A stretch of DNA of 64,000 bases from Candidatus Halobonum tyrrellensis G22 (GTDB lineage: Archaea; Halobacteriota; Halobacteria; Halobacteriales; Haloferacaceae). Position 1 is the stretch's first letter, and every line of letters starts with the position of its first letter. The notes under the pieces are model-generated. The model was given only the letters and a program-made list of their open reading frames with translations, had not been told where the DNA came from and ran no database searches. The stretch covers positions 1 through 64,000 of the forward strand of contig NZ_ASGZ01000020.1 of the NCBI RefSeq assembly GCF_000495475.1, in the 5' to 3' direction. The translations under genes and the position numbers were made by a program. Of the stretch, positions 1 through 64,000 are shown piece by piece.

Positions 1-1
1 C

Positions 2-73
2 GCGCCCGCGCCCGACGCCGAAGTTGCCCCCGCCGCCGACCCGGTGGTCGGTCCCGAGGAGTCGCCGCCGTAG
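2..73 (+). CDS. C-terminal tail of a gene entering from the left
   Basis: The frame beginning at base 2 is open to a TAG at 71-73 and encodes a Pro/Ala/Glu-rich tail ending in PEESPP. Codon third positions are mostly G or C, as in the genes here. This looks like the acidic, disordered end of a plus-strand protein whose body lies outside the window. The family cannot be told. The minus strand in the same place would encode a Gly/Ser-rich stretch with no good start, so the plus reading is preferred, with limited confidence. Confidence 0.4.
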   Translation, partial: APAPDAEVAPAADPVVGPEESPP

Positions 74-148
74 CCGCCCCGCCCGCGGGTCGTGTCCGCC
101 CACGCGTCGAGCGCCGGCGCCGTGGACGCGCCGGGAGCCGACCGCCGG

Positions 149-1372
149 CTACGGCAGCGCGACCTCGTCGACGTAGACGCCGAACCCGGCGGCCTCGACC
201 CCCGTGGTCCGGACGGGGACGAGCGTCACGGTCAGTTCCGCGTCGGCCGCGTCGGCGGTCGGCCGGCGGACGGTGGCGCTGACCGGGTCGTCCGCCCGGA
301 TCGACTCGCCGAACAGCCGGCGTTCGACGTCGGTGGGGAACGCCTCGTCGACGGGGACGCCGACGGGCGCGTCGGGGAACGACCGCTCGTAGGCCGCGTT
401 CGCCTCGCGCACCACCGGCGGCTCGCCGCACGCCGACTCGACGTACACCGTCGGCGCGGGGAGCCGCTCGAAGAACGCGTACAGGCGGTCGCGCTCGCTC
501 CGGAGCGCGGTCTCGCGTTCGAGTCGCGCGAGCGCCTCGGCCGCGTGGGCGGCGACGATCTCGAGGAACTCCACGTCGCGCTCGTCGAACGCCGCCTCGT
601 CGGGGGTGGTCACCTGTAACACGCCGTACTCGCCGACGGCGACGCTCGCGACCGACGTGATGTACGGCGACTCCCGGTGGTGGGCGGGGTGGCTGTCGTA
701 GTCGTCGACGACCATCGACTCGCCCGTCACGTAGGTTCGCCCCGCGACCCCCTCGCCGACGTCGAGCCGCACCGCCTCCTCGTCGGGGAGGAGGTTGCCG
801 TACGGGACGAGTTCGCCGCCCTCGACGAACGCCAGCACGCACCGGTCGTACGCGAGCGCCTCGGTCACCGCGCCGACGACCCGGTCGACCACCTCCTCGC
901 GCGACTCGCAGGCGGTTATCGCGCGGGTGTACGTGTTGAGCGCGGTGAGCTTGGTGTTCGCCTCGTCGAGGCGGTTCCGCTCGCGGTTGCGCTCGATCCG
1001 GTCGGCGACGCGCGCGACCAGCGCGTCGATTCCGTCGTCGGGCCGCACCACGCTGCTCACCGGCGAGACGGACGTCGCCTCGCCGTACGCCACCAGCGGT
1101 AGCTGCGGGTCGAGGTCGGCGAACGACGCGAGCGCGTCCGTGTCGTCGGCGAGACACACCACGCAGTCCAGTAGGGGCGCCAACTCCGCGACGTATTCGC
1201 GCGCCGTGATCCCGTGTTTCACCACGGTGTCCGCCCCGAGCGCCGCGCCGATATCGTCGGCGACCCGGTGTACCGCCTCGGGGGTGGGTGCGCCTCCCGC
1301 GTCGTCCGCGTCGCCGTCCGACTCGGAGGCGGCCGTCACGAGCACGCGGGCGTCCGGGAAACGATCCGGCAT
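149..1372 (-). CDS. GAF-domain sensor protein (bat/receiver-like, no DNA-binding domain seen)
   Basis: About 407 residues. The N-terminal ~130 residues resemble a degenerate receiver-type domain (VLVTAA opening; CVVCLADDTD). A short helix follows, then a GAF domain at roughly residues 150-290 (AITACESREEVVDRVV, GEGVAGRTYVTGES, VLQVTTPDEAAF), then a PAS-like C-terminal part. In haloarchaea such GAF/PAS proteins often belong to bat-type regulators or histidine kinases, but no kinase or HTH module is visible, so this is probably a stand-alone sensor or adaptor. The ATG at 1372 is chosen because an AACTATAC element is centred 28 bases upstream. A GTG at 1414 would extend it by 14 residues but would lie upstream of the predicted transcript start. 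Confidence 0.75.
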   Translation of the reverse strand: MPDRFPDARVLVTAASESDGDADDAGGAPTPEAVHRVADDIGAALGADTVVKHGITAREYVAELAPLLDCVVCLADDTDALASFADLDPQLPLVAYGEATSVSPVSSVVRPDDGIDALVARVADRIERNRERNRLDEANTKLTALNTYTRAITACESREEVVDRVVGAVTEALAYDRCVLAFVEGGELVPYGNLLPDEEAVRLDVGEGVAGRTYVTGESMVVDDYDSHPAHHRESPYITSVASVAVGEYGVLQVTTPDEAAFDERDVEFLEIVAAHAAEALARLERETALRSERDRLYAFFERLPAPTVYVESACGEPPVVREANAAYERSFPDAPVGVPVDEAFPTDVERRLFGESIRADDPVSATVRRPTADAADAELTVTLVPVRTTGVEAAGFGVYVDEVALP

Positions 1373-1548
1373 CCTCACGCTTCTCCCGCTACACGTGTAT
1401 AGTTCATACGGCACCTCCCTTTTTTACACCGTTCGTCAACCGAGTTGGCTATAGTGAAACAACCCGACTCGGACGGGTCGAGGGGTGACCCGCGGCCGAG
1501 CGAGTCGGGTCGCCGCCCCGCGGCGGTCCAGGTCGCCCCGGACGCGGC

Positions 1549-3384
1549 TCAGACGTGTTCGTCGAGGAACTCGACGACCGCGCGGTACGCCTCGATCCGG
1601 TTTTCGAGCTTCGAGAAGCCGTGGCCCTCGTCGTCGAAGATCAGCTTCCGCGTCGGGACGTGTTCGCTCGCCTCCTCGGCGACCTGTTCGGCCTCGCCCA
1701 CCGGCACCCGCGGGTCGTTCGCGCCGTGGAGGACGAACAGCGGCGCCGCGATCCGGTCGACGCTGTTGATCGGCGAGACGGATTCGAGGAACTCCCTGTC
1801 CTCCTCGAGCGAGCCGTACTCGGCCTCGCGGAGTTCCCTGCGCCAGTCGCCCGTGTTCTCGAGGAACGTGACGAAGTTGGCGATGCCGACGATGTCGACG
1901 CCCGCGGCCCACAGGTCGGGGTACTCGGTCATCGCCGCGAGCACCATGAACCCGCCGTACGACCCGCCCATGGCGACGACCCGGTCGGGGTCGACCACGG
2001 GGTGGTCGTGGAGCCACTCGACGCCCGCCTCGACGTCGGCGACCGAGTCCATCCGCTTTTCGACGTCGTCGAGGTGGCTGTACGCCTTGCCGTACCCCGC
2101 CGACCCGCGGACGTTCGGCTCGAACACCGCGTAGCCGTGCGAGAGGAGGAACTGTTTCACCCCGTTGAACGACGGGCGGCGCTGGCCCTCGGGCCCGCCG
2201 TGGATGTCGACCACCACGGGGGTTTCGCCCTCGGGCGCGTCGTCGGGCGTCGAGAAGAACGCGGGAATGTCGCGGCCGTCGAACGTCGGGTAGTGGACCA
2301 ACTCGGGTTCGACGAACGTGTCGGCGGGGATGCCCGCGGTGGCGGCGTACGTCCACCGCTCGCTGTCGCCCGTCTCCGCGTCGACGACGTACACGTTGGT
2401 GTTGACCGTGCTCCCCGTCACCGTCACCGCGTAGCGGTCGCCGTCGTCGTCGAAGGAGACGCCGCCGGCGACGCCCCCGGGCAGGTCGGGGTCGGGGAAC
2501 GCCTCGACCCGGTCGGCCGCCGCCAACTCCCCGGCGGTGAACTCCGTGTAGCCGTCGACGTTCCGCGAGTAGACCAGCCGCTCGGTCTCCTCGTCTATCG
2601 CCACGCCGTCGACGTTCCACTCGCCGCCGCCTTCGACCACCCAGAACTCGCCCGAGTCGAGATCCAGCCGTTCGAGTTGGAGGGTGTCGGCGTCGTGGTC
2701 GGTACAGACGTACACCCCCTCGCCGTCGGGACCCCACTGGGGGCTCGAAAAGCGGGCGGTCCCCTCGTGTGGGGTGAGGTGGTCGAACGCGCCCGACTTC
2801 AGGTCGAGCGCGTACAGGTCGTGGTCGAAGCTCGAACTCGCCCGGTGGACGAGGAGGCGGTCGTCGTCCGGGCTCCAGCCGGCGACGCTGAGCCAGCCGT
2901 CGCCCTCGTGGACGAGTTCGGCGTCGTCGCCCGTCGCGTCCCGCCGCTGGACGTACACGTCGAACACCGACTCGTCGCGGCGGTTGGAGGCGAACGCGAA
3001 CCGGCTCCCGTCGTGGCTCCAGCCGCCCCAGCGGTGTTTGAACTCGGGCATCGCCGTCCACTCGGTGATCCGGCCCGAGTCGGGGTTGAGGCGGTACAGT
3101 TGCGCGCGCTCGTTGCCGCCCTCGTCCATCCCGAACGCGAGTTCGCGCCGCTCGGGCGACCAGTCGACGAACGTCACCCGCTCGTCGTAGAAGGTGTGCT
3201 GTTCGGGCCACGCGCCCGGCTCCGAGAGGCTCCACACCTGCGGCGTGCCGGTCGTGTCCATCAGGAACGCGAGCGTCCCGTCGGGCGCGAAGTCCGCCGT
3301 GTGCGCGCTCCGGATGTTGAGGTAGCGCTCGACGTCGTACCCCCGCGCTCGCTGGTCGTCGGTCGGGTCGTCCGGTTCTGGCAT
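1549..3384 (-). CDS. S9 family prolyl oligopeptidase / acylaminoacyl-peptidase
   Basis: A 611-residue cytosolic serine peptidase. The N-terminal two thirds is a beta-propeller made of WSPD/DG-type blade repeats (for example VDWSPERREL, GWSPDDDRLL). The C-terminal third is an alpha/beta-hydrolase domain. The catalytic triad can be read: Ser ~475 in GGSYGGFM, Asp ~557 in HGANDPRVP and His ~588 in EGHGFSK. The family removes short or N-acylated peptides and acts late in peptide turnover. The ATG at 3384 has a TTTA element about 28 bases upstream, giving a leaderless start. An upstream extension in the same frame is rejected as non-protein-like. No partner gene is apparent. Confidence 0.93.
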   Translation of the reverse strand: MPEPDDPTDDQRARGYDVERYLNIRSAHTADFAPDGTLAFLMDTTGTPQVWSLSEPGAWPEQHTFYDERVTFVDWSPERRELAFGMDEGGNERAQLYRLNPDSGRITEWTAMPEFKHRWGGWSHDGSRFAFASNRRDESVFDVYVQRRDATGDDAELVHEGDGWLSVAGWSPDDDRLLVHRASSSFDHDLYALDLKSGAFDHLTPHEGTARFSSPQWGPDGEGVYVCTDHDADTLQLERLDLDSGEFWVVEGGGEWNVDGVAIDEETERLVYSRNVDGYTEFTAGELAAADRVEAFPDPDLPGGVAGGVSFDDDGDRYAVTVTGSTVNTNVYVVDAETGDSERWTYAATAGIPADTFVEPELVHYPTFDGRDIPAFFSTPDDAPEGETPVVVDIHGGPEGQRRPSFNGVKQFLLSHGYAVFEPNVRGSAGYGKAYSHLDDVEKRMDSVADVEAGVEWLHDHPVVDPDRVVAMGGSYGGFMVLAAMTEYPDLWAAGVDIVGIANFVTFLENTGDWRRELREAEYGSLEEDREFLESVSPINSVDRIAAPLFVLHGANDPRVPVGEAEQVAEEASEHVPTRKLIFDDEGHGFSKLENRIEAYRAVVEFLDEHV

Positions 3385-3479
3385 GCGTGAACACGCGTCC
3401 CGGGTCGGCGTAAAGCGTTCGGGTGGCCGCGCCCCGCACCACCCGGGTTTTTGTCGCCGCCACGCGACCGGGCGCACAG

Positions 3480-4526
3480 ATGCGCGTCGCGTTCGTCTCG
3501 ATGTACACCACCGACCGTCGGGACACGCCCGCGCTCCGGCGGGCCGAACGGGTCGCGGCGGGGCTGTCGGCGCGGGGCCACGAGGTGGTCTGGCTGTGCG
3601 CGCGGTGGTGGGACGGCGACGCCGACGCGTTCGACCGCGACGGGGTCACCTACCGGGCGGTGACCGACGCGGCCTCGTCGGGGTCGTTCCGGTCGAAGCT
3701 CCCGTTCGCGCTCCGGAGCGTCTCGCCGGACGTGGTGCAGGCGGTCTGCGCCCCGCCGGCGCACGCCTCGACGGCCGCCACCGTCTGTCGACTCCTCCGG
3801 ACGCCGACGCTCGTCGACTGGTGGGGGGCCGACCCCGACCTCGGCACGGCGAAGGGGTACCGGAGGGCGGCGACGAAGCCCGACGCGGTGCTCGTCCCCT
3901 CGGAGGCGGTGCGGACCGACGTGCGCGAACGCGGCGCGGCCGCCGACGACGTCCACGTCGTCCCTGAGAGCGTCGACTTCGACCTGGTGCGGTCGGCCGA
4001 CGCCGCGGGCGACGCCGACGTGGTGTACGCCCGCCGACTCGACGCGAACGCGAACGTGGAGACGCTCCTGCTCGCGCTCGCGGAGCTGCGCGACCGGGAG
4101 TGGCGGGCGGCGGTCGTCGGCGACGGACCCGCCCGCGCGGCCGCCGAGCGGACGGCGCGCGACCTCAGGATCGACGACCGGGTGACGTTCCGGGGCGACC
4201 TCCCGCCCGCGGAACTCGTCCCGCTGTTGAAGGGGGCACACGCGTTCGCCCAGACGGCGACCGACGAGCCGTTCGCCACGGGGTTGCTGTGGGCGCTCGC
4301 GTGCGGCTGTGTCGGCATCGTCGAGTACCAGGCCGGGTCGAGCGCGCACGAACTCGTCGAGGGGTTCGACCGCGGCAGGCTGGTCACCAGTCCGGGCGAA
4401 CTCGCCGACGAGATAGCGGCCTGCGGCGGCCTCGAGCGGCGGACCGTCGACGAACGGTTCGCCGACTTCGACCACGACGCGGTCCTCGCCGAGTACGAAC
4501 GGCGCTACCGCGAGACGCTCGAGTAG
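3480..4526 (+). CDS. GT4-family glycosyltransferase (GT-B fold)
   Basis: 348 residues, opening with MRVAFVSMYTTDRR and a helix carrying ALRRAERVAAGLSARGHEV, the usual N-terminal Rossmann unit of GT4 enzymes. The middle has AVVGDGPARAAAER and the C-terminal region has the donor-site stretch PFATGLLWALACGCVGI. The typical EPFGxxxxEA motif is altered to EPFATGLLWALA, so the second acidic residue that usually contacts the sugar donor is missing; substrate is unknown. The ATG at 3480 lies about 29 bases after a T-rich TATA-like element (3448-3452). It diverges from the S9 peptidase gene. Confidence 0.85.
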   Translation: MRVAFVSMYTTDRRDTPALRRAERVAAGLSARGHEVVWLCARWWDGDADAFDRDGVTYRAVTDAASSGSFRSKLPFALRSVSPDVVQAVCAPPAHASTAATVCRLLRTPTLVDWWGADPDLGTAKGYRRAATKPDAVLVPSEAVRTDVRERGAAADDVHVVPESVDFDLVRSADAAGDADVVYARRLDANANVETLLLALAELRDREWRAAVVGDGPARAAAERTARDLRIDDRVTFRGDLPPAELVPLLKGAHAFAQTATDEPFATGLLWALACGCVGIVEYQAGSSAHELVEGFDRGRLVTSPGELADEIAACGGLERRTVDERFADFDHDAVLAEYERRYRETLE

Positions 4527-4928
4527 GCCGGCTTCGGCGGACCCCGGGGAGAGCGACGCGGCGGTCGGCCGACCGGACCGATGTCCCCTCGTTCAGTCGC
4601 AAGGATGAGCCTTATCGGAGTCTCTCCCCCCGCTTCAACCGGGTCGATACGCACGTGGACGCCCACGGCCTTTGACATGGATCGACCCTCCCCGGCGGTC
4701 CTACCCCGGGGTTCTCGTGTGACGCCCGCTCCCGAGGAGCGAAGCGGCCGTCGCCGCCCGACTCCCGGGACCTGCGTACCTCTCGAACCCGACGGCGACT
4801 GGCGGTCGGGATGGTGACGACGGCGCCACGGCTCGGCGTTCGGTCGAACGGGTAGGAAGGGTCGAGCCATCGGGACCGGGAGGTGCGGCTCCGAGCGTGC
4901 GACCGGACGCCCGGGCGGGCGGGTCGGG
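4527..4928. other. 402-base intergenic region, no confident gene
   Basis: No ORF here has convincing haloarchaeal protein character. There are two clear inverted repeats: CCCCGG/CCGGGG around 4696-4717 and CGCTCC-CGA-GGAGCG around 4730-4744. On the minus strand an ATG at 4678 has a good Shine-Dalgarno-like GGAGG 8 bases upstream and opens a 57-codon frame running into the end of the glycosyltransferase gene. Its second half is Arg/Pro-rich antisense-like sequence, so I do not call it a gene. The RNase P and SRP RNA signatures I looked for were not found. Confidence 0.5.
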
Positions 4929-5222
4929 TTACTCCTCTTCGGGCGGTTCGTAGTCGCCGCCGTACTTGGTGAAGAAGAACGCCAGCCCGAGCGTCGCGCA
5001 CATGGCGATGAACGACGCGACCCCCAGGCTCTTGGCGGAGTCGGGCACCCCGGTCGACTGGGTGGGCGCGGGCGTCGAAGCCGCGGTTTCCTCGCCGCCT
5101 TCACCGCCGCCGCTCGCGGTGCCGGTGCTCTCCTGGGCGGCCGCCGCGCCCGCGCTCCCGCTCAGCGCCGCCGCGCCGGCCGCGCCGCGGAGGAACGCCC
5201 GGCGACTCATGGCATCGCTCAT
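4929..5222 (-). CDS. Small Tat-signal membrane-anchored protein
   Basis: About 97 residues from the ATG at 5222. A twin-arginine signal (SRRAFLRGAAGAAALSGSAG) is followed by Ala-rich sequence and QE, then a low-complexity Gly/Glu/Thr/Pro linker. One C-terminal transmembrane helix (LGVASFIAMCATLGLAFFF) is followed by a short acidic tail TKYGGDYEPPEEE. It should be exported folded by the Tat system and held by the C-terminal helix with the acidic tail inside. Size and layout suggest a small accessory subunit, but there is no cofactor motif and no recognisable partner gene nearby. The start could also be the ATG at 5210. Confidence 0.65.
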   Translation of the reverse strand: MSDAMSRRAFLRGAAGAAALSGSAGAAAAQESTGTASGGGEGGEETAASTPAPTQSTGVPDSAKSLGVASFIAMCATLGLAFFFTKYGGDYEPPEEE

Positions 5223-5310
5223 GGGACGCGCTTCGAGACCCCCGAAGGTGAATCCGTCGATCGGTAATGGCGCCCCCGTCACGCGGTCTCGGCGCCGCGA
5301 CCCCGGCGGC

Positions 5311-6396
5311 CTACAGCGTGTAGTCGTGCTCGCCCGTCTCCGTGTCGAGGAACGCGGTCAGGAGGTCGACCGTCGCGTCGACGTCGTCGCCGTTGGCCGT
5401 CTCGGTGACGGTGTGGAGGTAGCGCGTCGGGACGGAGATGGCGCCGACGGGCGTCGCGCCGTGGCTGTTCTGAAAGCCCGCGGTGTCGGTGCCGCCGGCG
5501 GGCAGCACCTCGAACTGGTGGGCGATCCCCTCGTCTTCAGCGACCGCGCGCATCCGCCGGTGGACCTTCGGGTTCGTGATCACCGACGAGTCCTTCAGCT
5601 TGATCGCCGTCCCCTCGCCCAGCCGCGTCACCTGTCGGTCGTCGTCGACGTCGGGCACGTCGCTCGCGACGGTCACGTCGAGCGCCACCGCCAGGTCCGG
5701 GTCGACGTCGCCCCCGAGCGCCGTCGCGCCGCGCAGGCCCACCTCCTCTTGGGTGGTCGCACAGAACTGGACCGTCACCGCGGGGTCGTCGAGCCGTCGG
5801 GCGGTCTCCAGCATCGCGAGCACGCACACCCGGTCGTCGAGCGCCTTCCCCGTCACCGCGTCGCCCATCCGCACCGTCGACTGCTCCATCGTCACCAGGT
5901 CGCCCACGGAGACGCGGTCGGCGACCGCCTCGGGGTCCGTCGTCCCGAGGTCGACGAACACCCGTTCGACGCTGTCGTCCTTCTCGCGGTCCTCCGCCGA
6001 GAGCGTGTGCGGCGGCACCGACCCGATGACGCCCGTCAGGTCGCCGTCGGCGGCGTGGACGCGCACCCGCTGGGCGCGCAGCACCCGCGGGTCCCACCCG
6101 CCAAGCGCGTCCAGTCTGAGGAACCCGTCGTCGTCGACGTGTTTCACCATGAACCCGATCTCGTCCATGTGGGCCGCGACGGCGACCGTGTAGTCGGAGT
6201 CGCCCTCGACGGTGCCGACGACGTTGCCCATCGCGTCGGTCCGCACGCGGTCGGTCGCGGCCTCCAGCTCCCGGCGGACCACCTCGCGCACCTGGTCTTC
6301 GTACCCGGGCACGCCGCTGGCCTCGGTGAGTTCACACAACAGGTCGAAGTCGAAGTCGAAATCGGAGTCGGAGCCGGGGTCGGACGCTTCGGTCAC
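5311..6396 (-). CDS. M42-family metalloaminopeptidase
   Basis: 361 residues; a di-metal aminopeptidase of the TET/M42 (glutamyl aminopeptidase or endoglucanase-annotated) type. Metal and catalytic signatures are visible: AAHMDEIG near the N-terminus, GKALDDRVC in the middle, the catalytic TTQEEVGLRG, DVTVASD, and the C-terminal YLHT histidine. These enzymes form large cytosolic particles that trim peptides released by the proteasome. The start is a GTG at 6396 with GTTAAT about 29 bases upstream. A run of alternating Asp/Ser/Phe (SDSDFDFDFD) right after the start is an unusual acidic extension. Confidence 0.93.
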   Translation of the reverse strand: MTEASDPGSDSDFDFDFDLLCELTEASGVPGYEDQVREVVRRELEAATDRVRTDAMGNVVGTVEGDSDYTVAVAAHMDEIGFMVKHVDDDGFLRLDALGGWDPRVLRAQRVRVHAADGDLTGVIGSVPPHTLSAEDREKDDSVERVFVDLGTTDPEAVADRVSVGDLVTMEQSTVRMGDAVTGKALDDRVCVLAMLETARRLDDPAVTVQFCATTQEEVGLRGATALGGDVDPDLAVALDVTVASDVPDVDDDRQVTRLGEGTAIKLKDSSVITNPKVHRRMRAVAEDEGIAHQFEVLPAGGTDTAGFQNSHGATPVGAISVPTRYLHTVTETANGDDVDATVDLLTAFLDTETGEHDYTL

Positions 6397-6581
6397 GCCC
6401 GCCCGTTCGGTCGCCCGGCGATTAACTCCCCGCTTCGCGGCCGTCCGCGCCGCCGGACAGTGCGGGGGCGCCCCGCACGCGCCGGCGACGCGCCGCCGGC
6501 CGGAGTCGGCGGGACGGCAACTCCGCCGGCGTTTTCCGCCGTTCCGGAACGCTTTTGCGACCGAGGGCCGGGGGAAGGCAC

Positions 6582-6842
6582 ATGACCGACGACGTGGAAG
6601 CCGACCTCCGCGCGCAGTTCACCGAGGCGTTCTCCGCCGCCGACTACCCCGTCACGAGCCAGATGGACCTCGTCCCGGCGCTCCCGAACGGGCCGGGCAC
6701 GCGGTTCGAGGCGGGCGACACCTCCTTCACCGCGATGGAGATGGCGGCCAAACTCGGCTCCCACCAGGAGTTCCCCTACGAGGACGTGGAGTCGCTGGTC
6801 GACGACGTCATCGCCGGGCTGAAAGCCGAGGACATGATCTGA
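6582..6842 (+). CDS. MTH865-like family protein
   Basis: 86 residues, all helical in appearance: MTDDVEADLRAQFTEAFSAADYPV, then LVPALPNGPGTRFEAGDTSFTAMEMAAKL, ending in VDDVIAGLKAEDMI. This matches the archaeal MTH865-like EF-hand-like fold family, whose molecular function is not known. The ATG at 6582 sits about 28 bases after a GCTTTTGC TATA-like element, so the transcript is probably leaderless. Divergent from the M42 peptidase gene. Confidence 0.8.
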   Translation: MTDDVEADLRAQFTEAFSAADYPVTSQMDLVPALPNGPGTRFEAGDTSFTAMEMAAKLGSHQEFPYEDVESLVDDVIAGLKAEDMI

Positions 6843-6957
6843 GCGCCGAGCCGCGACTCCCTTCTCCCGACCGTCCCCTCCCCGACGCGGACGGTGACGG
6901 CTCCGACGGCGACGACGCGACTACGGGGCGGACCGGCCGGCCCGGCGGGCGAACCGG

Positions 6958-7740
6958 GTGAGACCCTCGCCGACGGGGGTCGAGTCGTCGGTGTCTGCGG
7001 CTTCGACCCGGACGACGGGCACACCCGAGGCTGGGACGCCGACGGGGGTGAGCGGGTCGGTGCGGCGGGGCGGCGAGGGGTTCAAGACCACCGACCGCCA
7101 ACCCCGGTTCGTGTTCGAGGAGTGGTTCGTCGGTCTCCCCGGATGGCTCACGCTCGGCGTCGCGGTCGGTCTCACCGCCTCGTTCGGGCTGGCGCTCGTC
7201 TTCCTCGCGGCCAACCGGTGGTTCCCCGACCCGCCCGCCGAGACGGGGGCGACGGTCGACGGCACGGTCCGCCGGAAGGCGGAGATCCGCGACTACCTCC
7301 GCCGGATCGACGAGCGCTACGCCGAGGAGTACGAACTCGACGGCGTCCGCGTCGCCTTCTACCTCCCCGAGCGGAGCGTCGCCATCACGTTCGACGCGCG
7401 GGCGTACTTCCGACTGAAGCGCGCGAGCGACGCCGGCGACGTCGACCCCGACCTGTTCGTCGTCCTCTGTGAACACGAGATGCCCGGCCACCAACTCGGG
7501 CGGCGACTCCCGTTCGAGGTGCCCGACGTGTTCCTCGGCGCGGACGTCGAACCGGACCCGACGACCGCCGCCTTCGAGGCGCTCGGTCTCCCCCCGGGCG
7601 CCGACGAGGACGACGTCCAGCGGGCGTACCGCGAGCAGGTGAAGGACGTCCACCCGGACCAGGGCGGGAGCCGCGAGGAGTTCACCCGCGTCCGCGAGGC
7701 GTACACGACCGCGCTCGACCACGTCGGCGACGGGACGTAG
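6958..7740 (+). CDS. Membrane-anchored J-domain protein
   Basis: 260 residues if the GTG at 6958 is used. One transmembrane helix near residues 60-85 (LTLGVAVGLTASFGLALVFLAA) is followed by a soluble region, and a J domain fills the last ~55 residues: AAFEALGLPPGADEDDVQRA with the HPD signature in KDVHPDQGGSREEF. J domains stimulate the ATPase of DnaK, so this is a membrane-tethered co-chaperone by inference. The first ~40 residues are low-complexity and no clear TATA element or ribosome site supports the start; the true start may be one of the GTG codons nearer GEGFKTTDRQ. Confidence 0.8.
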   Translation: MRPSPTGVESSVSAASTRTTGTPEAGTPTGVSGSVRRGGEGFKTTDRQPRFVFEEWFVGLPGWLTLGVAVGLTASFGLALVFLAANRWFPDPPAETGATVDGTVRRKAEIRDYLRRIDERYAEEYELDGVRVAFYLPERSVAITFDARAYFRLKRASDAGDVDPDLFVVLCEHEMPGHQLGRRLPFEVPDVFLGADVEPDPTTAAFEALGLPPGADEDDVQRAYREQVKDVHPDQGGSREEFTRVREAYTTALDHVGDGT

Positions 7741-7934
7741 CGGCCGGTCGCGACCCCGGTTCGCTCGCGCGCCCGCGTCCGGTCCCGCTACTCCGCCGCG
7801 CCGTCCCCCGCTCCCGTTCCGTCAGCCACGCCTCCGTGTAGTCGCCGTCGCGGAACGCGGGGATGCGGATCGTTCCCGACCGGTCGGCCCGCGCCGGCGG
7901 TCGTCCGACGCCGGCGGCTCCGGCCCGCCGCGCC

Positions 7935-8894
7935 CTACCGCGCGATGCCGCCGCCGCGTTCGGCGACGACGCGTTCGACTTCCTCGGGCGTCACGACCGC
8001 GAGGTCGCCCGCGGTGGTGCGCTTGAACGCGGCGGTCGCCGCGCCCCACGACAGCGCCTCGGCGACGTCGCCGCCCCGGCACCGCTTGGCGAGGAAGCCG
8101 CCGACGAACGCGTCGCCGGTGCCGATGGGGTCGAGCGTGTCGGCCTCGTACGCCGGCTGGTCGTACGCCTCGCCGTCGTGGACCGCCACGGCGCCCTTCG
8201 CGCCGCGGGTGACCACGACCGTCTCGAAGTCGAACTCGTCGGCCAGTTCCCGCGCCACGTCCGTGGGGTCGCCGTCGCGGCCGAGCACCGTCTCCGCGTC
8301 CCGGCGGGCGGTGACGAGCACGTCCACCTCGGGAAACAGCGACTCGAACGCGGAGCGCGCTTCGTCGGGCGACCACAGCTTCGACCGGTAGTTGAGGTCG
8401 AGCGCGGTCCGCGCGCCCGCCTCGCGCGCCCGCTCCAACAGCGCCGCGGTCGTCTCGGCGGCGGCGTCCGACAGCGCGGGCGTGATGCCGCTGGTGTAGA
8501 GGTACTCCGCCTCCGCGAGCGCGTCGGTCGGGAGTTCGTCGACGTCGACCGTGGTGATGGCGGCGTCCGCGCGGTCGTACACCACCTTCGTCCCGCGCGG
8601 GCGCCCGCCGGGTTCGAGGTAGTAGGTGCCGACGCGGGCGTCGTCGCCGTCGTCCCACGCCACCCGGGTGTCGACGCCGTGGCCGCGCAGGCCGCGGACC
8701 ACCCGGCGGCCGAGCGGCGAGCGCGCGAGTTTCGACAGCCAGACGGCGTCGAGTCCGAGCGAGGCGGCGGCGACGGCGACGTTGCTCTCCGCGCCGCCCA
8801 GTCGGACGTCGAACTCGTCGGCCGTCTCCAGGCGCGTCCCCTCCGGCGGCGAGAACCGGATCATCGTCTCGCCGAACGTGACGAGGTCGGTCAT
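7935..8894 (-). CDS. kdgK: PfkB-family sugar kinase, 2-keto-3-deoxygluconate kinase
   Basis: 319 residues of the ribokinase/PfkB fold. It opens [19 protein letters not shown], has the N-terminal [16 protein letters not shown] signature and the C-terminal [14 protein letters not shown] signature with the catalytic Asp. The overall pattern is that of haloarchaeal KDG (and KDGal) kinase, which phosphorylates 2-keto-3-deoxygluconate to KDPG in the semi-phosphorylative Entner-Doudoroff pathway. Substrate is inferred from similarity. The ATG at 8894 follows a TTACTTGT element at a leaderless distance. It lies about 100 bases downstream of mutL but has its own promoter. Confidence 0.85.
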
Positions 8895-8998
8895 AGTATA
8901 CCCCGCTCTGTGGCGGGCGAGCACAAGTAAGCCGCGGAAATCTCCCGCCCGTCTCCCCGGTCGGCTCTCCGCCGTTCGCCCCGCTCCGTCGCCCGCTG

Positions 8999-11359
8999 TC
9001 ACTCCCGCTCGCGCCGGCCGGCGTGGCCGGGGTAGTCGCGCTCGAACCGCGCTTCGACCTCCTCGCGGCCGAACTCCACGAGCACGGGCCGGCCGTGCGG
9101 GCAGGCGTAGGGGTTCTCGCAGGCGTCGAGCGCGTCGAGCAGGTCGGTGACGCTCCCCGCGGTCAGCGCCGTGTTGCCGGTGACCGAGGGGTAGCAGGCG
9201 AGGTCGGCGAGCAGCGCGTCGACCACCTCCGCGACCGGGCGGTCGCCCGCGGCCACGTCGTCCGCGAGCGCCGCCAGCACGTCCCGGAGCAGGTCAGGGT
9301 CGAGCGTCGCGTCGAACACCGCCGGCACCGCCGTCACCGCGACGCTTCTGTCGCCGCTCCGCTCGGCGCGGAAGCCGGCGTCCGCGAGCGCCGCCTCGAA
9401 CGAGTCGAACAGCGCGTCCTCCCGTGCGGTGAGTTCGAGTTCGACCGGCTCCGCGAGCGTCTGGACCGGCGCCTCTCGCCCCACCGCCTCCCGGAGGCGC
9501 TCGTAGTTCACCCGCTCGTCGGCCGCGTGCTGGTCGACCAACACCAGCCCCGCGTCCGTCTCGCAGACCAGGTACGTGCCGTCGTACTGGCCGAGCACGC
9601 GCATCGCGGGCAGCGACTCGTGGTCGGTCCGCTCGTCGGTCGTCCCGCCCGCGAGCGTCGACTGGGCGGGGGCGCTCCAGCGCTCCCCGCCCTCGCCGTG
9701 TCCTCCCTCCCCGCCGTCACCCTGTTCTCCGCCCTCGCCGTCGTTCCCGTCGGAGTCGTCGCCGGCCTGCCACCCGCGGGGCGACGGCCGGCCGTTCCAC
9801 CCCCCGGCGCCCCCGCCCCGAGGGGGGTGGTCCGTCGGGCGGCCCCCGGCGCCGTCCCCGTCGCTCCCCCCGGCGGCGTCGGCCGCTCCGGCGGTCTCCG
9901 CGGTCACACCCGCCGAGCCGTCCGCGCCGTCGCTCCCGGCCGACTCGTCCGACCCGCGGGACCCGCTCGGGTCGCTCGGGCCGTCCGAACCGCTCGACTC
10001 GCCGGGGCGGCCCGGACCCCCCGACCCGCTCGGACCGCCCGGATCCGACGCCGCGGACCCGCTCCACGCGTCGAGCACCGACGTGGTCGCCCCGTCGTCG
10101 CCCCCGCCGTCGTCGCCTCCACCCCCGCCGTCGCCGTCGGTCCCCCCGTCTCCGCCGGCCGACGGCGGCTCCCGTCGGGCCTCGGCCGCCCGCTCGTGGT
10201 CCGTGCCGGCGCCGCCCACCACCTCGGGGTCCACGGCGGTCTCGTCGGGCGCCGAGCGGCCGCGGGGCGCCGACGAGCGGACCAGCCCGTGGTCGAGCAG
10301 CGCCTCGCGGACGGCGGTCTCGACCCGGTCGGTCACGCCCGCGTCGTCGTCGAACCGGACCTCGGTCTTCCGGGGGTGGACGTTCACGTCGACCGCCGCG
10401 GGCGGCACGTCGACGAACAGGGTCGCGAACGGGTAGCGGTCGGACGCGAGCTGCCCGCCGTACGCCGAGACGACCGCCGAGCGGAGGGCGCCGTCGCGCA
10501 CCCACCGGCCGTTGACGAACGTCGTGAGGTACTCCCTGCCCGCCCGCGTCGTCTCGGGGTGCGAGACGAGTCCCGAGACGCGCACCTCGCTTTCGGCCTC
10601 GCCGCCGGCTCCCGACTCGGCGTCCGCACCGCTCTCGACGGGGTCCGCGCCGCCGACCGGCACCATCGCCTCGGCCACCTCGCGGCCGTACACCGCGAGC
10701 ACCGCCGACCGCAGGTCGCCGTCGCCGGTCGAGGCGAACACCTCGCGGCCGTCGTGTTCGAGCGAGACGGCCACGTCGGGGTTGGCGAGCGCGTACGCCG
10801 AGACGGTCGCGTTCACCCGGTCGAACTCGGTCGCGGGCGTCTTGAGGAACTTCCGGCGCGCGGGCGTCTCGCCGAACAGGTCGCGGACCACCACCGTCGT
10901 CCCCGCGGGACAGCCGACCCGCCGCACGTCGCCCGTCTCGCCGTGGGCCACCGTCAGCTCCGCGCCCGTCTCGGCGTCCGGCGGGCGCGAGCGGAGCGTG
11001 AGTTCCGCGACGGCGCCGACGGTGTGGAGCGCCTCGCCGCGGAAGCCGAGCGTCCCGACGCCCGCGTCGAGGTCGGCGGTGTCGTCGAGTTTGCTCGTGG
11101 CGTGTCGCGCCACCGCGTCGGGCAACTGGTCGGGGCGCATCCCGTGGCCGTCGTCGCGCACCCGTACCCCCTCGACCCCGCCCGCCTCGACGGCGACGGC
11201 GACGCGGGAGGCGCCGGCGTCGAGGGCGTTCTCGACGAGTTCCTTCACGACGCTCGCGGGCCGTTCGACCACCTCGCCCGCGGCTATCTCGCGGACGGTG
11301 CGGTCGTCGAGCGGGCTGATCTCGCGGCGTTCGGGCGGGTCGCGGCGGCCGTCGCTCAT
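8999..11359 (-). CDS. mutL: DNA mismatch repair protein MutL
   Basis: 786 residues. The N-terminal GHKL ATPase is intact: [46 protein letters not shown]. The C-terminal domain carries the endonuclease-type metal motif DQHA-x2-E-x4-E ([13 protein letters not shown]) and the conserved CPHGRP, so the protein should nick DNA, as MutL does in organisms without MutH. Between the two lies an exceptionally long linker of more than 200 residues, almost purely Gly/Ser/Asp/Glu/Pro, longer than the linker in most bacterial MutL. The ATG at 11359 has its own CATAC element about 25 bases upstream, despite lying 100 bases downstream of the mutS-Nudix pair. Confidence 0.97.
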
Positions 11360-11459
11360 CGGTCGCAGGTGGGCGCCGAGTCGTATGAATGTACCACTCC
11401 CGCGTCGCGTCCGGGTTCTGAGCCGCCGCGCTCGGGTGCGCGCTCCCCCGCCCGGCGGC

Positions 11460-11873
11460 TCAGAACCCGGGCGCGGGGTCGTCGTCGAGCGCGCGCTCGA
11501 CCGCGTTGCCCTGCGGGCCGCTCAGCCGCTCGACGGCGGCGTCGGCGGGGAGCCACTCGTGGTCGGTGTGCTCGTGGCTCAAGCGCACCTCGCGCTCGCC
11601 GGCCGAACACGAGTAGTACACCGCGAACCGGCCGTCGTCGTCGTCGTTGCGCCACGCGAACGCGTGGACGGCGCCGGTCACTTCCGGGTTCAGCCCGGTC
11701 TCCTCCTCGATCTCGCGTCTGACGCCGGCCAGCGCGCCCTCCTCGGCGCCGAGGCGGCCGCCGGGGAGTTCCCAGCCGCCGTCGCTCGCCCGCCGGACGA
11801 CGAGTATCTCGCCGCGCGGGCCGAACAGGACGCCACGCTGGCTCACCGTCGCGTGTAGGGGGTGTTCCGTCAT
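11460..11873 (-). CDS. Nudix hydrolase coupled to mutS
   Basis: 137 residues. The full Nudix box G-x5-E-x7-RE-U-x-EE-x-GU is present at residues 39-61 (GGRLGAEEGALAGVRREIEE, then TGL). This gives a metal-dependent pyrophosphohydrolase of nucleoside diphosphate derivatives. Its ATG overlaps the mutS stop codon in an ATGA arrangement (11870-11873), so the two are translationally coupled. That context suggests a nucleotide-pool or DNA-damage role, such as cleaning oxidised nucleotides in a MutT-like manner, but the substrate cannot be read from sequence. Confidence 0.92.
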   Translation of the reverse strand: MTEHPLHATVSQRGVLFGPRGEILVVRRASDGGWELPGGRLGAEEGALAGVRREIEEETGLNPEVTGAVHAFAWRNDDDDGRFAVYYSCSAGEREVRLSHEHTDHEWLPADAAVERLSGPQGNAVERALDDDPAPGF

Positions 11874-14719
11874 CGGTCGGTCTCCGTGTCCGCGTTCGTC
11901 TCGGCCGCCGCCTCCGCGCTCGCGTCCGCGTTCGGGGTCGACTCCGACGCCGACTCCAGCCGCCGTTGCCACTCGCTGACCCGTCCCGCCAGTTCCAGCG
12001 GCGACGTGTCGTTCACGTCCGCCGACCGGAGTTCCGACACCACTGCGCGCACGTCGGGCGGGAGCGTCGCATCTGCCGTGTCCTCGGCCCGCCGGGGTTT
12101 CACTGTTGCGGCGCGCCCCCCGCCCTCCCCGTTCCCCCCCGCGGCGCGCCCGTCGTCGGCCGGGTTCGCGTCGGCCGCTCGCTCCTCCCGGTCGGTCCCG
12201 TTCGCCGTCGTCGTCGGTCCCGCGGACTCCCGTCCGTCCGCGCCGCCGACGAACTCGCCGGCCGAGAGGTCGAAGACGGCCTGTTTCGTCCCGGCGTCGC
12301 TGTCGGAGCCGCGCGCCTCGATGGCCTTCTCGGCTCGCAGGCGGTCCAACACCTCGTCCGCGCGGTCCACCACGGGCGCGGGGACGCCCGCCAGGTCCGC
12401 GACGTGGACGCCGTACGAGCGGTCGGTCGGGCCGTCCCGAACCCGCCGGAGGAACGTCACCTCGCCGTCGCGCTCCTCGGCCGCGACGTGGACGTTCGCC
12501 ACCCGGGGGAGGTGGTCGGCGAGCGACGTGAGTTCGTGGTAGTGCGTGGCGAACAGCGTCCGCGCGCGCACCTCGTTGTGGAGGTACTCCGTCGCCGCCC
12601 ACGCGATGGAGATGCCGTCGTACGTCGCCGTCCCCCGCCCCACCTCGTCGAGGATGACGAGCGACTCGTCGGTGGCGCTGTGGAGGATGTTGCTCAACTC
12701 CTGCATCTCCACCATGAACGTCGAGCGCCCCTGCGCGAGTTCGTCGAGCGCGCCGACCCGGGTGTAGATGCCATCCACCAGCGGCACCGTCGCGGCGTCG
12801 GCGGGGACGAAACTCCCCGCCTGCGCGAGCAGGACGACCAGCGCACACTGGCGCATGTAGGTGGACTTCCCGCTCATGTTCGGTCCCGTCACGAGCAGGA
12901 ACCCCCGCTCGTCGTCCATCCGGAGGTCGTTCGGCACGAAGTCGGTGGTCCGCTCGACCACCGGGTGCCGGCCCGCGTCGACGGTCAAGTCGCCCTCGCC
13001 CGGCGCCACCACGTCCGGGCGGGTCCAGTCGTTGCCGGCGGCGTGCTCCGCCAGCGAGGCGAGCGCGTCGAGTTCCGCGAGCGCGCGCCCAACGTCTTGG
13101 AGCAGTTCCGCGCGGTCGGCGACCGTCCCGCGCAGGTCGGCGAACAGGTCGCGTTCGAGTTCGCCCCGCGACTCTTCGAGCCGCAGTACCGTGCGCTCGC
13201 GCTCCTCCAACTCGTCGGTGACGAACCGCTTGGAGTTCTTCAGCGTCTTGATCTCGCGGTAGTGCTCGGGCACGCCGTCGGCGGCCGACTTCCCGACCTG
13301 GACGTAGTAGCCGTCGGTCTTGTTGCGGTCGACCGTGACGTGACTGAGGCCGTGCCGGCGTTTCTCGCGGTCGGCGAGTCCGTCGAGCCACTCGCGCGCC
13401 TCCTCGTACTCCGCGACGAGTTCGTCGAGTTCGTCGTCGTGCCCGCGGGCGATGACACCGCCCTCGCCGGGCGACCCGGGCGGGTCGTCGACCAGCGCGT
13501 CGTCGAGTTCGTCGTGGAGCGCGCGCGCGGCCGCCTGGTCGGGCCGCGCGAGCGCGTCCGCGACCGGCGACTCCGCCAGCGGCGTCCCCTCGACGGCGGA
13601 CGCGAGCGCCGGCAGCGTCGCCAGAGCCGCCCGGACCGCCGCGAGGTCGCGCGGACCGGCGCTGCCGCTGGTGGCGCGCGCCGCCAGTCGTTCGAGGTCC
13701 GCGGTGCCGTCTAAGTGATCGAGCAGGCGGTCGCGCGCGAGCGCCGCCGACGCGAGCGCCTCGACCGCGTCGTGGCGGCGTTCGAGTTCCGCGCGGTCGC
13801 GGCGCGGCCGGGTGACCCACTCGCGGAGCAGCCGCGACCCCGCGGCGGTCTCCGTGTGGTCGAGCGTCGACAGCAGCGTGCCGTCGCGCTCCCCCTGCAT
13901 CGTCTCGGTGAGTTCGAGGTTGCGCTGGGTGGTGGCGTCGAGCGCGACCCGGCCGCCGGGGTCGAGCGTGCCCAGCCGCGTCATCGACGCGAGCACGCCC
14001 GCGCCCGTCTCGTCGACGTAGCGGAGGACGGCGCCCGCGGCGGCGACGGCGGCGTCGGCGTCAAGCCCCACCGCGTCGAGCGTCTCGCGGCCGAACTGCT
14101 CGCGGAGGCGGTGGCGCGCCCGGCCGGGCGCGAACGCCTCCGGGTCGCGGCGGGTGAGGCGCGCGTCGGTGTCGTCGCGCACCGCGGGCCAGGCGTCGTC
14201 GTCGCGCAGCCCCAGCCCGGGGAGGAGTTCGACCGGGTCGAACCGGTGGAGTTCCGCGCGCACGTCGTCGACGTCGTCGACCGCGGCCGCGCGGAACCGG
14301 CCGGTGGTCACGTCCGCGAACGCCAGCCCGTAGCCGTCGCCGTCGCGTTCGACCGCCGCGAGGTAGCGCGCGGCGGCGTCGCCCGGGTCGAGTACCGTCC
14401 CCGGCGACACCACCCGTTCTATCTCGCGGGCGTGGCCGTCGGCGGTCTCGTACTGGTCGGCGACGGCGACCCGGTAGCCCCGCTCGACCAGCGCCGTGAG
14501 GTACGGTGTCAGCTCCGACAGCGGCACGCCCGCCATCGGGTACGAGGAGCCGTGGCTGGACTTCTGTGACACCTTGAGGTCCAACTCGGCGGCAACGAGT
14601 TCGGCGTCGTCGGCGAAGAACTCGTAGAAGTCCCCACACTGCATCGCGAGCACGTCCGCGTCCGTCGACGCCTTCAGCGAGAGGAACTCCCCGACGATGC
14701 CGCCGGCCTCGTTCGACAT
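11870..14719 (-). CDS. mutS: DNA mismatch repair protein MutS (MutS1 type)
   Basis: 949 residues. The N-terminal mismatch-recognition domain has the diagnostic F-x-E in MQCGDFYEFFADDA. The clamp/lever helices follow, then the C-terminal ABC ATPase with Walker A GPNMSGKSTYMRQC near residue 611, the Walker B region SLVILDEVGRGTATYDG, and the TLFATHYHEL switch. A ~120-residue acidic low-complexity insert sits before the final helix-turn-helix dimer region. The ATG at 14719 lies 27 bases after a TTTA element. Together with the downstream coupled Nudix gene and nearby mutL, this forms a mismatch repair locus. MutS1/MutL are patchy in archaea but common in haloarchaea. Confidence 0.98.
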   Translation of the reverse strand: MSNEAGGIVGEFLSLKASTDADVLAMQCGDFYEFFADDAELVAAELDLKVSQKSSHGSSYPMAGVPLSELTPYLTALVERGYRVAVADQYETADGHAREIERVVSPGTVLDPGDAAARYLAAVERDGDGYGLAFADVTTGRFRAAAVDDVDDVRAELHRFDPVELLPGLGLRDDDAWPAVRDDTDARLTRRDPEAFAPGRARHRLREQFGRETLDAVGLDADAAVAAAGAVLRYVDETGAGVLASMTRLGTLDPGGRVALDATTQRNLELTETMQGERDGTLLSTLDHTETAAGSRLLREWVTRPRRDRAELERRHDAVEALASAALARDRLLDHLDGTADLERLAARATSGSAGPRDLAAVRAALATLPALASAVEGTPLAESPVADALARPDQAAARALHDELDDALVDDPPGSPGEGGVIARGHDDELDELVAEYEEAREWLDGLADREKRRHGLSHVTVDRNKTDGYYVQVGKSAADGVPEHYREIKTLKNSKRFVTDELEERERTVLRLEESRGELERDLFADLRGTVADRAELLQDVGRALAELDALASLAEHAAGNDWTRPDVVAPGEGDLTVDAGRHPVVERTTDFVPNDLRMDDERGFLLVTGPNMSGKSTYMRQCALVVLLAQAGSFVPADAATVPLVDGIYTRVGALDELAQGRSTFMVEMQELSNILHSATDESLVILDEVGRGTATYDGISIAWAATEYLHNEVRARTLFATHYHELTSLADHLPRVANVHVAAEERDGEVTFLRRVRDGPTDRSYGVHVADLAGVPAPVVDRADEVLDRLRAEKAIEARGSDSDAGTKQAVFDLSAGEFVGGADGRESAGPTTTANGTDREERAADANPADDGRAAGGNGEGGGRAATVKPRRAEDTADATLPPDVRAVVSELRSADVNDTSPLELAGRVSEWQRRLESASESTPNADASAEAAAETNADTETDR

Positions 14720-14876
14720 ACCACCCACTGGGCGGGTCGACCGGTAAAGCCCTGCGGGTCGACGCGGCGAGCGGCGGTCGCGGGACGTACCTGGGGATCG
14801 ATACACATGTCCTAACCGCGACAGGGCTAGGGAACTGGTGTGTAGATTTTTGAACGGCGCCCCTGTGGTACGCGAC

Positions 14877-15362
14877 ATGAACAAGCCGGCGAGCGCGGTG
14901 ATCGGTGGGGGGGTCGCCGCGGCGGTGCTGTCGGTGATCCTCCTCGTCGTCGACGTCGAAACCCGCTCACAGATCGGCATCTTCGAGGTGGTCGCGCGGT
15001 TCGTGGGGATGCCGGGCAGTCTCGTCTTCGGGTTCGTCCTGTTCTTCGCCGCCGGCACGTTCCTCTGGCCGCTGGTGTTCGTGGCGCTCGAATCCTACCT
15101 CCCGATCGGGCCGGACCCGGCGATCCGCGGTATGGGGTTCGGGGTCCCGCTGTGGGTCGCGTTCGTCGTCCTCGGCCGGGGTGACCTCACGGGGGCGATC
15201 CTCGTCGTGTACGCCGTGTTGACGCTGTTCGCTCACCTCGTGTACGGGTTCGTCCTCGGGGCGGTGTACGGCCACTACTCCGGCGAGACCGCCGCCCGGA
15301 TGGAGCCGTTCCCCGGCGAGAAGCGTGCCGGCGAGAGCGGGGGGAGCGGGGGGAGCCGATGA
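14877..15362 (+). CDS. Four-helix membrane protein partnered with oxidase subunit I
   Basis: 161 residues with about four transmembrane helices (ASAVIGGGVAAAVLSVILLV, GSLVFGFVLFFAAGTFLWPL, VPLWVAFVVLG, ILVVYAVLTLFAHLVYGFVL). The short Gly/Ser-rich tail ends in an ATGA overlap with the oxidase gene (15359-15362), so the two are made together. The layout resembles a haloarchaeal family (DUF6789-like) found beside respiratory oxidases; this assignment is from memory of the layout. It may be an accessory or assembly subunit. The ATG at 14877 follows a GATTTTTGAA element at a leaderless distance. Confidence 0.7.
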   Translation: MNKPASAVIGGGVAAAVLSVILLVVDVETRSQIGIFEVVARFVGMPGSLVFGFVLFFAAGTFLWPLVFVALESYLPIGPDPAIRGMGFGVPLWVAFVVLGRGDLTGAILVVYAVLTLFAHLVYGFVLGAVYGHYSGETAARMEPFPGEKRAGESGGSGGSR

Positions 15363-17200
15363 GCGTCGACGCGGGCGGCGCCGTCGCGGGCGGGGTCGCG
15401 GCGCTCGTCGTCGGCGCGCTGTTGTTCGCGGGCTGGCGGTTCTCCCGCGGCCGCGTCCGCGCCGACGGGGGGACGCGCTCGCTGCCGGGCCGGCGGGTCC
15501 GCGCGGCGCTGCCGTTCGACCCGCTGCGGTGGCTCACCACCGTCAACCACCGCGACATCGGGGTCCTCTACATCTCCTTTGCGTTCGTCGCCGCGATGTG
15601 GGGCGGGACGGACGCGATGATGATCCGGACGGAACTGCTCACGCCCGGCGCGACCGTCTGGTCGGAGCAGACGTACAACGCGCTGTTCACCACCCACGGG
15701 CTGACGATGCTGTTCTTCTTCGTCACGCCCGCGTTCACCGGGATGGCGAACTACTTCGTCCCGATCCTCGTCGGCGCCGACGACATGGCGTTCCCGCGGG
15801 CGAACGCGCTGGGGTTCTGGCTGCTCCCGCCGGCGCTCGTGTTGGTGCGGGCGGGGCTGATAACCGAGGTGGCCGCGAAGGTGCTCGCGGCCGTCCAGAC
15901 GTACGCCGGCCTCCAGTCGGCGGCGCTGGCTCGGCTCACGGCGGTGCTGTTCGCGCTCGAACCGCCGGCGACCGGGTGGACCATCTACACGCCGCTCGCG
16001 ACCACGCTGGAGAACCCGCAGGTCGACCTGATGCTGTTGGGGCTACACCTGTCTGGGATCGCCACCGTGGTCGGCGCGGTCAACATCATCGTCACCGTGT
16101 TCGAAGAGCGCGCCCCCGAGGTGTCGTGGGCCGACCTCGACATCCTGACGTGGACGCTCGTCACGATGGCGGGCATCATCCTGTTCGCGTTCCCGCTTTT
16201 GGGCAGCGCGCTGGTGATGCTGCTGATGGACCGCAACTTCGGCACCACGTTCTTCGCGGTGGAGGGCGGCGGCCCGATCCTCTGGCAACACCTGTTTTGG
16301 TTCTTCGGCCACCCCGAGGTGTACATCCTCGTGTTGCCGGCGTTCGGCCTCGTGAGCTACATCCTCCCCAAGTTCTCCGGCCGGAAGCTGTTCGGCTTCC
16401 GGTTCATCGTCTACTCGACGCTCGCGCTCGGGGTGCTCTCGTTCGGCGTCTGGGCGCACCACATGTTCGCGACGGGGATCGACCCGCGACTGCGCGCGAG
16501 TTTCATGGCCGTCTCCATCGCCATCGCGGTGCCCTCGGCGGTCAAGACGTTCAACTGGATGACGACGATGTGGCGCGGGCGGGTCCGACTCACGGCGCCG
16601 ATGATCCTCTGTATCGGCGGCGTCGGCCTGTTCGTCATCGGCGGGGTGACGGGCGTGTTCCTCGCGTCCATCCCCGTCGACTTGGTGCTTCACGACACCT
16701 ACTACGTGGTCGGCCACTTCCACTTCATCGTCATGGGGGTGATCACGATGGCGGCCTTCGCGGCCTGTTACTTCTGGTTCCCGCTGATCACGGGGCGGCG
16801 GTTCGACAGGCGGCTGGCGCGGGTGCAGGCGTACACGCTCATCGTCGGCGTGTTCGTGACGTTCTTCCCGATGCTGCTGCTCGGCTACGACGGCATGCCG
16901 CGGCGGTACGCCTCGTACGCGCCGTACGTCGACGTCAACCCCGAGTGGCTCCCGCTCCAGTGGATCGCCACGTTCGGCGCGGCGATCATCGGCGTCAGCG
17001 TCGCGCTGTGGCTGCTCAACATGGTCCGGTCGCTCCGGATGGGGCCGTACGTCACCGACGCCGACGTGTGGGACCTCAAGCGCTCGGGACAGTTCACCCG
17101 CGAGTGGGCGTGGTTCGAGCGGAAACTGGACGACCGGCTGGACGAACCCACCGCGCAACTCCGCGAGGACGACGACGGCGACCACCCGGCCGACGAGTAG
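15359..17200 (+). CDS. Heme-copper terminal oxidase subunit I (A-type)
   Basis: 613 residues, 12 core transmembrane helices plus an extra N-terminal helix. Metal ligands can be read: H113 (FTTHGLTM, low-spin heme), H318 and Y322 in GHPEVYIL (CuB and the cross-linked Tyr), H367-H368 in WAHHMF (CuB), and H453/H455 in VGHFHFIVMG (high- and low-spin hemes). E320 in GHPEV marks an A1-type proton path. The enzyme reduces O2 to water while pumping protons. No subunit II (CuA), subunit III or heme-insertion gene follows, so this copy is separated from the usual operon. The downstream genes are convergent. Confidence 0.95.
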   Translation: MSVDAGGAVAGGVAALVVGALLFAGWRFSRGRVRADGGTRSLPGRRVRAALPFDPLRWLTTVNHRDIGVLYISFAFVAAMWGGTDAMMIRTELLTPGATVWSEQTYNALFTTHGLTMLFFFVTPAFTGMANYFVPILVGADDMAFPRANALGFWLLPPALVLVRAGLITEVAAKVLAAVQTYAGLQSAALARLTAVLFALEPPATGWTIYTPLATTLENPQVDLMLLGLHLSGIATVVGAVNIIVTVFEERAPEVSWADLDILTWTLVTMAGIILFAFPLLGSALVMLLMDRNFGTTFFAVEGGGPILWQHLFWFFGHPEVYILVLPAFGLVSYILPKFSGRKLFGFRFIVYSTLALGVLSFGVWAHHMFATGIDPRLRASFMAVSIAIAVPSAVKTFNWMTTMWRGRVRLTAPMILCIGGVGLFVIGGVTGVFLASIPVDLVLHDTYYVVGHFHFIVMGVITMAAFAACYFWFPLITGRRFDRRLARVQAYTLIVGVFVTFFPMLLLGYDGMPRRYASYAPYVDVNPEWLPLQWIATFGAAIIGVSVALWLLNMVRSLRMGPYVTDADVWDLKRSGQFTREWAWFERKLDDRLDEPTAQLREDDDGDHPADE

Positions 17201-17277
17201 CCGCTCCCGTCTCGTCGGCGGTCGGCCCGCCGATCCGCCCGGCCGTCGGCGGTCAGTCGGGTCGTTCCGCCCGGCCG

Positions 17278-17721
17278 TCAGCGGTCGTCGGCGTCGGCGC
17301 GCGGCCCGAGTTCGGCCGAACACCACGGACAGAAGTCGAACTCCATGTCGGCGTCGATGTCGTGTCCGCAGTTCGGACACCGGCCGCCCTCCTCCCGCCC
17401 GGTCACGGCGGCCGCCGCCGCGTTCGGGTCGCCCGTGACGGGTCTCCCGCGGGCCCGCCGGGCGAGCAGGTAGGCGTCGGCCGCGCTGGCGAACACGACC
17501 AGCGCCGGCGGCGCGAGCGCGAGCGGGTCGGCGGGGGTCCCGCCCGAGAACGTCGCCTGGATCGCCTCCTCGGGGACGAACGTGGCGACGGCCGCGAACG
17601 TGAACAGGAACCACCCCAGCGCGCGCGCCCACCGGCGGAGGTAGGCGTGGCCGGCGCCCGTGACCACGAGCGCGAGCAGCGCCGCCAGCCACGGCCGGGG
17701 ACCGGTACGGCTTCGGCTCAT
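17278..17721 (-). CDS. Membrane protein with C-terminal zinc ribbon
   Basis: 147 residues. Two or three transmembrane segments fill the N-terminal two thirds (WLAALLALVVTGAGHAYL, ALGWFLFTFAAVATFV, ALAPPALVVFASAADAYLLA). A zinc ribbon closes the protein: CPNCGHDIDADMEFDFCPWC, two CxxC knuckles. The first segments (GAGHAYLRRWARALGW) resemble TM2-like small membrane proteins. The ATG at 17721 follows a TCTTTTGCC element by about 27 bases. Function unknown; the same architecture occurs in haloarchaeal DUF proteins. Confidence 0.75.
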   Translation of the reverse strand: MSRSRTGPRPWLAALLALVVTGAGHAYLRRWARALGWFLFTFAAVATFVPEEAIQATFSGGTPADPLALAPPALVVFASAADAYLLARRARGRPVTGDPNAAAAAVTGREEGGRCPNCGHDIDADMEFDFCPWCSAELGPRADADDR

Positions 17722-17832
17722 GCACGAACCGGTGTGGCGGGCGGCAAAAGACCGTCGGTCCCGGCGGCCGCCCACCCCGCGGGCGCTCGCGGCGCCGACC
17801 GGGCCGGTGCGCCGACGCGGCTCCGGGCCGCG

Positions 17833-18486
17833 TTACTCGCCGGCGACGAGCCGTTCGAGTTGTTCGGGCGGCACCGCGCCGCGGGCGGCGTGTCCGCGGT
17901 ACGCGAACGTCGGGACGCCCGTGACGCCCATCTCCTTGGCGTCCCGGAACCGGGCTTCGAGCCGGGACTCCCACTCGTCGCTCGCGAGGGCGGTCCGGAC
18001 CGCCTCGGGGTCGAGCCCCGCGTCGGCCGCGAGCTCCGCGAGGACGTCCGGGTCGCCGACGTCGCGGTGGTCGGTCCAGTACGCCTCGAACACGGCGTCG
18101 TCGAACGCCTCGAACCGGTCGGGCCGCTCGTCGCGGACGTACAGCGCGGCCTGCTGGGCGTTCCACGAGTCGATATCGGGCACCGCCTCGAGGTCAAGTT
18201 CGACGCCGTACTCCTCGGAGAGCCGCGCGACGTTCTCGCGCACCTGCGCGAAGTAGTCGTCGTCCTTGCCGTCGTCGACCGACTCGTCTATCTCGCCGTC
18301 CGCGCCGCGCTTGTGTCCCCGGAGGTCGAACGGGTGCCACTCGGTCGCGGGCGGGTCGTCGCGACGCTCGCGGAACGCGGCGAGCGACGCCCGGCCCAGG
18401 TAGCAGAACGGACAGACGTAGTCGGAGAAGACGGTGATCGGCTCCGCCGTGGCGCTGTCGTCGGCGCGTCGGTCGGGCTGGCTCAC
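17833..18486 (-). CDS. DsbA-family thioredoxin-fold oxidoreductase (FrnE-like)
   Basis: 217 residues. The active-site CxxC is C25-P-F-C28 in SDYVCPFCYLG, followed by the all-helical insertion typical of DsbA/HCCA isomerase proteins and the cis-Pro region GVTGVPTFAY. There is no signal peptide, so it acts in the cytoplasm, like FrnE-type thiol oxidoreductases that handle oxidative stress. Start is a GTG at 18486 because a TTTTGTG element lies 27 bases upstream; the longer reading adds only Arg/Pro-rich sequence. Natural substrates unknown. Confidence 0.9.
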   Translation of the reverse strand: MSQPDRRADDSATAEPITVFSDYVCPFCYLGRASLAAFRERRDDPPATEWHPFDLRGHKRGADGEIDESVDDGKDDDYFAQVRENVARLSEEYGVELDLEAVPDIDSWNAQQAALYVRDERPDRFEAFDDAVFEAYWTDHRDVGDPDVLAELAADAGLDPEAVRTALASDEWESRLEARFRDAKEMGVTGVPTFAYRGHAARGAVPPEQLERLVAGE

Positions 18487-18553
18487 GCGCGTCAGTCGGG
18501 GCCTCGGACACAAAAGCGGGGCGGCACCGGCGGGTCGACCCGGCGACGCCGCC

Positions 18554-18997
18554 TCACCGCGCGCTCGGGTCGGACCGCCCCGTCCGGCGGCGCCCGCGGC
18601 CGTCACGCGCGAGGAGTCGGTCGACGGTCCCGGCCAACTGCTCGCGGGAGACGGGCTTGGTGAGGTAGTCGTCGATGGGGGCGTCGGCGACGTCGGCGTC
18701 GAACGGGAGCGCCGACACCATCGCCACCCGGCAGTCGAACCCGCGGTCGCGGATCCGGTCGAGGACCTCCCGCCCGGTCGACCGTCCGAGCTGTCGGTCG
18801 AGGAGGACCACGTCGACCGTCGCGTCGAACAGGTCGAGCGCCCGGTCGCCCGTGTCGGCGGTCACCACCCGGTAGTCGGGGTCGAGAAACGCCGCGTGCA
18901 GGTCGCGAACGCCGGGGTCGTCGTCGACTATCAACACGACCGGGTCGGCTGATCGGGACCGAGCGTCGGTGGCGGTTGGGTGGTGGTGGGTTGACAT
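18554..18997 (-). CDS. Stand-alone response regulator receiver protein
   Basis: 147 residues containing essentially one receiver domain: acidic pocket VDDD at 25-27, phospho-acceptor D67 in VVLLDRQLG, Thr/Ser switch in VAMVSALPF, and the conserved Lys in YLTKPVSREQL. The ~20-residue Arg-rich tail is too short for an output domain such as HalX. It would be a phospho-relay partner for a histidine kinase elsewhere. A TATAC element around 19073-19077 predicts a transcript start near 19048, giving a ~50-base leader with a GGAG ribosome site 7 bases before the ATG at 18997. An in-frame ATG at 19051 is an alternative. Confidence 0.88.
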   Translation of the reverse strand: MSTHHHPTATDARSRSADPVVLIVDDDPGVRDLHAAFLDPDYRVVTADTGDRALDLFDATVDVVLLDRQLGRSTGREVLDRIRDRGFDCRVAMVSALPFDADVADAPIDDYLTKPVSREQLAGTVDRLLARDGRGRRRTGRSDPSAR

Positions 18998-19208
18998 CTG
19001 GGTTCTCCGTCGGGCCGCGGTGCGGGCCGGTCGGACCCGTCCCGCCCGCATCTATCACGAACTATGTAGGTGTATACTGGTAAGTGTTTGGTATGATTCG
19101 TCCCGTCGGTCGGCACGAACACAACCGCAGTTGTCGGCGCGCCCGCGAGCGGGCCGGAGCGGCGGGTGGTCCACAAAGCTACTTGTGTTCGGTCGCCTAC
19201 CGGCGCCC

Positions 19209-20033
19209 ATGAGCGACTCACGGACCGGGTCGGCGGTGCTCCGGAACAAGCGGGACGCGACCCGCTACCGGATCCTCGTCGAGGTCGCCGAGCGGCAGCC
19301 GGCGGTGAGCCAGCGGGAGATCGCCGACGCGGTCGGCGTGACCGCACAGGCGGTCTCCGAGCACCTGAGCGACCTGGTCGACGAGGGCGCGGTCAGCCGC
19401 GGGGGCCGCGGCCGCTACGAGGTGACGAAGGAGGGGGTCGACTGGCTCACCGGCCAGACCGACGCGCTCCGCGAGTACGTCGACCACGTCTCGACGGACG
19501 TTCTCGGCGACGTCGCGGTGGAGACGGCGCTGGCGACCGCCGAGGTGACCGCGGGCCAGCGGGTGACGCTGTCGATGCGCGGCGGCGTGCTCCGCGCGAC
19601 GCCGACCGACGGCGGCGCGGGCGACGGCGGCGCGACGGCGGCGGCGGTCACGGACGCCGCCGCCGACGAGGACGTGGGCGTCACCGACTTCGAGGGGCTG
19701 ATCGACTACGACCTCGGCACGGTGACGGCGGTGGTGTTCCCGCCGGTCGCCGAGGGGGGGAGCCGCGCGCTCGACCCTCAGCGGGTCCGCGCGCTCGCCG
19801 CCGACCACCCGGTGGTCGCCGTCGCCGGAACCGAGGCGCTCGCGGCCGCCCGCGCCGCGGACGTGACGCCCGACGTGCGCTTCGGCACCGTCGCGGCCGT
19901 CGAGGAGGCGACGACCAAGGGACTGGACGTCCTCCTCTTGACCGTCGCCGCGGACCTGTCGGCGCACACCGACCGCCTCCGCGAGACCGGCGTCGCCTAC
20001 GAGGTGGTCGACGCGACCACCACCGACCGGTGA
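19209..20033 (+). CDS. Winged-helix transcriptional regulator (haloarchaeal family)
   Basis: 274 residues. The N-terminal winged HTH is clear: RYRILVEVAERQPAVSQREI, then AQAVSEHLSDLVDEGAVSRG and a wing RGRYEVTKEG. The rest is an uncharacterised alpha/beta domain with a Rossmann-like alternation (VVAVAGTEALAAARAAD, LDVLLLTVAADLS) interrupted by an Ala/Gly/Asp loop. This is a DNA-binding regulator of the type often annotated MarR/TrmB-like in haloarchaea (DUF7839-like). Ligand and targets cannot be read. The ATG at 19209 follows a CTACTT element 27 bases upstream. It is divergent from the response regulator gene, so the two share an intergenic control region. Confidence 0.82.
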   Translation: MSDSRTGSAVLRNKRDATRYRILVEVAERQPAVSQREIADAVGVTAQAVSEHLSDLVDEGAVSRGGRGRYEVTKEGVDWLTGQTDALREYVDHVSTDVLGDVAVETALATAEVTAGQRVTLSMRGGVLRATPTDGGAGDGGATAAAVTDAAADEDVGVTDFEGLIDYDLGTVTAVVFPPVAEGGSRALDPQRVRALAADHPVVAVAGTEALAAARAADVTPDVRFGTVAAVEEATTKGLDVLLLTVAADLSAHTDRLRETGVAYEVVDATTTDR

Positions 20034-20091
20034 GTATCCGATCCGATACCGCGGGGCGAAGGTATTTGCCACGCGACCGTCCCCGTCCGGT

Positions 20092-20196
20092 ATGGAAACG
20101 ACGACGGGCGCCCGGATCCGGCTGGGACTCGCCGGCGCGGGCGTGCTCGCGCTCACCGGTTTCGCGGCGCTCGGTCTCACTAGCCTCTCGCTGTAA
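20092..20196 (+). CDS. 34-residue membrane microprotein
   Basis: ATG at 20092 to TAA at 20194-20196. The peptide opens METTTGARIRLGLAG and continues as a single hydrophobic helix (GVLALTGFAALGLTSLSL) with two Arg at the cytoplasmic side. A GGTATTTGCC element is centred 27 bases before the ATG, the same spacing seen for the real leaderless genes here, and the codons are G/C-ending. These points favour a real small gene over chance. No homologue can be named; a small regulator of a membrane complex is only a guess. Confidence 0.55.
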   Translation: METTTGARIRLGLAGAGVLALTGFAALGLTSLSL

Positions 20197-20268
20197 CCGC
20201 CCCGGACCCGGCGGTCGGGTCGGTGCGGTCGCCTCGGACCCACGATCGGAGCGGGTCGGGACCCGAAC

Positions 20269-21072
20269 TCAGGCCATCTCGGGGAGATCCTCAGCCGACG
20301 GCACGCCCTGCGCTTCGACCGTCTCGCCGGTGACGAACGAGGCGGCGTCGCTGACCAGGAACCGGGTCACGTCGGCTATCTCCGCGGTCGTCCCGATGCG
20401 GCGGTCCACGTCGCTCCGGTCGACGTCGTCGGCCGAGATGCCCATCTGTTCTTCGATGCCGGCCGTCGCCACGTAGCCGGGGGCGACGCAGTTGACGCGG
20501 ACGCCCCGGGAGGCCCACTCGACGGCGAGCGTCTCGGTGAGGTTGATCAGGCCGGCCTTCGCCGCCCCGTAGTGGCTCATGTAGCGGGCGGCGCGCGTGC
20601 CGGCGACGCTCGCGACGTTGACGACGACGCCGTCGGTGGCGGCGAGGCGTTCGCCCGCCGCCTGCGTGCAGTGGTACGCGCCGTGGAGGTTGATGTCGAC
20701 CACCCGCTTCCAGCCGTTCTCGGAGATGTCCTCGAACGGGCTGGTGAACGACGCGCCCGCGTTGTTGACGAGCGCGTCGATCCGGCCGAACTCGTCGACG
20801 GTCGCCTCCACGAGCGCCTCCACCGCGTCGCGGTCGGTCACGTCGCACTCGACGGCGAGACACCGCCCCCCGTCGCTCCCGCCGCCCCTGCCGTCGTCGG
20901 GGTCGTTGATCGCCTCCGCGACCGGGTCGACGTGCTCCTGTTCGCGCGAGCAGACCACCACGTCCGCCCCGTCGGCGGCGAACTGCTCGGCTATCTCCCG
21001 TCCGATACCGCTCGACGCCCCCGTCACGATCGTCGTCCGACCGGCGACGGAGAAGCGGTCCGCGAGGCTCAT
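20269..21072 (-). CDS. Short-chain dehydrogenase/reductase (SDR)
   Basis: 267 residues, a classical SDR. It has the cofactor motif TGASSGIG, the acidic DVTD adenine-side loop, the NNAG motif, the catalytic Ser in VVNVASVAG and the Y-x3-K pair in SHYGAAKAG. The dinucleotide preference leans to NADP(H) because of CSRE after beta-2. Substrate unknown; gluconate 5-dehydrogenase and 3-oxoacyl-ACP reductase-like enzymes share this layout. The ATG at 21072 follows a TTTA element about 26 bases upstream. A Gly/Asp-rich loop (DPDDGRGGGSDGGR) before CDVTD is an unusual insertion. Confidence 0.92.
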   Translation of the reverse strand: MSLADRFSVAGRTTIVTGASSGIGREIAEQFAADGADVVVCSREQEHVDPVAEAINDPDDGRGGGSDGGRCLAVECDVTDRDAVEALVEATVDEFGRIDALVNNAGASFTSPFEDISENGWKRVVDINLHGAYHCTQAAGERLAATDGVVVNVASVAGTRAARYMSHYGAAKAGLINLTETLAVEWASRGVRVNCVAPGYVATAGIEEQMGISADDVDRSDVDRRIGTTAEIADVTRFLVSDAASFVTGETVEAQGVPSAEDLPEMA

Positions 21073-21187
21073 ACCTCCCCTCTCCGCCGGACGCCGTAAA
21101 TCTCTGCGGGCCGGTGCGGGCGGGCGGGCCGCGGCGACCGGCGACTGCGGCCCCAGCCTCTATGCGGCTGGGCGGCGAGAGGCGGGT

Positions 21188-21673
21188 GTGATCGACACAC
21201 TCCGCGAGACTGCGGGTTCGCTGTCGGAGTCGGTGGATACGCGACTCGGGTCGGACGGGACCGACGGGACCGGGCGGCGGTCGCCGGTCGGCTGGGTGCG
21301 CGACGAGAGCGCGTCGCTCTCGCGGGTCCGGACGGTCGGCTACCTGCTGGACGACTCGCTGCCGATCCCGGGCACTGACCGCCGGATCGGACTCGACCCG
21401 CTCATCGGGCTGTTGCCCGTGGCCGGCGACACCATCACGGGGCTGCTGTCGCTGTACATCGTCGCCGAGGGGGCGAACATGGGCGTCCCGCGCAACGTGA
21501 TCGGGCGGATGCTGTTCAACGTGGTCGTCGACACCCTCCTCGGGTTCGTCCCCGTCGTCGGCGACATCTTCGACGCGACGTGGAAGTCGAACCAGCGGAA
21601 CGTCGACCTGATCGAGCGGTACGCCGAGAGCAACGAGATCGAGGCCGGCGACACGCTGTTCGACCGCGAGTAG
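21188..21673 (+). CDS. DUF4112 membrane protein
   Basis: 161 residues. The body matches the DUF4112 pattern: LDDSLPIPGTDRRIGLDPLI, then GLLPVAGDTITGLLSLYIV, and FVPVVGDIFDATWKSNQRNV with the NVDLIERY end. Two hydrophobic helices with conserved Pro/Gly/Asp suggest an inner-membrane hairpin. Function is not known. The GTG at 21188 follows a TCTATG element about 27 bases upstream. Divergent from the SDR gene. Confidence 0.85.
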   Translation: MIDTLRETAGSLSESVDTRLGSDGTDGTGRRSPVGWVRDESASLSRVRTVGYLLDDSLPIPGTDRRIGLDPLIGLLPVAGDTITGLLSLYIVAEGANMGVPRNVIGRMLFNVVVDTLLGFVPVVGDIFDATWKSNQRNVDLIERYAESNEIEAGDTLFDRE

Positions 21674-21748
21674 AGCAGGACTAGAGAGGAGAGGGGGGAG
21701 AGAGCGCGAGAGGGAGGGAGCCAGAGAGCGAGAAGAAGGGGGGACGGC
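21674..21748 (+). repeat. Homopurine tract between convergent genes
   Basis: After the DUF4112 stop the plus strand runs for about 75 bases as almost uninterrupted A/G with only a few C or T. The minus strand, downstream of the hydrolase stop, is therefore C/T rich. Such a tract could act as a transcript end zone for the minus-strand gene or adopt a triplex. It does not encode a protein. Confidence 0.7.
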
Positions 21749-21762
21749 GACCCGCGTGCGAC

Positions 21763-22608
21763 TCACGCGAGGAAGTCGAGCAGGCTATCGCGGTAGGCGT
21801 CCGGCCGGTCGTGGGTCACCCAGTGTGCCGCCTCGTCGAGACGGACCACCCGCCCGTCGCCCGCCGTCTCGCTGACGAGTCGCTGTGCGTTCTCGACCGG
21901 TTGGAGACCGTCCTCCGCGCCCCACAGACACAGCAGGTCCGCGGTGATGTCGCCGTACGCGATCTCGGTGGTGTGGTTGGTGTTCGTCGCCACCGCCGCC
22001 CGCGCGAGGTCCGTCCGCCCGCCGCGGACGGTCCACGGCGACTTCATGCCCGCGACCCACGAGGGGTCGGCCTCGTCGTACGCGCCGTCGACGAACAGGT
22101 ACTCCAGTCGGTCGTCGAGTTCCTCGTCGGTCCAGCCGGCGGTCACGCCCGGCGCGCCGAGGTCGTTTATCACCTCGACCGGCCACGAGTCGAAACACGC
22201 CGCGTTCGACAGCACCAGCCGGCCCACCGCGTCGGGTCGGGCCGCCGCGTAGCGGAGCGCGACCGCCCCGCCGATGTCGTGACCCACCAGGTCGACCGTC
22301 CGGTGAGCGGTCGCGCTCGCGAGGAAGTCCGCGAGCGCCGCGGTGGCGGCGCGGACCGACCGGTCGAACCCCTCGCCCCGTTCGGAGTTGCCGTACCCCG
22401 GGAGGTTCGGCGCGAACACGTGCCGGTGCTCGCCGAGCGCGGGCGCGGCGTCCCGCCAGAGGTACGACCACGTCGGGATGCCGTGGAGCAACACCACCGG
22501 CGGCCCGTCGCGGTCCGCTCCCGCCTCGTAGTAGGCGAACTCCACGTCGTGGCCGTCGACGGTGACGCTCGTGTGCCGTTGTCTCTCGCTCCAGTCGGGA
22601 TAGTTCAT
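21763..22608 (-). CDS. Alpha/beta hydrolase with Asp nucleophile (epoxide hydrolase/dehalogenase group)
   Basis: 281 residues. The oxyanion loop is HGIPTWSYLWR and the nucleophile elbow is GHDIGG, so the nucleophile is Asp, as in haloalkane dehalogenases and epoxide hydrolases. A cap region follows, then the acid in LWGAEDGLQP and the base in EAAHWVTHDRP. The residues that hold a halide in true haloalkane dehalogenases (Asn/Glu after HG, Trp after the nucleophile) are Ile here, arguing against dehalogenation. The ATG is at 22608. The substrate is unknown. Confidence 0.87.
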   Translation of the reverse strand: MNYPDWSERQRHTSVTVDGHDVEFAYYEAGADRDGPPVVLLHGIPTWSYLWRDAAPALGEHRHVFAPNLPGYGNSERGEGFDRSVRAATAALADFLASATAHRTVDLVGHDIGGAVALRYAAARPDAVGRLVLSNAACFDSWPVEVINDLGAPGVTAGWTDEELDDRLEYLFVDGAYDEADPSWVAGMKSPWTVRGGRTDLARAAVATNTNHTTEIAYGDITADLLCLWGAEDGLQPVENAQRLVSETAGDGRVVRLDEAAHWVTHDRPDAYRDSLLDFLA

Positions 22609-22719
22609 GGTCGACCGTATCGCACGCTGTCAGTATATGTCACACGGGCCCGAACGGGACCGCCGCCGACCCCGCGGACGCCCGCGGCGTTTTTGTGACC
22701 CCCGGCGGTACTGGCGGGC

Positions 22720-22833
22720 GTGACCGACGACCACCCACGCCCGACGACGGACGCCGGCTTGCCGACCCGCGAGCGGGGTCGCCGACCCCGGACCGCCGGG
22801 GCGACCCGCGGCGTCGAGGGGGACCGTTCGTGA
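22720..22833 (+). other. Leaderless mini-ORF before a membrane protein gene
   Basis: A GTG at 22720 lies 27-28 bases after GTTTTTG, the leaderless spacing used across this window. It opens a 37-codon frame rich in Arg, Asp and Pro whose TGA overlaps the GTG of the next gene (22830-22833). It may be a short upstream ORF that delivers ribosomes to the membrane gene. The peptide has no recognisable family and could be non-functional. Confidence 0.35.
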
Positions 22834-23333
22834 ACGCGCTCCGGGTCGTCGCCGGGACGCGCCCCGAGCGCCGCCGCTACCTGGCGCTGGGGTGGGTGCT
22901 CGGCGTCGGCGCGTTCGCGCTCGGGCTGTCGCTCGCGGAGCCGTTCGTCGCCGCGACCGGCCCGTGGCTCCCGGTCGCCGCCGTCGCGCTGCTCCTCCTC
23001 GCGGCGGTGGCGGCGTACGACGGCGCCGGCCTGCCCGCGACGGCGGGACTCGTCGCGCTCGCAGCGGCGGGGATGGTCCCGTTCGTCGCCACCGTCGCGA
23101 TAGCGCGGATGGTTCCGCCGACGAGCGCGCTCGCGGTCCAGGTGACGTTCTCGGCGGCCGTCGCGCTGCTGGCGGGCGTCACCGTCGGGCTGGTGGGGTT
23201 CGCGGTCGGCGCCGCCGCCCGCTGGGTCCGCGAGCGGCGAGCGAACGGGTCGCGCGACCCGACCCCGCCCGCCGCGCCCGCGTCGGCCGACGCGGCCGAC
23301 GACGGCTCGCGCCCCCGGGGCGGGTCGGACTGA
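22830..23333 (+). CDS. Four-helix membrane protein
   Basis: 167 residues from the GTG at 22830: VNALRVVAGTRPERRRYLAL, then about four transmembrane helices (VLGVGAFALGLSLAEPFVAA, WLPVAAVALLLLAAVAAY, AGLVALAAAGMVPFVATVAI, AVALLAGVTVGLVGFAVGAA) and a disordered Arg/Pro/Asp tail. Function unknown. The promoter (GTTTTTG at 22689-22695) lies far from this start but at leaderless distance from the mini-ORF at 22720, whose stop overlaps this GTG. Translation is therefore probably coupled. A longer in-frame start at 22695 would sit on top of the promoter and is rejected. Confidence 0.65.
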   Translation: MNALRVVAGTRPERRRYLALGWVLGVGAFALGLSLAEPFVAATGPWLPVAAVALLLLAAVAAYDGAGLPATAGLVALAAAGMVPFVATVAIARMVPPTSALAVQVTFSAAVALLAGVTVGLVGFAVGAAARWVRERRANGSRDPTPPAAPASADAADDGSRPRGGSD

Positions 23334-23427
23334 CGGGGGCGGAGTCGGGCGACCGAGTCGCGTCGAGGGACCAGCCGAGCACGCGCGCGCGGAGAGTTTA
23401 ACAGTCCGCGCGGGGTAGGTCGGCGTG

Positions 23428-24711
23428 ATGGACATCGACCAGCACGCCGAGGAGCTCGCCTCCGCTCTCGGCCAAGACAAAGAGGAGGTACGGCAGGACC
23501 TGGAGAACCTTCTGGAGTACAGCGTCCCCATCGACGAGGCCAAGCAGTCCGTCCGCCGGAAGTACGGCGGCGGGGGCGGCGACGGCGGCACGCCCGAGTC
23601 GAAGGCCATCGCGGACCTCACCCCCGACGGGGGGAACGTCACGGTCACTGCCCGCGTGTTGAGCGTCGGCCGGCGGCGCATCCGGTATCAGGGCGACGAG
23701 ACGGTGATCCGCGAGGGCGAACTCGCCGACGAGTCGGGCGTGGTGTCGTACACCGCGTGGACCGACTTCGGCTTCGAGCCCGGCGACACCGTCACCGTCG
23801 GCAACGCGGGCGTCCGCGAGTGGGAGGGCGAGCCGGAACTCAACATGGGCGAGTCGTCGACGGTCGCGCTCGAATCCGAGACGCTCGACGTGCCCCAGCG
23901 GGTGGGCGGCGAGCGCGACCTGGTCGACCTCGCGGCCGGCGACCGCGGGCGGACCGTCGAGGCGCGCGTGCTCGAAGTCGAACAGCGGGTCATCGACGGC
24001 CGCGACGGCGAGACCACCATCCTCTCGGGCGTGCTCGGCGACGAGACGGCGCGGCTCCCGTTCACCGACTGGGACCCGACGCCCGAACTGGAGGAGGGCG
24101 CGGAGCTCCGGTTCGAGGACGTGTACGTCCGCGAGTTCCGCGGCGTCCCCTCGGTCAACCTCACGGAGTTCACGGAGGTGTCGCCGGCGAGCGTCGAGGT
24201 GTCCGACGAGGCGCCCGAGGTCGACGTCGCCGAGGCGGTCGAGTCGGGCGGCATGTACGACGTGGCGGTCGTCGGCAACGTCATCGAGGTGCGCGACGGC
24301 TCCGGGCTGATAGAGCGGTGTCCGGAGTGCGGCCGGCTGGTCCAGAACGGTCAGTGTCGGAGCCACGGCCAGGTCGACCCCGACGACGACCTCCGGATCA
24401 AGGCCATCGTCGACGACGGCACCGCCACCGTCACCGCCATCCTCGGCCGCGAGATAACCGAGGACGTGTACGGCGGCACGCTGGAGGACGCCCTCTCGGC
24501 CGCCCGCGACGCGATGAGCCGCGAGGTGGTCGCCGAGGACGTCCGCGGGAAACTGGTGGGCCGGGAGTACCGCGTCCGCGGGCACCTCTCGGTCGACGAG
24601 TACGGCGCCAACCTCGACGCGAGCGCGTTCGACGAGACGGACGACGACGCCGCGGCCCGCGCCCGCGCGGCGCTCGAGGAACTCGGCGGCGACGCGGAGG
24701 TGGGCGCGTGA
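23428..24711 (+). CDS. rpa1: Replication protein A (single-stranded DNA-binding protein, Rpa1 type)
   Basis: 427 residues. A helical N-terminal segment (MDIDQHAEELASALGQDKEE) is followed by three OB folds (starting near TVTARVLSVGRRRI, RTVEARVLEVEQRV, DVAVVGNVIEVRDG). A zinc finger interrupts the third, C298-PEC with CRSH. This is the haloarchaeal RPA architecture; the protein coats ssDNA in replication and repair. The ATG at 23428 follows a GTTTAAC element by 27 bases. Its TGA overlaps the next GTG, and the order RPA, RPA-associated protein, phosphoesterase is the rpa1-rpap1-rpe operon known from Haloferax. Confidence 0.93.
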   Translation: MDIDQHAEELASALGQDKEEVRQDLENLLEYSVPIDEAKQSVRRKYGGGGGDGGTPESKAIADLTPDGGNVTVTARVLSVGRRRIRYQGDETVIREGELADESGVVSYTAWTDFGFEPGDTVTVGNAGVREWEGEPELNMGESSTVALESETLDVPQRVGGERDLVDLAAGDRGRTVEARVLEVEQRVIDGRDGETTILSGVLGDETARLPFTDWDPTPELEEGAELRFEDVYVREFRGVPSVNLTEFTEVSPASVEVSDEAPEVDVAEAVESGGMYDVAVVGNVIEVRDGSGLIERCPECGRLVQNGQCRSHGQVDPDDDLRIKAIVDDGTATVTAILGREITEDVYGGTLEDALSAARDAMSREVVAEDVRGKLVGREYRVRGHLSVDEYGANLDASAFDETDDDAAARARAALEELGGDAEVGA

Positions 24712-26846
24712 GCTCCTCCGACGGCTCCAACTCGACCTCGAACGGCGACGACGGCGGCGACTCCGGACCGGGCGCCCGCGAGGTGGCCCACCGGCTGTTC
24801 GCCGCCGAGTTCGACGACGCCGACCTCGACTACTCCGAGAGCGACGAGGAGCGCGCGCCCAACTACGTGGTGACGCCGACCGGCCTCCGGGTCAACCGGC
24901 TGTTCGCGGTGGGCGTGTTGACCGAAGTCGAGAGCGTCAACGACGAGACCCTGCGGGGCCGCGTGGTCGACCCCACGGGCGCGTTCGTCACCTACGCGGG
25001 CCAGTACCAGCCCGACGCGCTGGCGTTCCTCGACCGGGCGGAGCCGCCGGCGTTCGTCGCGCTCACGGGGAAGGCGCGGACGTTCCAGCCCGAGGACTCC
25101 GACCGGGTGTTCACGTCCGTCCGCCCGGAGAGTCTCGCCGAGGTGGACGCGGGCACGCGCGACCGCTGGACCGTCTCGGCGGCGCGCGCGACGCTCCGAC
25201 GGCTCGCGGTGTTCGCTGCGTCCCTCGAGATGGACGAACGCGGCGACGACCTCCGGGCGCGCTTGGAGGCGGCGGGCGTGCCGACCGCGCTCGCGTCGGG
25301 GGTGCCGCTCGCCATCGACCACTACGGGACGACCGAACGCTACCTCGAAGCCGTCCGAGCGGTCGCGGTCGACGCGCTCGAACTCGTCGCGGGCGAGGTG
25401 GACGAGGTCCGCCCGCTCGACGTCGACCCCGACGAGACCGGCCCGGGCGAACTGGGTGCGCTCCCGGCGGTCGACTACGAGTTCGACACCCCGACCGCGA
25501 GCGCCGGAACCGGAGCCGACGCCCGCTCGGAGGGAGCAACGATGGCGGACGTCGACCCCGACGCCGACGCGCCCGGGACCGACGAGGGTGCGACCGCCGA
25601 CTCGTCGGTGGGCGAGACGACGACCGAGGCGGAGCCCGTGACCGCCGACGGCGGCGACGACGACCGCGAGACGGAGACGGAGACGACGCCCGGGGCGGCC
25701 GCCGAGGACGACACCGCCGCCGAAGACGACACCGCCGCCGGGGCGGATACGACTGCGAGTGCGACCCCCGACGAGGCCGACGAAAGTCTCGACGAGGAGA
25801 CCGACGCGGTGCCCGACGCGGACGTGGCCAGTCCCGACCCGGACGGGCGGGCGGAGGTCGACGCCGCCGAGGCGGCCGAGAGCGAGGCCGAATCCGGGAC
25901 GGCGAGCGACGCCGGGACCGCCGACACCGACGCCGCCGCCGGCCTCGACGACTTCGAGGAGACGGGCGGGGACGCCGACGACGCCGAGGGCGGCCTCGGC
26001 GACTTCGAGGGGTCGGACCCGACGCCCGACGAGGTGGAGTCGACGCCGCGCGGCGAGACGGACGCCGCCGAACCCGGCGACTTCGACGAGGCCGACCCGG
26101 GCGAGGGGAGTCCGAACGACTTCGGCGACGTGGGGCCGAACGACCCGGACGACGAGTCGGACCCCGGCGACCTCGAGGAGGCGAACGCCCGCGAGTTCGA
26201 CGCGCCCGGCGCCGACCCGGAGGCGGACGCCGACGCGGACGCCGCCGACCCCGACGACTTCGAGGACGCGCTCAGCGACGAGGAGCGCCGCGAGGCCGAA
26301 GCGGAACACGGCGTCGAGTTCTCCTCGGGGGCGGACGTGCCCGACCCGGGCGACGCGGACATCGAGACGCCCGACCCCGACAGCGGGATGGCCGACGGGA
26401 TGGACGAGGAGATCGCGGACCAACACCAGCCCGAACCCGAACCCGGCGCGGGCGCGACCGAACCCGCGAGCGAGGGGACGGTCGGGACGACCCCCGCGGG
26501 CGAGGAGGCGGCGCCGCCGGAGGGCGAGAACGCCGAACCCGCCGCGGTCGAAGACCCCGCCGAGACCGCGACCATGGACGACCCGGCGGACGCCAGCACG
26601 CCGGCGGAGGACCCCGCGGAGGCGGCGACGACGGACGACGACGCCGTCGACGTCGACCTGGAGGAGGCCGCGGTCGAGTTGATGGACGAACTCGACGACG
26701 GCGACGGCGCCGACCGCGACGAGGTGGTGGCGGCGGCGGTCGACCGCTACGGCGCCGACGAGAGCGACATCGAGGAGGCGATCCAGGACGCGCTGATGGG
26801 CGGGAAGTGCTACGAACCCGACGACGGCGTGCTCAAACCCATCTGA
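24708..26846 (+). CDS. rpap1: RPA-associated protein with very long acidic tail
   Basis: 712 residues, GTG start overlapping the rpa1 stop (GTGA). Residues ~20-250 form a folded OB-containing region (HRLFAAEFDDADLDYSESDE, NYVVTPTGLRVNRLFAVGVL, VVDPTGAFVTYAGQYQPDAL). Residues ~255-640 are a highly acidic low-complexity tail. It contains recurring acidic-plus-aromatic motifs between ~412 and ~520 (LDDFEE, LGDFEG, PGDFDE, PNDFGD, PDDFED). The last ~65 residues are a compact helical domain (VDLEEAAVELMDELDD ... GGKCYEPDDGVLKPI). In Haloferax, Rpap proteins form a complex with the matching RPA. The tail looks longer than I would expect for the family. Confidence 0.88.
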   Translation: MSSSDGSNSTSNGDDGGDSGPGAREVAHRLFAAEFDDADLDYSESDEERAPNYVVTPTGLRVNRLFAVGVLTEVESVNDETLRGRVVDPTGAFVTYAGQYQPDALAFLDRAEPPAFVALTGKARTFQPEDSDRVFTSVRPESLAEVDAGTRDRWTVSAARATLRRLAVFAASLEMDERGDDLRARLEAAGVPTALASGVPLAIDHYGTTERYLEAVRAVAVDALELVAGEVDEVRPLDVDPDETGPGELGALPAVDYEFDTPTASAGTGADARSEGATMADVDPDADAPGTDEGATADSSVGETTTEAEPVTADGGDDDRETETETTPGAAAEDDTAAEDDTAAGADTTASATPDEADESLDEETDAVPDADVASPDPDGRAEVDAAEAAESEAESGTASDAGTADTDAAAGLDDFEETGGDADDAEGGLGDFEGSDPTPDEVESTPRGETDAAEPGDFDEADPGEGSPNDFGDVGPNDPDDESDPGDLEEANAREFDAPGADPEADADADAADPDDFEDALSDEERREAEAEHGVEFSSGADVPDPGDADIETPDPDSGMADGMDEEIADQHQPEPEPGAGATEPASEGTVGTTPAGEEAAPPEGENAEPAAVEDPAETATMDDPADASTPAEDPAEAATTDDDAVDVDLEEAAVELMDELDDGDGADRDEVVAAAVDRYGADESDIEEAIQDALMGGKCYEPDDGVLKPI

Positions 26847-26847
26847 C

Positions 26848-27624
26848 GTGGCCGACGCGGATGGGGACGCGCAGCCGCTCGTCGAGCCCGTCCCGGGAGC
26901 GCCCGCGGCGACCGCCGACCTGGGCGGCGAGACGGGGCTACTGATCGCGGACTACCACGCCGGCATCGAGGCGGGCCTGCGCTACGAGCGCGGGGTCGAA
27001 CTCGACAGCGCGGCAGACGAGCGGCGCGAGCGGCTGCTCTCGCTGCTCGCGCGGACGGGCGCCGACCGGCTGGTCGTCCTCGGCGACCTGGGTCACCGGA
27101 TCGGGTCGACCGGCGACGCCGAGCGCGCGGAACTCGCCGCCCTCCTCGACGCGGTGGGCGTCCCGGTGACGCTCGCGCTCGGCAACCACGACCCCGGCGT
27201 CGCTGAGGCGTTCGGCGACCGACTCCGCGTGACCGACGCCGCGGGCGCGCGCCTCGGCGACGTGGGTATCGTCCACGGTCACACCTGGCCAGCCCCGGAC
27301 GTGCTCGCGGCGGACGTGGTCTGTACGGGCCACGAACACCCGCGCGTGAAACTCTCCGACGAGGTGGGCGGCGGGCGCGCGGAGAAGGCGTGGCTCCGCG
27401 GGCCGCTCGCGTACGGCCCGTTCGCGGACCGTAACGCCGACCTGCCCGACTGGGGGGAGGAGCCGCCGGAACTCGTGGTGTTCCCCGCGTTCAACGACCG
27501 CTCGGGCGGGACGTGGGTCAACGTCGAAGGGCAGTTCCTCGCGCCGTACCTCCCCGACGGGCTGGCGTCCGGCGAGGCGTACCTCCTCGACGGGACGCGG
27601 CTCGGCGACTACCGGCGGGTCTGA
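26848..27624 (+). CDS. rpe: Calcineurin-like metallophosphoesterase of the RPA operon
   Basis: 258 residues, GTG start one base after the rpap1 stop. All metallophosphoesterase motifs are present: D-x-H in IADYHAGIE, GDLGHR, GNHD in LALGNHDPGV, GH in IVHGHTW and GHEHP. Metal-dependent phosphoesterase activity is expected, on nucleic acids or nucleotides by context. In Haloferax the third gene of the rpa1 operon (rpe) encodes such a protein, matching position and fold. The biological substrate is not known from sequence. Confidence 0.9.
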   Translation: MADADGDAQPLVEPVPGAPAATADLGGETGLLIADYHAGIEAGLRYERGVELDSAADERRERLLSLLARTGADRLVVLGDLGHRIGSTGDAERAELAALLDAVGVPVTLALGNHDPGVAEAFGDRLRVTDAAGARLGDVGIVHGHTWPAPDVLAADVVCTGHEHPRVKLSDEVGGGRAEKAWLRGPLAYGPFADRNADLPDWGEEPPELVVFPAFNDRSGGTWVNVEGQFLAPYLPDGLASGEAYLLDGTRLGDYRRV

Positions 27625-27717
27625 CGTTCGATCGGGCTGACATATCCCTGAGAGCGTATCACACGTTCCCGGCGGGTAGACGGCGTGTGCCACCGCTTTT
27701 CACCCTCGTTTCACCGG

Positions 27718-27881
27718 AGCATTTATGTGTCGCAACCGTGTAGCTGTGCGTACCAGAACGCCTTCGGGCGTGGTGGCATCGTACGCTAAATGACACGGCG
27801 TTCTTACACCCATCCGGACGCGCGCACTCCCCGTGTAGCGTCCGCCACCCCCGAAGCAGTATGGTGTCGAGGTAACGAACC
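27718..27881 (+). promoter_or_regulatory. Promoter and ~135-base structured leader of the coiled-coil gene
   Basis: A CATTTATG TATA element (27719-27726) predicts transcription from about 27747. The leader then carries a perfect ACGCC-TTCG-GGCGT hairpin (27758-27771, C-UUCG-G tetraloop) and a GGACGC/GCGTCC hairpin (27816-27843). A GAGGT ribosome site (27869-27873) lies about 8-9 bases before the ATG at 27882. Two chained mini-ORFs fill the leader. Most other genes in the window have no leader, so this one is a marked exception. Confidence 0.6.
27746..27793 (+). other. Leader mini-ORF 1 (15 residues)
   Basis: A GTG placed about 24 bases after the TATA element, essentially at the predicted transcript start, encodes MRTRTPSGVVASYAK. 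Its TGA overlaps the ATG of mini-ORF 2 (ATGA at 27790-27793). The UUCG hairpin lies inside it. Translation is inferred from position only. Confidence 0.4.
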
Positions 27882-27888
27882 ATGGTAA
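27790..27888 (+). other. Leader mini-ORF 2 (32 residues)
   Basis: Begins MTRRSYTHPDARTP and ends in EPW, with its TAA at 27886-27888, overlapping the first codons of the coiled-coil gene (ATG at 27882) in another frame. Together with mini-ORF 1 this makes a chain of three overlapping frames, as expected for translational relay. Composition is not that of a folded protein. Confidence 0.4.
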
Positions 27889-28805
27889 CGCAAGAGGAAG
27901 TTCTCGAAGAGTACGGTCTCGAAAGTATGGACGAACAGCGAAACGTCGGGCTCACCGACGACGAAATCGACAACGGCTCCAAGGGCCAACTGATCAAGAA
28001 GGCGGGTCAGCTCCGCGACCGCCGGAACGAACTGAACCAGATGGCCTCCGAGCGCGCTTCCAAGCGCGACGACCTGAACGCGAAGACGCGCGAGAAGGTC
28101 GACGAGGCGCAGGAACACCGCGAGAAGCGCGACGAGCTCAACGAACAGGTTCAAGAGCACAAGAACAGCCGCAACGAACTCAACGCCGAGGCGAACGAGC
28201 TGTTCGACGAGGTCGAGTCGAAAAAGCAGGACCTCGAACTCGGCTCGGGCAAGTCCATCGAGGAGCTCAAAGAGGAGATCGAGGACCTCGAGTTCAAACA
28301 GCAGACCGAGGTGCTCTCGACCGAGGACGAGCGCGAACTCATCGAGAAGATCGAGGACAAGCGCGAGCAGCTCGCCGAGAAGAAGGAGAAGGTCGACAAC
28401 AGCGGCGACCTCGAAGAGCTGGTGGAGGAGGCCGAGGAGGTCCGCTCGGAGGCCTCGAAGCACCACCAGAAGGTGACCGAACTGGCCGACGAGGCGCAGG
28501 AACACCACAACCGGATGATCGAGGCGTACCGCGAGGCCGACGACATCCGCGACGAGGCCGACGCGATGCACGAACTGTTCGTGGAGGCCCAGGAGATGGC
28601 CGACCGCCACCACGAGGACTTCGTCACCGTCCAGAAGCGCCTGCGCGAACTGGACAAGGAGGAGGAGCAGGAGAAGAAGGCCGAACGCGAGGAGAAGCAG
28701 GAGGCCGAACGCGAGGAGGCCGAGGAGATCTATCAGAAGTTCAAGGAAGGCGAGACCCTCGACACCGAGGACCTGATGAAGCTCCAGAAGACGGGGCTGC
28801 TCTAA
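27882..28805 (+). CDS. Conserved archaeal coiled-coil protein (COG1340)
   Basis: 307 residues, nearly all charged heptad sequence from about residue 35 to 290 (QLIKKAGQLRDRRNELNQMA, EELKEEIEDLEFKQQTEVLS, KRLRELDKEEEQEKKAEREE). The short C-terminus IYQKFKEGETLDTEDLMKLQKTG-like ending is typical of COG1340, found in almost all archaea. These proteins were once mislabelled phosphoserine phosphatase; their role is unknown. Low Arg and high Lys/Glu make its codon use differ from neighbours. It is preceded by a long structured leader with a GAGGT ribosome site. Confidence 0.9.
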   Translation: MVTQEEVLEEYGLESMDEQRNVGLTDDEIDNGSKGQLIKKAGQLRDRRNELNQMASERASKRDDLNAKTREKVDEAQEHREKRDELNEQVQEHKNSRNELNAEANELFDEVESKKQDLELGSGKSIEELKEEIEDLEFKQQTEVLSTEDERELIEKIEDKREQLAEKKEKVDNSGDLEELVEEAEEVRSEASKHHQKVTELADEAQEHHNRMIEAYREADDIRDEADAMHELFVEAQEMADRHHEDFVTVQKRLRELDKEEEQEKKAEREEKQEAEREEAEEIYQKFKEGETLDTEDLMKLQKTGLL

Positions 28806-28974
28806 ATCTAACCCCGAATTCGACCGCGATTTCTACGCCGTTCTTCCGACGCCGCCCACAGAGCGACGGCCACCCGCCGCCGGGATCGTGCCGACCCGGG
28901 ACCGCTCCGCCCACCCCGTCGACGGACGACCGCGGACACCCGGCTTTAGGTTCACCCCCGCCGCACGTGGCTGC

Positions 28975-29985
28975 ATGACAGACTCATCGGAGTCGGGCGC
29001 CCCGACGCCGGTTCGCGTCGTCGCGCTCCTCCTGGCGGTGGTCGTGGCCGGGGCCGTCGGCGTCGCGGCCTTCGTCGTCCTCCCGGTCGGTCTCGCAGAC
29101 CTGCTGGGCGTCCTGCTCACTATCGCGCTCGTGGTCGTCGTCGCCCGACTCGTCGGCCGCGCGCTCGCCGAGCGGTACGCCGACTACACCGTCGCGGAGG
29201 TCGAGGTGTCGGGTCCGATCACCCGCGACGGCGGCGGCAGTTCGCTCCCCCGGTCGCCGACGACGCCCGGCGCCGACGAGGTGGTCGACCAGATCGAACG
29301 CGCGGACGACGACCCCAAGGTGGAGGCGCTGATGCTGAAGCTGAACACGCCCGGCGGCGAGGTGGTGCCGAGCGACGACATCCGGCTGGCCGCCGCCGAG
29401 TTCGACGGGCCGACCGTCGCGTACACCACCGACCTCTGTGCGTCCGGGGGGATGTGGATCGCGTCGGGCTGTGACGAACTGTGGGCGCGGGACGCCAGCC
29501 TCGTCGGCAGCATCGGGGTGCGGTTCTCCCAGACCCGGTTCGACGAGTTCGCCGACCGCTACGGGGTCAGCTACGAACGCATCGTCTCGGGGGCGTACAA
29601 GGACGCGACCGGCGCGCCGTTCAAGCGGATGGAGGCGCACGAACGGGAGTACCTCCAGGGGCTGTCGGACGCCTGGTACGACAACTTCGTCGAACGCGTC
29701 GCCGAGTCGTTCGAGATAGACGAGCAGACGGTCCGTCAGACGGAAGCGCGCGTGTTCCTCGGCGAGGACGCCGTCGAGTTCGGGCTGGTGACCGCGCTCG
29801 GCACCGACGACGACGCCGAGGCGCGGGTGGGCGAACGCATCGAGGGGGAGCCGGTCCGGCGGGCGTTCGAACCCGAACGCGGCCTCTCCGACCGGTTCGG
29901 GATGGGCGTCTCGCGGGTCGCGTACGCGCTCGGGGCGGGCGTCGCCGCGGCGTTCGGCGCCGACGAGGGCGGTCTCGAACTGTGA
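28975..29985 (+). CDS. sppA: Signal peptide peptidase SppA (S49 family)
   Basis: 336 residues. Two N-terminal transmembrane segments (VVALLLAVVVAGAVGVAAFVV and VLLTIALVVVVARLV) precede an S49 protease domain: LNTPGGEVVPSDDI, the nucleophile Ser in CASGGMWIAS and the general-base Lys in SGAYKDATGAPFK. It is a membrane-bound Ser/Lys protease that degrades leftover signal peptides outside the cell membrane. The ATG at 28975 follows a CTTTAGG element by about 27 bases. Confidence 0.93.
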   Translation: MTDSSESGAPTPVRVVALLLAVVVAGAVGVAAFVVLPVGLADLLGVLLTIALVVVVARLVGRALAERYADYTVAEVEVSGPITRDGGGSSLPRSPTTPGADEVVDQIERADDDPKVEALMLKLNTPGGEVVPSDDIRLAAAEFDGPTVAYTTDLCASGGMWIASGCDELWARDASLVGSIGVRFSQTRFDEFADRYGVSYERIVSGAYKDATGAPFKRMEAHEREYLQGLSDAWYDNFVERVAESFEIDEQTVRQTEARVFLGEDAVEFGLVTALGTDDDAEARVGERIEGEPVRRAFEPERGLSDRFGMGVSRVAYALGAGVAAAFGADEGGLEL

Positions 29986-30040
29986 GGCCGGGCGAGCACC
30001 GGGTGATGGGTTTTTCACCGGGGCACGCCTCCGAGAGACC

Positions 30041-31192
30041 GTGACGACGCTGGTCCTCTGTGTGGACCGCTCGAACGACGTGGGTCGGAAGGCGGGCGTC
30101 GCGACCCCCGTCGTCGGCTGGGAGGCGGTCCGCTCGCTCGTGACCGACCTCGGTCTCGCGGACCCGGAGGACGCGGGCGTCAACTGCCTGCTCGAATCGC
30201 TCCACGTCGCGCGGCAACTCTCCGACGGCGGCGAGGAGGCCGTGGTCGCGGTGGTGTCGGGCGACGGCGACTCGCCCGTCCGCGCCGACCGCGCGCTCGC
30301 GGCCCAACTCGACGAGGTGTGTGCGGCCCACGAGGTGGAGTCGGCCATCGTGGTGATCGACTCCGCCGGCGACGAGCGGGCGGTCCCCATCGTCGAGTCG
30401 CGGCTGCCCGTCGACTCGGTCGACCGCGTGGTGGTGCGGCAGGCGCGCGACCTCGAGTCCACCTACTACCTGCTCAAGCAGTTCATGGCCGACGAGGAAC
30501 TCCGCGAGACCGTTCTCGTCCCGGTCGGCATCGGGCTGATCATCCTCCCGGTGTTGCTGTTGCAGTTCTCGACGACCGTCGCGCTCGCGGGCGTCGCCTC
30601 GCTTCTGGGCGCGACGCTGCTCTACTACGGGCTCGGCGTCGACGAGGTGGTCGAACGCACCCCCGAGCGGGCCCGCGAGGCGCTCTACTCCGGGCAGGTC
30701 GCGGTCGTCACGTACGTCGTGGCGCTGGGGCTGACGCTCGTCGGCGTCTTCCTCGGCGGTCTCGGGGCGTCGGCGTCGACCGAAGGGGAGTTCGTCGCCG
30801 CCATGCGGTTCGTCTACGACAGCGTCCCCTGGCTCGCCGTCGCGGCGCTCACCGCGTCGCTCGGACGCCTGCTCGACGAACTCATCCGCGACGAGGGGGT
30901 GCGCACGTCGTACCTCAACCTCCCGTTCGGCGCGCTCGCGGTCGGGCTGGTCGTCCGCGGCTTCGCGGGCTACTTCCTCGAACGCGAGGCGGGCTGGGGC
31001 GCGCTCGAACTACTCGGCGTCCCGCTCTCGCCCGTCCAGCGGCTCGCGCTGTTCATCGCGGGTGGGTTGGTGCTCGCGCTGGTGGGCGTGCGCGTCGCCA
31101 CCAGCGTCTCCGACGAGACGCTCGACGAGGTCATCGACGACGAGGCCGAGACGAACCCGGGCGCGGGCAACCGCCGCGGCGGCGGCGACTAG
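30041..31192 (+). CDS. DUF373 membrane protein, paralogue 1
   Basis: 383 residues. The N-terminal ~145 residues form a soluble alpha/beta domain with the DUF373 hallmark CVDRSNDVGRKAGVATPVVG and DPEDAGVN, then VVVIDSAGDE and VVVRQARDLESTYY. The rest has six or so transmembrane helices. DUF373 is widespread in archaea and of unknown role; the acidic VDR-ND motif hints at a ligand or metal site. GTG start at 30041, 27 bases after a GTTTTTC element. A second copy lies at 38507. Confidence 0.88.
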   Translation: MTTLVLCVDRSNDVGRKAGVATPVVGWEAVRSLVTDLGLADPEDAGVNCLLESLHVARQLSDGGEEAVVAVVSGDGDSPVRADRALAAQLDEVCAAHEVESAIVVIDSAGDERAVPIVESRLPVDSVDRVVVRQARDLESTYYLLKQFMADEELRETVLVPVGIGLIILPVLLLQFSTTVALAGVASLLGATLLYYGLGVDEVVERTPERAREALYSGQVAVVTYVVALGLTLVGVFLGGLGASASTEGEFVAAMRFVYDSVPWLAVAALTASLGRLLDELIRDEGVRTSYLNLPFGALAVGLVVRGFAGYFLEREAGWGALELLGVPLSPVQRLALFIAGGLVLALVGVRVATSVSDETLDEVIDDEAETNPGAGNRRGGGD

Positions 31193-31307
31193 CGGTCGCG
31201 GCAACCGGTGGGCCGCCGGAGGGGGGACCGTCCCGCTCGCGGGGTTGCGGGTCCCGCGGGTCCTGCAGGTCTTACGCACTCTCTCTCGGAGCAGTTCGAC
31301 TCGCCCG

Positions 31308-32069
31308 CTACCCCCCACCGTCGCTCGCGGCGGCGGCGGTCGGCCGGACCACGTCCGCGAGCGCGACCAGCAGGCCGAACAGCCAGCCGACCGGGACCGC
31401 GATGGCGAACCACATCGCCACGTACGCCAGCCCCCGGAGGTCGAACCGCGCGCGGATCAGCGCGTTCAGCCCGCCGTAGTCGAGGAGGGTGTCGAGCAGC
31501 CACACCGCGAGCGTCCGGCTGTTGGCGAACACCACGTCCGCGAGCGCCGGCGAGTACAGCGCCGCGACCACCGGCGGGAGCAGGAACGCGGTCACGCCCG
31601 CGGGGTAGGCGACGAGGACGCTCGTCGCCCGACCGCCGGCGCGCGAACACACCACCGCGAGCGCCGCGGCGACGGTCGCGACGGCGCCCGCGGCGCCGAC
31701 GGCGACCAGTCCGCCGACGGGGAACCGTCTGAGCCACGCCGCGACGGTGAGCAGCCCCCACGCGGCGAGCGACGTGACCACCACGCCGACGACGCCCAGC
31801 CGGGTCGCCGCCGAGTCGGCGCGGCCGGCGTAAAACCGCGTCGCGAACCCGAACAGCAGCAGCGGGTAGAGGAGAACGAGCAGCGGGACGCCGAGCACGC
31901 TCCACGCCAGATAGGCGGCTCGCTGGGGACCGGTCTCGGGCCGCCACCGGCCGACCACCCGACCGGGGTCGAGTTGCCGCGGGAACAGCAGTTCCATCCA
32001 CGTGGCGTGGAGCCGTCGCAGGTCGATACGGACGGCGTCGGCCAGCCCCGGCGATGCGCGTCGTTCCAT
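31308..32069 (-). CDS. Haloarchaeal six-helix membrane protein
   Basis: 253 residues with about six transmembrane helices and an N-terminal amphipathic region (DAVRIDLRRLHATWMELLFP) before the first. The C-terminal half has PAGVTAFLLPPVVAALYSPA and FAIAVPVGWLFGLLVALADV. No catalytic or transporter signature. The N-terminal WMELLFPRQLDPG-type start is common to a haloarchaeal family I cannot name. The ATG at 32069 follows a GTTAAATC element 27 bases upstream. Confidence 0.7.
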   Translation of the reverse strand: MERRASPGLADAVRIDLRRLHATWMELLFPRQLDPGRVVGRWRPETGPQRAAYLAWSVLGVPLLVLLYPLLLFGFATRFYAGRADSAATRLGVVGVVVTSLAAWGLLTVAAWLRRFPVGGLVAVGAAGAVATVAAALAVVCSRAGGRATSVLVAYPAGVTAFLLPPVVAALYSPALADVVFANSRTLAVWLLDTLLDYGGLNALIRARFDLRGLAYVAMWFAIAVPVGWLFGLLVALADVVRPTAAAASDGGG

Positions 32070-32199
32070 CGCTCGGGGAGAGCGGGAGGGCCCGATTTAA
32101 CGTTTCGTCCCGGCGGTCGATTCTGATAACGGGAGCCGACCGCGGGGCCGGGTCGCCGCCGTCTCGGGGTGGCTTCCCGATGGCCGGTTCGGACGCGGC

Positions 32200-33036
32200 T
32201 CAGTTCCAGGGGGCGAAGTCGGGGTCGACCATCCGCTCCTCGCGGTCGATGTTGTCGATGGCGGCGACGTCCTCGTCGTCGAGGTCGAGGTCGAGGCTAC
32301 CCCAGTTGTCGCGGATGTGCTCCTCGCTGGTCGCCTTGGGGATGGTCGTGACGCCCTTCTCGCGGAGCCACGCCAGACTGACCTGCCCCTCGTTGGTGTC
32401 GTACGTCTCCGCGATCTCGGTGAGTTCGTCCACCTCGAACACCTCGCCGCGCGCGAGCGGCGAGTACGCCACCGGCTGGATGTCGTGCGCCTCGGTTATC
32501 TCGCGGAGCGCCTTCTGGGGGAGCAGCGGGTGACACTCGAACTGGTGGGCGAAGATCGGCACGTCGGCGACGTCGAGCGCCTCCTTGAGGTCCTCGGTTC
32601 GGAAGTTGGAGACCCCGACGCGGTGGATCAGCCCGTCGTTGTACAGTTGTTCGAACGCGCCGAACGTCTCCTCGACGTCGTACGTCCCGGTCGGCCAGTG
32701 CATGTACAGCAGGTCGACCGAGTCGACGCCGAGTCGGTCGAGGCTCTCCTCGGTCGTCTCGCGGACGTCGTCGGCCGCGAGGTTCTTCCGCCACACCTTC
32801 GTCGCGAGGAACACGTCCTCGCGGTCGACGTCGGCGCGTTCGATGCCGTCGCCGACCTCCGCCTCGTTGCCGTACGCCTGTGCGGTGTCGATGTGGCGGT
32901 ACCCCGTCTCCAGCGCCGTCTCGACCGCCGTCCGACACTCCTCGGGGTCGTCGTTCTCCCACGTCCCGAGACCCAGCATCGGCATTCCCTCGGCGGTCGG
33001 CGCGTCCGCGGCCGACGGTGTCGCGTCCTGTGACAT
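32200..33036 (-). CDS. Aldo/keto reductase
   Basis: 278 residues of the AKR (beta/alpha)8 family. The catalytic tetrad is visible: Asp and Tyr in HIDTAQAYGNE, Lys in FLATKVWR, His in LLYMHWPTGTY. The NADPH-binding C-terminal signature is TTIPKATSEEHIRDN. It reduces aldehydes or ketones such as 2,5-diketo-gluconate-type or methylglyoxal substrates; the true substrate is unknown. The ATG at 33036 follows a CATTTTCC element by 27 bases. Confidence 0.95.
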   Translation of the reverse strand: MSQDATPSAADAPTAEGMPMLGLGTWENDDPEECRTAVETALETGYRHIDTAQAYGNEAEVGDGIERADVDREDVFLATKVWRKNLAADDVRETTEESLDRLGVDSVDLLYMHWPTGTYDVEETFGAFEQLYNDGLIHRVGVSNFRTEDLKEALDVADVPIFAHQFECHPLLPQKALREITEAHDIQPVAYSPLARGEVFEVDELTEIAETYDTNEGQVSLAWLREKGVTTIPKATSEEHIRDNWGSLDLDLDDEDVAAIDNIDREERMVDPDFAPWN

Positions 33037-33242
33037 CGTATCCGAACGGTGGGGCGCGACGGGAAAATGGGTTGTGGCAGCCGAACGCATCTCCGGTGTG
33101 TGAACCGCTCGCAGTCCCGATCCGGGGCGATTCGGGGTAGAAGGCCCCACCGGTCGTCCGCCGGGGTCGGGCCGGACCCTCTCCGGTCGGTCGCGGCCGG
33201 GGCGGCCGGTCGTCCGACCGCCGCGGCGCTCCCCCGGTCGGA

Positions 33243-34010
33243 TCAGCCGATGTAGCGGAGTTCGTCCTCGCTGGGCATCCCGCCGCCGCCGCCGCCCTGC
33301 ATCTCGCGGATCTTGCCGACGACCTCCTCCATCTCCTCGGCGCGGTCTTCCAGGTCCGAGAAGTCCACTTCGAAGCCGAGCACCTCCTGGAGCACTTCCA
33401 GAACCGCCTGCGCGCTCTTGGGGTCGACGAGGTAGCCCGACGTCTCGCCCATCAGGCAGGCCGCGTTCAGCCCCCGGCGCGCGCCCAGTCCGAGCACCAG
33501 CCCCGAGACGCCGACGATCCCGCCCGCGGGTTCGTCCTCGCGGAACTCGACGCCCGCCTCCGCCAGTTCCTCGCGGTCGGCGTCGCCGGTCCGCGCGCCG
33601 AGTACGCCGTACTCGTCGTCCTCGATCAGTTCCCCGGTGGGGACGCCCCCGAGTGCGAACGCGCGCTCGCAGCCGAACTCCTCGGCCACATCGAGAAAGG
33701 AGGTGGTGAGTCGGTAGTGGCCCTCGTTGCTCGCCGCCTGGTGGTCGCCCGTGAGCACGAGCAGGTCGGTGCCGTCGGCGTCGACGTGGTGGAACTCGGC
33801 GTGGGTCAACTCCGCGACGCCGTCGTCGTCGACGGTGACCTGCGGGGGGAAGTCGGTGGTGTACACCCGGCGGACCACGTCGCCGTCGAACTCCTCGACG
33901 AGGTGTTCGGCCACCAGTTTCCCCACGTGGCCGACGCCCGGGAGTCCCTCGATCAGCGTCGGGTCGTCGAGACCGGGCTCCGCGACCGTCTCGATGTCGA
34001 TGTCGTCCAT
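33243..34010 (-). CDS. PAC2-family (proteasome assembly chaperone-like) protein
   Basis: 255 residues. PAC2 features are TLIEGLPGVGHVGKLVAEHL at the N-terminus, LLVLTGDHQAASNEGHYRLT and the FALGGVPTGEL and GLVLGLGARRGL segments. A C-terminal helix and a Gly-rich linker end in DELRYIG. A Tyr near the C-terminus recalls, but does not match, the HbYX motif used by proteasome-binding factors. Archaeal PAC2 proteins (PbaA/PbaB) help assemble or bind the 20S proteasome. It lies after aIF2-alpha and nop10 but has its own TTTA promoter 27 bases before the ATG at 34010. Confidence 0.9.
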   Translation of the reverse strand: MDDIDIETVAEPGLDDPTLIEGLPGVGHVGKLVAEHLVEEFDGDVVRRVYTTDFPPQVTVDDDGVAELTHAEFHHVDADGTDLLVLTGDHQAASNEGHYRLTTSFLDVAEEFGCERAFALGGVPTGELIEDDEYGVLGARTGDADREELAEAGVEFREDEPAGGIVGVSGLVLGLGARRGLNAACLMGETSGYLVDPKSAQAVLEVLQEVLGFEVDFSDLEDRAEEMEEVVGKIREMQGGGGGGMPSEDELRYIG

Positions 34011-34108
34011 ACGTGGCCTCGCGGGTCGCTCGTGGTAAAGGGCGTCGGCTTCCGCTCGCCCCCGCGTCGCTCTCGGGGTCGGGGCGGCCGGACCGACCGG
34101 GTGTCGGG

Positions 34109-34303
34109 TCAGTCGGCGTCACCGCGGCGGTCGCGCCGCCGCGCGCGCCTGCGGTACTCGCCGTACGGGTCCTCGGGGTTGAACGGCGCGGGCGCGGAGT
34201 TGACCGCGTCGGCGCCACACCGGGGGCAGGCGTCGCCGAGCGTGTACACCGGCCGCTCGTGCTCCGTCTCCCACGCCGAACAGACCCTGATGTCGGACTT
34301 CAC
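34109..34303 (-). CDS. nop10: H/ACA RNP protein Nop10
   Basis: 64 residues: MKSDIRVCSAWETEHERPVY, TLGDACPRCGADAVNSAPAP and FNPEDPYGEYRR. Archaeal Nop10 is a small zinc-ribbon subunit of the H/ACA pseudouridylation RNP, working with Cbf5, Gar1 and L7Ae. Only one CxxC (CPRC) pairs with the early Cys here, as in haloarchaeal forms. It follows aIF2-alpha by 54 bases, the standard archaeal order. Confidence 0.93.
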   Translation of the reverse strand: MKSDIRVCSAWETEHERPVYTLGDACPRCGADAVNSAPAPFNPEDPYGEYRRRARRRDRRGDAD

Positions 34304-34357
34304 TGGTTCACTGGGTGTCGAGTGTCCGGACGGCCGCCGGCGGCCCGCCCGACGCCG

Positions 34358-35158
34358 TTACTCGTCGTCGCTCTCGCGCTCGCGGTGGAACGACCCCGTG
34401 CCGCCCGCGGTCTCGATCGACTCGCGCGCGCGGTCGGCGCTGGCCTCCAACTCGTCTTCGGCGGTCTTGTAGTCGGGCGCCTGCACCCGGATGCGGTACT
34501 CGGGCGAGCCGACGTACGAGACGTCGAGTTCGGCCTCGCCGGGTACCTCGCCGTTCCCCTCGGCGGCCCCGAGCGCCTCCCTGATCGAGTCGACGCCGTC
34601 GGGGGTGGGACACGAGAGGTCGACGTAGCCCGTCACCGTCACGTACGGGACGGAGACGTTCTCGCGGGCGGTCGAGACGATCGCCTCGACGTCCGACTCG
34701 GGGAGGTCGGTGTCCTCCAGCGCCTCCTCGCCGTGGATCGCGGCCGCCTCGAACCCGTCGTACATCGAGCCGAACTCGGCGTACAGCGCCTCGGCGACCT
34801 GGATGTACTTGTCGTCGCTGACGTCCTCGCCGAACGCGAGCGTCATCCAGTTGTCCGCCTTGCGCTCGTTCTTCCACTCTTGGATCTTCTCCGAACGCTG
34901 GTGGTCGTTGACGTCCTTGATCGACAGGTCGATCTGTTGGGCGTCCTCGTCGACCTCAAGCACCTTCGCGACGACGCGGTCCTCGACGTCGACGTGGTCG
35001 CGGATGTTCTTGATCCACCCGCTCGCCACCTCGCTGACGTGGACCAGCCCGCGCTTGTTCTCGTACTCGTCGAGGTCGACGAAGACGCCGAAGTCGGCGA
35101 TCTCGTCGATCTCCCCCACGACGAGTTCACCCTTCTCCGGCCAGCCGCTGAATTTCAT
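34358..35158 (-). CDS. eif2a: Translation initiation factor aIF2 alpha subunit
   Basis: 266 residues. It begins [20 protein letters not shown] with an S1/OB domain ([35 protein letters not shown]), then the helical middle domain and the C-terminal alpha/beta domain ([20 protein letters not shown]). It is part of aIF2, which brings initiator Met-tRNA to the ribosome. The ATG at 35158 has a GGTATTAG element 28 bases upstream, so it does not depend on read-through from S27e, from which it is separated by an unusual 380-base gap. Confidence 0.97.
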
Positions 35159-35326
35159 ACTTCACGATCACGACCGCAGGCTAATACCGTTTCGGAACTC
35201 CCGGTCGGCCGACGGCGCCGACACGCGCCCGGCGGAGACGAGTTAGTTACCGGTGGGGAGATACCGAGTTCCCACGATGAGAGAGGAGTGAGCAGACTTT
35301 TTACGCAGTTTACACTCCGAACGGAT

Positions 35327-35500
35327 GGCGATCGGGAGTTCCTCGACCCCGAGGAGGTCGCCACGCTTCGTGGACACGCCCGCCCGGGAGGGCGGGCACG
35401 CGGATGCGGTTTCTCGGGCGGCGGACCGGGGCTGGATACCCCGGCCGTCGCCCGTCCGACACCACGCGCTCGGAGCGACCGGTGGGGCGGTCGCTCCGGG
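35327..35500 (+). ncRNA. Candidate structured non-coding RNA
   Basis: Four strong hairpins follow one another. (1) GGCGA...TCGCC enclosing CCTCG/CGAGG, 35327-35362. (2) GCCCGCCC-GGGA-GGGCGGGC, 35378-35397, a GNRA-capped perfect 8-bp stem. (3) A ~15-bp stem with one bulged A, 35416-35453, loop CTGGATA. (4) CGGAGCGACCG-GTGGGG-CGGTCGCTCCG, 35471-35498, an 11-bp perfect stem. A TTTTTA element at 35299-35303 lies 27 bases before hairpin 1, predicting a plus-strand transcript starting exactly there. No ORF is convincing. It does not match SRP, RNase P or a simple H/ACA guide that I can recognise. Strand and ends are inferred. Confidence 0.45.
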
Positions 35501-35540
35501 TCGACGGGCATCGCGAAGGAGAAGGCGGAGGGTGGCCGAC

Positions 35541-35717
35541 TCAGGCCCGCTGTTCGACCGTCTCGACGACCTCGCCCGCGAACTCGGCGTCGCCGCCGGT
35601 CGGACGCGCGAGCGTCGTCCCGCAGACGGCGCAGTTGACGACCGAGGAGGCCTTCCCGAAGACGACCTGTTCGTTCTCGCAGTCCGGACACTGGACGCGG
35701 TAGAAGTTACCCGCCAT
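35541..35717 (-). CDS. rps27e: 30S ribosomal protein S27e
   Basis: 58 residues, MAGNFYRVQCPDCENEQVVF, with two CxxC pairs (CPDC and CAVC) forming the S27e zinc ribbon. It binds the small ribosomal subunit. It starts two bases after L44e in the same transcript, the usual archaeal pairing. Confidence 0.96.
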   Translation of the reverse strand: MAGNFYRVQCPDCENEQVVFGKASSVVNCAVCGTTLARPTGGDAEFAGEVVETVEQRA

Positions 35718-35719
35718 CG

Positions 35720-36001
35720 TTACTCCTGGAAGACGAGGCGGCCGGCGCGCCAGCCCTCGCGCATGTGGGCCTTGCCGCAGTCGGCGCAGCGGTACTTGAG
35801 GTGGGTCTTCTTCGTGGGCTTGTCCCCGCCGGGCACCTTCGAGAACTTGCCGGCGTTCCCGATGACGGCCGTGCCGCGCTTCTGCTGGCGGTCGGTCCAC
35901 TTCATGCCGGTCTCGCGGCCGCGGCGGACCTTCTCGACCTCGTGCTCTTCGTGGGCTTTACAGAACGGACAGTACGTGTTCATCCGTCGCGGCATCTCCA
36001 T
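35720..36001 (-). CDS. rpl44e: 50S ribosomal protein L44e
   Basis: 93 residues: [20 protein letters not shown], then [20 protein letters not shown] and [20 protein letters not shown]. The CPFC and CADC pairs bind zinc. Near full identity with the known haloarchaeal L44e pattern. Unlike most genes here it is leadered: a TTTTAA element (36040-36045) puts the transcript start about 15 bases before the ATG, and a GAGGAG ribosome site lies in that leader. Confidence 0.97.
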
Positions 36002-36124
36002 AGCGAAATCTCCTCTTGCGCCTGCTACCGTCCCAGCGGTTAAAAGGAATGTGGTCCGCGGCCGGCCTGTGTCACGTTCGCACGCGCGGGTCGGGCGACG
36101 GGGGTCGACCGACCGCTCCCCGAC

Positions 36125-37120
36125 TCACGCCAGCGGCGTCCGCTCGACGACGGTGCCGTTGACGGTGGGGTACTGCTCGACCACCTCGCCGTCGGAGAGG
36201 TCGCCGTCGTCGACCATCTCCTCTAGGAGCCACCACGCCACCTCGACGTGGTCCGTCTTGGCGGTGTAGAACTCCTCGGGGACGCCGAGCGCTTCCAACT
36301 CCCCGGGGTCGGCGTACGTCTTGCCGTACACCAGCGTGCCGTCGTCGGTCACCTCGTCGAACGGCCGCCGGAGGTTCTTCGCCATCCGCTTGAGGCGGTT
36401 GCGGTGCTGGGCGGCGTCCTTGAACACGGAGGTGCAGAAGTACACCTTCTCGTGGCCGCCCATCGTCTCCAGGATGGCCTCCTTCGACCCGTCGACGGCG
36501 GACATGTGCCCCTCCTGGAGTTCGAACCCGGCCTCCTGCATCCGCCGGTAGTTGCCGTCGGACATCTCGAACTCGTTGACGTTACAGAACTCGGCGGCGC
36601 CCTCGTCGAGGAACTCGAGGAACTCCTCTTCGGCGCGGATACCCGGAATCTCGAACGCGGGCGTCAGCCCCTCCTCGCGGGCGACGTGGAGGATGTCCTC
36701 CCACTCGGTGCCGTGGAGGTCGCCCCACAGTTCCAGCGGCGGGTGGAAGCGTATCTCGTCGAGTCCCGCCTCCGAGAGTCGGCGCATGTTCTCGCGGCCG
36801 CCCGTGATGCCGGTGTAGAGGTGGGTGTGGTGGTCCTCGCCGAACTCGTCTTTGAGCAACGAGAGGTAGTGACAGGTCTTGTCCATCGCCTCCTGTGGCT
36901 CCCCGCCCGTGATGGAGGTGCCGAGCGCGTCCATCCGGTTCGCCTCCGCGAGCACGTCGTCGTCCGACTCGACGAGTCGCTCGTTGGCGTACACGTCGGT
37001 GACGTTCTTGCGGTTCTCGCCGAGCGGACAGTAGAAGCAGTCGCGCTGGTCGCAGTAGCCGTAGACGAAGAGGACCATCTTCCCCCCTTTGGCGCACTGT
37101 TCACAGCCCTTCGAGATCAT
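36125..37120 (-). CDS. Radical SAM protein (COG2108 type)
   Basis: 331 residues. The Fe-S cluster motif is C-x4-C-x2-C in GYCDQRDCFYCPLGENR, a spacing seen in COG2108 rather than the standard x3; a CEQC pair precedes it. The SAM-binding GGEPQ appears in SITGGEPQEAMDK. Sequence relatives are described as pyruvate-formate-lyase-activase-like, but the reaction is unknown. The ATG at 37120 follows a CTTTTGCCG element by about 28 bases. It shares the divergent region with no obvious partner. Confidence 0.88.
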   Translation of the reverse strand: MISKGCEQCAKGGKMVLFVYGYCDQRDCFYCPLGENRKNVTDVYANERLVESDDDVLAEANRMDALGTSITGGEPQEAMDKTCHYLSLLKDEFGEDHHTHLYTGITGGRENMRRLSEAGLDEIRFHPPLELWGDLHGTEWEDILHVAREEGLTPAFEIPGIRAEEEFLEFLDEGAAEFCNVNEFEMSDGNYRRMQEAGFELQEGHMSAVDGSKEAILETMGGHEKVYFCTSVFKDAAQHRNRLKRMAKNLRRPFDEVTDDGTLVYGKTYADPGELEALGVPEEFYTAKTDHVEVAWWLLEEMVDDGDLSDGEVVEQYPTVNGTVVERTPLA

Positions 37121-37228
37121 TCGGTGCCCCCACTACTCGGTCGAACGGCAAAAGCGGTGCGTTCTCGCCCTCCGGGGTCGACACCCCCGAGTCGCGACGT
37201 CGACGCCCCGCCGGGCAGCGACCGACGC

Positions 37229-37573
37229 TCACGCGGGCGGCCGCTCGCGCCCCTCGGGCGGGCCGTCGAGGAGGACCAGGGCCGCGGTGACGAGGAGGAC
37301 CAGCGACGTCGGGAGGACGACCCACCCGACCGTGAACTGCCAGAAGCCGAGGAGGAACAGCCCCACCGCGCCCGCGGTCAGGAGTCGCACCCGCGAGCGG
37401 ACCGCGCCGGCGGCGCCGACCCAGCCGAACAGCGCGACCAGTCCGAACAGGAGCAGTCGCGACGGCCGCGAGCCGGGCGCCGGGAGGAGGGCGACGAGGA
37501 CGACCGTGAGCGCACTCACGGCGACGACCGAGAGGCCGCGGAACGCGCGGGCGAGCGAGCGCCGTCGGTTCAC
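37229..37573 (-). CDS. Small four-helix membrane protein
   Basis: 114 residues: a basic N-terminus (MNRRRSLARAFRGL) and about four helices packed with Val/Leu/Ala (VVAVSALTVVLVALLPAPG, LLLFGLVALFGWVGAAGAV, LTAGAVGLFLLGFWQFTVG, VLPTSLVLLVTAALVLLD). No family recognised. GTG start at 37573, 27 bases after a GTTAGG element. Expression looks independent of the radical SAM gene. Confidence 0.65.
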   Translation of the reverse strand: MNRRRSLARAFRGLSVVAVSALTVVLVALLPAPGSRPSRLLLFGLVALFGWVGAAGAVRSRVRLLTAGAVGLFLLGFWQFTVGWVVLPTSLVLLVTAALVLLDGPPEGRERPPA

Positions 37574-37687
37574 AGCCGGCGTACGCCCGGGGAGACCCTA
37601 ACGGTTGTCCCGGTCGGTCGCCCCGTCGGAACCAGCCGTGAGAATTCCACCACGAGACTCATGCGTCTCCGCGACAGTTACCCGCAC

Positions 37688-38359
37688 ATGGTACGCAGAC
37701 GAGACGTCCTCCGCGCGGGGGGCGCGGCGGCGCTCGGGGGGCTCGCGGCGACGAGCGGCTGTTTAGGGTTCGTCACCGGGTCGGAACCGATCGAGGTGTC
37801 GGCGTCGCCGGCGACCGTCCCCGACGCGGCGCTCTCCGAGACGGGGTACGCGGAGTACCGGGTCGAACCGATGGAGATCGAACGGACGGTCGAGGTGGCG
37901 GGCCAGTCGCGCACGGTGGTGGCGCGCAACCAACTCGCGCAGTACGACCGCGCGGTCGAGGTGGCGGGCCAGCGCTACCAGGCGGCCGTCTTCACGGTGC
38001 TGTCGACGCCCGCGGTCGAGATCGCGGGCCAGACGCTCAACCCCGTCGGCGGGATGAGCGCGGCCGAACTCGCCCGGCGGACGATCGGACGCTACGAGGG
38101 GATCGGCGACGTCGAACAGCTCGACGACGAGACCGCGCAGGTGCTCGGCACCGAGACCACCGTCGGCGTGTTCGAGGCGGAGACGGAACTCACGGAGGGG
38201 GTCACCGTCGACACGCGGATCCACGTCGCGAACGCGGTGCGGGCGGGCGCGGACTTCGTCGTCGCGGTCGGGGCGTACCCGACGATCCTCTCGGGGGAGG
38301 ACGACGCCGTCCGGACGCTGATGGGCGCCGTCGTCCACGAGGAGAGCGACGGCGGCTGA
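37688..38359 (+). CDS. Tat-exported lipoprotein (DUF6517-like)
   Basis: 223 residues. Twin-arginine signal MVRRRDVLRAGGAAALGGL is followed by a lipobox-like ATSGC, so it should be Tat-exported and lipid-anchored on the outer face, the usual haloarchaeal route. The mature part is beta-rich with repeated VEVAGQ segments (ERTVEVAGQSRTVVARNQLA, RAVEVAGQRYQAAVFTVLST, AVEIAGQTLNPVGGMSAAEL). This resembles DUF6517 proteins of unknown role. An in-frame ATG at 37661 would add 9 residues; the start at 37688 gives the better signal peptide. Confidence 0.75.
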   Translation: MVRRRDVLRAGGAAALGGLAATSGCLGFVTGSEPIEVSASPATVPDAALSETGYAEYRVEPMEIERTVEVAGQSRTVVARNQLAQYDRAVEVAGQRYQAAVFTVLSTPAVEIAGQTLNPVGGMSAAELARRTIGRYEGIGDVEQLDDETAQVLGTETTVGVFEAETELTEGVTVDTRIHVANAVRAGADFVVAVGAYPTILSGEDDAVRTLMGAVVHEESDGG

Positions 38360-38506
38360 GCCGACGGGCCGGTCGCGTCCCTCCGGGTCGGTTCGTCGGG
38401 GTCCGTCGGCGTCCGCCGGGGGCGCGCCCGGTCGCCGACCGGCGGGTTCCCGCGTCGTGGGCCGCTCCCGAAAGCAGTTATACCTCCCACGACGTATCGG
38501 CTCACG

Positions 38507-39628
38507 ATGCTGCTGGTCCTCCCGGTCGACCTCGACGACGACCTCGGGCGGAAGACCGGTCTCGACACGCCGGTCATCGGCCGCGACGCCGTCGAGGCGG
38601 CGGCGGTCGCGCTCGCCACCGCCGACCCGGAGGACTCCGACGTGAACGTGCTGTTTCAGGCGGTCCACGCGTACGACGACCTGCTCGCGGACGAGTCGGT
38701 CGACGAGGAGGTCGAGGTGGCCGCCGTCACGGGCGTCGAGGGGAGCGACGTGCAGGCGAACCGCGCGGTCGGCGCGGAGGTCGACGAGGTGCTCGCCGCG
38801 CTCACCACCGGCGAGGACGTCCGCGCCATCGTGATCACCGACGGCGCACAGGACGAGTCGGTGCTGCCGGTGATCCGCTCGCGGGTGCCGCTCGACGGCG
38901 TCCGTCGCGTCGTCGTCAGGCAGGCGCAGGACCTCGAGTCGATGTACTACACGATGAAGCAGGTGCTGTCGGACCCCGAGACCCGCGGGACGATCCTGAT
39001 CCCGCTGGGCGTCCTGCTGTTGATCTACCCGCTGTCGATCGTCGCCAGCCGGTTCGACATCCCCGGCGCGGTGGTGCTCGGGGTGGTGTCGGCGCTGTTG
39101 GGGCTGTACACGCTGTTCCGCGGGCTGGGACTGGAGGAGACCGTCGACGCCACCGCCGAACGCGTGCGGACCGGGCTGTACGCGGGCCGCGTCACGCTGG
39201 TCACCTACCTGGTCGCGCTCGCACTCCTGGTCGTCGGCGTCGTCCAGGGGTTCGACGCGCTCGGGTCCGCCCGCAGCGTCGCCGACGCCGGACTCCCGCC
39301 CCAGCGCGCCGTCGCGGTGTTCGTCCACACCGCCGTCCAGTGGGCGGCGGTCGCGGGGGTCACCTCCTCGCTCGGACAGGTGACCGACGAGTACCTCGCC
39401 GACCGCTTCCGGTGGCGCTACCTCAACGCGCCGTTCTACGTGCTCGCGATCGCGGTGGTGCTGTACGGCGTCTCGGGCTACTTCCTCCCGTCCATCCCGG
39501 GGACGACGCCGCTGACGCTCTCGCGTCTCGCGCTCGCGCTGGCCGCGGGGACGCTGTTGGGCGTGCTCTCGACGCTCACGTTCGCGGTCGCCGAGTCGCG
39601 ACTGCCCGGCGGACCCGAGGCGGCGTGA
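38507..39628 (+). CDS. DUF373 membrane protein, paralogue 2
   Basis: 373 residues, same layout as the protein at 30041. It has the N-terminal LPVDLDDDLGRKTGLDTPVI, DPEDSDVNVLFQAVH, VIVITDGAQDES-like core and RQAQDLESMYYTMKQ, then about six transmembrane helices. The VDR-ND motif of the first copy is VDLDDD here. Two copies 8.5 kb apart point to an old duplication with diverged ligand sites. The ATG at 38507 follows a GTTATACC element by 27 bases. Confidence 0.87.
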   Translation: MLLVLPVDLDDDLGRKTGLDTPVIGRDAVEAAAVALATADPEDSDVNVLFQAVHAYDDLLADESVDEEVEVAAVTGVEGSDVQANRAVGAEVDEVLAALTTGEDVRAIVITDGAQDESVLPVIRSRVPLDGVRRVVVRQAQDLESMYYTMKQVLSDPETRGTILIPLGVLLLIYPLSIVASRFDIPGAVVLGVVSALLGLYTLFRGLGLEETVDATAERVRTGLYAGRVTLVTYLVALALLVVGVVQGFDALGSARSVADAGLPPQRAVAVFVHTAVQWAAVAGVTSSLGQVTDEYLADRFRWRYLNAPFYVLAIAVVLYGVSGYFLPSIPGTTPLTLSRLALALAAGTLLGVLSTLTFAVAESRLPGGPEAA

Positions 39629-39705
39629 GACCGCGGCTCGCCGAACACGGAACACGGGCACCGGATACGCGCCTTTTTTGACGGGTGCTTGCCAACCGGA
39701 AGCGT

Positions 39706-41082
39706 ATGTCTGCGGCATCTCACTCGTACGACGTGGTCGTCGTCGGCGGCGGCACGGCCGGCGCGTTCGCGGCGGCGACGACGGCGCAGGAGGGGTTGAA
39801 CACGGTGATCCTCGAGCGGAAACCCGAGGAGGAGGCGGGCCACATCGCCTGTGGCGACGCCATCAAGGGGAAGTCGACGTTCCCCGACGTGGTCGACCTC
39901 GACTACCTGCGAGACGAGTCGTTCACCAACCAGAACATCAGCCGGGCGGTGTTCGAGAACCCGCGGACCGACGAGGAACTGTCGATCCCGCTGGGGCAGA
40001 CCGGCTCGGTGATCGACCGGAAGCGCTACGGCGAGATCATCCTGGAGGAGGCCGAACGCGCGGGCGCCGAACTCCACTTCGATACGGTCGTCAAGGACGT
40101 GACGCAGGACGACGACGGCCGCGTCACCGGCGTGCGGGCGACCCGCGAGGGCGACGCCGTCTCGTACGACGCCGAGGTGACGGTCGACGCGGCGGGCGCG
40201 CTGTCGATCCTCCAAGACCGGGCGGACCTCTCGGGGGCGACGTTCGACACGAACGTCTCGTACTCGCAGTTCTGCTCGGCGTACCGCGAGGTGCTCGACG
40301 TGCCCGAACCGGTCGACTACGACGACGCCATCGTGTTCAAGCCGACCGAGGAACTCGGCTACCTCTGGTACTTCCCGCGGACGAGCACGGAGATCAACGC
40401 CGGACTGGGCTTTCAGATGACCGAGCCGCCGATGAAACTGGTCGACGCCCTGAAACGCGACCTCCACAGCCGCGCGGAGTTCCAGGGGGCGAAAGTTCGG
40501 GACAAACTCGGCGCGGCGCTGCCGACCCGCCGGCCGTACGACTCCGCCGTCGCCGACGGCTTCCTCGCGGTCGGCGACTCGGCGGGGCACGTCAACCCCA
40601 CCACGGGCGGCGGCATCCCCGGCGCGGCCAAGTCGGCCCACTGGGCGGCCCAGCGCGCGGTCGCCGCAATCTCCGACGGCGACACGAGCGAGGAGGCGCT
40701 GTGGTCGTACAACCGCGACGTGTTGACCGACTTCGGCAAGCGGTTCGCCGCGATCGACCTGTACAACATCTGGGGGACCGCCCACGAGGTGGACGAACTC
40801 ACCGACATCGTCACCGCCATCCCCGGCCAGCAGTTGGTCGACGCGCTGGGGAAGGGCGAGACGTCGATGGGGCTGGGACTCAAACTCCGGACCGTCGTCG
40901 AGACGGCCGGCCACTGGGACTCGCTGTACGAACTCTGGCAGGTCCGCGAGAAGGCGCGCGAGTTGAAGGCCCACTACGACCGTTACCCCGACTCGCCGGA
41001 TGCGTTCGAGACGTGGCGGAGCTACCGCGACGACATCATGGACGAACTGTACGAGATAGCCGGCGCCGACCCGAAGTACTAG
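39706..41082 (+). CDS. Geranylgeranyl reductase-family flavoprotein
   Basis: 458 residues. The FAD-binding GxGxxG motif is in YDVVVVGGGTAGAFAAATTA; the second FAD site is FLAVGDSAGHVNPTTGGGIP. The rest follows the geranylgeranyl reductase family (HIACGDAIKGKSTFPDVVDL; YLWYFPRTSTEINAGLGF). Archaeal members saturate the isoprenoid chains of membrane ether lipids (digeranylgeranylglycerophospholipid reductase) or reduce related isoprenoids. Which of these applies is uncertain, as haloarchaea encode several paralogues. The ATG at 39706 follows a CTTTTTTG element by about 28 bases. Confidence 0.88.
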   Translation: MSAASHSYDVVVVGGGTAGAFAAATTAQEGLNTVILERKPEEEAGHIACGDAIKGKSTFPDVVDLDYLRDESFTNQNISRAVFENPRTDEELSIPLGQTGSVIDRKRYGEIILEEAERAGAELHFDTVVKDVTQDDDGRVTGVRATREGDAVSYDAEVTVDAAGALSILQDRADLSGATFDTNVSYSQFCSAYREVLDVPEPVDYDDAIVFKPTEELGYLWYFPRTSTEINAGLGFQMTEPPMKLVDALKRDLHSRAEFQGAKVRDKLGAALPTRRPYDSAVADGFLAVGDSAGHVNPTTGGGIPGAAKSAHWAAQRAVAAISDGDTSEEALWSYNRDVLTDFGKRFAAIDLYNIWGTAHEVDELTDIVTAIPGQQLVDALGKGETSMGLGLKLRTVVETAGHWDSLYELWQVREKARELKAHYDRYPDSPDAFETWRSYRDDIMDELYEIAGADPKY

Positions 41083-41083
41083 G

Positions 41084-41548
41084 TCACTCCCCGAGGGTCA
41101 CGCTCGCGTCCGCGCTGTTCGGGAGCGCGTCCGACCGGCCGTACATCCCGGGCGCGATGGCGAGCGTCCGGAGACCGTACTCGTTTGCGGTCTCCAGCGC
41201 GGGTTTGAAGTCCGTATCGCGGGAGGCGACGGCTATCGTCGCCGCGCGCCGCTCGACGGCGAACCGCGTCACGTCGACCGCGAGTTTCACGTCCACGTCG
41301 CCGCTGGTCACGACGGTCTGGAAGCCGCGCGCCTCCGCCGCCTGGATCAGCCCCGGCGACGCGTGTTCGTCGAGGTAGAGCCGCGCGGTCACCAGTTCGC
41401 CCTCGCGGGCGGCGGCCGCGCGCACGTCGTCGAGGTCCACGTCGAACTCCTCGCGCAACACGTTCGGCCCGTCGACGAACAGCGCGACGCCGCGGGGCGT
41501 CCGCTCGTCCCCGCCGACCGCGTCGGACAGCCGTGCCAACAACCCCAT
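41084..41548 (-). CDS. NYN-domain protein (TIGR00288-like)
   Basis: 154 residues with a PIN-like NYN nuclease fold: ALFVDGPNVLREEFDVDLDD near the N-terminus, TSGDVDVKLAVDVTRFA in the middle and VASRDTDFKPALETANEYG. The conserved Asp residues (VDGPN, GDVDVK, SRDTDF) form the metal site of the fold. Probably an RNA-processing or RNA-binding protein; activity is not shown. The ATG at 41548 follows a GGTATTCG element by 28 bases. Its stop is two bases from the geranylgeranyl reductase stop on the opposite strand. Confidence 0.85.
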   Translation of the reverse strand: MGLLARLSDAVGGDERTPRGVALFVDGPNVLREEFDVDLDDVRAAAAREGELVTARLYLDEHASPGLIQAAEARGFQTVVTSGDVDVKLAVDVTRFAVERRAATIAVASRDTDFKPALETANEYGLRTLAIAPGMYGRSDALPNSADASVTLGE

Positions 41549-41733
41549 ACCCGTCCGAATTCCGCCCGCCCGAATACCGCTTCCGGTCCGCACCGCCCGC
41601 GATGGGTGGCCCTCGCCGCCGTGCGGGCGACCCGCCGGAACTCGGCCGCCCACCCGCGGGCTCGTTCCACGGCTACTCGGGGTGAGCTCTCTCCCCATTA
41701 AATACACATCGATGTCAAAAGAATTAACTCACT

Positions 41734-41976
41734 ATGAAGGTGTTATCCGCTCGGGTCGTGGGAGACGACACCGACGGCGCCGACTTCGAGCGCTACGCCA
41801 CTGACGGCACCGGGTCGTGCCCCACCACGTCCGAGTTCGGCTACCGGTCGTGGACGCCCAACAGCCGGGAGACTGTCACGATCGACGCCCCCGATGACGC
41901 GACGGCCCTCCGCCTCCTCGCCGACGCCTACGCCGACAGCGGGTCGTTCGAGGTGGCGATCACGGAGTACCAGTGA
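41734..41976 (+). CDS. Small acidic protein, family not recognised
   Basis: 80 residues: MKVLSARVVGDDTDGADFER, a Thr/Ser-rich middle and an acidic C-terminal helix (DDATALRLLADAYADSGSFE). A clear ATTAAATA promoter element at 41698-41705, one of the best in the window, puts the transcript start within a few bases of the ATG. No domain recognised. G+C is lower just upstream than elsewhere. Confidence 0.65.
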   Translation: MKVLSARVVGDDTDGADFERYATDGTGSCPTTSEFGYRSWTPNSRETVTIDAPDDATALRLLADAYADSGSFEVAITEYQ

Positions 41977-42176
41977 GAACGGCCGCCGCGCCGTCGTTGC
42001 GGACGGTTTGACACGTACGCGCCCACACAGATCCGGAACTGCGAGACTCACTCCGGTGTAATCTTGGAACTGGGGAGTCCCACGCCGATCTGACCGATTT
42101 TACGGCATCGATGCGCGTTCTAGAGACGCGTACGCCGGCCATGCGGCTTTTGTCGACACGTCGTGAGGTGGTGGAC

Positions 42177-42227
42177 ATGTACTTCTCGATGCGGTTCACA
42201 GCAGTCGCCGAGGTGACAGGATGGTAG
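42177..42227 (+). other. Leaderless mini-ORF overlapping the APC transporter start
   Basis: ATG at 42177 lies 27-28 bases after GGCTTTTG and encodes MYFSMRFTAVAEVTGW, stopping with TAG at 42225-42227, seven bases past the transporter ATG (42221). The transporter ribosome site GAGGTGA (42209-42215) is inside it. Translation is inferred from position. Confidence 0.45.
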
Positions 42228-44749
42228 AGCGAACCCGTACCCTCAGTTTCCGGGTCGCGTTCGCGCTCGGGTTGGGGACGATGATCGCGGCAGGTATCTT
42301 CTCGTTGTCGGGGACGGCTGTCAACCAGATCGGGTCGAGCGCGGTCATCGCGTTCGTGATCGCGGCGCTGGTGGCGAGCATCACGGCGGCGACCTACTCG
42401 GAGTTCGCCTCGATCTACTCCGAGAACGGCGGCGGCTACCTGTTCACTTCCGAGACGTTCGAGGGGAACGGACTCCTCACGTACGCGGTCGGCGCGTCGC
42501 TGTTCCTCGGTTACACCGGGACGACCGCGTTCTACCTCGCGACGATGGACGAGTGGTTCTTCATGTTCATCTTCCCCGAGTCGCTCCACGTCCTCCCGCG
42601 GGGGACGGTCGGCATCGCGGCCGCGCTCCTCCTCGGCTACCTTAACGCCCGCGGGACGGAGGAGTCGGGGACGTTCCAGGTGGTCGTCACGGCCGCGAAG
42701 GTGGCCATCCTGTTCGTGTTCATCGGCGGCGCCGTCGCGTACGCCGGGCCGAGTCAGGCGGCGACCACGTTCGCGAGCGACTTCTCGACGGACGCCGGCG
42801 GCATCGTCTCCATCGCCGCGCTGGCGTTCATCACGTTCTTCGGCTTCTCCGCCATCGCGGCCTCCGCGGGCGAGATCATCGAACCGCGCAAGACGGTGCC
42901 GCGCGCCATCGCCGCCTCCATCGTGACCGTGACCGTGCTGTACACGTTCGTCATCATCGCGATGGTGAACGCGCCCGTCTCCGACTCCGTGCTCGCACAG
43001 GGGGAGACGGCGATGGGACAAGTCGCGGCGTCGTTCCTCGGGCCGGTCGGGCAGTACCTGATCGTCGCCGGCGCGGTCTTCTCGATGATCTCCGCGTCGA
43101 ACGCGTCGGTGCTCGCCGCCTCGGGCATCGGCTCGCTCATGGGACAGAACGGCCACGCCCCCCGCGCGATGGGGCGGATCGACCCCGACTACGAGACGCC
43201 GACGTACAGCGTCGCCACCGCGACGGTGCTCATCGCCGTGCTCATCTTCGTGTTCATGACGCTGTTCGGCCAGCACGGCCTGTTGATGGGGTTCGTCCCC
43301 GGCGGCGAGGGTGGTATCTTCGGGTTCGGCCTGTTCGTCGGCGGCGAGGAGGGACTGTTCGGCCTTGAACCGCTGACCGGGTTCGCGACGTTCAACCTAC
43401 TCATGCCGTTGGCCGTGGTGAACGCGGTGCTCATCTACTCCCGGCGGAACAAACCCGAGTTGGATCGCGGCTTCTCGATGCCGCTCGTCCCGTACCTCCC
43501 CGCGCTCGGGATCGTCGCCAACGTCGCGCTGGTGTACATGCTCCCCGTCATCGGAACCATCATCGGCGTCGCGCTGACCGTCGTGGTGGTCGCACTCTAC
43601 GTGGGCTGGGGCGGCGCGCCCGCCGAGTCCGACCTGGTGCGGGAGGCGTCGCCCGAGCGCACCGTCGCGGTCGGCGGGAACGCCTCCCGGAGCGTCGGCG
43701 GGTCGGGGCCGAGCACGCCCGAGGCCGACGTCGAACCGGAACTCGACGAGGTGACCGGCGAGGGCGAGGAGGACCGCTTCCGCGTGCTCGTCCCCGTCCG
43801 CCGGATGCAGGACGCTCCGATGTACGCGCGACTCGCCGCGCGGATGGGCGAACTGTACGACGAGCCGACGGAGGTGTGGTTCCTCAACGTCACGGAGATC
43901 CCCGAACAGACGTACAGCGAGCAGGTGTTCGACGTGGCACAGGCGCGGGTCGACCGCCTCGAGGACGTGCTCGCGGGGGTCGACGACCTCGACGCCACGT
44001 TCGTCGTCGAGGGGCACGTCTCCCGCGACATCGCGTTCGACGTGCTCAAGACCACACGCGAGACGGAGGCCGACCGGATCCTGATGGGCTACCCGAGCCA
44101 GCACTACAAGCTCGCGCACGAACTGGAGTACGGCTCGCCGTGTGACGTGCTGTTCGTCCGCGGCCTCGGTGAGGGGGACGTGGAACTGTCGCCGCTCACG
44201 ATCGGGACCGGCGGCGGCCCGCACCACCGGGCGCTCGCGGAGCTGGCCAGCCGGGTCGCTCGCGCCGGCGGCGACGTGACCGTCGTCGACGTTCAGCCGA
44301 CCGGCACGTCCGGCACGTCCGAGGACACCGGCCCGACGCTCGACCCGTTCGACGACGGCTCCACCCCCGACGTGGTCGAGGTGACCTCCGACAGCATCGC
44401 GGACGCGCTCGTGGACGCGGCCGCCGACCGCGGCGGCCTGCTCGCCATCGGCGCCGCCCGCACCCGCGGGCTGAGCCGCCACGTCTTCGGGAGCACGCCC
44501 GACCGGGTCGTCGCGCGAGCGAGCGAGCGCGACGTGCCCGTCCTGGTGTACGCCTCCGCCTCCGGCGAGTTCTCCCGGCTGTCGGACCTGGTGTTCGCCC
44601 CGATCCGGGCGGTCGCCAAGCGCGTCGGCTGGTACGAGACCGCCGACCGCGACACCCGCGGGGGCGATCCCAGACCCGGCGCGAACCGCTCGGACCCCGG
44701 TGTCGACTCCGACCGATCCGGGTCGGACTCCGCCGGGCGGACCGACTGA
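42221..44749 (+). CDS. APC-family amino acid/amine permease fused to stress-protein domains
   Basis: 842 residues. Residues ~1-460 are a 12-helix APC transporter; the first helix has the family signature FALGLGTMIAAGIFSLSGTA. After an acidic linker, two UspA-like domains fill the C-terminus. The first runs from FRVLVPVRRMQDAPMYARLA to the ADRILMGYPSQHYKLAHELE region; the second, SPLTIGTGGGPHHRALAELA, ends near DRVVARASERDVPVLVYASA. This fusion is common in haloarchaea; the Usp part is thought to bind nucleotides and control transport. The cargo is unknown. A strong GAGGTGA ribosome site precedes the ATG. Confidence 0.92.
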   Translation: MVERTRTLSFRVAFALGLGTMIAAGIFSLSGTAVNQIGSSAVIAFVIAALVASITAATYSEFASIYSENGGGYLFTSETFEGNGLLTYAVGASLFLGYTGTTAFYLATMDEWFFMFIFPESLHVLPRGTVGIAAALLLGYLNARGTEESGTFQVVVTAAKVAILFVFIGGAVAYAGPSQAATTFASDFSTDAGGIVSIAALAFITFFGFSAIAASAGEIIEPRKTVPRAIAASIVTVTVLYTFVIIAMVNAPVSDSVLAQGETAMGQVAASFLGPVGQYLIVAGAVFSMISASNASVLAASGIGSLMGQNGHAPRAMGRIDPDYETPTYSVATATVLIAVLIFVFMTLFGQHGLLMGFVPGGEGGIFGFGLFVGGEEGLFGLEPLTGFATFNLLMPLAVVNAVLIYSRRNKPELDRGFSMPLVPYLPALGIVANVALVYMLPVIGTIIGVALTVVVVALYVGWGGAPAESDLVREASPERTVAVGGNASRSVGGSGPSTPEADVEPELDEVTGEGEEDRFRVLVPVRRMQDAPMYARLAARMGELYDEPTEVWFLNVTEIPEQTYSEQVFDVAQARVDRLEDVLAGVDDLDATFVVEGHVSRDIAFDVLKTTRETEADRILMGYPSQHYKLAHELEYGSPCDVLFVRGLGEGDVELSPLTIGTGGGPHHRALAELASRVARAGGDVTVVDVQPTGTSGTSEDTGPTLDPFDDGSTPDVVEVTSDSIADALVDAAADRGGLLAIGAARTRGLSRHVFGSTPDRVVARASERDVPVLVYASASGEFSRLSDLVFAPIRAVAKRVGWYETADRDTRGGDPRPGANRSDPGVDSDRSGSDSAGRTD

Positions 44750-44886
44750 GCGAGCGGTCCGACGGCCGGCCGGTTCCGGTCGTCCCCGGCCGTCTCCGCG
44801 GACCGTCGACCGGCCGTCCCGCCGGTCTCGCGCGCCGCGGACGTGAAAGCGTTTAGTCGCCCCCGGTCGGACGGGACGGTACCCGA

Positions 44887-44928
44887 ATGTCACACACCCA
44901 ACGATCCTCGTGTCGGAGGGGACGCTGA
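44887..44928 (+). other. Leaderless mini-ORF before the Na+/H+ antiporter gene
   Basis: ATG at 44887 follows a GCGTTTAGTC element by about 30 bases and encodes MSHTQRSSCRRGR. Its TGA (44926-44928) is two bases before an in-frame GTG (44931) of the antiporter, and a GGAGGGG ribosome site (44914-44920) lies inside it. The antiporter frame is different. Translation is inferred. Confidence 0.4.
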
Positions 44929-46694
44929 CCGTGCTCGCGTCGGCCGTCCTGCTCCAGGAGGAAGCGACCGGCATCGTCGCGGAACTCATCCCGCTGTTGT
45001 CCGTGTTCCTGATCGCGGCGGGCGTCGGTACGATCGTCGCCAAGGTCGGTCGGTTCCCGTACACGATCGCGCTGTTACTCGCGGGGTTCGTCGTCTCGAT
45101 CGCCGGGGTCGAGATCGGCGTGGCGAGCGAACTCTCACACGACCTCATCCTGTTGGTCATCCTGCCCGCCCTGCTGTTCGAGGGGGCGGCGACGACCGAC
45201 CTCGAGGAGTTCCGGCGGAACCTGCTGCCGATCCTCCTGCTCGCGGTGCCGGGACTGATCGTGTCGGTGCTCCTCGTGGGGTTCGTCGGCTCGTACGCGC
45301 TGGGGTTCCCGCTGGTCGTCTCGCTTCTGTTCGCGGCGATGATCCTCCCCACCGACCCGGTGTCGGTGCTCGCGGTGTTCGACGAACTCGGCGCGCCCGA
45401 CCGCCTCTCCGTCTTAGTCGAGGGGGAGTCGCTGATCAACGACGGCGTCGGCGTCGTCATCTTCACGACGCTGCTCACGCTGGTCCAACAGGGGATCGAG
45501 CCGTCGCGGCTGTTCACGCTGTCGGGCGCCGCGGACGTGCTCAGCGAACTCGTCGTCGTCTCGCTCGGGGGGATGCTGGTCGGGTTGGCGGCCGGCTACG
45601 CGGTGTACCAGGTGATGTACAACCTCGACGAGCACATGACCGAGATCGTCCTCACGCTCGTGTTGGCGTACGGGAGCTTCCTCCTCGCGGAGCACTACCT
45701 CCACGTCAGCGGCGTGATCGCCACCGTCGTCGCGGGGCTGTTCATCGGCAACCAGGGCGCCGAGTACGCGATGAGCCCGCGGACGAAGGTGTCGGTGTTC
45801 AACACCTGGGAGACCGCGGCGTTCATCGTCAACACGTTCGTCTTCGTCGCTATCGGCGTCCGGACGCCGATCGGCGACCTCGTGCGGTTCGCCGACCTGC
45901 TCGTGATCGGACTCGTGCTCACGCTCGCGGCGCGGGCGGTGGTCGTCTACGCGACGACCGCCGTCGTCAACCAGTGGCTGTCGAACGACATCCCGTTCTC
46001 CTACCAGCACGTCATGGTGTGGGGCGGACTCCACGGCTCGATCCCGATCGCGCTCGTGTTGGGGCTGCCCGCGCCCGGCACCACCGTCCCCGAGGCGTTC
46101 CCCCGCGCGCAGTTGACCGCGCTCGTGTTCGGCATCGCGGCGTTCTCGCTGGTCGTCCAGGGGCTGTCGATGGGGCGGCTACTCGATAGACTCGACATCG
46201 TCACCCGGTCGGACGCCGAGGAACTGTACGAACTGCTCACCGGCCGCGCCCGCGCGGTCGACCAGGCGCTCGAAGCCGCCGAGCGGCTCAACTCGCAGGG
46301 CGACATCCCCGGCGACGTGTACGAGGACTTCCAGGCGGAGTACGGCCGCGAGAAGGAGGACCTCGACCGCGCCATCTCGACGCTGTTGACCGACAACCCC
46401 GAACTCCGCCACGAGCGGGTGCTGATCGGCGAGCGGCAGGTGCTCCGTCGCGAGAAGAGCGCGATCCTCGACGCGGTCCGCTCGGGCGTCATCGCCGACG
46501 ACGTGGGCGACAGGCTCACCGAGGAGGTCGACCTCAAACTCGACATGGTGCGCGGCGGGGAGTCGACCGCCCACGAGTACGGCGAGGGGTTCACCGAGTT
46601 CTGGCGCCAGCGCGCCGACGAGTTCGGTCTCGACGTCGACGTCCACATGGACGAACCGACCGGAGAGCGGAGCGGGGAGGAGCGGGCGGAGTAG
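44910..46694 (+). CDS. NhaP-type Na+/H+ antiporter (CPA1)
   Basis: 594 residues with about 12 membrane helices in the first ~430. Ion-binding features are present: ILPTDPVSVLAVFDELGAPD (the TDP motif) and VEGESLINDGVGVVIF (the ND pair). A ~160-residue charged helical cytosolic tail follows (EELYELLTGRARAVDQALEA; REKEDLDRAISTLLTDNPEL). It exchanges Na+ for H+, vital for a salt-adapted cell. The GTG at 44910 is the longest start; the GTG at 44931 has the GGAGGGG ribosome site and may be the real one. A leaderless mini-ORF precedes it. Confidence 0.92.
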   Translation: MSEGTLTVLASAVLLQEEATGIVAELIPLLSVFLIAAGVGTIVAKVGRFPYTIALLLAGFVVSIAGVEIGVASELSHDLILLVILPALLFEGAATTDLEEFRRNLLPILLLAVPGLIVSVLLVGFVGSYALGFPLVVSLLFAAMILPTDPVSVLAVFDELGAPDRLSVLVEGESLINDGVGVVIFTTLLTLVQQGIEPSRLFTLSGAADVLSELVVVSLGGMLVGLAAGYAVYQVMYNLDEHMTEIVLTLVLAYGSFLLAEHYLHVSGVIATVVAGLFIGNQGAEYAMSPRTKVSVFNTWETAAFIVNTFVFVAIGVRTPIGDLVRFADLLVIGLVLTLAARAVVVYATTAVVNQWLSNDIPFSYQHVMVWGGLHGSIPIALVLGLPAPGTTVPEAFPRAQLTALVFGIAAFSLVVQGLSMGRLLDRLDIVTRSDAEELYELLTGRARAVDQALEAAERLNSQGDIPGDVYEDFQAEYGREKEDLDRAISTLLTDNPELRHERVLIGERQVLRREKSAILDAVRSGVIADDVGDRLTEEVDLKLDMVRGGESTAHEYGEGFTEFWRQRADEFGLDVDVHMDEPTGERSGEERAE

Positions 46695-46749
46695 CGTCGG
46701 ATCCGTCCGGGAGGGAAATCCACATACCCGCTCGCGGTCATCGGAGGGT

Positions 46750-47208
46750 ATGAGCGAGTGGACCGACGCCATCGTCGGCGAACGGATGACGGTCGACCGG
46801 GAGTTCTCCGAGCGGGTGCGCGACTCCCGCTTCTCCAATCAGGAGTGGGGACTGGTCATGACCGCCACCGAGTTCGAGATCGAAAACGCCGACGACCCCG
46901 AGACGGCGCGGGTGGTCGCCGACACCTCGAAGGTGCCGCAGATCCTCCCCGCCTTAGAGGAGATGTCCTCACAGACGGGTGCCGTCCCCGGCGCGGGCGG
47001 GGGCGACGCGGGCGGCCGCTCGTCCGGGTCGGGCGGCATCGTCTCGACTCTCAAGGAGGCGCTGTTCGGCGGCGGTGGCGGCGGCGGCGCCGACGACGAG
47101 AAACTCGACGCGGCCGAGGAACTCACCGCCGAGTACGCCGAGCGACTGCAGGAACGCCTCGAAGCCAACGGCAAGTGGGAGCAGGTCCGCATCGCCTACC
47201 AGGAGTAG
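46750..47208 (+). CDS. DUF5799-family haloarchaeal protein
   Basis: 152 residues: MSEWTDAIVGERMTVDREFS, NQEWGLVMTATEFEIENADD, then a Gly-rich disordered linker with GGGGGGG and a final helix AEYAERLQERLEANGKWEQV. The N-terminal part is a strong match to DUF5799, known only in haloarchaea and of unknown role. The ATG is at 46750 after the convergent-free gap following the antiporter. Confidence 0.85.
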   Translation: MSEWTDAIVGERMTVDREFSERVRDSRFSNQEWGLVMTATEFEIENADDPETARVVADTSKVPQILPALEEMSSQTGAVPGAGGGDAGGRSSGSGGIVSTLKEALFGGGGGGGADDEKLDAAEELTAEYAERLQERLEANGKWEQVRIAYQE

Positions 47209-47293
47209 CCGTCGCTCGGCCGGGCGCGGTACGCGAAGCGAGGGTCGTCGCGGGCCAGCGAACGCCCGCGACCGGCGGGACCGGACGCCTAGC

Positions 47294-47443
47294 CTACACC
47301 TCGTCGCCGCCGTGGAACATCGTCAACTCCTCGGCCTCGTAGATGTTGATGAGTTCCTCGACGAGTTCCTCGTAGCTCTCGTCCTCTTGGCGGAGCCCCT
47401 TCAGCCGTTCGAGCGTCTCCTCGCTCACGTGGATGTCCGGCAT
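47294..47443 (-). CDS. Small VapB-like antitoxin family protein (DUF7557-like)
   Basis: 49 residues: MPDIHVSEETLERLKGLRQE, a ribbon-helix-helix-type start, then DESYEELVEELINIYEAEEL. It resembles antitoxin VapB-like proteins of haloarchaea, but no VapC toxin (PIN nuclease) gene adjoins it, so it may be an orphan regulator. The ATG at 47443 follows a CTTTTGCG element by about 27 bases. Confidence 0.72.
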   Translation of the reverse strand: MPDIHVSEETLERLKGLRQEDESYEELVEELINIYEAEELTMFHGGDEV

Positions 47444-47513
47444 GCTCCCCAGTACTCCCCGCCGTCGCAAAAGAGTTTGTTCCGATTCGTCTCCGCCCGC
47501 GGCCCGCACCCGG

Positions 47514-48524
47514 CTACAGTCGCGCCAGTACCGCGTCGGTCACCTCGTCGGTGGTCGCCTCGCCGCCCAGGTCGGGCGTGCGCGGGCCGTCCGACAGCGT
47601 CGCCTCGACGGCGGCGCGCACGTCGGCGCCCGCCGCCTCGTCGTCGAGGTACTCGACGAGCATCGCGGCCGACAGCATCGCCGCCGCGGGGTTGGCGACC
47701 CCCTCGCCCGCGATGTCGGGCGCGGTGCCGTGGACGGGTTCGAACAGCGCGCGGTCGGGACCGACGTTCGCCGACGGCAACAGTCCCAGCCCGCCCACGA
47801 GACCGGCCGCCAGGTCCGAGAGCACGTCGCCCGCGAGGTTGGGACAGACCACCGTGTCGAACCGCTCGGGTTCGAGACACACCCGCGTGGCGAACGCGTC
47901 CATCAGCACCTCCTCGGTGTCGACGCCCGCCTCCCCGGCGGCGTCGACGACGGCGTCGCGGAACCGGCCGTCGGTCTCGCGCATCACGTTCGCCTTGTGG
48001 ACCACCTGGAGCGTGTCGGTGTCGCGCCCCTCGACGTACTCGCAGGCGAACTCGGCGAGCCGTCGGGACGCCGAGTCGGTCACGACGCGCGTCAGCGTCG
48101 AGAGGTCGTCGGAGAGGCGGTCCTCGTGGCCGGCGTACACGCCCTCGGTGTTCTCCCGGAGGAACACGAGGTCGGTCTCGGGGCGGAGCGCGTCGACGCC
48201 CGGGAACGCCCGCGCGGGGCGGACGTTCACGAACGAGCCGACGGCCTCCCGGAGCGGGAGGATCACGTCGGCGGCCGTCTCGCCGGCGGCGCCGAACAGC
48301 GTGGCGTCCGCGCTCGCGGCCAACTCGTACGTCTCCTCGGGGAGCGCGCTCCCCGTCTCCTCGCGTACGGCGTCGCCCGCCTCGCCGGCGACGAACTCGA
48401 ACTCGCCGACCGCATCGAGGACGCGCCGGGCCGCCGGGATCACTTCGGCGCCGATGCCGTCGCCGGCGATCACGGCGACCGTCGCCGGGTTCGCGGGGTC
48501 GCTCCCGCCTCCACCCGCGCTCAT
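47514..48524 (-). CDS. leuB: 3-isopropylmalate dehydrogenase
   Basis: 336 residues. Isopropylmalate/isocitrate-dehydrogenase family: [79 protein letters not shown] and [20 protein letters not shown]. It oxidises and decarboxylates 3-isopropylmalate in leucine synthesis with NAD. Last gene of the ilv-leu operon; its ATG overlaps the leuD stop (ATGA). Confidence 0.95.
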
Positions 48525-49192
48525 CGGTCGCCCGCGGGGATCTGGTCGTCGCGTACGTACGGCAGCGACTCGGCGGTCTCGCGGACCGCGCCCGCGTTCG
48601 ACTTCATCAGCGCGGTGGTGTCCCACTCCCCTTCGACCAGCGCACGCCGTTGGGCGTCGTCGACGGAGACGCTCATCTCGTTGCCACCGTAGGTCACCGT
48701 CTCGGCCGCGACGTCGACGTCGATCTCGCCGTCGGGGTGGTCGTCGATCCACTGCTGGAGCGCGTTGATCGACTCGTGGTCGGCGGTCACGGTCGGCACG
48801 CCCAACGCGAGACAGTTGCCCGCGAAGATCTCCGCGAACGACTCGCCGACGATCGCGTCGATCCCCCAGCGCATCAGCGCCTGGGGAGCGTGTTCCCGGG
48901 AGGACCCGCAGCCGAAGTTGGCGTTGACCGCGAGCACGCTCGCGCCCTGGAACCGCTCCTCGTTGAACGGGTGGTCCTTCTCCTCGTCGTCGTCGGTGAA
49001 CCGCTGGTCGAAGAAGGAGAACTGACCCAGGCCGTCGAACGTGACCACCTTCATGAACCGCGCCGGGATGATCTGGTCGGTGTCGATGTCGTTCCCCCGG
49101 ACGGGGACGCCCGTCCCCGAAACCCGCAACACCGTCTCGGCGGGGCCGCCCGCACCGTCGTCCGCGTCGGGGTCGGAGCCGTCGGCGCTCAC
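48521..49192 (-). CDS. leuD: 3-isopropylmalate dehydratase small subunit
   Basis: 223 residues, GTG start overlapping the leuC stop (GTGA). The swivelling-domain signature is plain: [20 protein letters not shown] and [20 protein letters not shown]. It forms the isomerase with LeuC, converting 2- to 3-isopropylmalate. A ~20-residue acidic leader precedes the core, an acidic extension common in halophiles. Confidence 0.95.
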
Positions 49193-50616
49193 GCGCGGAC
49201 CTCCTCGCGCTCTTCGATGTCGCGCACGTCGGTCACCTCGCCGGTGACCGCCGCGGCCGCGACCATCCGGGGGTTCATCAGGACCGTCCTGCCGTCCTTC
49301 GACCCCTGCCGGCCGACGAAGTTGCGGTTCGACGACGAGGCACAGGTCTCCGCGCCCTCCAACTGGTCTTCGTTCATGCCGAGACACATCGAACAGCCCG
49401 CGTTGCGCCACTCGAAGCCGGCCTCGCGGAACGTGTCCGCGAGCCCCTCCGCCTCGGCGGCCGCCTGGACCCGCTGGCTCCCGGGCACCACCATCGCACG
49501 CACGTCGTCGTGGACCGTCCGGCCGCGGACGACCCGCGCCGCGCGCCGGAGGTCCGTGAGCCGCGCGTTGGTGCACGACCCCAGGAACGCGACGTCCACC
49601 TGGTACCCCTCCATGGTCTCGCCGGGCGTGACGCCCATGTGCTCTTGGGCGCGCTCGGCGGTGTCGCGTTTGTCCTCGGGGAGGTCGTCCGGAGCGGGGA
49701 TCGGTTGGGTGATCCCGACGCCCTGCCCCGGGGTCGTCCCCCACGTCACCATCGGTTCGAGCGAGTCGCCGTCGATCGTGACCACGTCGTCGTACTCCGC
49801 GTCGTCGTCCGAGCGCACCGACTCCCAGTAGGGTTTCAACTCCTCGAATCGCTCGGGGTCGTCGGCGAACTCGTCGGTGTCGGCGAGCCACTCGTAGGTG
49901 GTCTCGTCGGGGTTGACGTAGCCCGCGCGCGCGCCGCCCTCGATCGACATGTTGCAGATCGACATCCGCCCCTCCATGTCGAGCGACTCGATCGCCTCGC
50001 CGGCGTACTCGTAGACGTAGCCCACGCCGCCGTCGGTGCCGAGCGTCCGGATGATCTCCAAGATCACGTCCTTCGCCTCGACGCCGTCGCCGAGTTCGCC
50101 CGTGACCTCGATCCGACGGACGTCCTTCTTCTCCATCGCGACACAGCCCGTCGCGAGCACGTCGCGGATCTGGGAGGTACCGATCCCGAACGCGAGCGCG
50201 CCGAACGCGCCGTGAGTCGAGGTGTGCGAGTCGCCACACACCACGGTCTTGCCGGGCTGGGTCAGCCCCTGTTCGGGACCGACCACGTGGACGATGCCCT
50301 GATCCCCCGTGGAGGGGTCGGAGAACCGGATCCCCGCCTCGCGGACGTTCGTCTCGAGTTCGCTCATCATCTCCTCGGCCGCGTCGTCGCCGTACGGTCG
50401 GCTCTGGTCGGCGGTCGGGACGATGTGGTCGACCGTAGCGTGGGTCAACTCGGGGTACGCCACCTCCATCCCGCGCTCGTCGAGCATGCCGAACGCCTGC
50501 GGGCTCGTCACCTCGTGGATCAGGTGGAGGCCGACGAACAGTTGGGTCTGTCCCGTCGGGAGCTCCGTCACCTCGTGCCGGTCCCACACCTTGTCGTACA
50601 GCGTGCCTTCGCTCAT
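49189..50616 (-). CDS. leuC: 3-isopropylmalate dehydratase large subunit
   Basis: 475 residues of the aconitase superfamily. The cluster-binding Cys residues sit in [20 protein letters not shown] and [18 protein letters not shown]; other signatures are [20 protein letters not shown] and [16 protein letters not shown]. It binds a 4Fe-4S cluster and acts with LeuD. Its ATG overlaps the stop of the small upstream ORF (ATGA). Confidence 0.96.
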
Positions 50617-50876
50617 GTGTCGTCCCCTCGGTCCGCGCCGCTCCGCTCGCCGCCCCGCGCCCACACGTCCGCGGGGTCGGGGTACGGCGGCTCGTGGTCG
50701 ACGTCCGCGACGGTCCCGTCGCTCGCGCCGTCCGACCCGCGGTCACGCTCGCGGGTCGCCCCGCCGTCGGCCACCGCCGGCCCGCGGCGGTACACCGCGC
50801 CGAACGTCTCGCCGGTCTCGGGGTGGGTGTGACGGACGTCCGCCATCGTCGCCCCCTCGTCGCGCCCCTCAGTCAT
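50613..50876 (-). CDS. Uncharacterised small protein in the ilv-leu operon
   Basis: 87 residues, locked between ilvC (8-base overlap) and leuC (ATGA overlap). Core segments are [29 protein letters not shown] and [20 protein letters not shown], linked by Asp/Gly/Arg-rich sequence. The tight coupling and these protein-like segments argue it is a real gene. No known fold; [17 protein letters not shown] could form a small beta structure. Its place suggests a role with the isomeroreductase or dehydratase. Confidence 0.75.
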
Positions 50877-51963
50877 CGGCGCGCATTCCCGTTCGCTCCT
50901 GTTCCTCCTCGTCGGACTCCGACTCGCTCTCGCTCGCCTCGTCTTCGCCCCACGCGAACAGGCTCCGGAGGTCCTCGCCGACGTCCTCGATGTCGTGGTT
51001 CTTCTCCGCCGTCCGCAACTGGGTGTAGGAGGGTCGGCCCGCCTGGTTCTCGGCGATCCACTCGCGGGCGAACGTGCCGTTCTGGACCGCTTCGAGCACC
51101 TCCTCCATGTTCTCGCGGGCGTGTTCGTCGACGATCTCGTCGCCGCGGACCAGTCCGCCGTACTCGGCGGTGTCCGACACCGAGTCCCACATGCCGCCGA
51201 GCCCGCCCTCGTACATCAGGTCGACGATGAGTTTCAGTTCGTTGAGCACCTCGAAGTACGCCATCTCGCGGCTGTACCCCGCCTCGACCAGCGTCTCGTA
51301 CCCCTGTTTCACCAGCGAGGTGACGCCGCCGCACAGCACCGCCTGCTCGCCGAACAGGTCCGTCTCCGTCTCCTCGCGGAACGTCGTCTCGATAACGCCC
51401 GCGCGCGTACAGCCGATCGCGTGGGCGTACGCCAGCCCCTCCTCGCGGGCGTCGCCGGAGGCGTCCTGGTACACCGCGAGCAGCCCCGGGGTGCCCTGGT
51501 CGGCCTCGTAGTTGCGCCGGACGAGGTGGCCCGGCGACTTCGGCGCGACCATCGTCACGTCGACGTCCTCGGGCGGGCGGATCTGGTTGTAGTGGATGTT
51601 GAACCCGTGGGCGAACTGGAGCGTGTCGCCGGCGTCCAACTCCTCGCGTACCGCCTCGAACACGTCCGGCTGGACCGTGTCGGGGACGAGCATCGAGACG
51701 ATGTCCGCCTCGCTCGCCGCCTCGACGGGCGTCGCGACGCGCAGGCCGTCCGCCTCCGCGGCGTCCCGCGAGGAGGAGCCCTCCCGCAGCCCGACCACCA
51801 CGTCCACGCCGCTCTCGGAGAGGTTCTGCGCGTGGGCGTGCCCCTGGCTCCCGTAGCCGAGGACGGCCACCGTCTTGTCGTCGATGTACGAGCGGTCCGC
51901 GTCCTCGTCGTAGTGTACTGTCGTGTCGAATCCGTCGTCGGTGTCGTCCGTGTCGTCAGTCAT
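50869..51963 (-). CDS. ilvC: Ketol-acid reductoisomerase
   Basis: 364 residues. NADPH-binding [20 protein letters not shown], then the catalytic core [40 protein letters not shown] and [20 protein letters not shown]. It makes 2,3-dihydroxy-isovalerate in valine and leucine synthesis and the isoleucine analogue. The acidic tail ([20 protein letters not shown]) is a halophile extension. It overlaps ilvN by 8 bases and the next ORF by 8. Confidence 0.97.
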
Positions 51964-52732
51964 CGTATTCTCCTGTCTTCTCCGCCGCCGTCTCCGTTTC
52001 GGTCTCGTCCGCGCCGGTCGCCGAGTGGCCCGGCTCCTCGCCGGGCGTCGTCGGCGAGTCGCCGCGTTCGAGCGCGGTCTGTCCCGTCCGTGCGATCTCG
52101 ATGATGCCGAACTGCCGGAACGCGTCGATCGCGTCGTCGATCTTCCCCTGGTCGCCCGTGATCTGGGCGGTGATGGTGCGCGGTCCCGCGTCGAGCGTCT
52201 GGCCCTCGTACATCTCCGTGATCGCGTGGACCTTGTCGGGTTCCTCGCCGCGCACCTTCAGAAGCACCAGCTCCGCCCGCACCGCGTCGTCGCGGAGTTC
52301 GCCAACCGCGATGACGGGCGTGAGCTTCTTGAGCTGTTTCTTCGCCTGGTCGATCCCCGAGTCCGTCTCCTCGACCACCAGCGTGATCCGCGAGTGGCCG
52401 TCGACGGTCGTCGGACCGACCGTCAGGCTCTCGATGTTGAACTGCCGCCGGGAGAACAGCCCCGAGACGCGCGAGAGCACGCCCGGTTCGTTCTCGACGA
52501 GCGCCGAGACGGCGGCGGTCCGCTCGGCCTCCGCGGCCTCCACCTCGGGGTCGACCCGGACGCCGTGGCTGTTCCGCCGGCCCGCGGGCTGGGGGCGCTC
52601 CTCGGGGCGCGCGCCCGCCATCCCGCGGTTGGGGGTGTCCTCGCCCGGCCGGCGCGCGCTCTCGGCGTCCGGCGCGTCCGCGGGGTGGTCCGGGTCGGCG
52701 TCGCTCGCGTTCGCGTCGTCGCTTCCGCTCAT
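51956..52732 (-). CDS. ilvN: Acetolactate synthase small (regulatory) subunit
   Basis: 258 residues. An N-terminal ~70 residues are disordered and Asp/Pro-rich, then an ACT domain ([34 protein letters not shown]) and the second regulatory domain ([20 protein letters not shown]). It binds branched-chain amino acids and gives feedback control of IlvB. The disordered leader is longer than in most relatives. The ATG overlaps the ilvB stop (ATGA). Confidence 0.93.
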
Positions 52733-54579
52733 AGCTGGTCCTCCGTCAGCGCGAACTCGCCGTTGGCGCCGCCGCTCGACACCATCGGGTAGACGTTCTC
52801 CTGGGGGTCGACCCGCGCGTCGACCACCGAGGGACCGTCGTACGACAGCGCCTCCTCGACGACGTCGCTCACCTCGTCGTACGACTCGATGGAGAAGCCG
52901 CGCGCGCCGAACGCCTCGGCCATCGTGTCGAACTCCGGCATCCAGTCGTACTCCGAGGCCATGTGCCGCCCCTCGAAGAACGCGTCCTGCCACTGTCTGA
53001 CCATCCCGATGTACTCGTTGTTGAGCACCACGACGGTGATGTCGAGGTGTTCGCGGACGGCGACCGACAGCTCCTGTATCGTCATCAGGAACGAGCCGTC
53101 GCCGTCGAAACACACCACCGGGCGGTCGGTCTCGTCGCGTTCGTCGAGCGCGACCCGCGCGCCGATGGCGCCGGGCAGCCCGTACCCCATCGTCCCCAAC
53201 CCGTGCGAGGAGACGAACGTCCGCGGCTGCGTGAACGTCCAGTACTGCGCCGCCCACATCTGGTGTTGGCCGACGCCCGTGGTCACGACGGCGTCGTCGG
53301 CGGTGGCGGCGTCGAACGCCTCGACGACGAACTGCGGTCGGACCGGCTCGTCGGGGTCGACCACGTAGTCCATCGGGAACGACTCGCGCCACCCCGTACA
53401 CCGCTCGCGCCACGACTCGACGTCGGGCGACTCACCCATCGCGGCGCTCACTTGCTCGAGCGCGGTGCCCGCGTCGCCGACCACCGGGTAGTCGGCGTGG
53501 ACGTTCTTCGATATCTCCGCGGGGTCGATATCGACGTGGACGACCTCCGCCTCGGGGGCGAACGTCTCGACGCCGCCCGTCAGGCGGTCGTCGAAGCGCG
53601 TCCCGACCGCGATCAGACAGTCGGTGTGGGTGATCGCCATGTTGGCGTAGCCGGTGCCGTGCATCCCCGCCCACGACAGACAGAGGTCGTCGTCCTCGGG
53701 GAAGCTCCCGATGCCGGGCATCGTCGTCACCACCGGAATGCCGTGTTCGCGCGCGAACGCGCGCGCCTCCTCGGTCGCGTTCCCCTTGATGACGCCGCCG
53801 CCGAACAGACACAGCGGCCGCTCCGCCGCCTCGATGGCGCGGGCGGCGGCCGCCACCTCCGCGGTGTCGGCCTCGGGGTCGGGCGTCGACCGCGCCGGCG
53901 CCTCCGCCGGCCCGGGTTCCCGGTCGGTGTCGTCGAGCGAGACGTCCTTCGGCAGGTCGACCAGCGTCGGCCCCGGGCGGCCGGTCCGCGCGAGCGCGAA
54001 CGCCTCGCCGACGGTGTCGCCCACCGTGTCGGCGTCGCTCGCGAAGTAGTTGTGCTTCGTGATGGGCTTGGTGACGCCCGTCGTGTCGGTCTCTTGGAAC
54101 GCGTCCGAGCCGACCATGTGGCTCGGCACCTGCCCCGTGAGCGCGAGCATCGCGTCCGAGTCCATCGACGCGTCCGCGATGCCGGTCACGAGGTTGGTCG
54201 CGCCCGGGCCAGAGGTGGCGAGACAGACGCCGGGGTCGCCGGCGACGACGCCGTACGCGTCGGCGGCGTGGGCGGCGCCCTGTTCGTGCGCCATCGTCAG
54301 GTGGGTGATCGACGAGTGGTACAGCGCGTCGTAGATGGGCATGATCGCGCCGCCCTGCACGCCGAACGCGCGGGTGACGTCCGCGCCTTCGAGCGCGGCG
54401 ATCACCGACTCCGCGCCCGTGGTCGGCGTCCAGGTGTCCGGCCGCTCTGGCTCGCCGTCGTCGGCGTCCGGGCCGGCCTCCGGCGTGGCGTCGGTCTCGC
54501 GCTCGCGCGCGTCGGTTCCTCCTCGGTCGGTCGCGTCCGTCTCCTCGTCGTCGGCGAGTGGGTTCGTGGACTCGCTCAT
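52729..54579 (-). CDS. ilvB: Acetolactate synthase large (catalytic) subunit
   Basis: 616 residues, thiamine-diphosphate enzyme. The catalytic Glu lies in TMAHEQGAAHAADAYGVVAG; FAD-type domain signatures follow; the ThDP/Mg motif is VCFDGDGSFLMTIQELSVAV followed by VLNNEYIGMVRQWQ. It condenses pyruvate to acetolactate (or with 2-ketobutyrate). A ~50-residue acidic N-terminus is extra. First gene of the ilv-leu operon, started from a structured leader with AGGAG ribosome site 7 bases before the ATG. Confidence 0.97.
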   Translation of the reverse strand: MSESTNPLADDEETDATDRGGTDARERETDATPEAGPDADDGEPERPDTWTPTTGAESVIAALEGADVTRAFGVQGGAIMPIYDALYHSSITHLTMAHEQGAAHAADAYGVVAGDPGVCLATSGPGATNLVTGIADASMDSDAMLALTGQVPSHMVGSDAFQETDTTGVTKPITKHNYFASDADTVGDTVGEAFALARTGRPGPTLVDLPKDVSLDDTDREPGPAEAPARSTPDPEADTAEVAAAARAIEAAERPLCLFGGGVIKGNATEEARAFAREHGIPVVTTMPGIGSFPEDDDLCLSWAGMHGTGYANMAITHTDCLIAVGTRFDDRLTGGVETFAPEAEVVHVDIDPAEISKNVHADYPVVGDAGTALEQVSAAMGESPDVESWRERCTGWRESFPMDYVVDPDEPVRPQFVVEAFDAATADDAVVTTGVGQHQMWAAQYWTFTQPRTFVSSHGLGTMGYGLPGAIGARVALDERDETDRPVVCFDGDGSFLMTIQELSVAVREHLDITVVVLNNEYIGMVRQWQDAFFEGRHMASEYDWMPEFDTMAEAFGARGFSIESYDEVSDVVEEALSYDGPSVVDARVDPQENVYPMVSSGGANGEFALTEDQL

Positions 54580-54725
54580 CGGGTGGCTCCTGTGTGCATC
54601 TGGGTCTGGGTCGTGGTGTCGGCGCGTCGGCCGGCCGACGGGCGGGTGCCCGTCGGTCGTCGGTACGGTCGGACGTGGTCGGAAGAAGGGGGGTGGTGAG
54701 GGGTGGCTATACCCCTACAATACGC
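54576..54725 (-). promoter_or_regulatory. ilvB promoter, structured leader and 7-residue mini-ORF
   Basis: TATA-like elements (GTATAG at 54707-54712; GCGTATTG at 54718-54725) predict a leader of about 85-115 bases. It contains a perfect 9-bp hairpin CCGACGGGC/GCCCGTCGG with a 4-base loop (54635-54656). Just before ilvB a mini-ORF, ATG at 54599, encodes MHTGATR and its stop overlaps the ilvB ATG (54576-54579); the AGGAG site lies inside it. The layout suits translational control. No amino-acid-rich leader peptide of the bacterial attenuator type is seen. Bases 54726-54958 upstream show no gene. Confidence 0.55.
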
Positions 54726-54958
54726 GCGACCCCGACGACCGGCGCGGTCGCTCCGCGGTCGGAGCGGGCGCGTGCGGCGACGGTTCGGGGCATCTCGACC
54801 GACCGTATCGGGTGAACGTACAAAACGCTGTCCCGTCCGGCAAACGTTGCGCGGTCGCGGGTGGCCGGTGGCGCCGACGGGAGTAGCGTCGACGCCTCCC
54901 CCGCCGGCGGACCGGCGGACCCGCCGCTGGTCGGGCGCGTCGAACGCGGGGGGAGTCA

Positions 54959-56104
54959 TCAGACCCTCGCCCCCCGCTCGCTCTCCTCGTCGGTCCGCTC
55001 GACGCCCGCCTCCTCGGCGAACGCTATCACGTCGTCCATCGTGACGCGGCCCTCGGCGCCGTGGTCCTTCACGCGCCGGGTCACCGTCCGGACCTGGTCG
55101 TCGGTCGGGTCGAACCCCGCCTCGGTCAGCCGCTGGCGCACCGAGTGGGTGCCGGTGTGCTTGCCCATCACCAACTCCCGCTCGGCGCCCACCATCTCGG
55201 GGGTCATCACGCCGGGTTCGAACGTGTCGCTGTTCTCGATGATCCCCGCGGCGTGGATGCCCGACTCGTGGCTGAACGCGTTCCGCCCCACGACGGGCTT
55301 GTTCGCGGGCACCGGCATGTCGCTGGCCTCCTCGACCAGCCGCGACAGCGCGGTTATCTCGCGGGTGTTCACGCCGGTGTCGGCGTCGTACAGCGACTCC
55401 GCGGCCATCACGACCTCCTCGAAGGCGGCGTTGCCCGCCCGCTCGCCGATGCCGTTGACCGACACCTGCACCTGCTCGGCGCCCGCCTCGACGCCCGTGA
55501 GCGCGTTGGCGGCGGCGAGTCCGAAGTCGTCGTGCGTGTGAACGTCCACGCGCGCGTCTGTGTGCGCACAGACCACCTCGATCAGGTCGGCGAACCGAGT
55601 GGGCGTGGCGACCCCGCACGTGTCGGGGATGTTGATCCAGTCGGCGCCCGCCTCGGTGGTCGCCTCGATCATCTCGATCAGGAACGGCTCGTCCGTCCGG
55701 GTGGCGTCCATCGGCGAGAACATCACCTCCGCGCCGGACTCGGCCGCCCGCTCGACCGCCGCGACCGACCGCTCCTTCACCTCCTCGCGCGTGGAGTGCA
55801 TGGAGTCCTCTATCTGCACGTCGCTGGTCGACGCGAACGTGTGGATCATGTCCACGTCCGCGTCGATGGCGGCGTCCACGTCCTTCTCGACGACGCGGGC
55901 GAGCCCGCAGACCGTCGCGTCCACGTCGGCCGCGATGTCCGCGACCGCCTCGAACTCCGCGTCGGAGTTGACCGGGAACCCCGCCTCGATGACGGTCGTC
56001 CCCGCCTCGTCGAGCGCCGTGGCTATCTCCCGCTTCTGTTCGTAGTCGAACGACGTTCGCGGCGACTGCTCGCCGTCGCGCAGCGTCGTATCGAAGATCC
56101 GCAC
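54959..56104 (-). CDS. leuA: 2-isopropylmalate synthase family enzyme (LeuA or citramalate synthase type)
   Basis: 381 residues from GTG 56104. Family marks: RIFDTTLRDGEQSPRTSF, VIEAGFPVNSDAEFEA, WINIPDTCGVATPTRF, metal-binding VDVHTHDDFGLAAANAL, NGIGERAGNAAFEEVV and FSHESGIHAAGI. The C-terminal regulatory (dimer) domain of full-length LeuA is absent, so feedback control must differ; citramalate synthase remains possible. The same frame continues upstream of the GTG with coding-like sequence (EFFQGTLSATDEFET) but without a start, while the promoter points to an ATG in another frame (see 56118-56192). The N-terminus is therefore uncertain or disrupted. Confidence 0.88.
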   Translation of the reverse strand: MRIFDTTLRDGEQSPRTSFDYEQKREIATALDEAGTTVIEAGFPVNSDAEFEAVADIAADVDATVCGLARVVEKDVDAAIDADVDMIHTFASTSDVQIEDSMHSTREEVKERSVAAVERAAESGAEVMFSPMDATRTDEPFLIEMIEATTEAGADWINIPDTCGVATPTRFADLIEVVCAHTDARVDVHTHDDFGLAAANALTGVEAGAEQVQVSVNGIGERAGNAAFEEVVMAAESLYDADTGVNTREITALSRLVEEASDMPVPANKPVVGRNAFSHESGIHAAGIIENSDTFEPGVMTPEMVGAERELVMGKHTGTHSVRQRLTEAGFDPTDDQVRTVTRRVKDHGAEGRVTMDDVIAFAEEAGVERTDEESERGARV

Positions 56105-56117
56105 CGTCTCGAACTCG

Positions 56118-56192
56118 TCAGTGGCACTCAGTGTGCCCTGGAAGAACTCGTTCCGCCGGGCTGGTTACCGACGAGTCCTGGGTATGGGACAT
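56118..56192 (-). pseudogene. Out-of-frame start region of leuA (frameshift or leader peptide)
   Basis: A TTTA element at 56218-56223 is 28 bases before an ATG at 56192, a textbook leaderless start. That frame reads MSHTQDSSVTSPAE and then stops at 56118-56120. The leuA frame is +1 relative to it and encodes NEFFQGTLSATDEFETVRIF directly before the catalytic motif, but is closed by a TAA upstream and has no ATG or GTG before 56104. Skipping one base near 56155 would join the two into a normal N-terminus. Confidence 0.5.
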
Positions 56193-56436
56193 CGTCCACC
56201 CTGACGCCGACCTCGTTGTAAAGTGTTCCGGTCGGACAGACGCGCGCCGTGCCGAACAGTCACACGGTAGCACGCGCCGCGACGCGAAACCGCACGACGT
56301 CGACGGCTATCATCGATATATACTCCTAATACGCCCTGATACTCGACCGGTTCCGATCCGCAACTTCGGGGCGGGCGCGACGGGGCCGTCGGATGCGACC
56401 GAACGCTTTTGGCGGGTGGCGCCGACCGGGTGCGTG

Positions 56437-56733
56437 ATGACCGACACCGACTTCGGACTCGACCTCCACGAGGCCGAAGACCAACTCGACGGCGAGGTGG
56501 CCGGCGAGGTCGTACTCGGGGTGCTCGACGGGGAGACCGACCCCGAAGAGTGGGTCCGCAACGTCGAGTACGGCAACGTGCTCGTGCTCGCGGTGGTCGG
56601 GGACCTCGACGAACTCGCCGCCGGGTTCGCCGAGCCGGTGGTCGAGATGGGCGGCGAACTCACCCACTTCCGGGGCTTTCTGGTCGTCTCGCCGCCGAAC
56701 GTGGACATCAACACCGACCGCCTCGGCGGCTGA
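56437..56733 (+). CDS. DUF5779-like haloarchaeal protein
   Basis: 98 residues: MTDTDFGLDLHEAEDQLDGE, VVLGVLDGETDPEEWVRNVE, VLVLAVVGDLDELAAGFAEP and ELTHFRGFLVVSPPNVDIN. Small alpha/beta fold, acidic, known only from haloarchaea; my family name is from memory. The ATG at 56437 follows CGCTTTTGG by about 27 bases. Divergent from leuA with a 240-base spacer that holds several AT-rich promoter-like elements around 56310-56335. Confidence 0.7.
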   Translation: MTDTDFGLDLHEAEDQLDGEVAGEVVLGVLDGETDPEEWVRNVEYGNVLVLAVVGDLDELAAGFAEPVVEMGGELTHFRGFLVVSPPNVDINTDRLGG

Positions 56734-56748
56734 CGACGCTCACCGCCT

Positions 56749-57342
56749 TCAGGACTCCTTCATCTCGGTTCGCCCGGAGAACCGCCGGGTCTCCGCGCCG
56801 CAGTCCGCACACGAGAGCACGTACACCTCCGCGCCGTCGCGGCCCTCGTCGCGGTCCCACTCGCGGTCGGTCACCTCGCCGCACGCGGGACACCGCTCCT
56901 CGATGACGGAGCCGTCGTCCGTCTTGGGCGCGCCCACCGCGAGTATCCGCGCGGGTTCATCGCCCGTTGCCACCGCCCGGTTGGGGGCGTCGGCGGGGAC
57001 GAAGAACGCCTCGTTCTCCGCCACACGATACTGGCCTTCGGGCGTCTCCACGTCTATCGCGCCCGCGATCACGTAGAACAGTTCCTCGTGGTCGGGGTGG
57101 CGGTGGTAGCCCCACGGCACCTGCTCGCCGGGGTCGGCCTCGTAGTAGTTGCAGCCGAACGCCGAGACGCCGAGCGCCTCGTCGAGTTCCCGCTTGACCC
57201 GCGTGGGGTTTGGCGTGTTCTCCACCTCGTCGACCGCCACGGTCCGGTAGCCGCGCTCGGAGCCGCCGTCCGTCGCCCGCGGCTCCGTCTGCTCCGTCCC
57301 GGGTCGCTCGTCGGCGGTGCCGGTGTCGCTTGGGTCGCTCAC
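56749..57342 (-). CDS. Cupin-domain protein with C-terminal zinc ribbon
   Basis: 197 residues. A cupin barrel spans ~60-140: GYHRHPDHEELFYVIAGAID gives the His/Glu metal motif HxHx3-4E and EAFFVPADAPNRAVATGD the second motif. The C-terminus is a zinc ribbon, CPACGEVT... and CADCGAET. The combination suggests a small-molecule sensor or a nucleic-acid-linked enzyme. GTG start at 57342, 27 bases after GAGTTTTCC. Substrate unknown. Confidence 0.87.
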   Translation of the reverse strand: MSDPSDTGTADERPGTEQTEPRATDGGSERGYRTVAVDEVENTPNPTRVKRELDEALGVSAFGCNYYEADPGEQVPWGYHRHPDHEELFYVIAGAIDVETPEGQYRVAENEAFFVPADAPNRAVATGDEPARILAVGAPKTDDGSVIEERCPACGEVTDREWDRDEGRDGAEVYVLSCADCGAETRRFSGRTEMKES

Positions 57343-57483
57343 GACCCGACGAACGCGAGTCGGGGGGAAAACTCCGTGGGCGGCGGCCGTCGGCGCGTCG
57401 CGGCCGACGGTGCCGACACCATCGGCGCGTCGGCAGTCACCGCGGTTCGGCGGCGACCGCCGGCGGGTCGTCGGCCTCCCGCG

Positions 57484-58227
57484 CTACCGCTCCGCCGCGG
57501 CGCCGTCCCGGTCGGTCGGGTACAACAGGAGGTGGTGACCGTCGGCGTCGTACAGTTCGACGCTCCCGTCGGGTCGTTCGAGCGGCCGGACCGCGGGCGC
57601 GTCGCCGAACGCCCGCTCGGCGGCCGCGGCGGGGTCGTCCAGCCTGACGCCGATATCGACGTGGACCCCGCCGCGGGCGCCCGCCAACCCCACCTGCGGC
57701 TCCCAGAGTTCGAGGTCGAACGGCCGGTCGGCGCCCGCCGGCCCGCGGAGCCTGACCCGGCGGCGCTCGACGCCGCGGTCGACCGGTTCGAAGCCGAGCG
57801 CGCGGTACGTCCGCTCGGTGTCGTCGAGGTTCGCCACCTCCAGGACCACCTCGAACACGCCGACCAGCCCGGCGCCGCCGTCGGCGACACCGCCGACCTC
57901 GGGACAGTGGCCGTCGTCGTCGAACGGGTACAGCGAGCGAAACGAGTCGAACGACACCTCCTCGGCGTCCGGGAAGCGCGCGCGCCAGGCGTCGTACTCG
58001 CGGGCGGGCGTCTCGAACGCGAAGTGGACGTGGAGACCGCCGCGGGGCACCGACCGGGGCCGCCGGCAGACCAGGTCGGTGCCGCCGACGTCGAACGCGA
58101 GTTCCGTCCGGCTCCGCCGGGACGGGACGAGTCCGAGCCGGTCGGCGTAGAAGCGCGCGGCGCGGTCGAGATCCGACACCTCCAGCGCGAGGTGGGCGAG
58201 CGCGGGGGGCGGCGAGGCGGCTGACAC
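57484..58227 (-). CDS. VOC-family (glyoxalase/dioxygenase-like) protein
   Basis: 247 residues with two tandem VOC modules: LAHLALEVSDLDRAARFYAD (first) and VFEVVLEVANLDDTERTYRA (second). Each half ends with a beta strand containing potential metal ligands, such as VELYDADGHHLLLYP. Such proteins bind metal and include glyoxalases and extradiol dioxygenases; reaction unknown. Start is GTG 58227, positioned 27 bases from a CTTAAG element that also serves the opposite gene. Confidence 0.83.
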   Translation of the reverse strand: MSAASPPPALAHLALEVSDLDRAARFYADRLGLVPSRRSRTELAFDVGGTDLVCRRPRSVPRGGLHVHFAFETPAREYDAWRARFPDAEEVSFDSFRSLYPFDDDGHCPEVGGVADGGAGLVGVFEVVLEVANLDDTERTYRALGFEPVDRGVERRRVRLRGPAGADRPFDLELWEPQVGLAGARGGVHVDIGVRLDDPAAAAERAFGDAPAVRPLERPDGSVELYDADGHHLLLYPTDRDGAAAER

Positions 58228-58247
58228 GCCCCCACCCACGCGGCGGC

Positions 58248-58261
58248 CGGACTTAAGCCCG
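58248..58261. promoter_or_regulatory. Symmetric bidirectional promoter
   Basis: The palindrome CTTAAG at 58252-58257 is centred at 58254.5, exactly midway between the VOC gene start (58227) and the next gene start (58282). It is therefore at the leaderless TATA distance (about 27 bases) for both divergent genes. No second TATA-like element lies between them, so one box may serve both directions. Confidence 0.55.
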
Positions 58262-58281
58262 GGGCGCCCCTCCGTTCGTCC

Positions 58282-58962
58282 ATGCCGATGAAACAGTCCG
58301 GCGCGACCGACCCGACGGTCATCGACGAGTTCGACGGCGGCGTCGGCTGGATCGCCTACCCCGACGAACGGATGGAGCGGGCGAGCCACGCGCTGTCGGT
58401 CGACGGCGAAATCTGGGTGTTCGACCCGGTCGACGCCCGCGGCGTCGACGACCTGCTCGCCGACTTGGAGGGGGAGGTCGCCGGCACGGTCGTCTGTCTC
58501 GACCGACACACGCGCGACGCCGACACGATCGCCGCCCGCCACGACGTGCCCGTCTACGTTCCCGACTGGATGACCGACGTGGCCTCCGAGGTGGACGCGC
58601 CCGTCGAACGGTTCGGCCGCCGACTCGGCGGCCTGCGCGCGGTCACCGTGAAGGACGGCTCGATCCCCCCCTGGCAGGAGGTCGCACTGTACGACGAGCC
58701 CGGCGGGACGCTGTACGTCGCCGAGACGCTCGGCACCTCCTCGTACATGGTCGCGCGGGGCGAACGACTCGGCGTCCACCCGATGTTGCGGCTCGCGCCG
58801 CCGCGCCGGCCGTTCAGCGGTCTCGACCCCGACCGGGTGCTCGTGGGCCACGGCCGGGGCGTCCTCGGCGGCGGCGGCGACGCGGTCCGGGCCGCGCTCG
58901 CCTCCTCGCGGTCGAAGGCGCCGTCGCTGTACCTCCAGGCGCTGCGGTCGATGCTCCCCTGA
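58282..58962 (+). CDS. Degenerate metallo-beta-lactamase-fold protein
   Basis: 226 residues. The beta-lactamase-fold rhythm is present (ALSVDGEIWVFDPVDARGVD; TLYVAETLGTSSYM; DPDRVLVGHGRGVL), but the metal motif HxHxDH is replaced by LDRHTRDADTIAARH, leaving few ligands. This suggests a non-hydrolytic or altered member. The first ATG at 58282 is preferred (27 bases from the shared CTTAAG); the next at 58288 is possible. Convergent gene functions are unrelated. Confidence 0.72.
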   Translation: MPMKQSGATDPTVIDEFDGGVGWIAYPDERMERASHALSVDGEIWVFDPVDARGVDDLLADLEGEVAGTVVCLDRHTRDADTIAARHDVPVYVPDWMTDVASEVDAPVERFGRRLGGLRAVTVKDGSIPPWQEVALYDEPGGTLYVAETLGTSSYMVARGERLGVHPMLRLAPPRRPFSGLDPDRVLVGHGRGVLGGGGDAVRAALASSRSKAPSLYLQALRSMLP

Positions 58963-59070
58963 CCCGCTCGCCCGCCGTCCCCTCGTGACGCCTCCGTCCG
59001 CCGCCCCCGTCGAGCGGCGCGCTCGCGGTGCGACGCGGACTTTTTACCCGGCGCGCCCGACACCGACCGT

Positions 59071-59598
59071 GTGGTTCTCGTCACACGCGACCTGCTGTCG
59101 GTGCTGCTCGAACGCGCGGACGCGCAGGACCCCGAGCCGGCGAACGTCCGCCTCGACGCCACGCCGGCGGGGGAGCTGTCGGGCGACGTCGACGGGGTCG
59201 ACCCCGACGCGCCCGTGCTCACGCACTTCTACTTCCCCGAGGCGGGCGGGTCGGTCGCGGCCGTCTTCGGGATGGATCTGGGCGCGCCGGCCTCGCGCGC
59301 GCGGTTCGTCTCCCACCCCGACGGGAACCCCAAGCTCACCAAGGCGGACGACCTCGCGGCGGCCGTGATCGTGGTCACGCCGCCGTACCGCGCGGACGAC
59401 GTGCGCGCGTACGACCGCCACGGGCGGGGGCTCGACCTGCGCGTACTCGACGCCGTCCCGCCCGAAGAGCGGATCGGCGAGGTCCCCGGCGACGCCGACC
59501 CCGACGATACGGACCGGGGGTCGGACGGCGGGCCGGCGGACGGCGGCGCCGGGGGCGGACGCGCCGGCACCGACGCGGACGCCGACTACTCCAGGTAG
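59071..59598 (+). CDS. JAMM/MPN-like protein with altered active site
   Basis: 175 residues. N-terminal helix VTRDLLSVLLERADAQ, central strands LTHFYFPEAGGSVAAVFGMD, and RFVSHPDGNPKLTKADDLAA, which follows the JAMM pattern H-x-H-P...S-x2-D with the first His replaced by Val (V-S-H82-P) and Ser replaced by Thr. The last ~45 residues are an Asp/Gly-rich tail. JAMM enzymes remove ubiquitin-like SAMP tags in haloarchaea; the altered site may mean a non-catalytic binder. GTG start 27 bases after CTTTTTACC. Assignment is moderate. Confidence 0.55.
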   Translation: MVLVTRDLLSVLLERADAQDPEPANVRLDATPAGELSGDVDGVDPDAPVLTHFYFPEAGGSVAAVFGMDLGAPASRARFVSHPDGNPKLTKADDLAAAVIVVTPPYRADDVRAYDRHGRGLDLRVLDAVPPEERIGEVPGDADPDDTDRGSDGGPADGGAGGGRAGTDADADYSR

Positions 59599-59795
59599 CC
59601 CAGGTCGTGAAGCTGGTCGGTTATCTCGTCGAACTCCGCCTCGCTCAGCGAGCCTTCCTTCTGGTGTTGGATCACGATACTCCGCAGCAGGAATCGCACG
59701 AGGTCGCTCGTCGAGGAGAAACTCGTCCCCTCGATGGTCTCCTCGACCCGGTCGGCGAGGTCCTTCGGGATCGAGACCGTGGTGTAGTCCGTCAC
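59586..59795 (-). CDS. Ribbon-helix-helix (CopG-like) protein
   Basis: 69 residues: VSIPKDLADRVEETIEGTSF is the ribbon and first helix, SSTSDLVRFLLRSIVIQHQK the second. A C-terminal acidic helix (SEAEFDEITDQLHDLGYLE) may hold a partner. It would bind DNA as a dimer and regulate nearby or distant genes. GTG start at 59795, 27 bases after CTTAT. It overlaps the 3' end of the JAMM-like gene by 13 bases. Confidence 0.82.
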   Translation of the reverse strand: MTDYTTVSIPKDLADRVEETIEGTSFSSTSDLVRFLLRSIVIQHQKEGSLSEAEFDEITDQLHDLGYLE

Positions 59796-59974
59796 GTCCC
59801 GGCGTGAGGATGCTGTGCCGATAAGCGCGACGGTGCGCGCGACGGCTGACGGGTCACGACGCGGCCGACGGCGTCCGGCCGCGGCGGAAACGGACGCGAC
59901 GGAAACGGACGCGGCCCGGCCGGATACCGCCGCGTCCCCGTCGCTTTAGTCCCCGGGGGGCTAACCCCTCCCCG

Positions 59975-60301
59975 ATGGGAGTCAGACCGCCACAGAACGA
60001 TTCGTCGGAGCCGGACGCCGTCGCCTTCGGGATCGCCGCTCTCGACGAGCGACTCGACCGGTCGGGCGTACAGTTCCCGGCGACGACCGACGAGGTGCTG
60101 GCGGCGGTGGACGACACGTCGGTCCCGTACGACGCGGGCGGGGGCACGCTCGACCTCGAATCCGCGCTCGAACGGGTTCCGGCCGACCGGTTCGAGACCG
60201 AGACCGAGTTTCTCAACGCGCTCCACCCCGTCTTCGAGGAGCACCGCGAGCGCGGCGCCGGCTCACTCGTCTCCCGGCTGCGGAACCTGTTCCCGCTCTG
60301 A
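59975..60301 (+). CDS. DUF5789-like haloarchaeal protein
   Basis: 108 residues: ALDERLDRSGVQFPATTDEV, SVPYDAGGGTLDLESALERV and FETETEFLNALHPVFEEHRE. Similar in layout to DUF5789 small haloarchaeal proteins, role unknown. The ATG at 59975 follows GCTTTAGTC by 27 bases. It overlaps the 3' end of aglJ by about 39 bases on the other strand, an unusually long convergent overlap. Confidence 0.65.
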   Translation: MGVRPPQNDSSEPDAVAFGIAALDERLDRSGVQFPATTDEVLAAVDDTSVPYDAGGGTLDLESALERVPADRFETETEFLNALHPVFEEHRERGAGSLVSRLRNLFPL

Positions 60302-61330
60302 GGCGGGGTCCTCGCCCGACTCCGCGGGCGCCCGGTCGTCGCTCGTCCGGCCGCTCTCGGCGTTCGCGGGGTCGTCCCGGGTCGTGTGATCCGACAGCGG
60401 CGGCTCCCCCGACTCCCGCTCTACGGTCTCGATCCGTTCGAGCGTCTCGCGGTGGAGCGTGACGATGAGGTCCGAGAGCACGCCGAACACGAGCAGTTGG
60501 ACGCCGAAGAGGAACGCCACGCCGGACGCGAGCGCGAGCACCTCGTGTGAGACCCGCGGCGGGACGAACCACTCGTAGGCGACGTACGCCGCGATCACCA
60601 CCCCGACGAGCCCCGAGAGCCCGCCCGCGCTGCCGAAGTAGAACAGCGGGTTCGACGTCTTCGCCTGCCGGTAGATGGCCATCAGGATGATCCCGCCGTC
60701 CTTCAGCGGGTGGAGGTTGGTGTTCGACCCGTTGGGCCGCGGGAGGTACGTGATGGGGACCACCCGGGTCCGGATGCCGTGGCGCGCACACTCGACGGAC
60801 ATCTCGGTCTCGATGCCGAACCCGTCGGCGGTGAGCGTCAGCCGCTCGAACGACCGCCGGGTGAACGCGCGGTAACCCGAGAGGATGTCCTCGAACTCCT
60901 CGCCGTGGATCACGCCGAACAGCCGGTTGAACACCTGGTTGCCCACCGCGTTGAACCGCGTCATCGCGTCGTCGTGGATGTTCGCGAACCGGTCGCCGAT
61001 CACGTGTTCGGCCTCGCCCGCGAACAGCGGTTCGAGCATCGCGTCCGCGTCGGCCGCGCGGTAGGTGGTGTCGGCGTCCGCCAGCAGGACGAACTCCGAG
61101 ACGACGTACTCGCTGACCGCCTCCCTGACCGCCTGCCCCTTGCCGGTTCCCGACTGGACGACCACCCGCGCGCCCGCCTCGCGCGCGAGGTCGCGGGTGT
61201 CGTCGGTCGACCCCCCGTCGACCACGAGGACGTTCTCGAAGCCGTGTTCGCGGAAGTCCGCGACGACGTCGGCGACGGTCTCCGCCTCGTTGTATGTGGG
61301 GAGGAGCACGCAGACGGCGGATCGGTCCAT
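60263..61330 (-). CDS. aglJ: S-layer glycoprotein N-glycosylation glycosyltransferase AglJ
   Basis: 355 residues. GT2 domain: VCVLLPTYNEAETVADVVAD, VVDGGSTDDTRDLAREAG, donor-binding LLADADTTYR and acceptor region FEDILSGYRAFTRRSFERLT, TYLPRPNGSNTNLHPLKDGG. Two C-terminal transmembrane helices and a ~60-residue Glu/Ser-rich tail follow. Haloarchaeal AglJ loads the first hexose on dolichol phosphate in S-layer N-glycosylation. The ATG at 61330 follows GTTATCC by 27 bases. Divergent from the next glycosyltransferase genes. Confidence 0.9.
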   Translation of the reverse strand: MDRSAVCVLLPTYNEAETVADVVADFREHGFENVLVVDGGSTDDTRDLAREAGARVVVQSGTGKGQAVREAVSEYVVSEFVLLADADTTYRAADADAMLEPLFAGEAEHVIGDRFANIHDDAMTRFNAVGNQVFNRLFGVIHGEEFEDILSGYRAFTRRSFERLTLTADGFGIETEMSVECARHGIRTRVVPITYLPRPNGSNTNLHPLKDGGIILMAIYRQAKTSNPLFYFGSAGGLSGLVGVVIAAYVAYEWFVPPRVSHEVLALASGVAFLFGVQLLVFGVLSDLIVTLHRETLERIETVERESGEPPLSDHTTRDDPANAESGRTSDDRAPAESGEDPASEREQVPQPGDE

Positions 61331-61485
61331 CGTCGGTTCGTGTCTTGGCCGGGGGATAACAGCTTCGGGTCCGGGGTCGCCGCGGACCGACGCGGCGGTC
61401 GGGACCGCGGGCCGCACCACTCCCCGGTCGCGGGACCCGCGGACCGTGGTGATTTTGTACCGCGTGGCGAAACGGGCGCGTACAC

Positions 61486-62643
61486 GTGAACCTCCGCCCC
61501 CGCCGCCTCCTCTCGTGGCTCGCGGGTCTCGTCTCGGTGACGGGCCTGCCGTACCTCCTGTTCGTCGGCCTCTACCTCCGCCGCTCGCCCGAGGGGTCGC
61601 CCGCCGACAAGGTGTACGGCACCGAACCGTCGGTGAGCGTCGTCCTCCCGACGTACGACGAGGAGCGCATCGTGGAGTCGAAACTGGAGGCGGTCTGCGG
61701 GTGGGACTATCCGATGGAGCGGGTGGAGGTGGTCGTCGTGGATTCGAGCGACGACCGCACGCCCGACATCGTCGAGTCGTTCTTCGCCGACCGCGAGGCG
61801 CCGTCGCTCACGCTGATCCGCGAACCCGAGCGCCGGGGGCTGGCGGTCGCGCTCAACGAGGCGTACGCCGCCGCCGAAAACGAGGTGGTGGTGAAGACCG
61901 ACTGCGACTCGCGGGTGGCCGACGACGCCCTCCGGGAGGCGGTGGCGAACCTCGAAGACCCCGCGGTGGGCGGCGTGACCGGGCGGAACGCCGAGGTGCT
62001 CGGTGGGAGCGAGGTGGAACGGGGCTACCGCGACGTCCAAGCGGAGATCCAGACGCTCGAATCGCACCTCGACTCGACGTTCATCTTCCACGGGCCGTTC
62101 TCGGCGTTCGACGCCGACGCCGTCGTCCCCATCGACGACGACTCCATCGCCGACGACACCGAACTCGCGCTCAGGGTTCGGAAGGGCGGCGACCGGGTGC
62201 TGTTCGACCCCGAGATCCGGTACAAGGAGGCGTCCCACTCGGAGTTCAGCAAGCGGCACGGTCAGAAGGACCGCCGCGCGATGGGGCTGCTCCGCGTGCT
62301 GTGGCGCCAGCGCGGGATGCTCGGCGGCTACGGCGCGTACGGCCGGGTCGTGCTCCCGTTCAACTGGTGGTTCATGGTCGTCTCGCCCGCGCTGGTGACC
62401 GCGGGCGTCGGCGTCGCCACGCTCGCGGGGCTGGCGCTCGCCGGGCCGTTCGGACTGGCAGTGCCGGCGGCGCTCGCGGGGTTCGTCCGCCTCGGTGGCC
62501 GGGACGCACTCGGCCCGCTCCAGCCCGCCTACTCGCTGTTCGACACGCAGGTGTCGCTCGCGCGCGCGGCCGTCTCGCTGCTCCGCGGCGAGGGCGACGG
62601 GACCTGGGAGGTCGACGCCGAACTCCGCGAGGCGTTCGAGTAG
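61486..62643 (+). CDS. GT2-family membrane glycosyltransferase
   Basis: 385 residues. One N-terminal helix, a GT2 domain (VSVVLPTYDEERIVESKLEA, VVVDSSDDRTPDIV, KTDCDSRVAD, FIFHGPFSAFDADAVVPIDD, DDTELALRVRKGGDRVLFDP, then R-H-GQKDRRAMGLL, the QRRW-like product site) and two C-terminal helices. Membrane glycosyltransferase of the cellulose-synthase/hyaluronan-type layout; sugar unknown. GTG start, 27 bases after GATTTTG. The following GT4 gene begins one base after its stop. Confidence 0.92.
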   Translation: MNLRPRRLLSWLAGLVSVTGLPYLLFVGLYLRRSPEGSPADKVYGTEPSVSVVLPTYDEERIVESKLEAVCGWDYPMERVEVVVVDSSDDRTPDIVESFFADREAPSLTLIREPERRGLAVALNEAYAAAENEVVVKTDCDSRVADDALREAVANLEDPAVGGVTGRNAEVLGGSEVERGYRDVQAEIQTLESHLDSTFIFHGPFSAFDADAVVPIDDDSIADDTELALRVRKGGDRVLFDPEIRYKEASHSEFSKRHGQKDRRAMGLLRVLWRQRGMLGGYGAYGRVVLPFNWWFMVVSPALVTAGVGVATLAGLALAGPFGLAVPAALAGFVRLGGRDALGPLQPAYSLFDTQVSLARAAVSLLRGEGDGTWEVDAELREAFE

Positions 62644-62644
62644 C

Positions 62645-63700
62645 GTGCGCGTCCTCCTGGTCACCCACCGCTACCCCCCGCAGACCGGCGGGGTCGAGAC
62701 GCACGTCCGCGAACTCGCCGAGCGACTCGTCGCGCGCGACCACCGGGTGACGGTGTTCGCCGCCGACGCCGACCACGCGGGGTCGCGGCGCGAGCGCCGC
62801 GCGGGGGTCCGCGTCCGGCGGTTCCGCTCGTTCCACCCCGGCGAGGCGTTCTACGCCGCCCCGGGCGTGCTCCCGGCGGTCCGGCGCGCCGACGCCGACG
62901 TGGTCCACGCGCACAACTACCACGCGCTGCCGGCGGCGACCGCCGCCCTCGCTGTCGGCTCCCGGCCGCTCGTGTTCACCCCCCACTACCACGGCGCGAG
63001 CGCCTCGTCGGTCCGCGACCGCCTGCTGTCGGTCTACCGCCCGTTCGCCGCGCGGGCGGTCCGGCGCGCGGACGCGGTGCTCGCGGTGAGCGAGTGGGAG
63101 CGCCGCCAGCTACGGGCGGACCTCGGCGTCGAGAGCGGGGTGGTGCCGAACGGTCTCGACGTGGCGCGGTTCGCCGGGGCGACGCCCGAGTCGCGCGACC
63201 GGCCGTACCTGCTGTGCGTGGGGCGACTGGAGGAGTACAAGGGCGTCCAGCACGCGGTGGGCGCGCTCGCGTCGCTCCCCGGCTACGACCTGGTGGTGGC
63301 GGGCAGCGGCCCGTACCGCGACGAACTCGAACGGACCGCGCGCGCCGCGGGCGTCGCCGACCGGGTGACGTTCGCGGGCTACGTCGACGCCGACCGCCTC
63401 CCGGGGCTGTACGCGGGCGCGGAGGCCGCCCTCACGCTCTCGGCGTTCGAGGCGTACGGGATGACCGTCGCGGAGTCGCTGGCGGCCGGCACGCCCTGCG
63501 TCGTCCGCGCGGCGGCGGCGCTGTCGGACTGGCGTGACACCGACGGCGTCGTCGCGGTGGACGCGACCGACCCCGAGACGGTCGCCGACGCGGTCCGCGC
63601 GGCGGTCGGGTCGGGGGTCGTCCCCCCCGAGTCGCTCCCGACGTGGGAGGGGACGGTCGACAGCGTCGAGGCGACGTACGAGCGGGTGGCCGGCCGGTAG
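62645..63700 (+). CDS. GT4-family glycosyltransferase
   Basis: 351 residues: VRVLLVTHRYPPQTGGVETH (Gly-rich acceptor loop), VLPAVRRADADVVHAHNYHA, VVPNGLDVARFAGATPE, CVGRLEEYKGVQHAVGALAS and the donor site TLSAFEAYGMTVAESLAAGT with both Glu residues (E-x7-E). A cytosolic GT-B enzyme adding a sugar from a nucleotide or lipid donor. Tightly linked to the GT2 gene (one-base gap), so both likely act in one glycan pathway with aglJ. Confidence 0.93.
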   Translation: MRVLLVTHRYPPQTGGVETHVRELAERLVARDHRVTVFAADADHAGSRRERRAGVRVRRFRSFHPGEAFYAAPGVLPAVRRADADVVHAHNYHALPAATAALAVGSRPLVFTPHYHGASASSVRDRLLSVYRPFAARAVRRADAVLAVSEWERRQLRADLGVESGVVPNGLDVARFAGATPESRDRPYLLCVGRLEEYKGVQHAVGALASLPGYDLVVAGSGPYRDELERTARAAGVADRVTFAGYVDADRLPGLYAGAEAALTLSAFEAYGMTVAESLAAGTPCVVRAAAALSDWRDTDGVVAVDATDPETVADAVRAAVGSGVVPPESLPTWEGTVDSVEATYERVAGR

Positions 63701-63810
63701 GTCCGGCCGGGCCGGGTCGACCCGGCGACCGGAAACGGCGACTCCGATGGACACATATACGCCCACAGATACAGGGACAGGTATGTTCAGGGGCTGTCTC
63801 ACACGAATCC

Positions 63811-64000
63811 ATGACGCTCGCTGACTGGCTCGCGGAGAGCCGCGACAGGGTCCGCTACGAGGGGCTCTCCACCGGGGGGTACGCGTCGGCCCAGGAGCTG
63901 TGGGCGGGCGCGCTCGGGCGAGTCGGGGAACTGTGGAACTACGGCGAGTCGGTCCACGAGCGCGAGTGGGACGTGCTGCTCGTGTTCGACGCTTGCCGGG
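63811..64000 (+). CDS. Sulfatase-like protein (partial, runs off the window)
   Basis: 63 residues seen: MTLADWLAESRDRVRYEGLS, LWAGALGRVGELWNYGESVH and the VLLVFDACR stretch at the edge, which is the start of the metal-binding sulfatase/phosphatase-superfamily core (LVFDACR-type Asp). Such haloarchaeal proteins occur beside glycosyltransferase genes. Promoter evidence is mixed: an ATATAC element at 63755-63760 suits a mini-ORF at 63783 better than this ATG, while GTATGT near 63782 suits this one. Confidence 0.6.
   Translation, partial: MTLADWLAESRDRVRYEGLSTGGYASAQELWAGALGRVGELWNYGESVHEREWDVLLVFDACR

Follow-up and report, generated by a model that had tools for sequence, protein, structure and literature searches.

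The spacer between S27e and aIF2alpha

The window analysed here, a stretch of 64,000 nt from Candidatus Halobonum tyrrellensis G22 (assembly GCF_000495475.1, contig NZ_ASGZ01000020.1), is haloarchaeal, its nearest genomes by aIF2alpha being those of the genus that includes Halobaculum (82-86% identity). Its genome represents the sole species of its genus in our comparison set. Pfam searches identified four genes in the order L44e, S27e, aIF2alpha and Nop10, all on the minus strand, and the second and third of these are separated by a spacer of 382 nt (35159-35540).

35720-36001, minus strand: L44e gene (Pfam)
35541-35717, minus strand: S27e ribosomal protein gene, stop codon 35541-35543 (Pfam Ribosomal_S27e, 1.7e-20)
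34358-35158, minus strand: aIF2alpha gene (Pfam EIF_2_alpha, 2.9e-33, and S1, 1.8e-14)
34109-34303, minus strand: Nop10 gene (Pfam)

An earlier, sequence-only reading of this DNA had described a tight cluster split by a gap of about 380 bases. The comparison drew on the corresponding gaps of 80 named genomes and 30 unnamed ones. Measured against haloarchaea at large the description held, the gap being -7 to 36 nt in most of them; within this clade, however, a gap of 382 nt is ordinary, the spacer measuring 105-1,162 nt in the sister genera where S27e still adjoins aIF2alpha and being wide in most of the sister genomes that could be measured. In several others S27e was not found beside aIF2alpha within the stretch examined.

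Promoters in the spacer

We trained a promoter matrix on 214 upstream regions of the organism's own genome, using EM with the known BRE/TATA consensus as seed, and obtained CG(A/G)AA plus TTWW, with a mode 38 nt upstream of start codons. Its top 20 sites in the 64 kb were intergenic in 19 cases and mostly lay 37-67 nt upstream of a gene start, which indicated that the matrix was specific. Two high-ranking sites and an inverted repeat fall in the spacer.

35195-35180, minus strand: aIF2alpha's own promoter, CCGAAACGGTATTAGC, 10.5-10.7 bits, rank 15, 37 nt before the ATG
35290-35305, plus strand: orphan promoter, BRE and TATA (TTTTTA at 35298-35303), 10.5 bits
35285-35318, no strand assigned: imperfect inverted repeat GGAGTG...CACTCC centred on the TATA box, -11.3 kcal/mol, z -3.6

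The first of these confirms the earlier claim that aIF2alpha has a promoter of its own, and each of the 13 wide gaps scanned in relatives likewise has a matching site, 36-37 nt ahead of the start codon. The plus-strand site is about equal to it in score (rank 17 of ~128,000 positions), and no gene start was found on the plus strand within 400 nt downstream. Its BRE matches weakly (GCAGA for CGAAA). The usual promoter-to-start offset in this genome, 37-40 nt, is also the offset from the orphan promoter to the first hairpin of the array described below, so that the predicted start of transcription, 35325-35329, falls where this hairpin (35326-35363) begins. The TATA-like element that had been noted 27 bases before the first stem is thus TTTTTA, lying 27-29 bases ahead of it and contained in the 10.5-bit match.

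The inverted repeat around the TATA box is operator-like and may have a regulatory role. A second inverted repeat, GGAACTCCCGGTCG / CGATCGGGAGTTCC (13/14 positions; 35194-35207 and 35329-35342), flanks the divergent promoter pair; by a rough estimate its chance of occurring at random is about 0.03, and it is possibly a site for a shared regulator. Elsewhere in the window, other matches of high rank, at 20055 and 27714 on the plus strand and at 54834 on the minus strand, have no gene start at the expected spacing; they may mark unannotated transcripts or misassigned start codons.

The hairpin array and its strand

The stretch 35297-35500 (204 nt) folded to -120.8 kcal/mol, with a z of -5.0 to -5.3 against dinucleotide shuffles. 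Among 319 equal windows across the 64 kb none was more structured (z -5.3, the runner-up -3.2). It ranked second among 3,864 windows from ~390 kb of the same genome, regressed on composition, a control that consisted of the starts of numbered contigs and not of a random draw. Strong consecutive hairpins, among them perfect ones of 8 and 11 bp and one with a GNRA cap, had been proposed here, and the fold recovered them as an array of five.

35325-35502, plus strand: candidate structured non-coding RNA, ~175 nt (z about -5; non-coding scores), 5' end predicted at 35325-35329, 3' end probably near 35502
35326-35363, plus strand: hairpin 1, 14 bp with a 6-nt bulge, -20.2 kcal/mol, z -2.9 (minus z -1.7)
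35361-35373, plus strand: hairpin 2, 5 bp, from the fold
35378-35397, plus strand: hairpin 3, 8 bp, perfect, with a GGGA (GNRA) loop on the plus strand, -20.6 kcal/mol, z -4.3
35415-35454, plus strand: hairpin 4, 16 bp with one bulged A and one G-U pair, -34.9 kcal/mol, z -5.0
35468-35501, plus strand: hairpin 5, 14 bp (perfect Watson-Crick core of 11 bp plus G-U pairs), -29.3 kcal/mol (minus -23.1)

Hairpins 1 and 2 share 3 nt and partly compete, and only one of them can form in full. Perfect hairpins of 8 bp are common in the window (49 in 64 kb, mostly within genes), and 11 bp is reached by only two. Since hairpin density was equal in spacers and genes (1.8 per kb), the spacers of this genome are not hairpin-rich as such.

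The direction in which the array is read was approached through its asymmetries. All five hairpins are at least as stable on the plus strand as on the minus strand. The G-U pair of hairpin 4 reads as an A-C mismatch on the minus strand, and the wobble pairs of hairpin 5 likewise become A-C mismatches on the opposite strand. The GNRA loop, the wobble pairs and the energies of the individual hairpins all lean to the plus strand, the same strand as the orphan promoter. The asymmetry of the whole fold is weak evidence: 35325-35502 gave -118.4 kcal/mol on plus and -110.2 on minus, and this difference of 8 kcal/mol lies inside the background (sd 9.5).

The main rival explanation reads the structure on the minus strand, as a structured spacer or 3'-end element whose hairpins help to terminate the L44e-S27e mRNA, shield it, or set it apart from aIF2alpha with its separate promoter, with no RNA gene of its own, and we consider it rather unlikely though still worth serious weight. 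The minus-strand fold is itself extreme (z -4.7), the strongest hairpin lies ~42 nt past the S27e stop codon, and hairpin-linked termination is known from Haloferax volcanii, where 503 of 1,543 termination sites had hairpins upstream and one hairpin, when tested, terminated with an efficiency of 59% (PMC7237163). Those hairpins resemble the present ones in being strong and close behind a stop codon; they differ in that here there is an array of five, no T tract after it, and an orphan promoter on the other strand. The T-rich 3' tract of an archaeal intrinsic terminator was sought and was absent after hairpin 5 on the plus strand. On the minus strand, a single pyrimidine tract, CTTCTCCTTC (35513-35522), was found, and it precedes the array; sister genomes, which need the same separation, have T-rich tracts just after S27e. 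This explanation leaves the orphan promoter on the plus strand, and its exact fit in distance, unaccounted for; an array of five hairpins spread over 175 nt is also more than a terminator needs, and the wobble pairs and GNRA loop favour the other strand. Hairpin 5 could possibly serve as the 3' end of both the candidate RNA and the S27e mRNA.

Coding potential and known RNA classes

Codon scores of the six frames of the gap ranged from -0.30 to -0.74 per codon, compared with at least 0.28 for the genes of the window, and Pfam gave no match to any long frame over the gap, so the protein match on either strand that would have spoken against an RNA was not found. This bears on a further alternative, a leaderless small protein gene started by the same promoter at ATG 35325 or a nearby start. 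Leaderless transcripts make up 72% of those in Haloferax (PMC4983044), and this ATG lies 35 nt after the start of the promoter matrix, which is near leaderless spacing. The distance is nonetheless shorter than the usual 37-40 nt, the open frame continues antisense through S27e and L44e, and its codon scores are far under those of genes; we regard such a gene as highly improbable.

Among RNA classes, Rfam returned no match on the gap at the gathering score, nor at E up to 5, and ARAGORN found no tRNA or tmRNA, in agreement with the earlier impression that no known class could be recognised. Archaeal SRP RNA (RF01857) and RNase P RNA (RF00373), which like the candidate are large, GC-rich and structured, matched other places in the genome (C10 and C57) and not the gap. 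The folds were also read by eye for the pocketed hairpin directly before an ACA that marks H/ACA guide RNAs, and none was seen: hairpin 2 does stand before an ACA but is only 5 bp long and lacks a pocket, and hairpin 4 has a bulged A alone.

The closest comparison is with the intergenic small RNAs of haloarchaea (Haloferax volcanii, e.g. s479; PMC4983044, PMC8155600), which are short non-coding intergenic units with their own BRE/TATA promoter. The candidate shares these properties: a BRE/TATA promoter of its own lies in an intergenic region and leads to no gene, and codon scores and Pfam mark the sequence as non-coding. It differs in being more structured than a typical antisense sRNA needs.

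Homologous gaps in sister genomes

Apart from the aIF2alpha promoter, the wide gap differs in content between species, holding a tandem repeat, an inserted gene or other hairpin repeats. In one genome (L115) part of it is taken up by a 17-nt unit (GAGTCGGTTCGCTGTTC) repeated head to tail about ten times. Three Halobaculum genomes (L121, L122 and L123) carry a protein-coding gene inserted in it, which by its reading frame possibly encodes a membrane protein; these insertions indicate that the spacer tolerates them.

The hairpins of the candidate were absent from the sister gaps, and the plus-strand orphan promoter was absent from nearly all of them, the exception being L123, whose 1,162-nt gap, which also holds the inserted gene, has one site of 10.2 bits. 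DNA searches and covariance-model searches built on the single sequence found no credible homologue in 171 genomes of the family or 392 of the order, and plasmids, phages and one IMG/VR pattern yielded none. The sequence is thus known from one genome, where it is single-copy. Two weak covariance-model matches outside the locus, L157 (E 0.008, in apparent protein-coding sequence) and L158 (E 0.07), were taken as chance, and the best of the weak matches inspected in sister loci lie in aIF2alpha coding DNA. The proposal of a structured RNA gene therefore came through in part: promoter, spacing, outlier structure, the lack of a coding signal and the lack of an Rfam match speak for it, and the unrelated contents of the sister gaps, mostly without a plus-strand promoter, speak against it.

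Hairpin elements elsewhere in the genome

The same genome contains tandem hairpins of other kinds. An array 3' of purH (L170 8276-8500, G000:C12) proved to be a member of a dispersed family with the framework GAACCTCTTTT-[variable hairpin]-AAAACCCGTTCATGC. More hairpins often come after this framework, and the copies read start 0-30 nt past stop codons. Six strong copies occur in this genome (64-88 bits), those besides the one at purH being at G000:C59:6032, C13:71998, C28:61031, C44:22511 and C20:78211. Several genera of the Haloferacaceae carry the element: copies with the exact framework were found in ten genomes of four genera, G016, G002 and G004 contain further copies, and G006 and G009 gave weaker matches. 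We aligned hairpins 2 and 3 of 12 copies, chosen by framework and not by stems. In these, 98.5% of pair cells were standard and 13 of 22 pairs changed on both sides; two-sided-change cells numbered 37 against 9.5 in shuffles, a comparison that ignores kinship among the copies. One-sided changes to G-U were rare (3), and the scarcity of such intermediates may mean that selection or correction acts on the DNA. The family has no Rfam match and was not found in the literature searched, and it may matter more than the candidate RNA itself.

A second dispersed repeat (..GCGCGCTCCCGGCGGGCACGGAGGCCCGCCGGCACGCGCC) has variable stems around a conserved ACGGAG loop, with several copies in Halobaculum genomes (S27e-aIF2alpha gap, L115-L118) and one in the genome of the window (L182 about 1450-1540, G000:C32). 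Other structure outliers of this genome were L167, L171 18000-18200, L163 7000-7200 and, in the window, 11400-11600, where a long, perfect-looking hairpin (GCGTCCGGGTTCTGAGCCGCCGC..) overlaps a spacer. Strong tandem hairpins in haloarchaeal spacers thus fall into several classes that are not related to one another. At least one of these classes is a dispersed family whose compensatory changes are clear, and in these genomes an array alone is no proof of an RNA gene.

These elements suggest a third alternative, in which the array is a mobile or dispersed hairpin-DNA element, or the remnant of one, that settled in a permissive spacer and whose structure works at the DNA level. Hairpin elements are scattered through this genome, the same gap in Halobaculum carries a different dispersed hairpin repeat, and the gap behaves as an insertion hot spot, up to the whole gene in three Halobaculum genomes. 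Like the GAACCTCTTTT...AAAACCCGTTCATGC element, the candidate consists of tandem GC-rich intergenic hairpins near a stop codon; unlike that multi-copy element it is single-copy, which makes a dispersed DNA element less likely, and the two share no sequence. Scored with the family's covariance model R2 with filters off, the candidate reached at best 3.3 bits, where true copies reach 64-88, and was rejected as a member. Target duplications are absent around the array. We judge this origin to be quite unlikely.

A candidate small RNA gene

The explanation we favour is a plus-strand gene for a small non-coding RNA, specific to this lineage, and we give it about an even chance, judging from sequence. 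It is the most likely reading because three features agree independently: a top-ranking orphan promoter, its spacing to hairpin 1, and the most structured stretch of the window, which begins at that point. Such a gene could arise here because aIF2alpha has its own promoter in this clade, so that the spacer need not be short.

Transcription would start at about 35325-35329 on the plus strand and run for ~175 nt toward the 3' end of S27e, convergent with that gene, stopping at or just past the 14-bp hairpin 5, which would also shield the 3' end. The product would be a stable multi-hairpin scaffold with unpaired linkers and loops, and some of these, e.g. the GUUUCU before hairpin 4 or its CUGGAUA loop, might pair with mRNA targets. 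This targeting role, proposed by analogy with other intergenic sRNAs of haloarchaea, is the weakest step of the explanation and is doubtful. More speculative again, and in our estimate unlikely as a whole, is the picture of a young, lineage-specific multi-hairpin RNA gene in a spacer freed by the gain of the aIF2alpha promoter, forming a divergent promoter pair with aIF2alpha and possibly tying a regulatory RNA to the expression of translation initiation.

Should the candidate prove to be transcribed, an essential translation locus would harbour a heavily structured RNA gene of recent origin. The history of the locus would then run from a conserved tight cluster, through the gain of a promoter and the widening of the spacer, to the appearance of an RNA gene in one lineage and of different insertions in the sister lineages.
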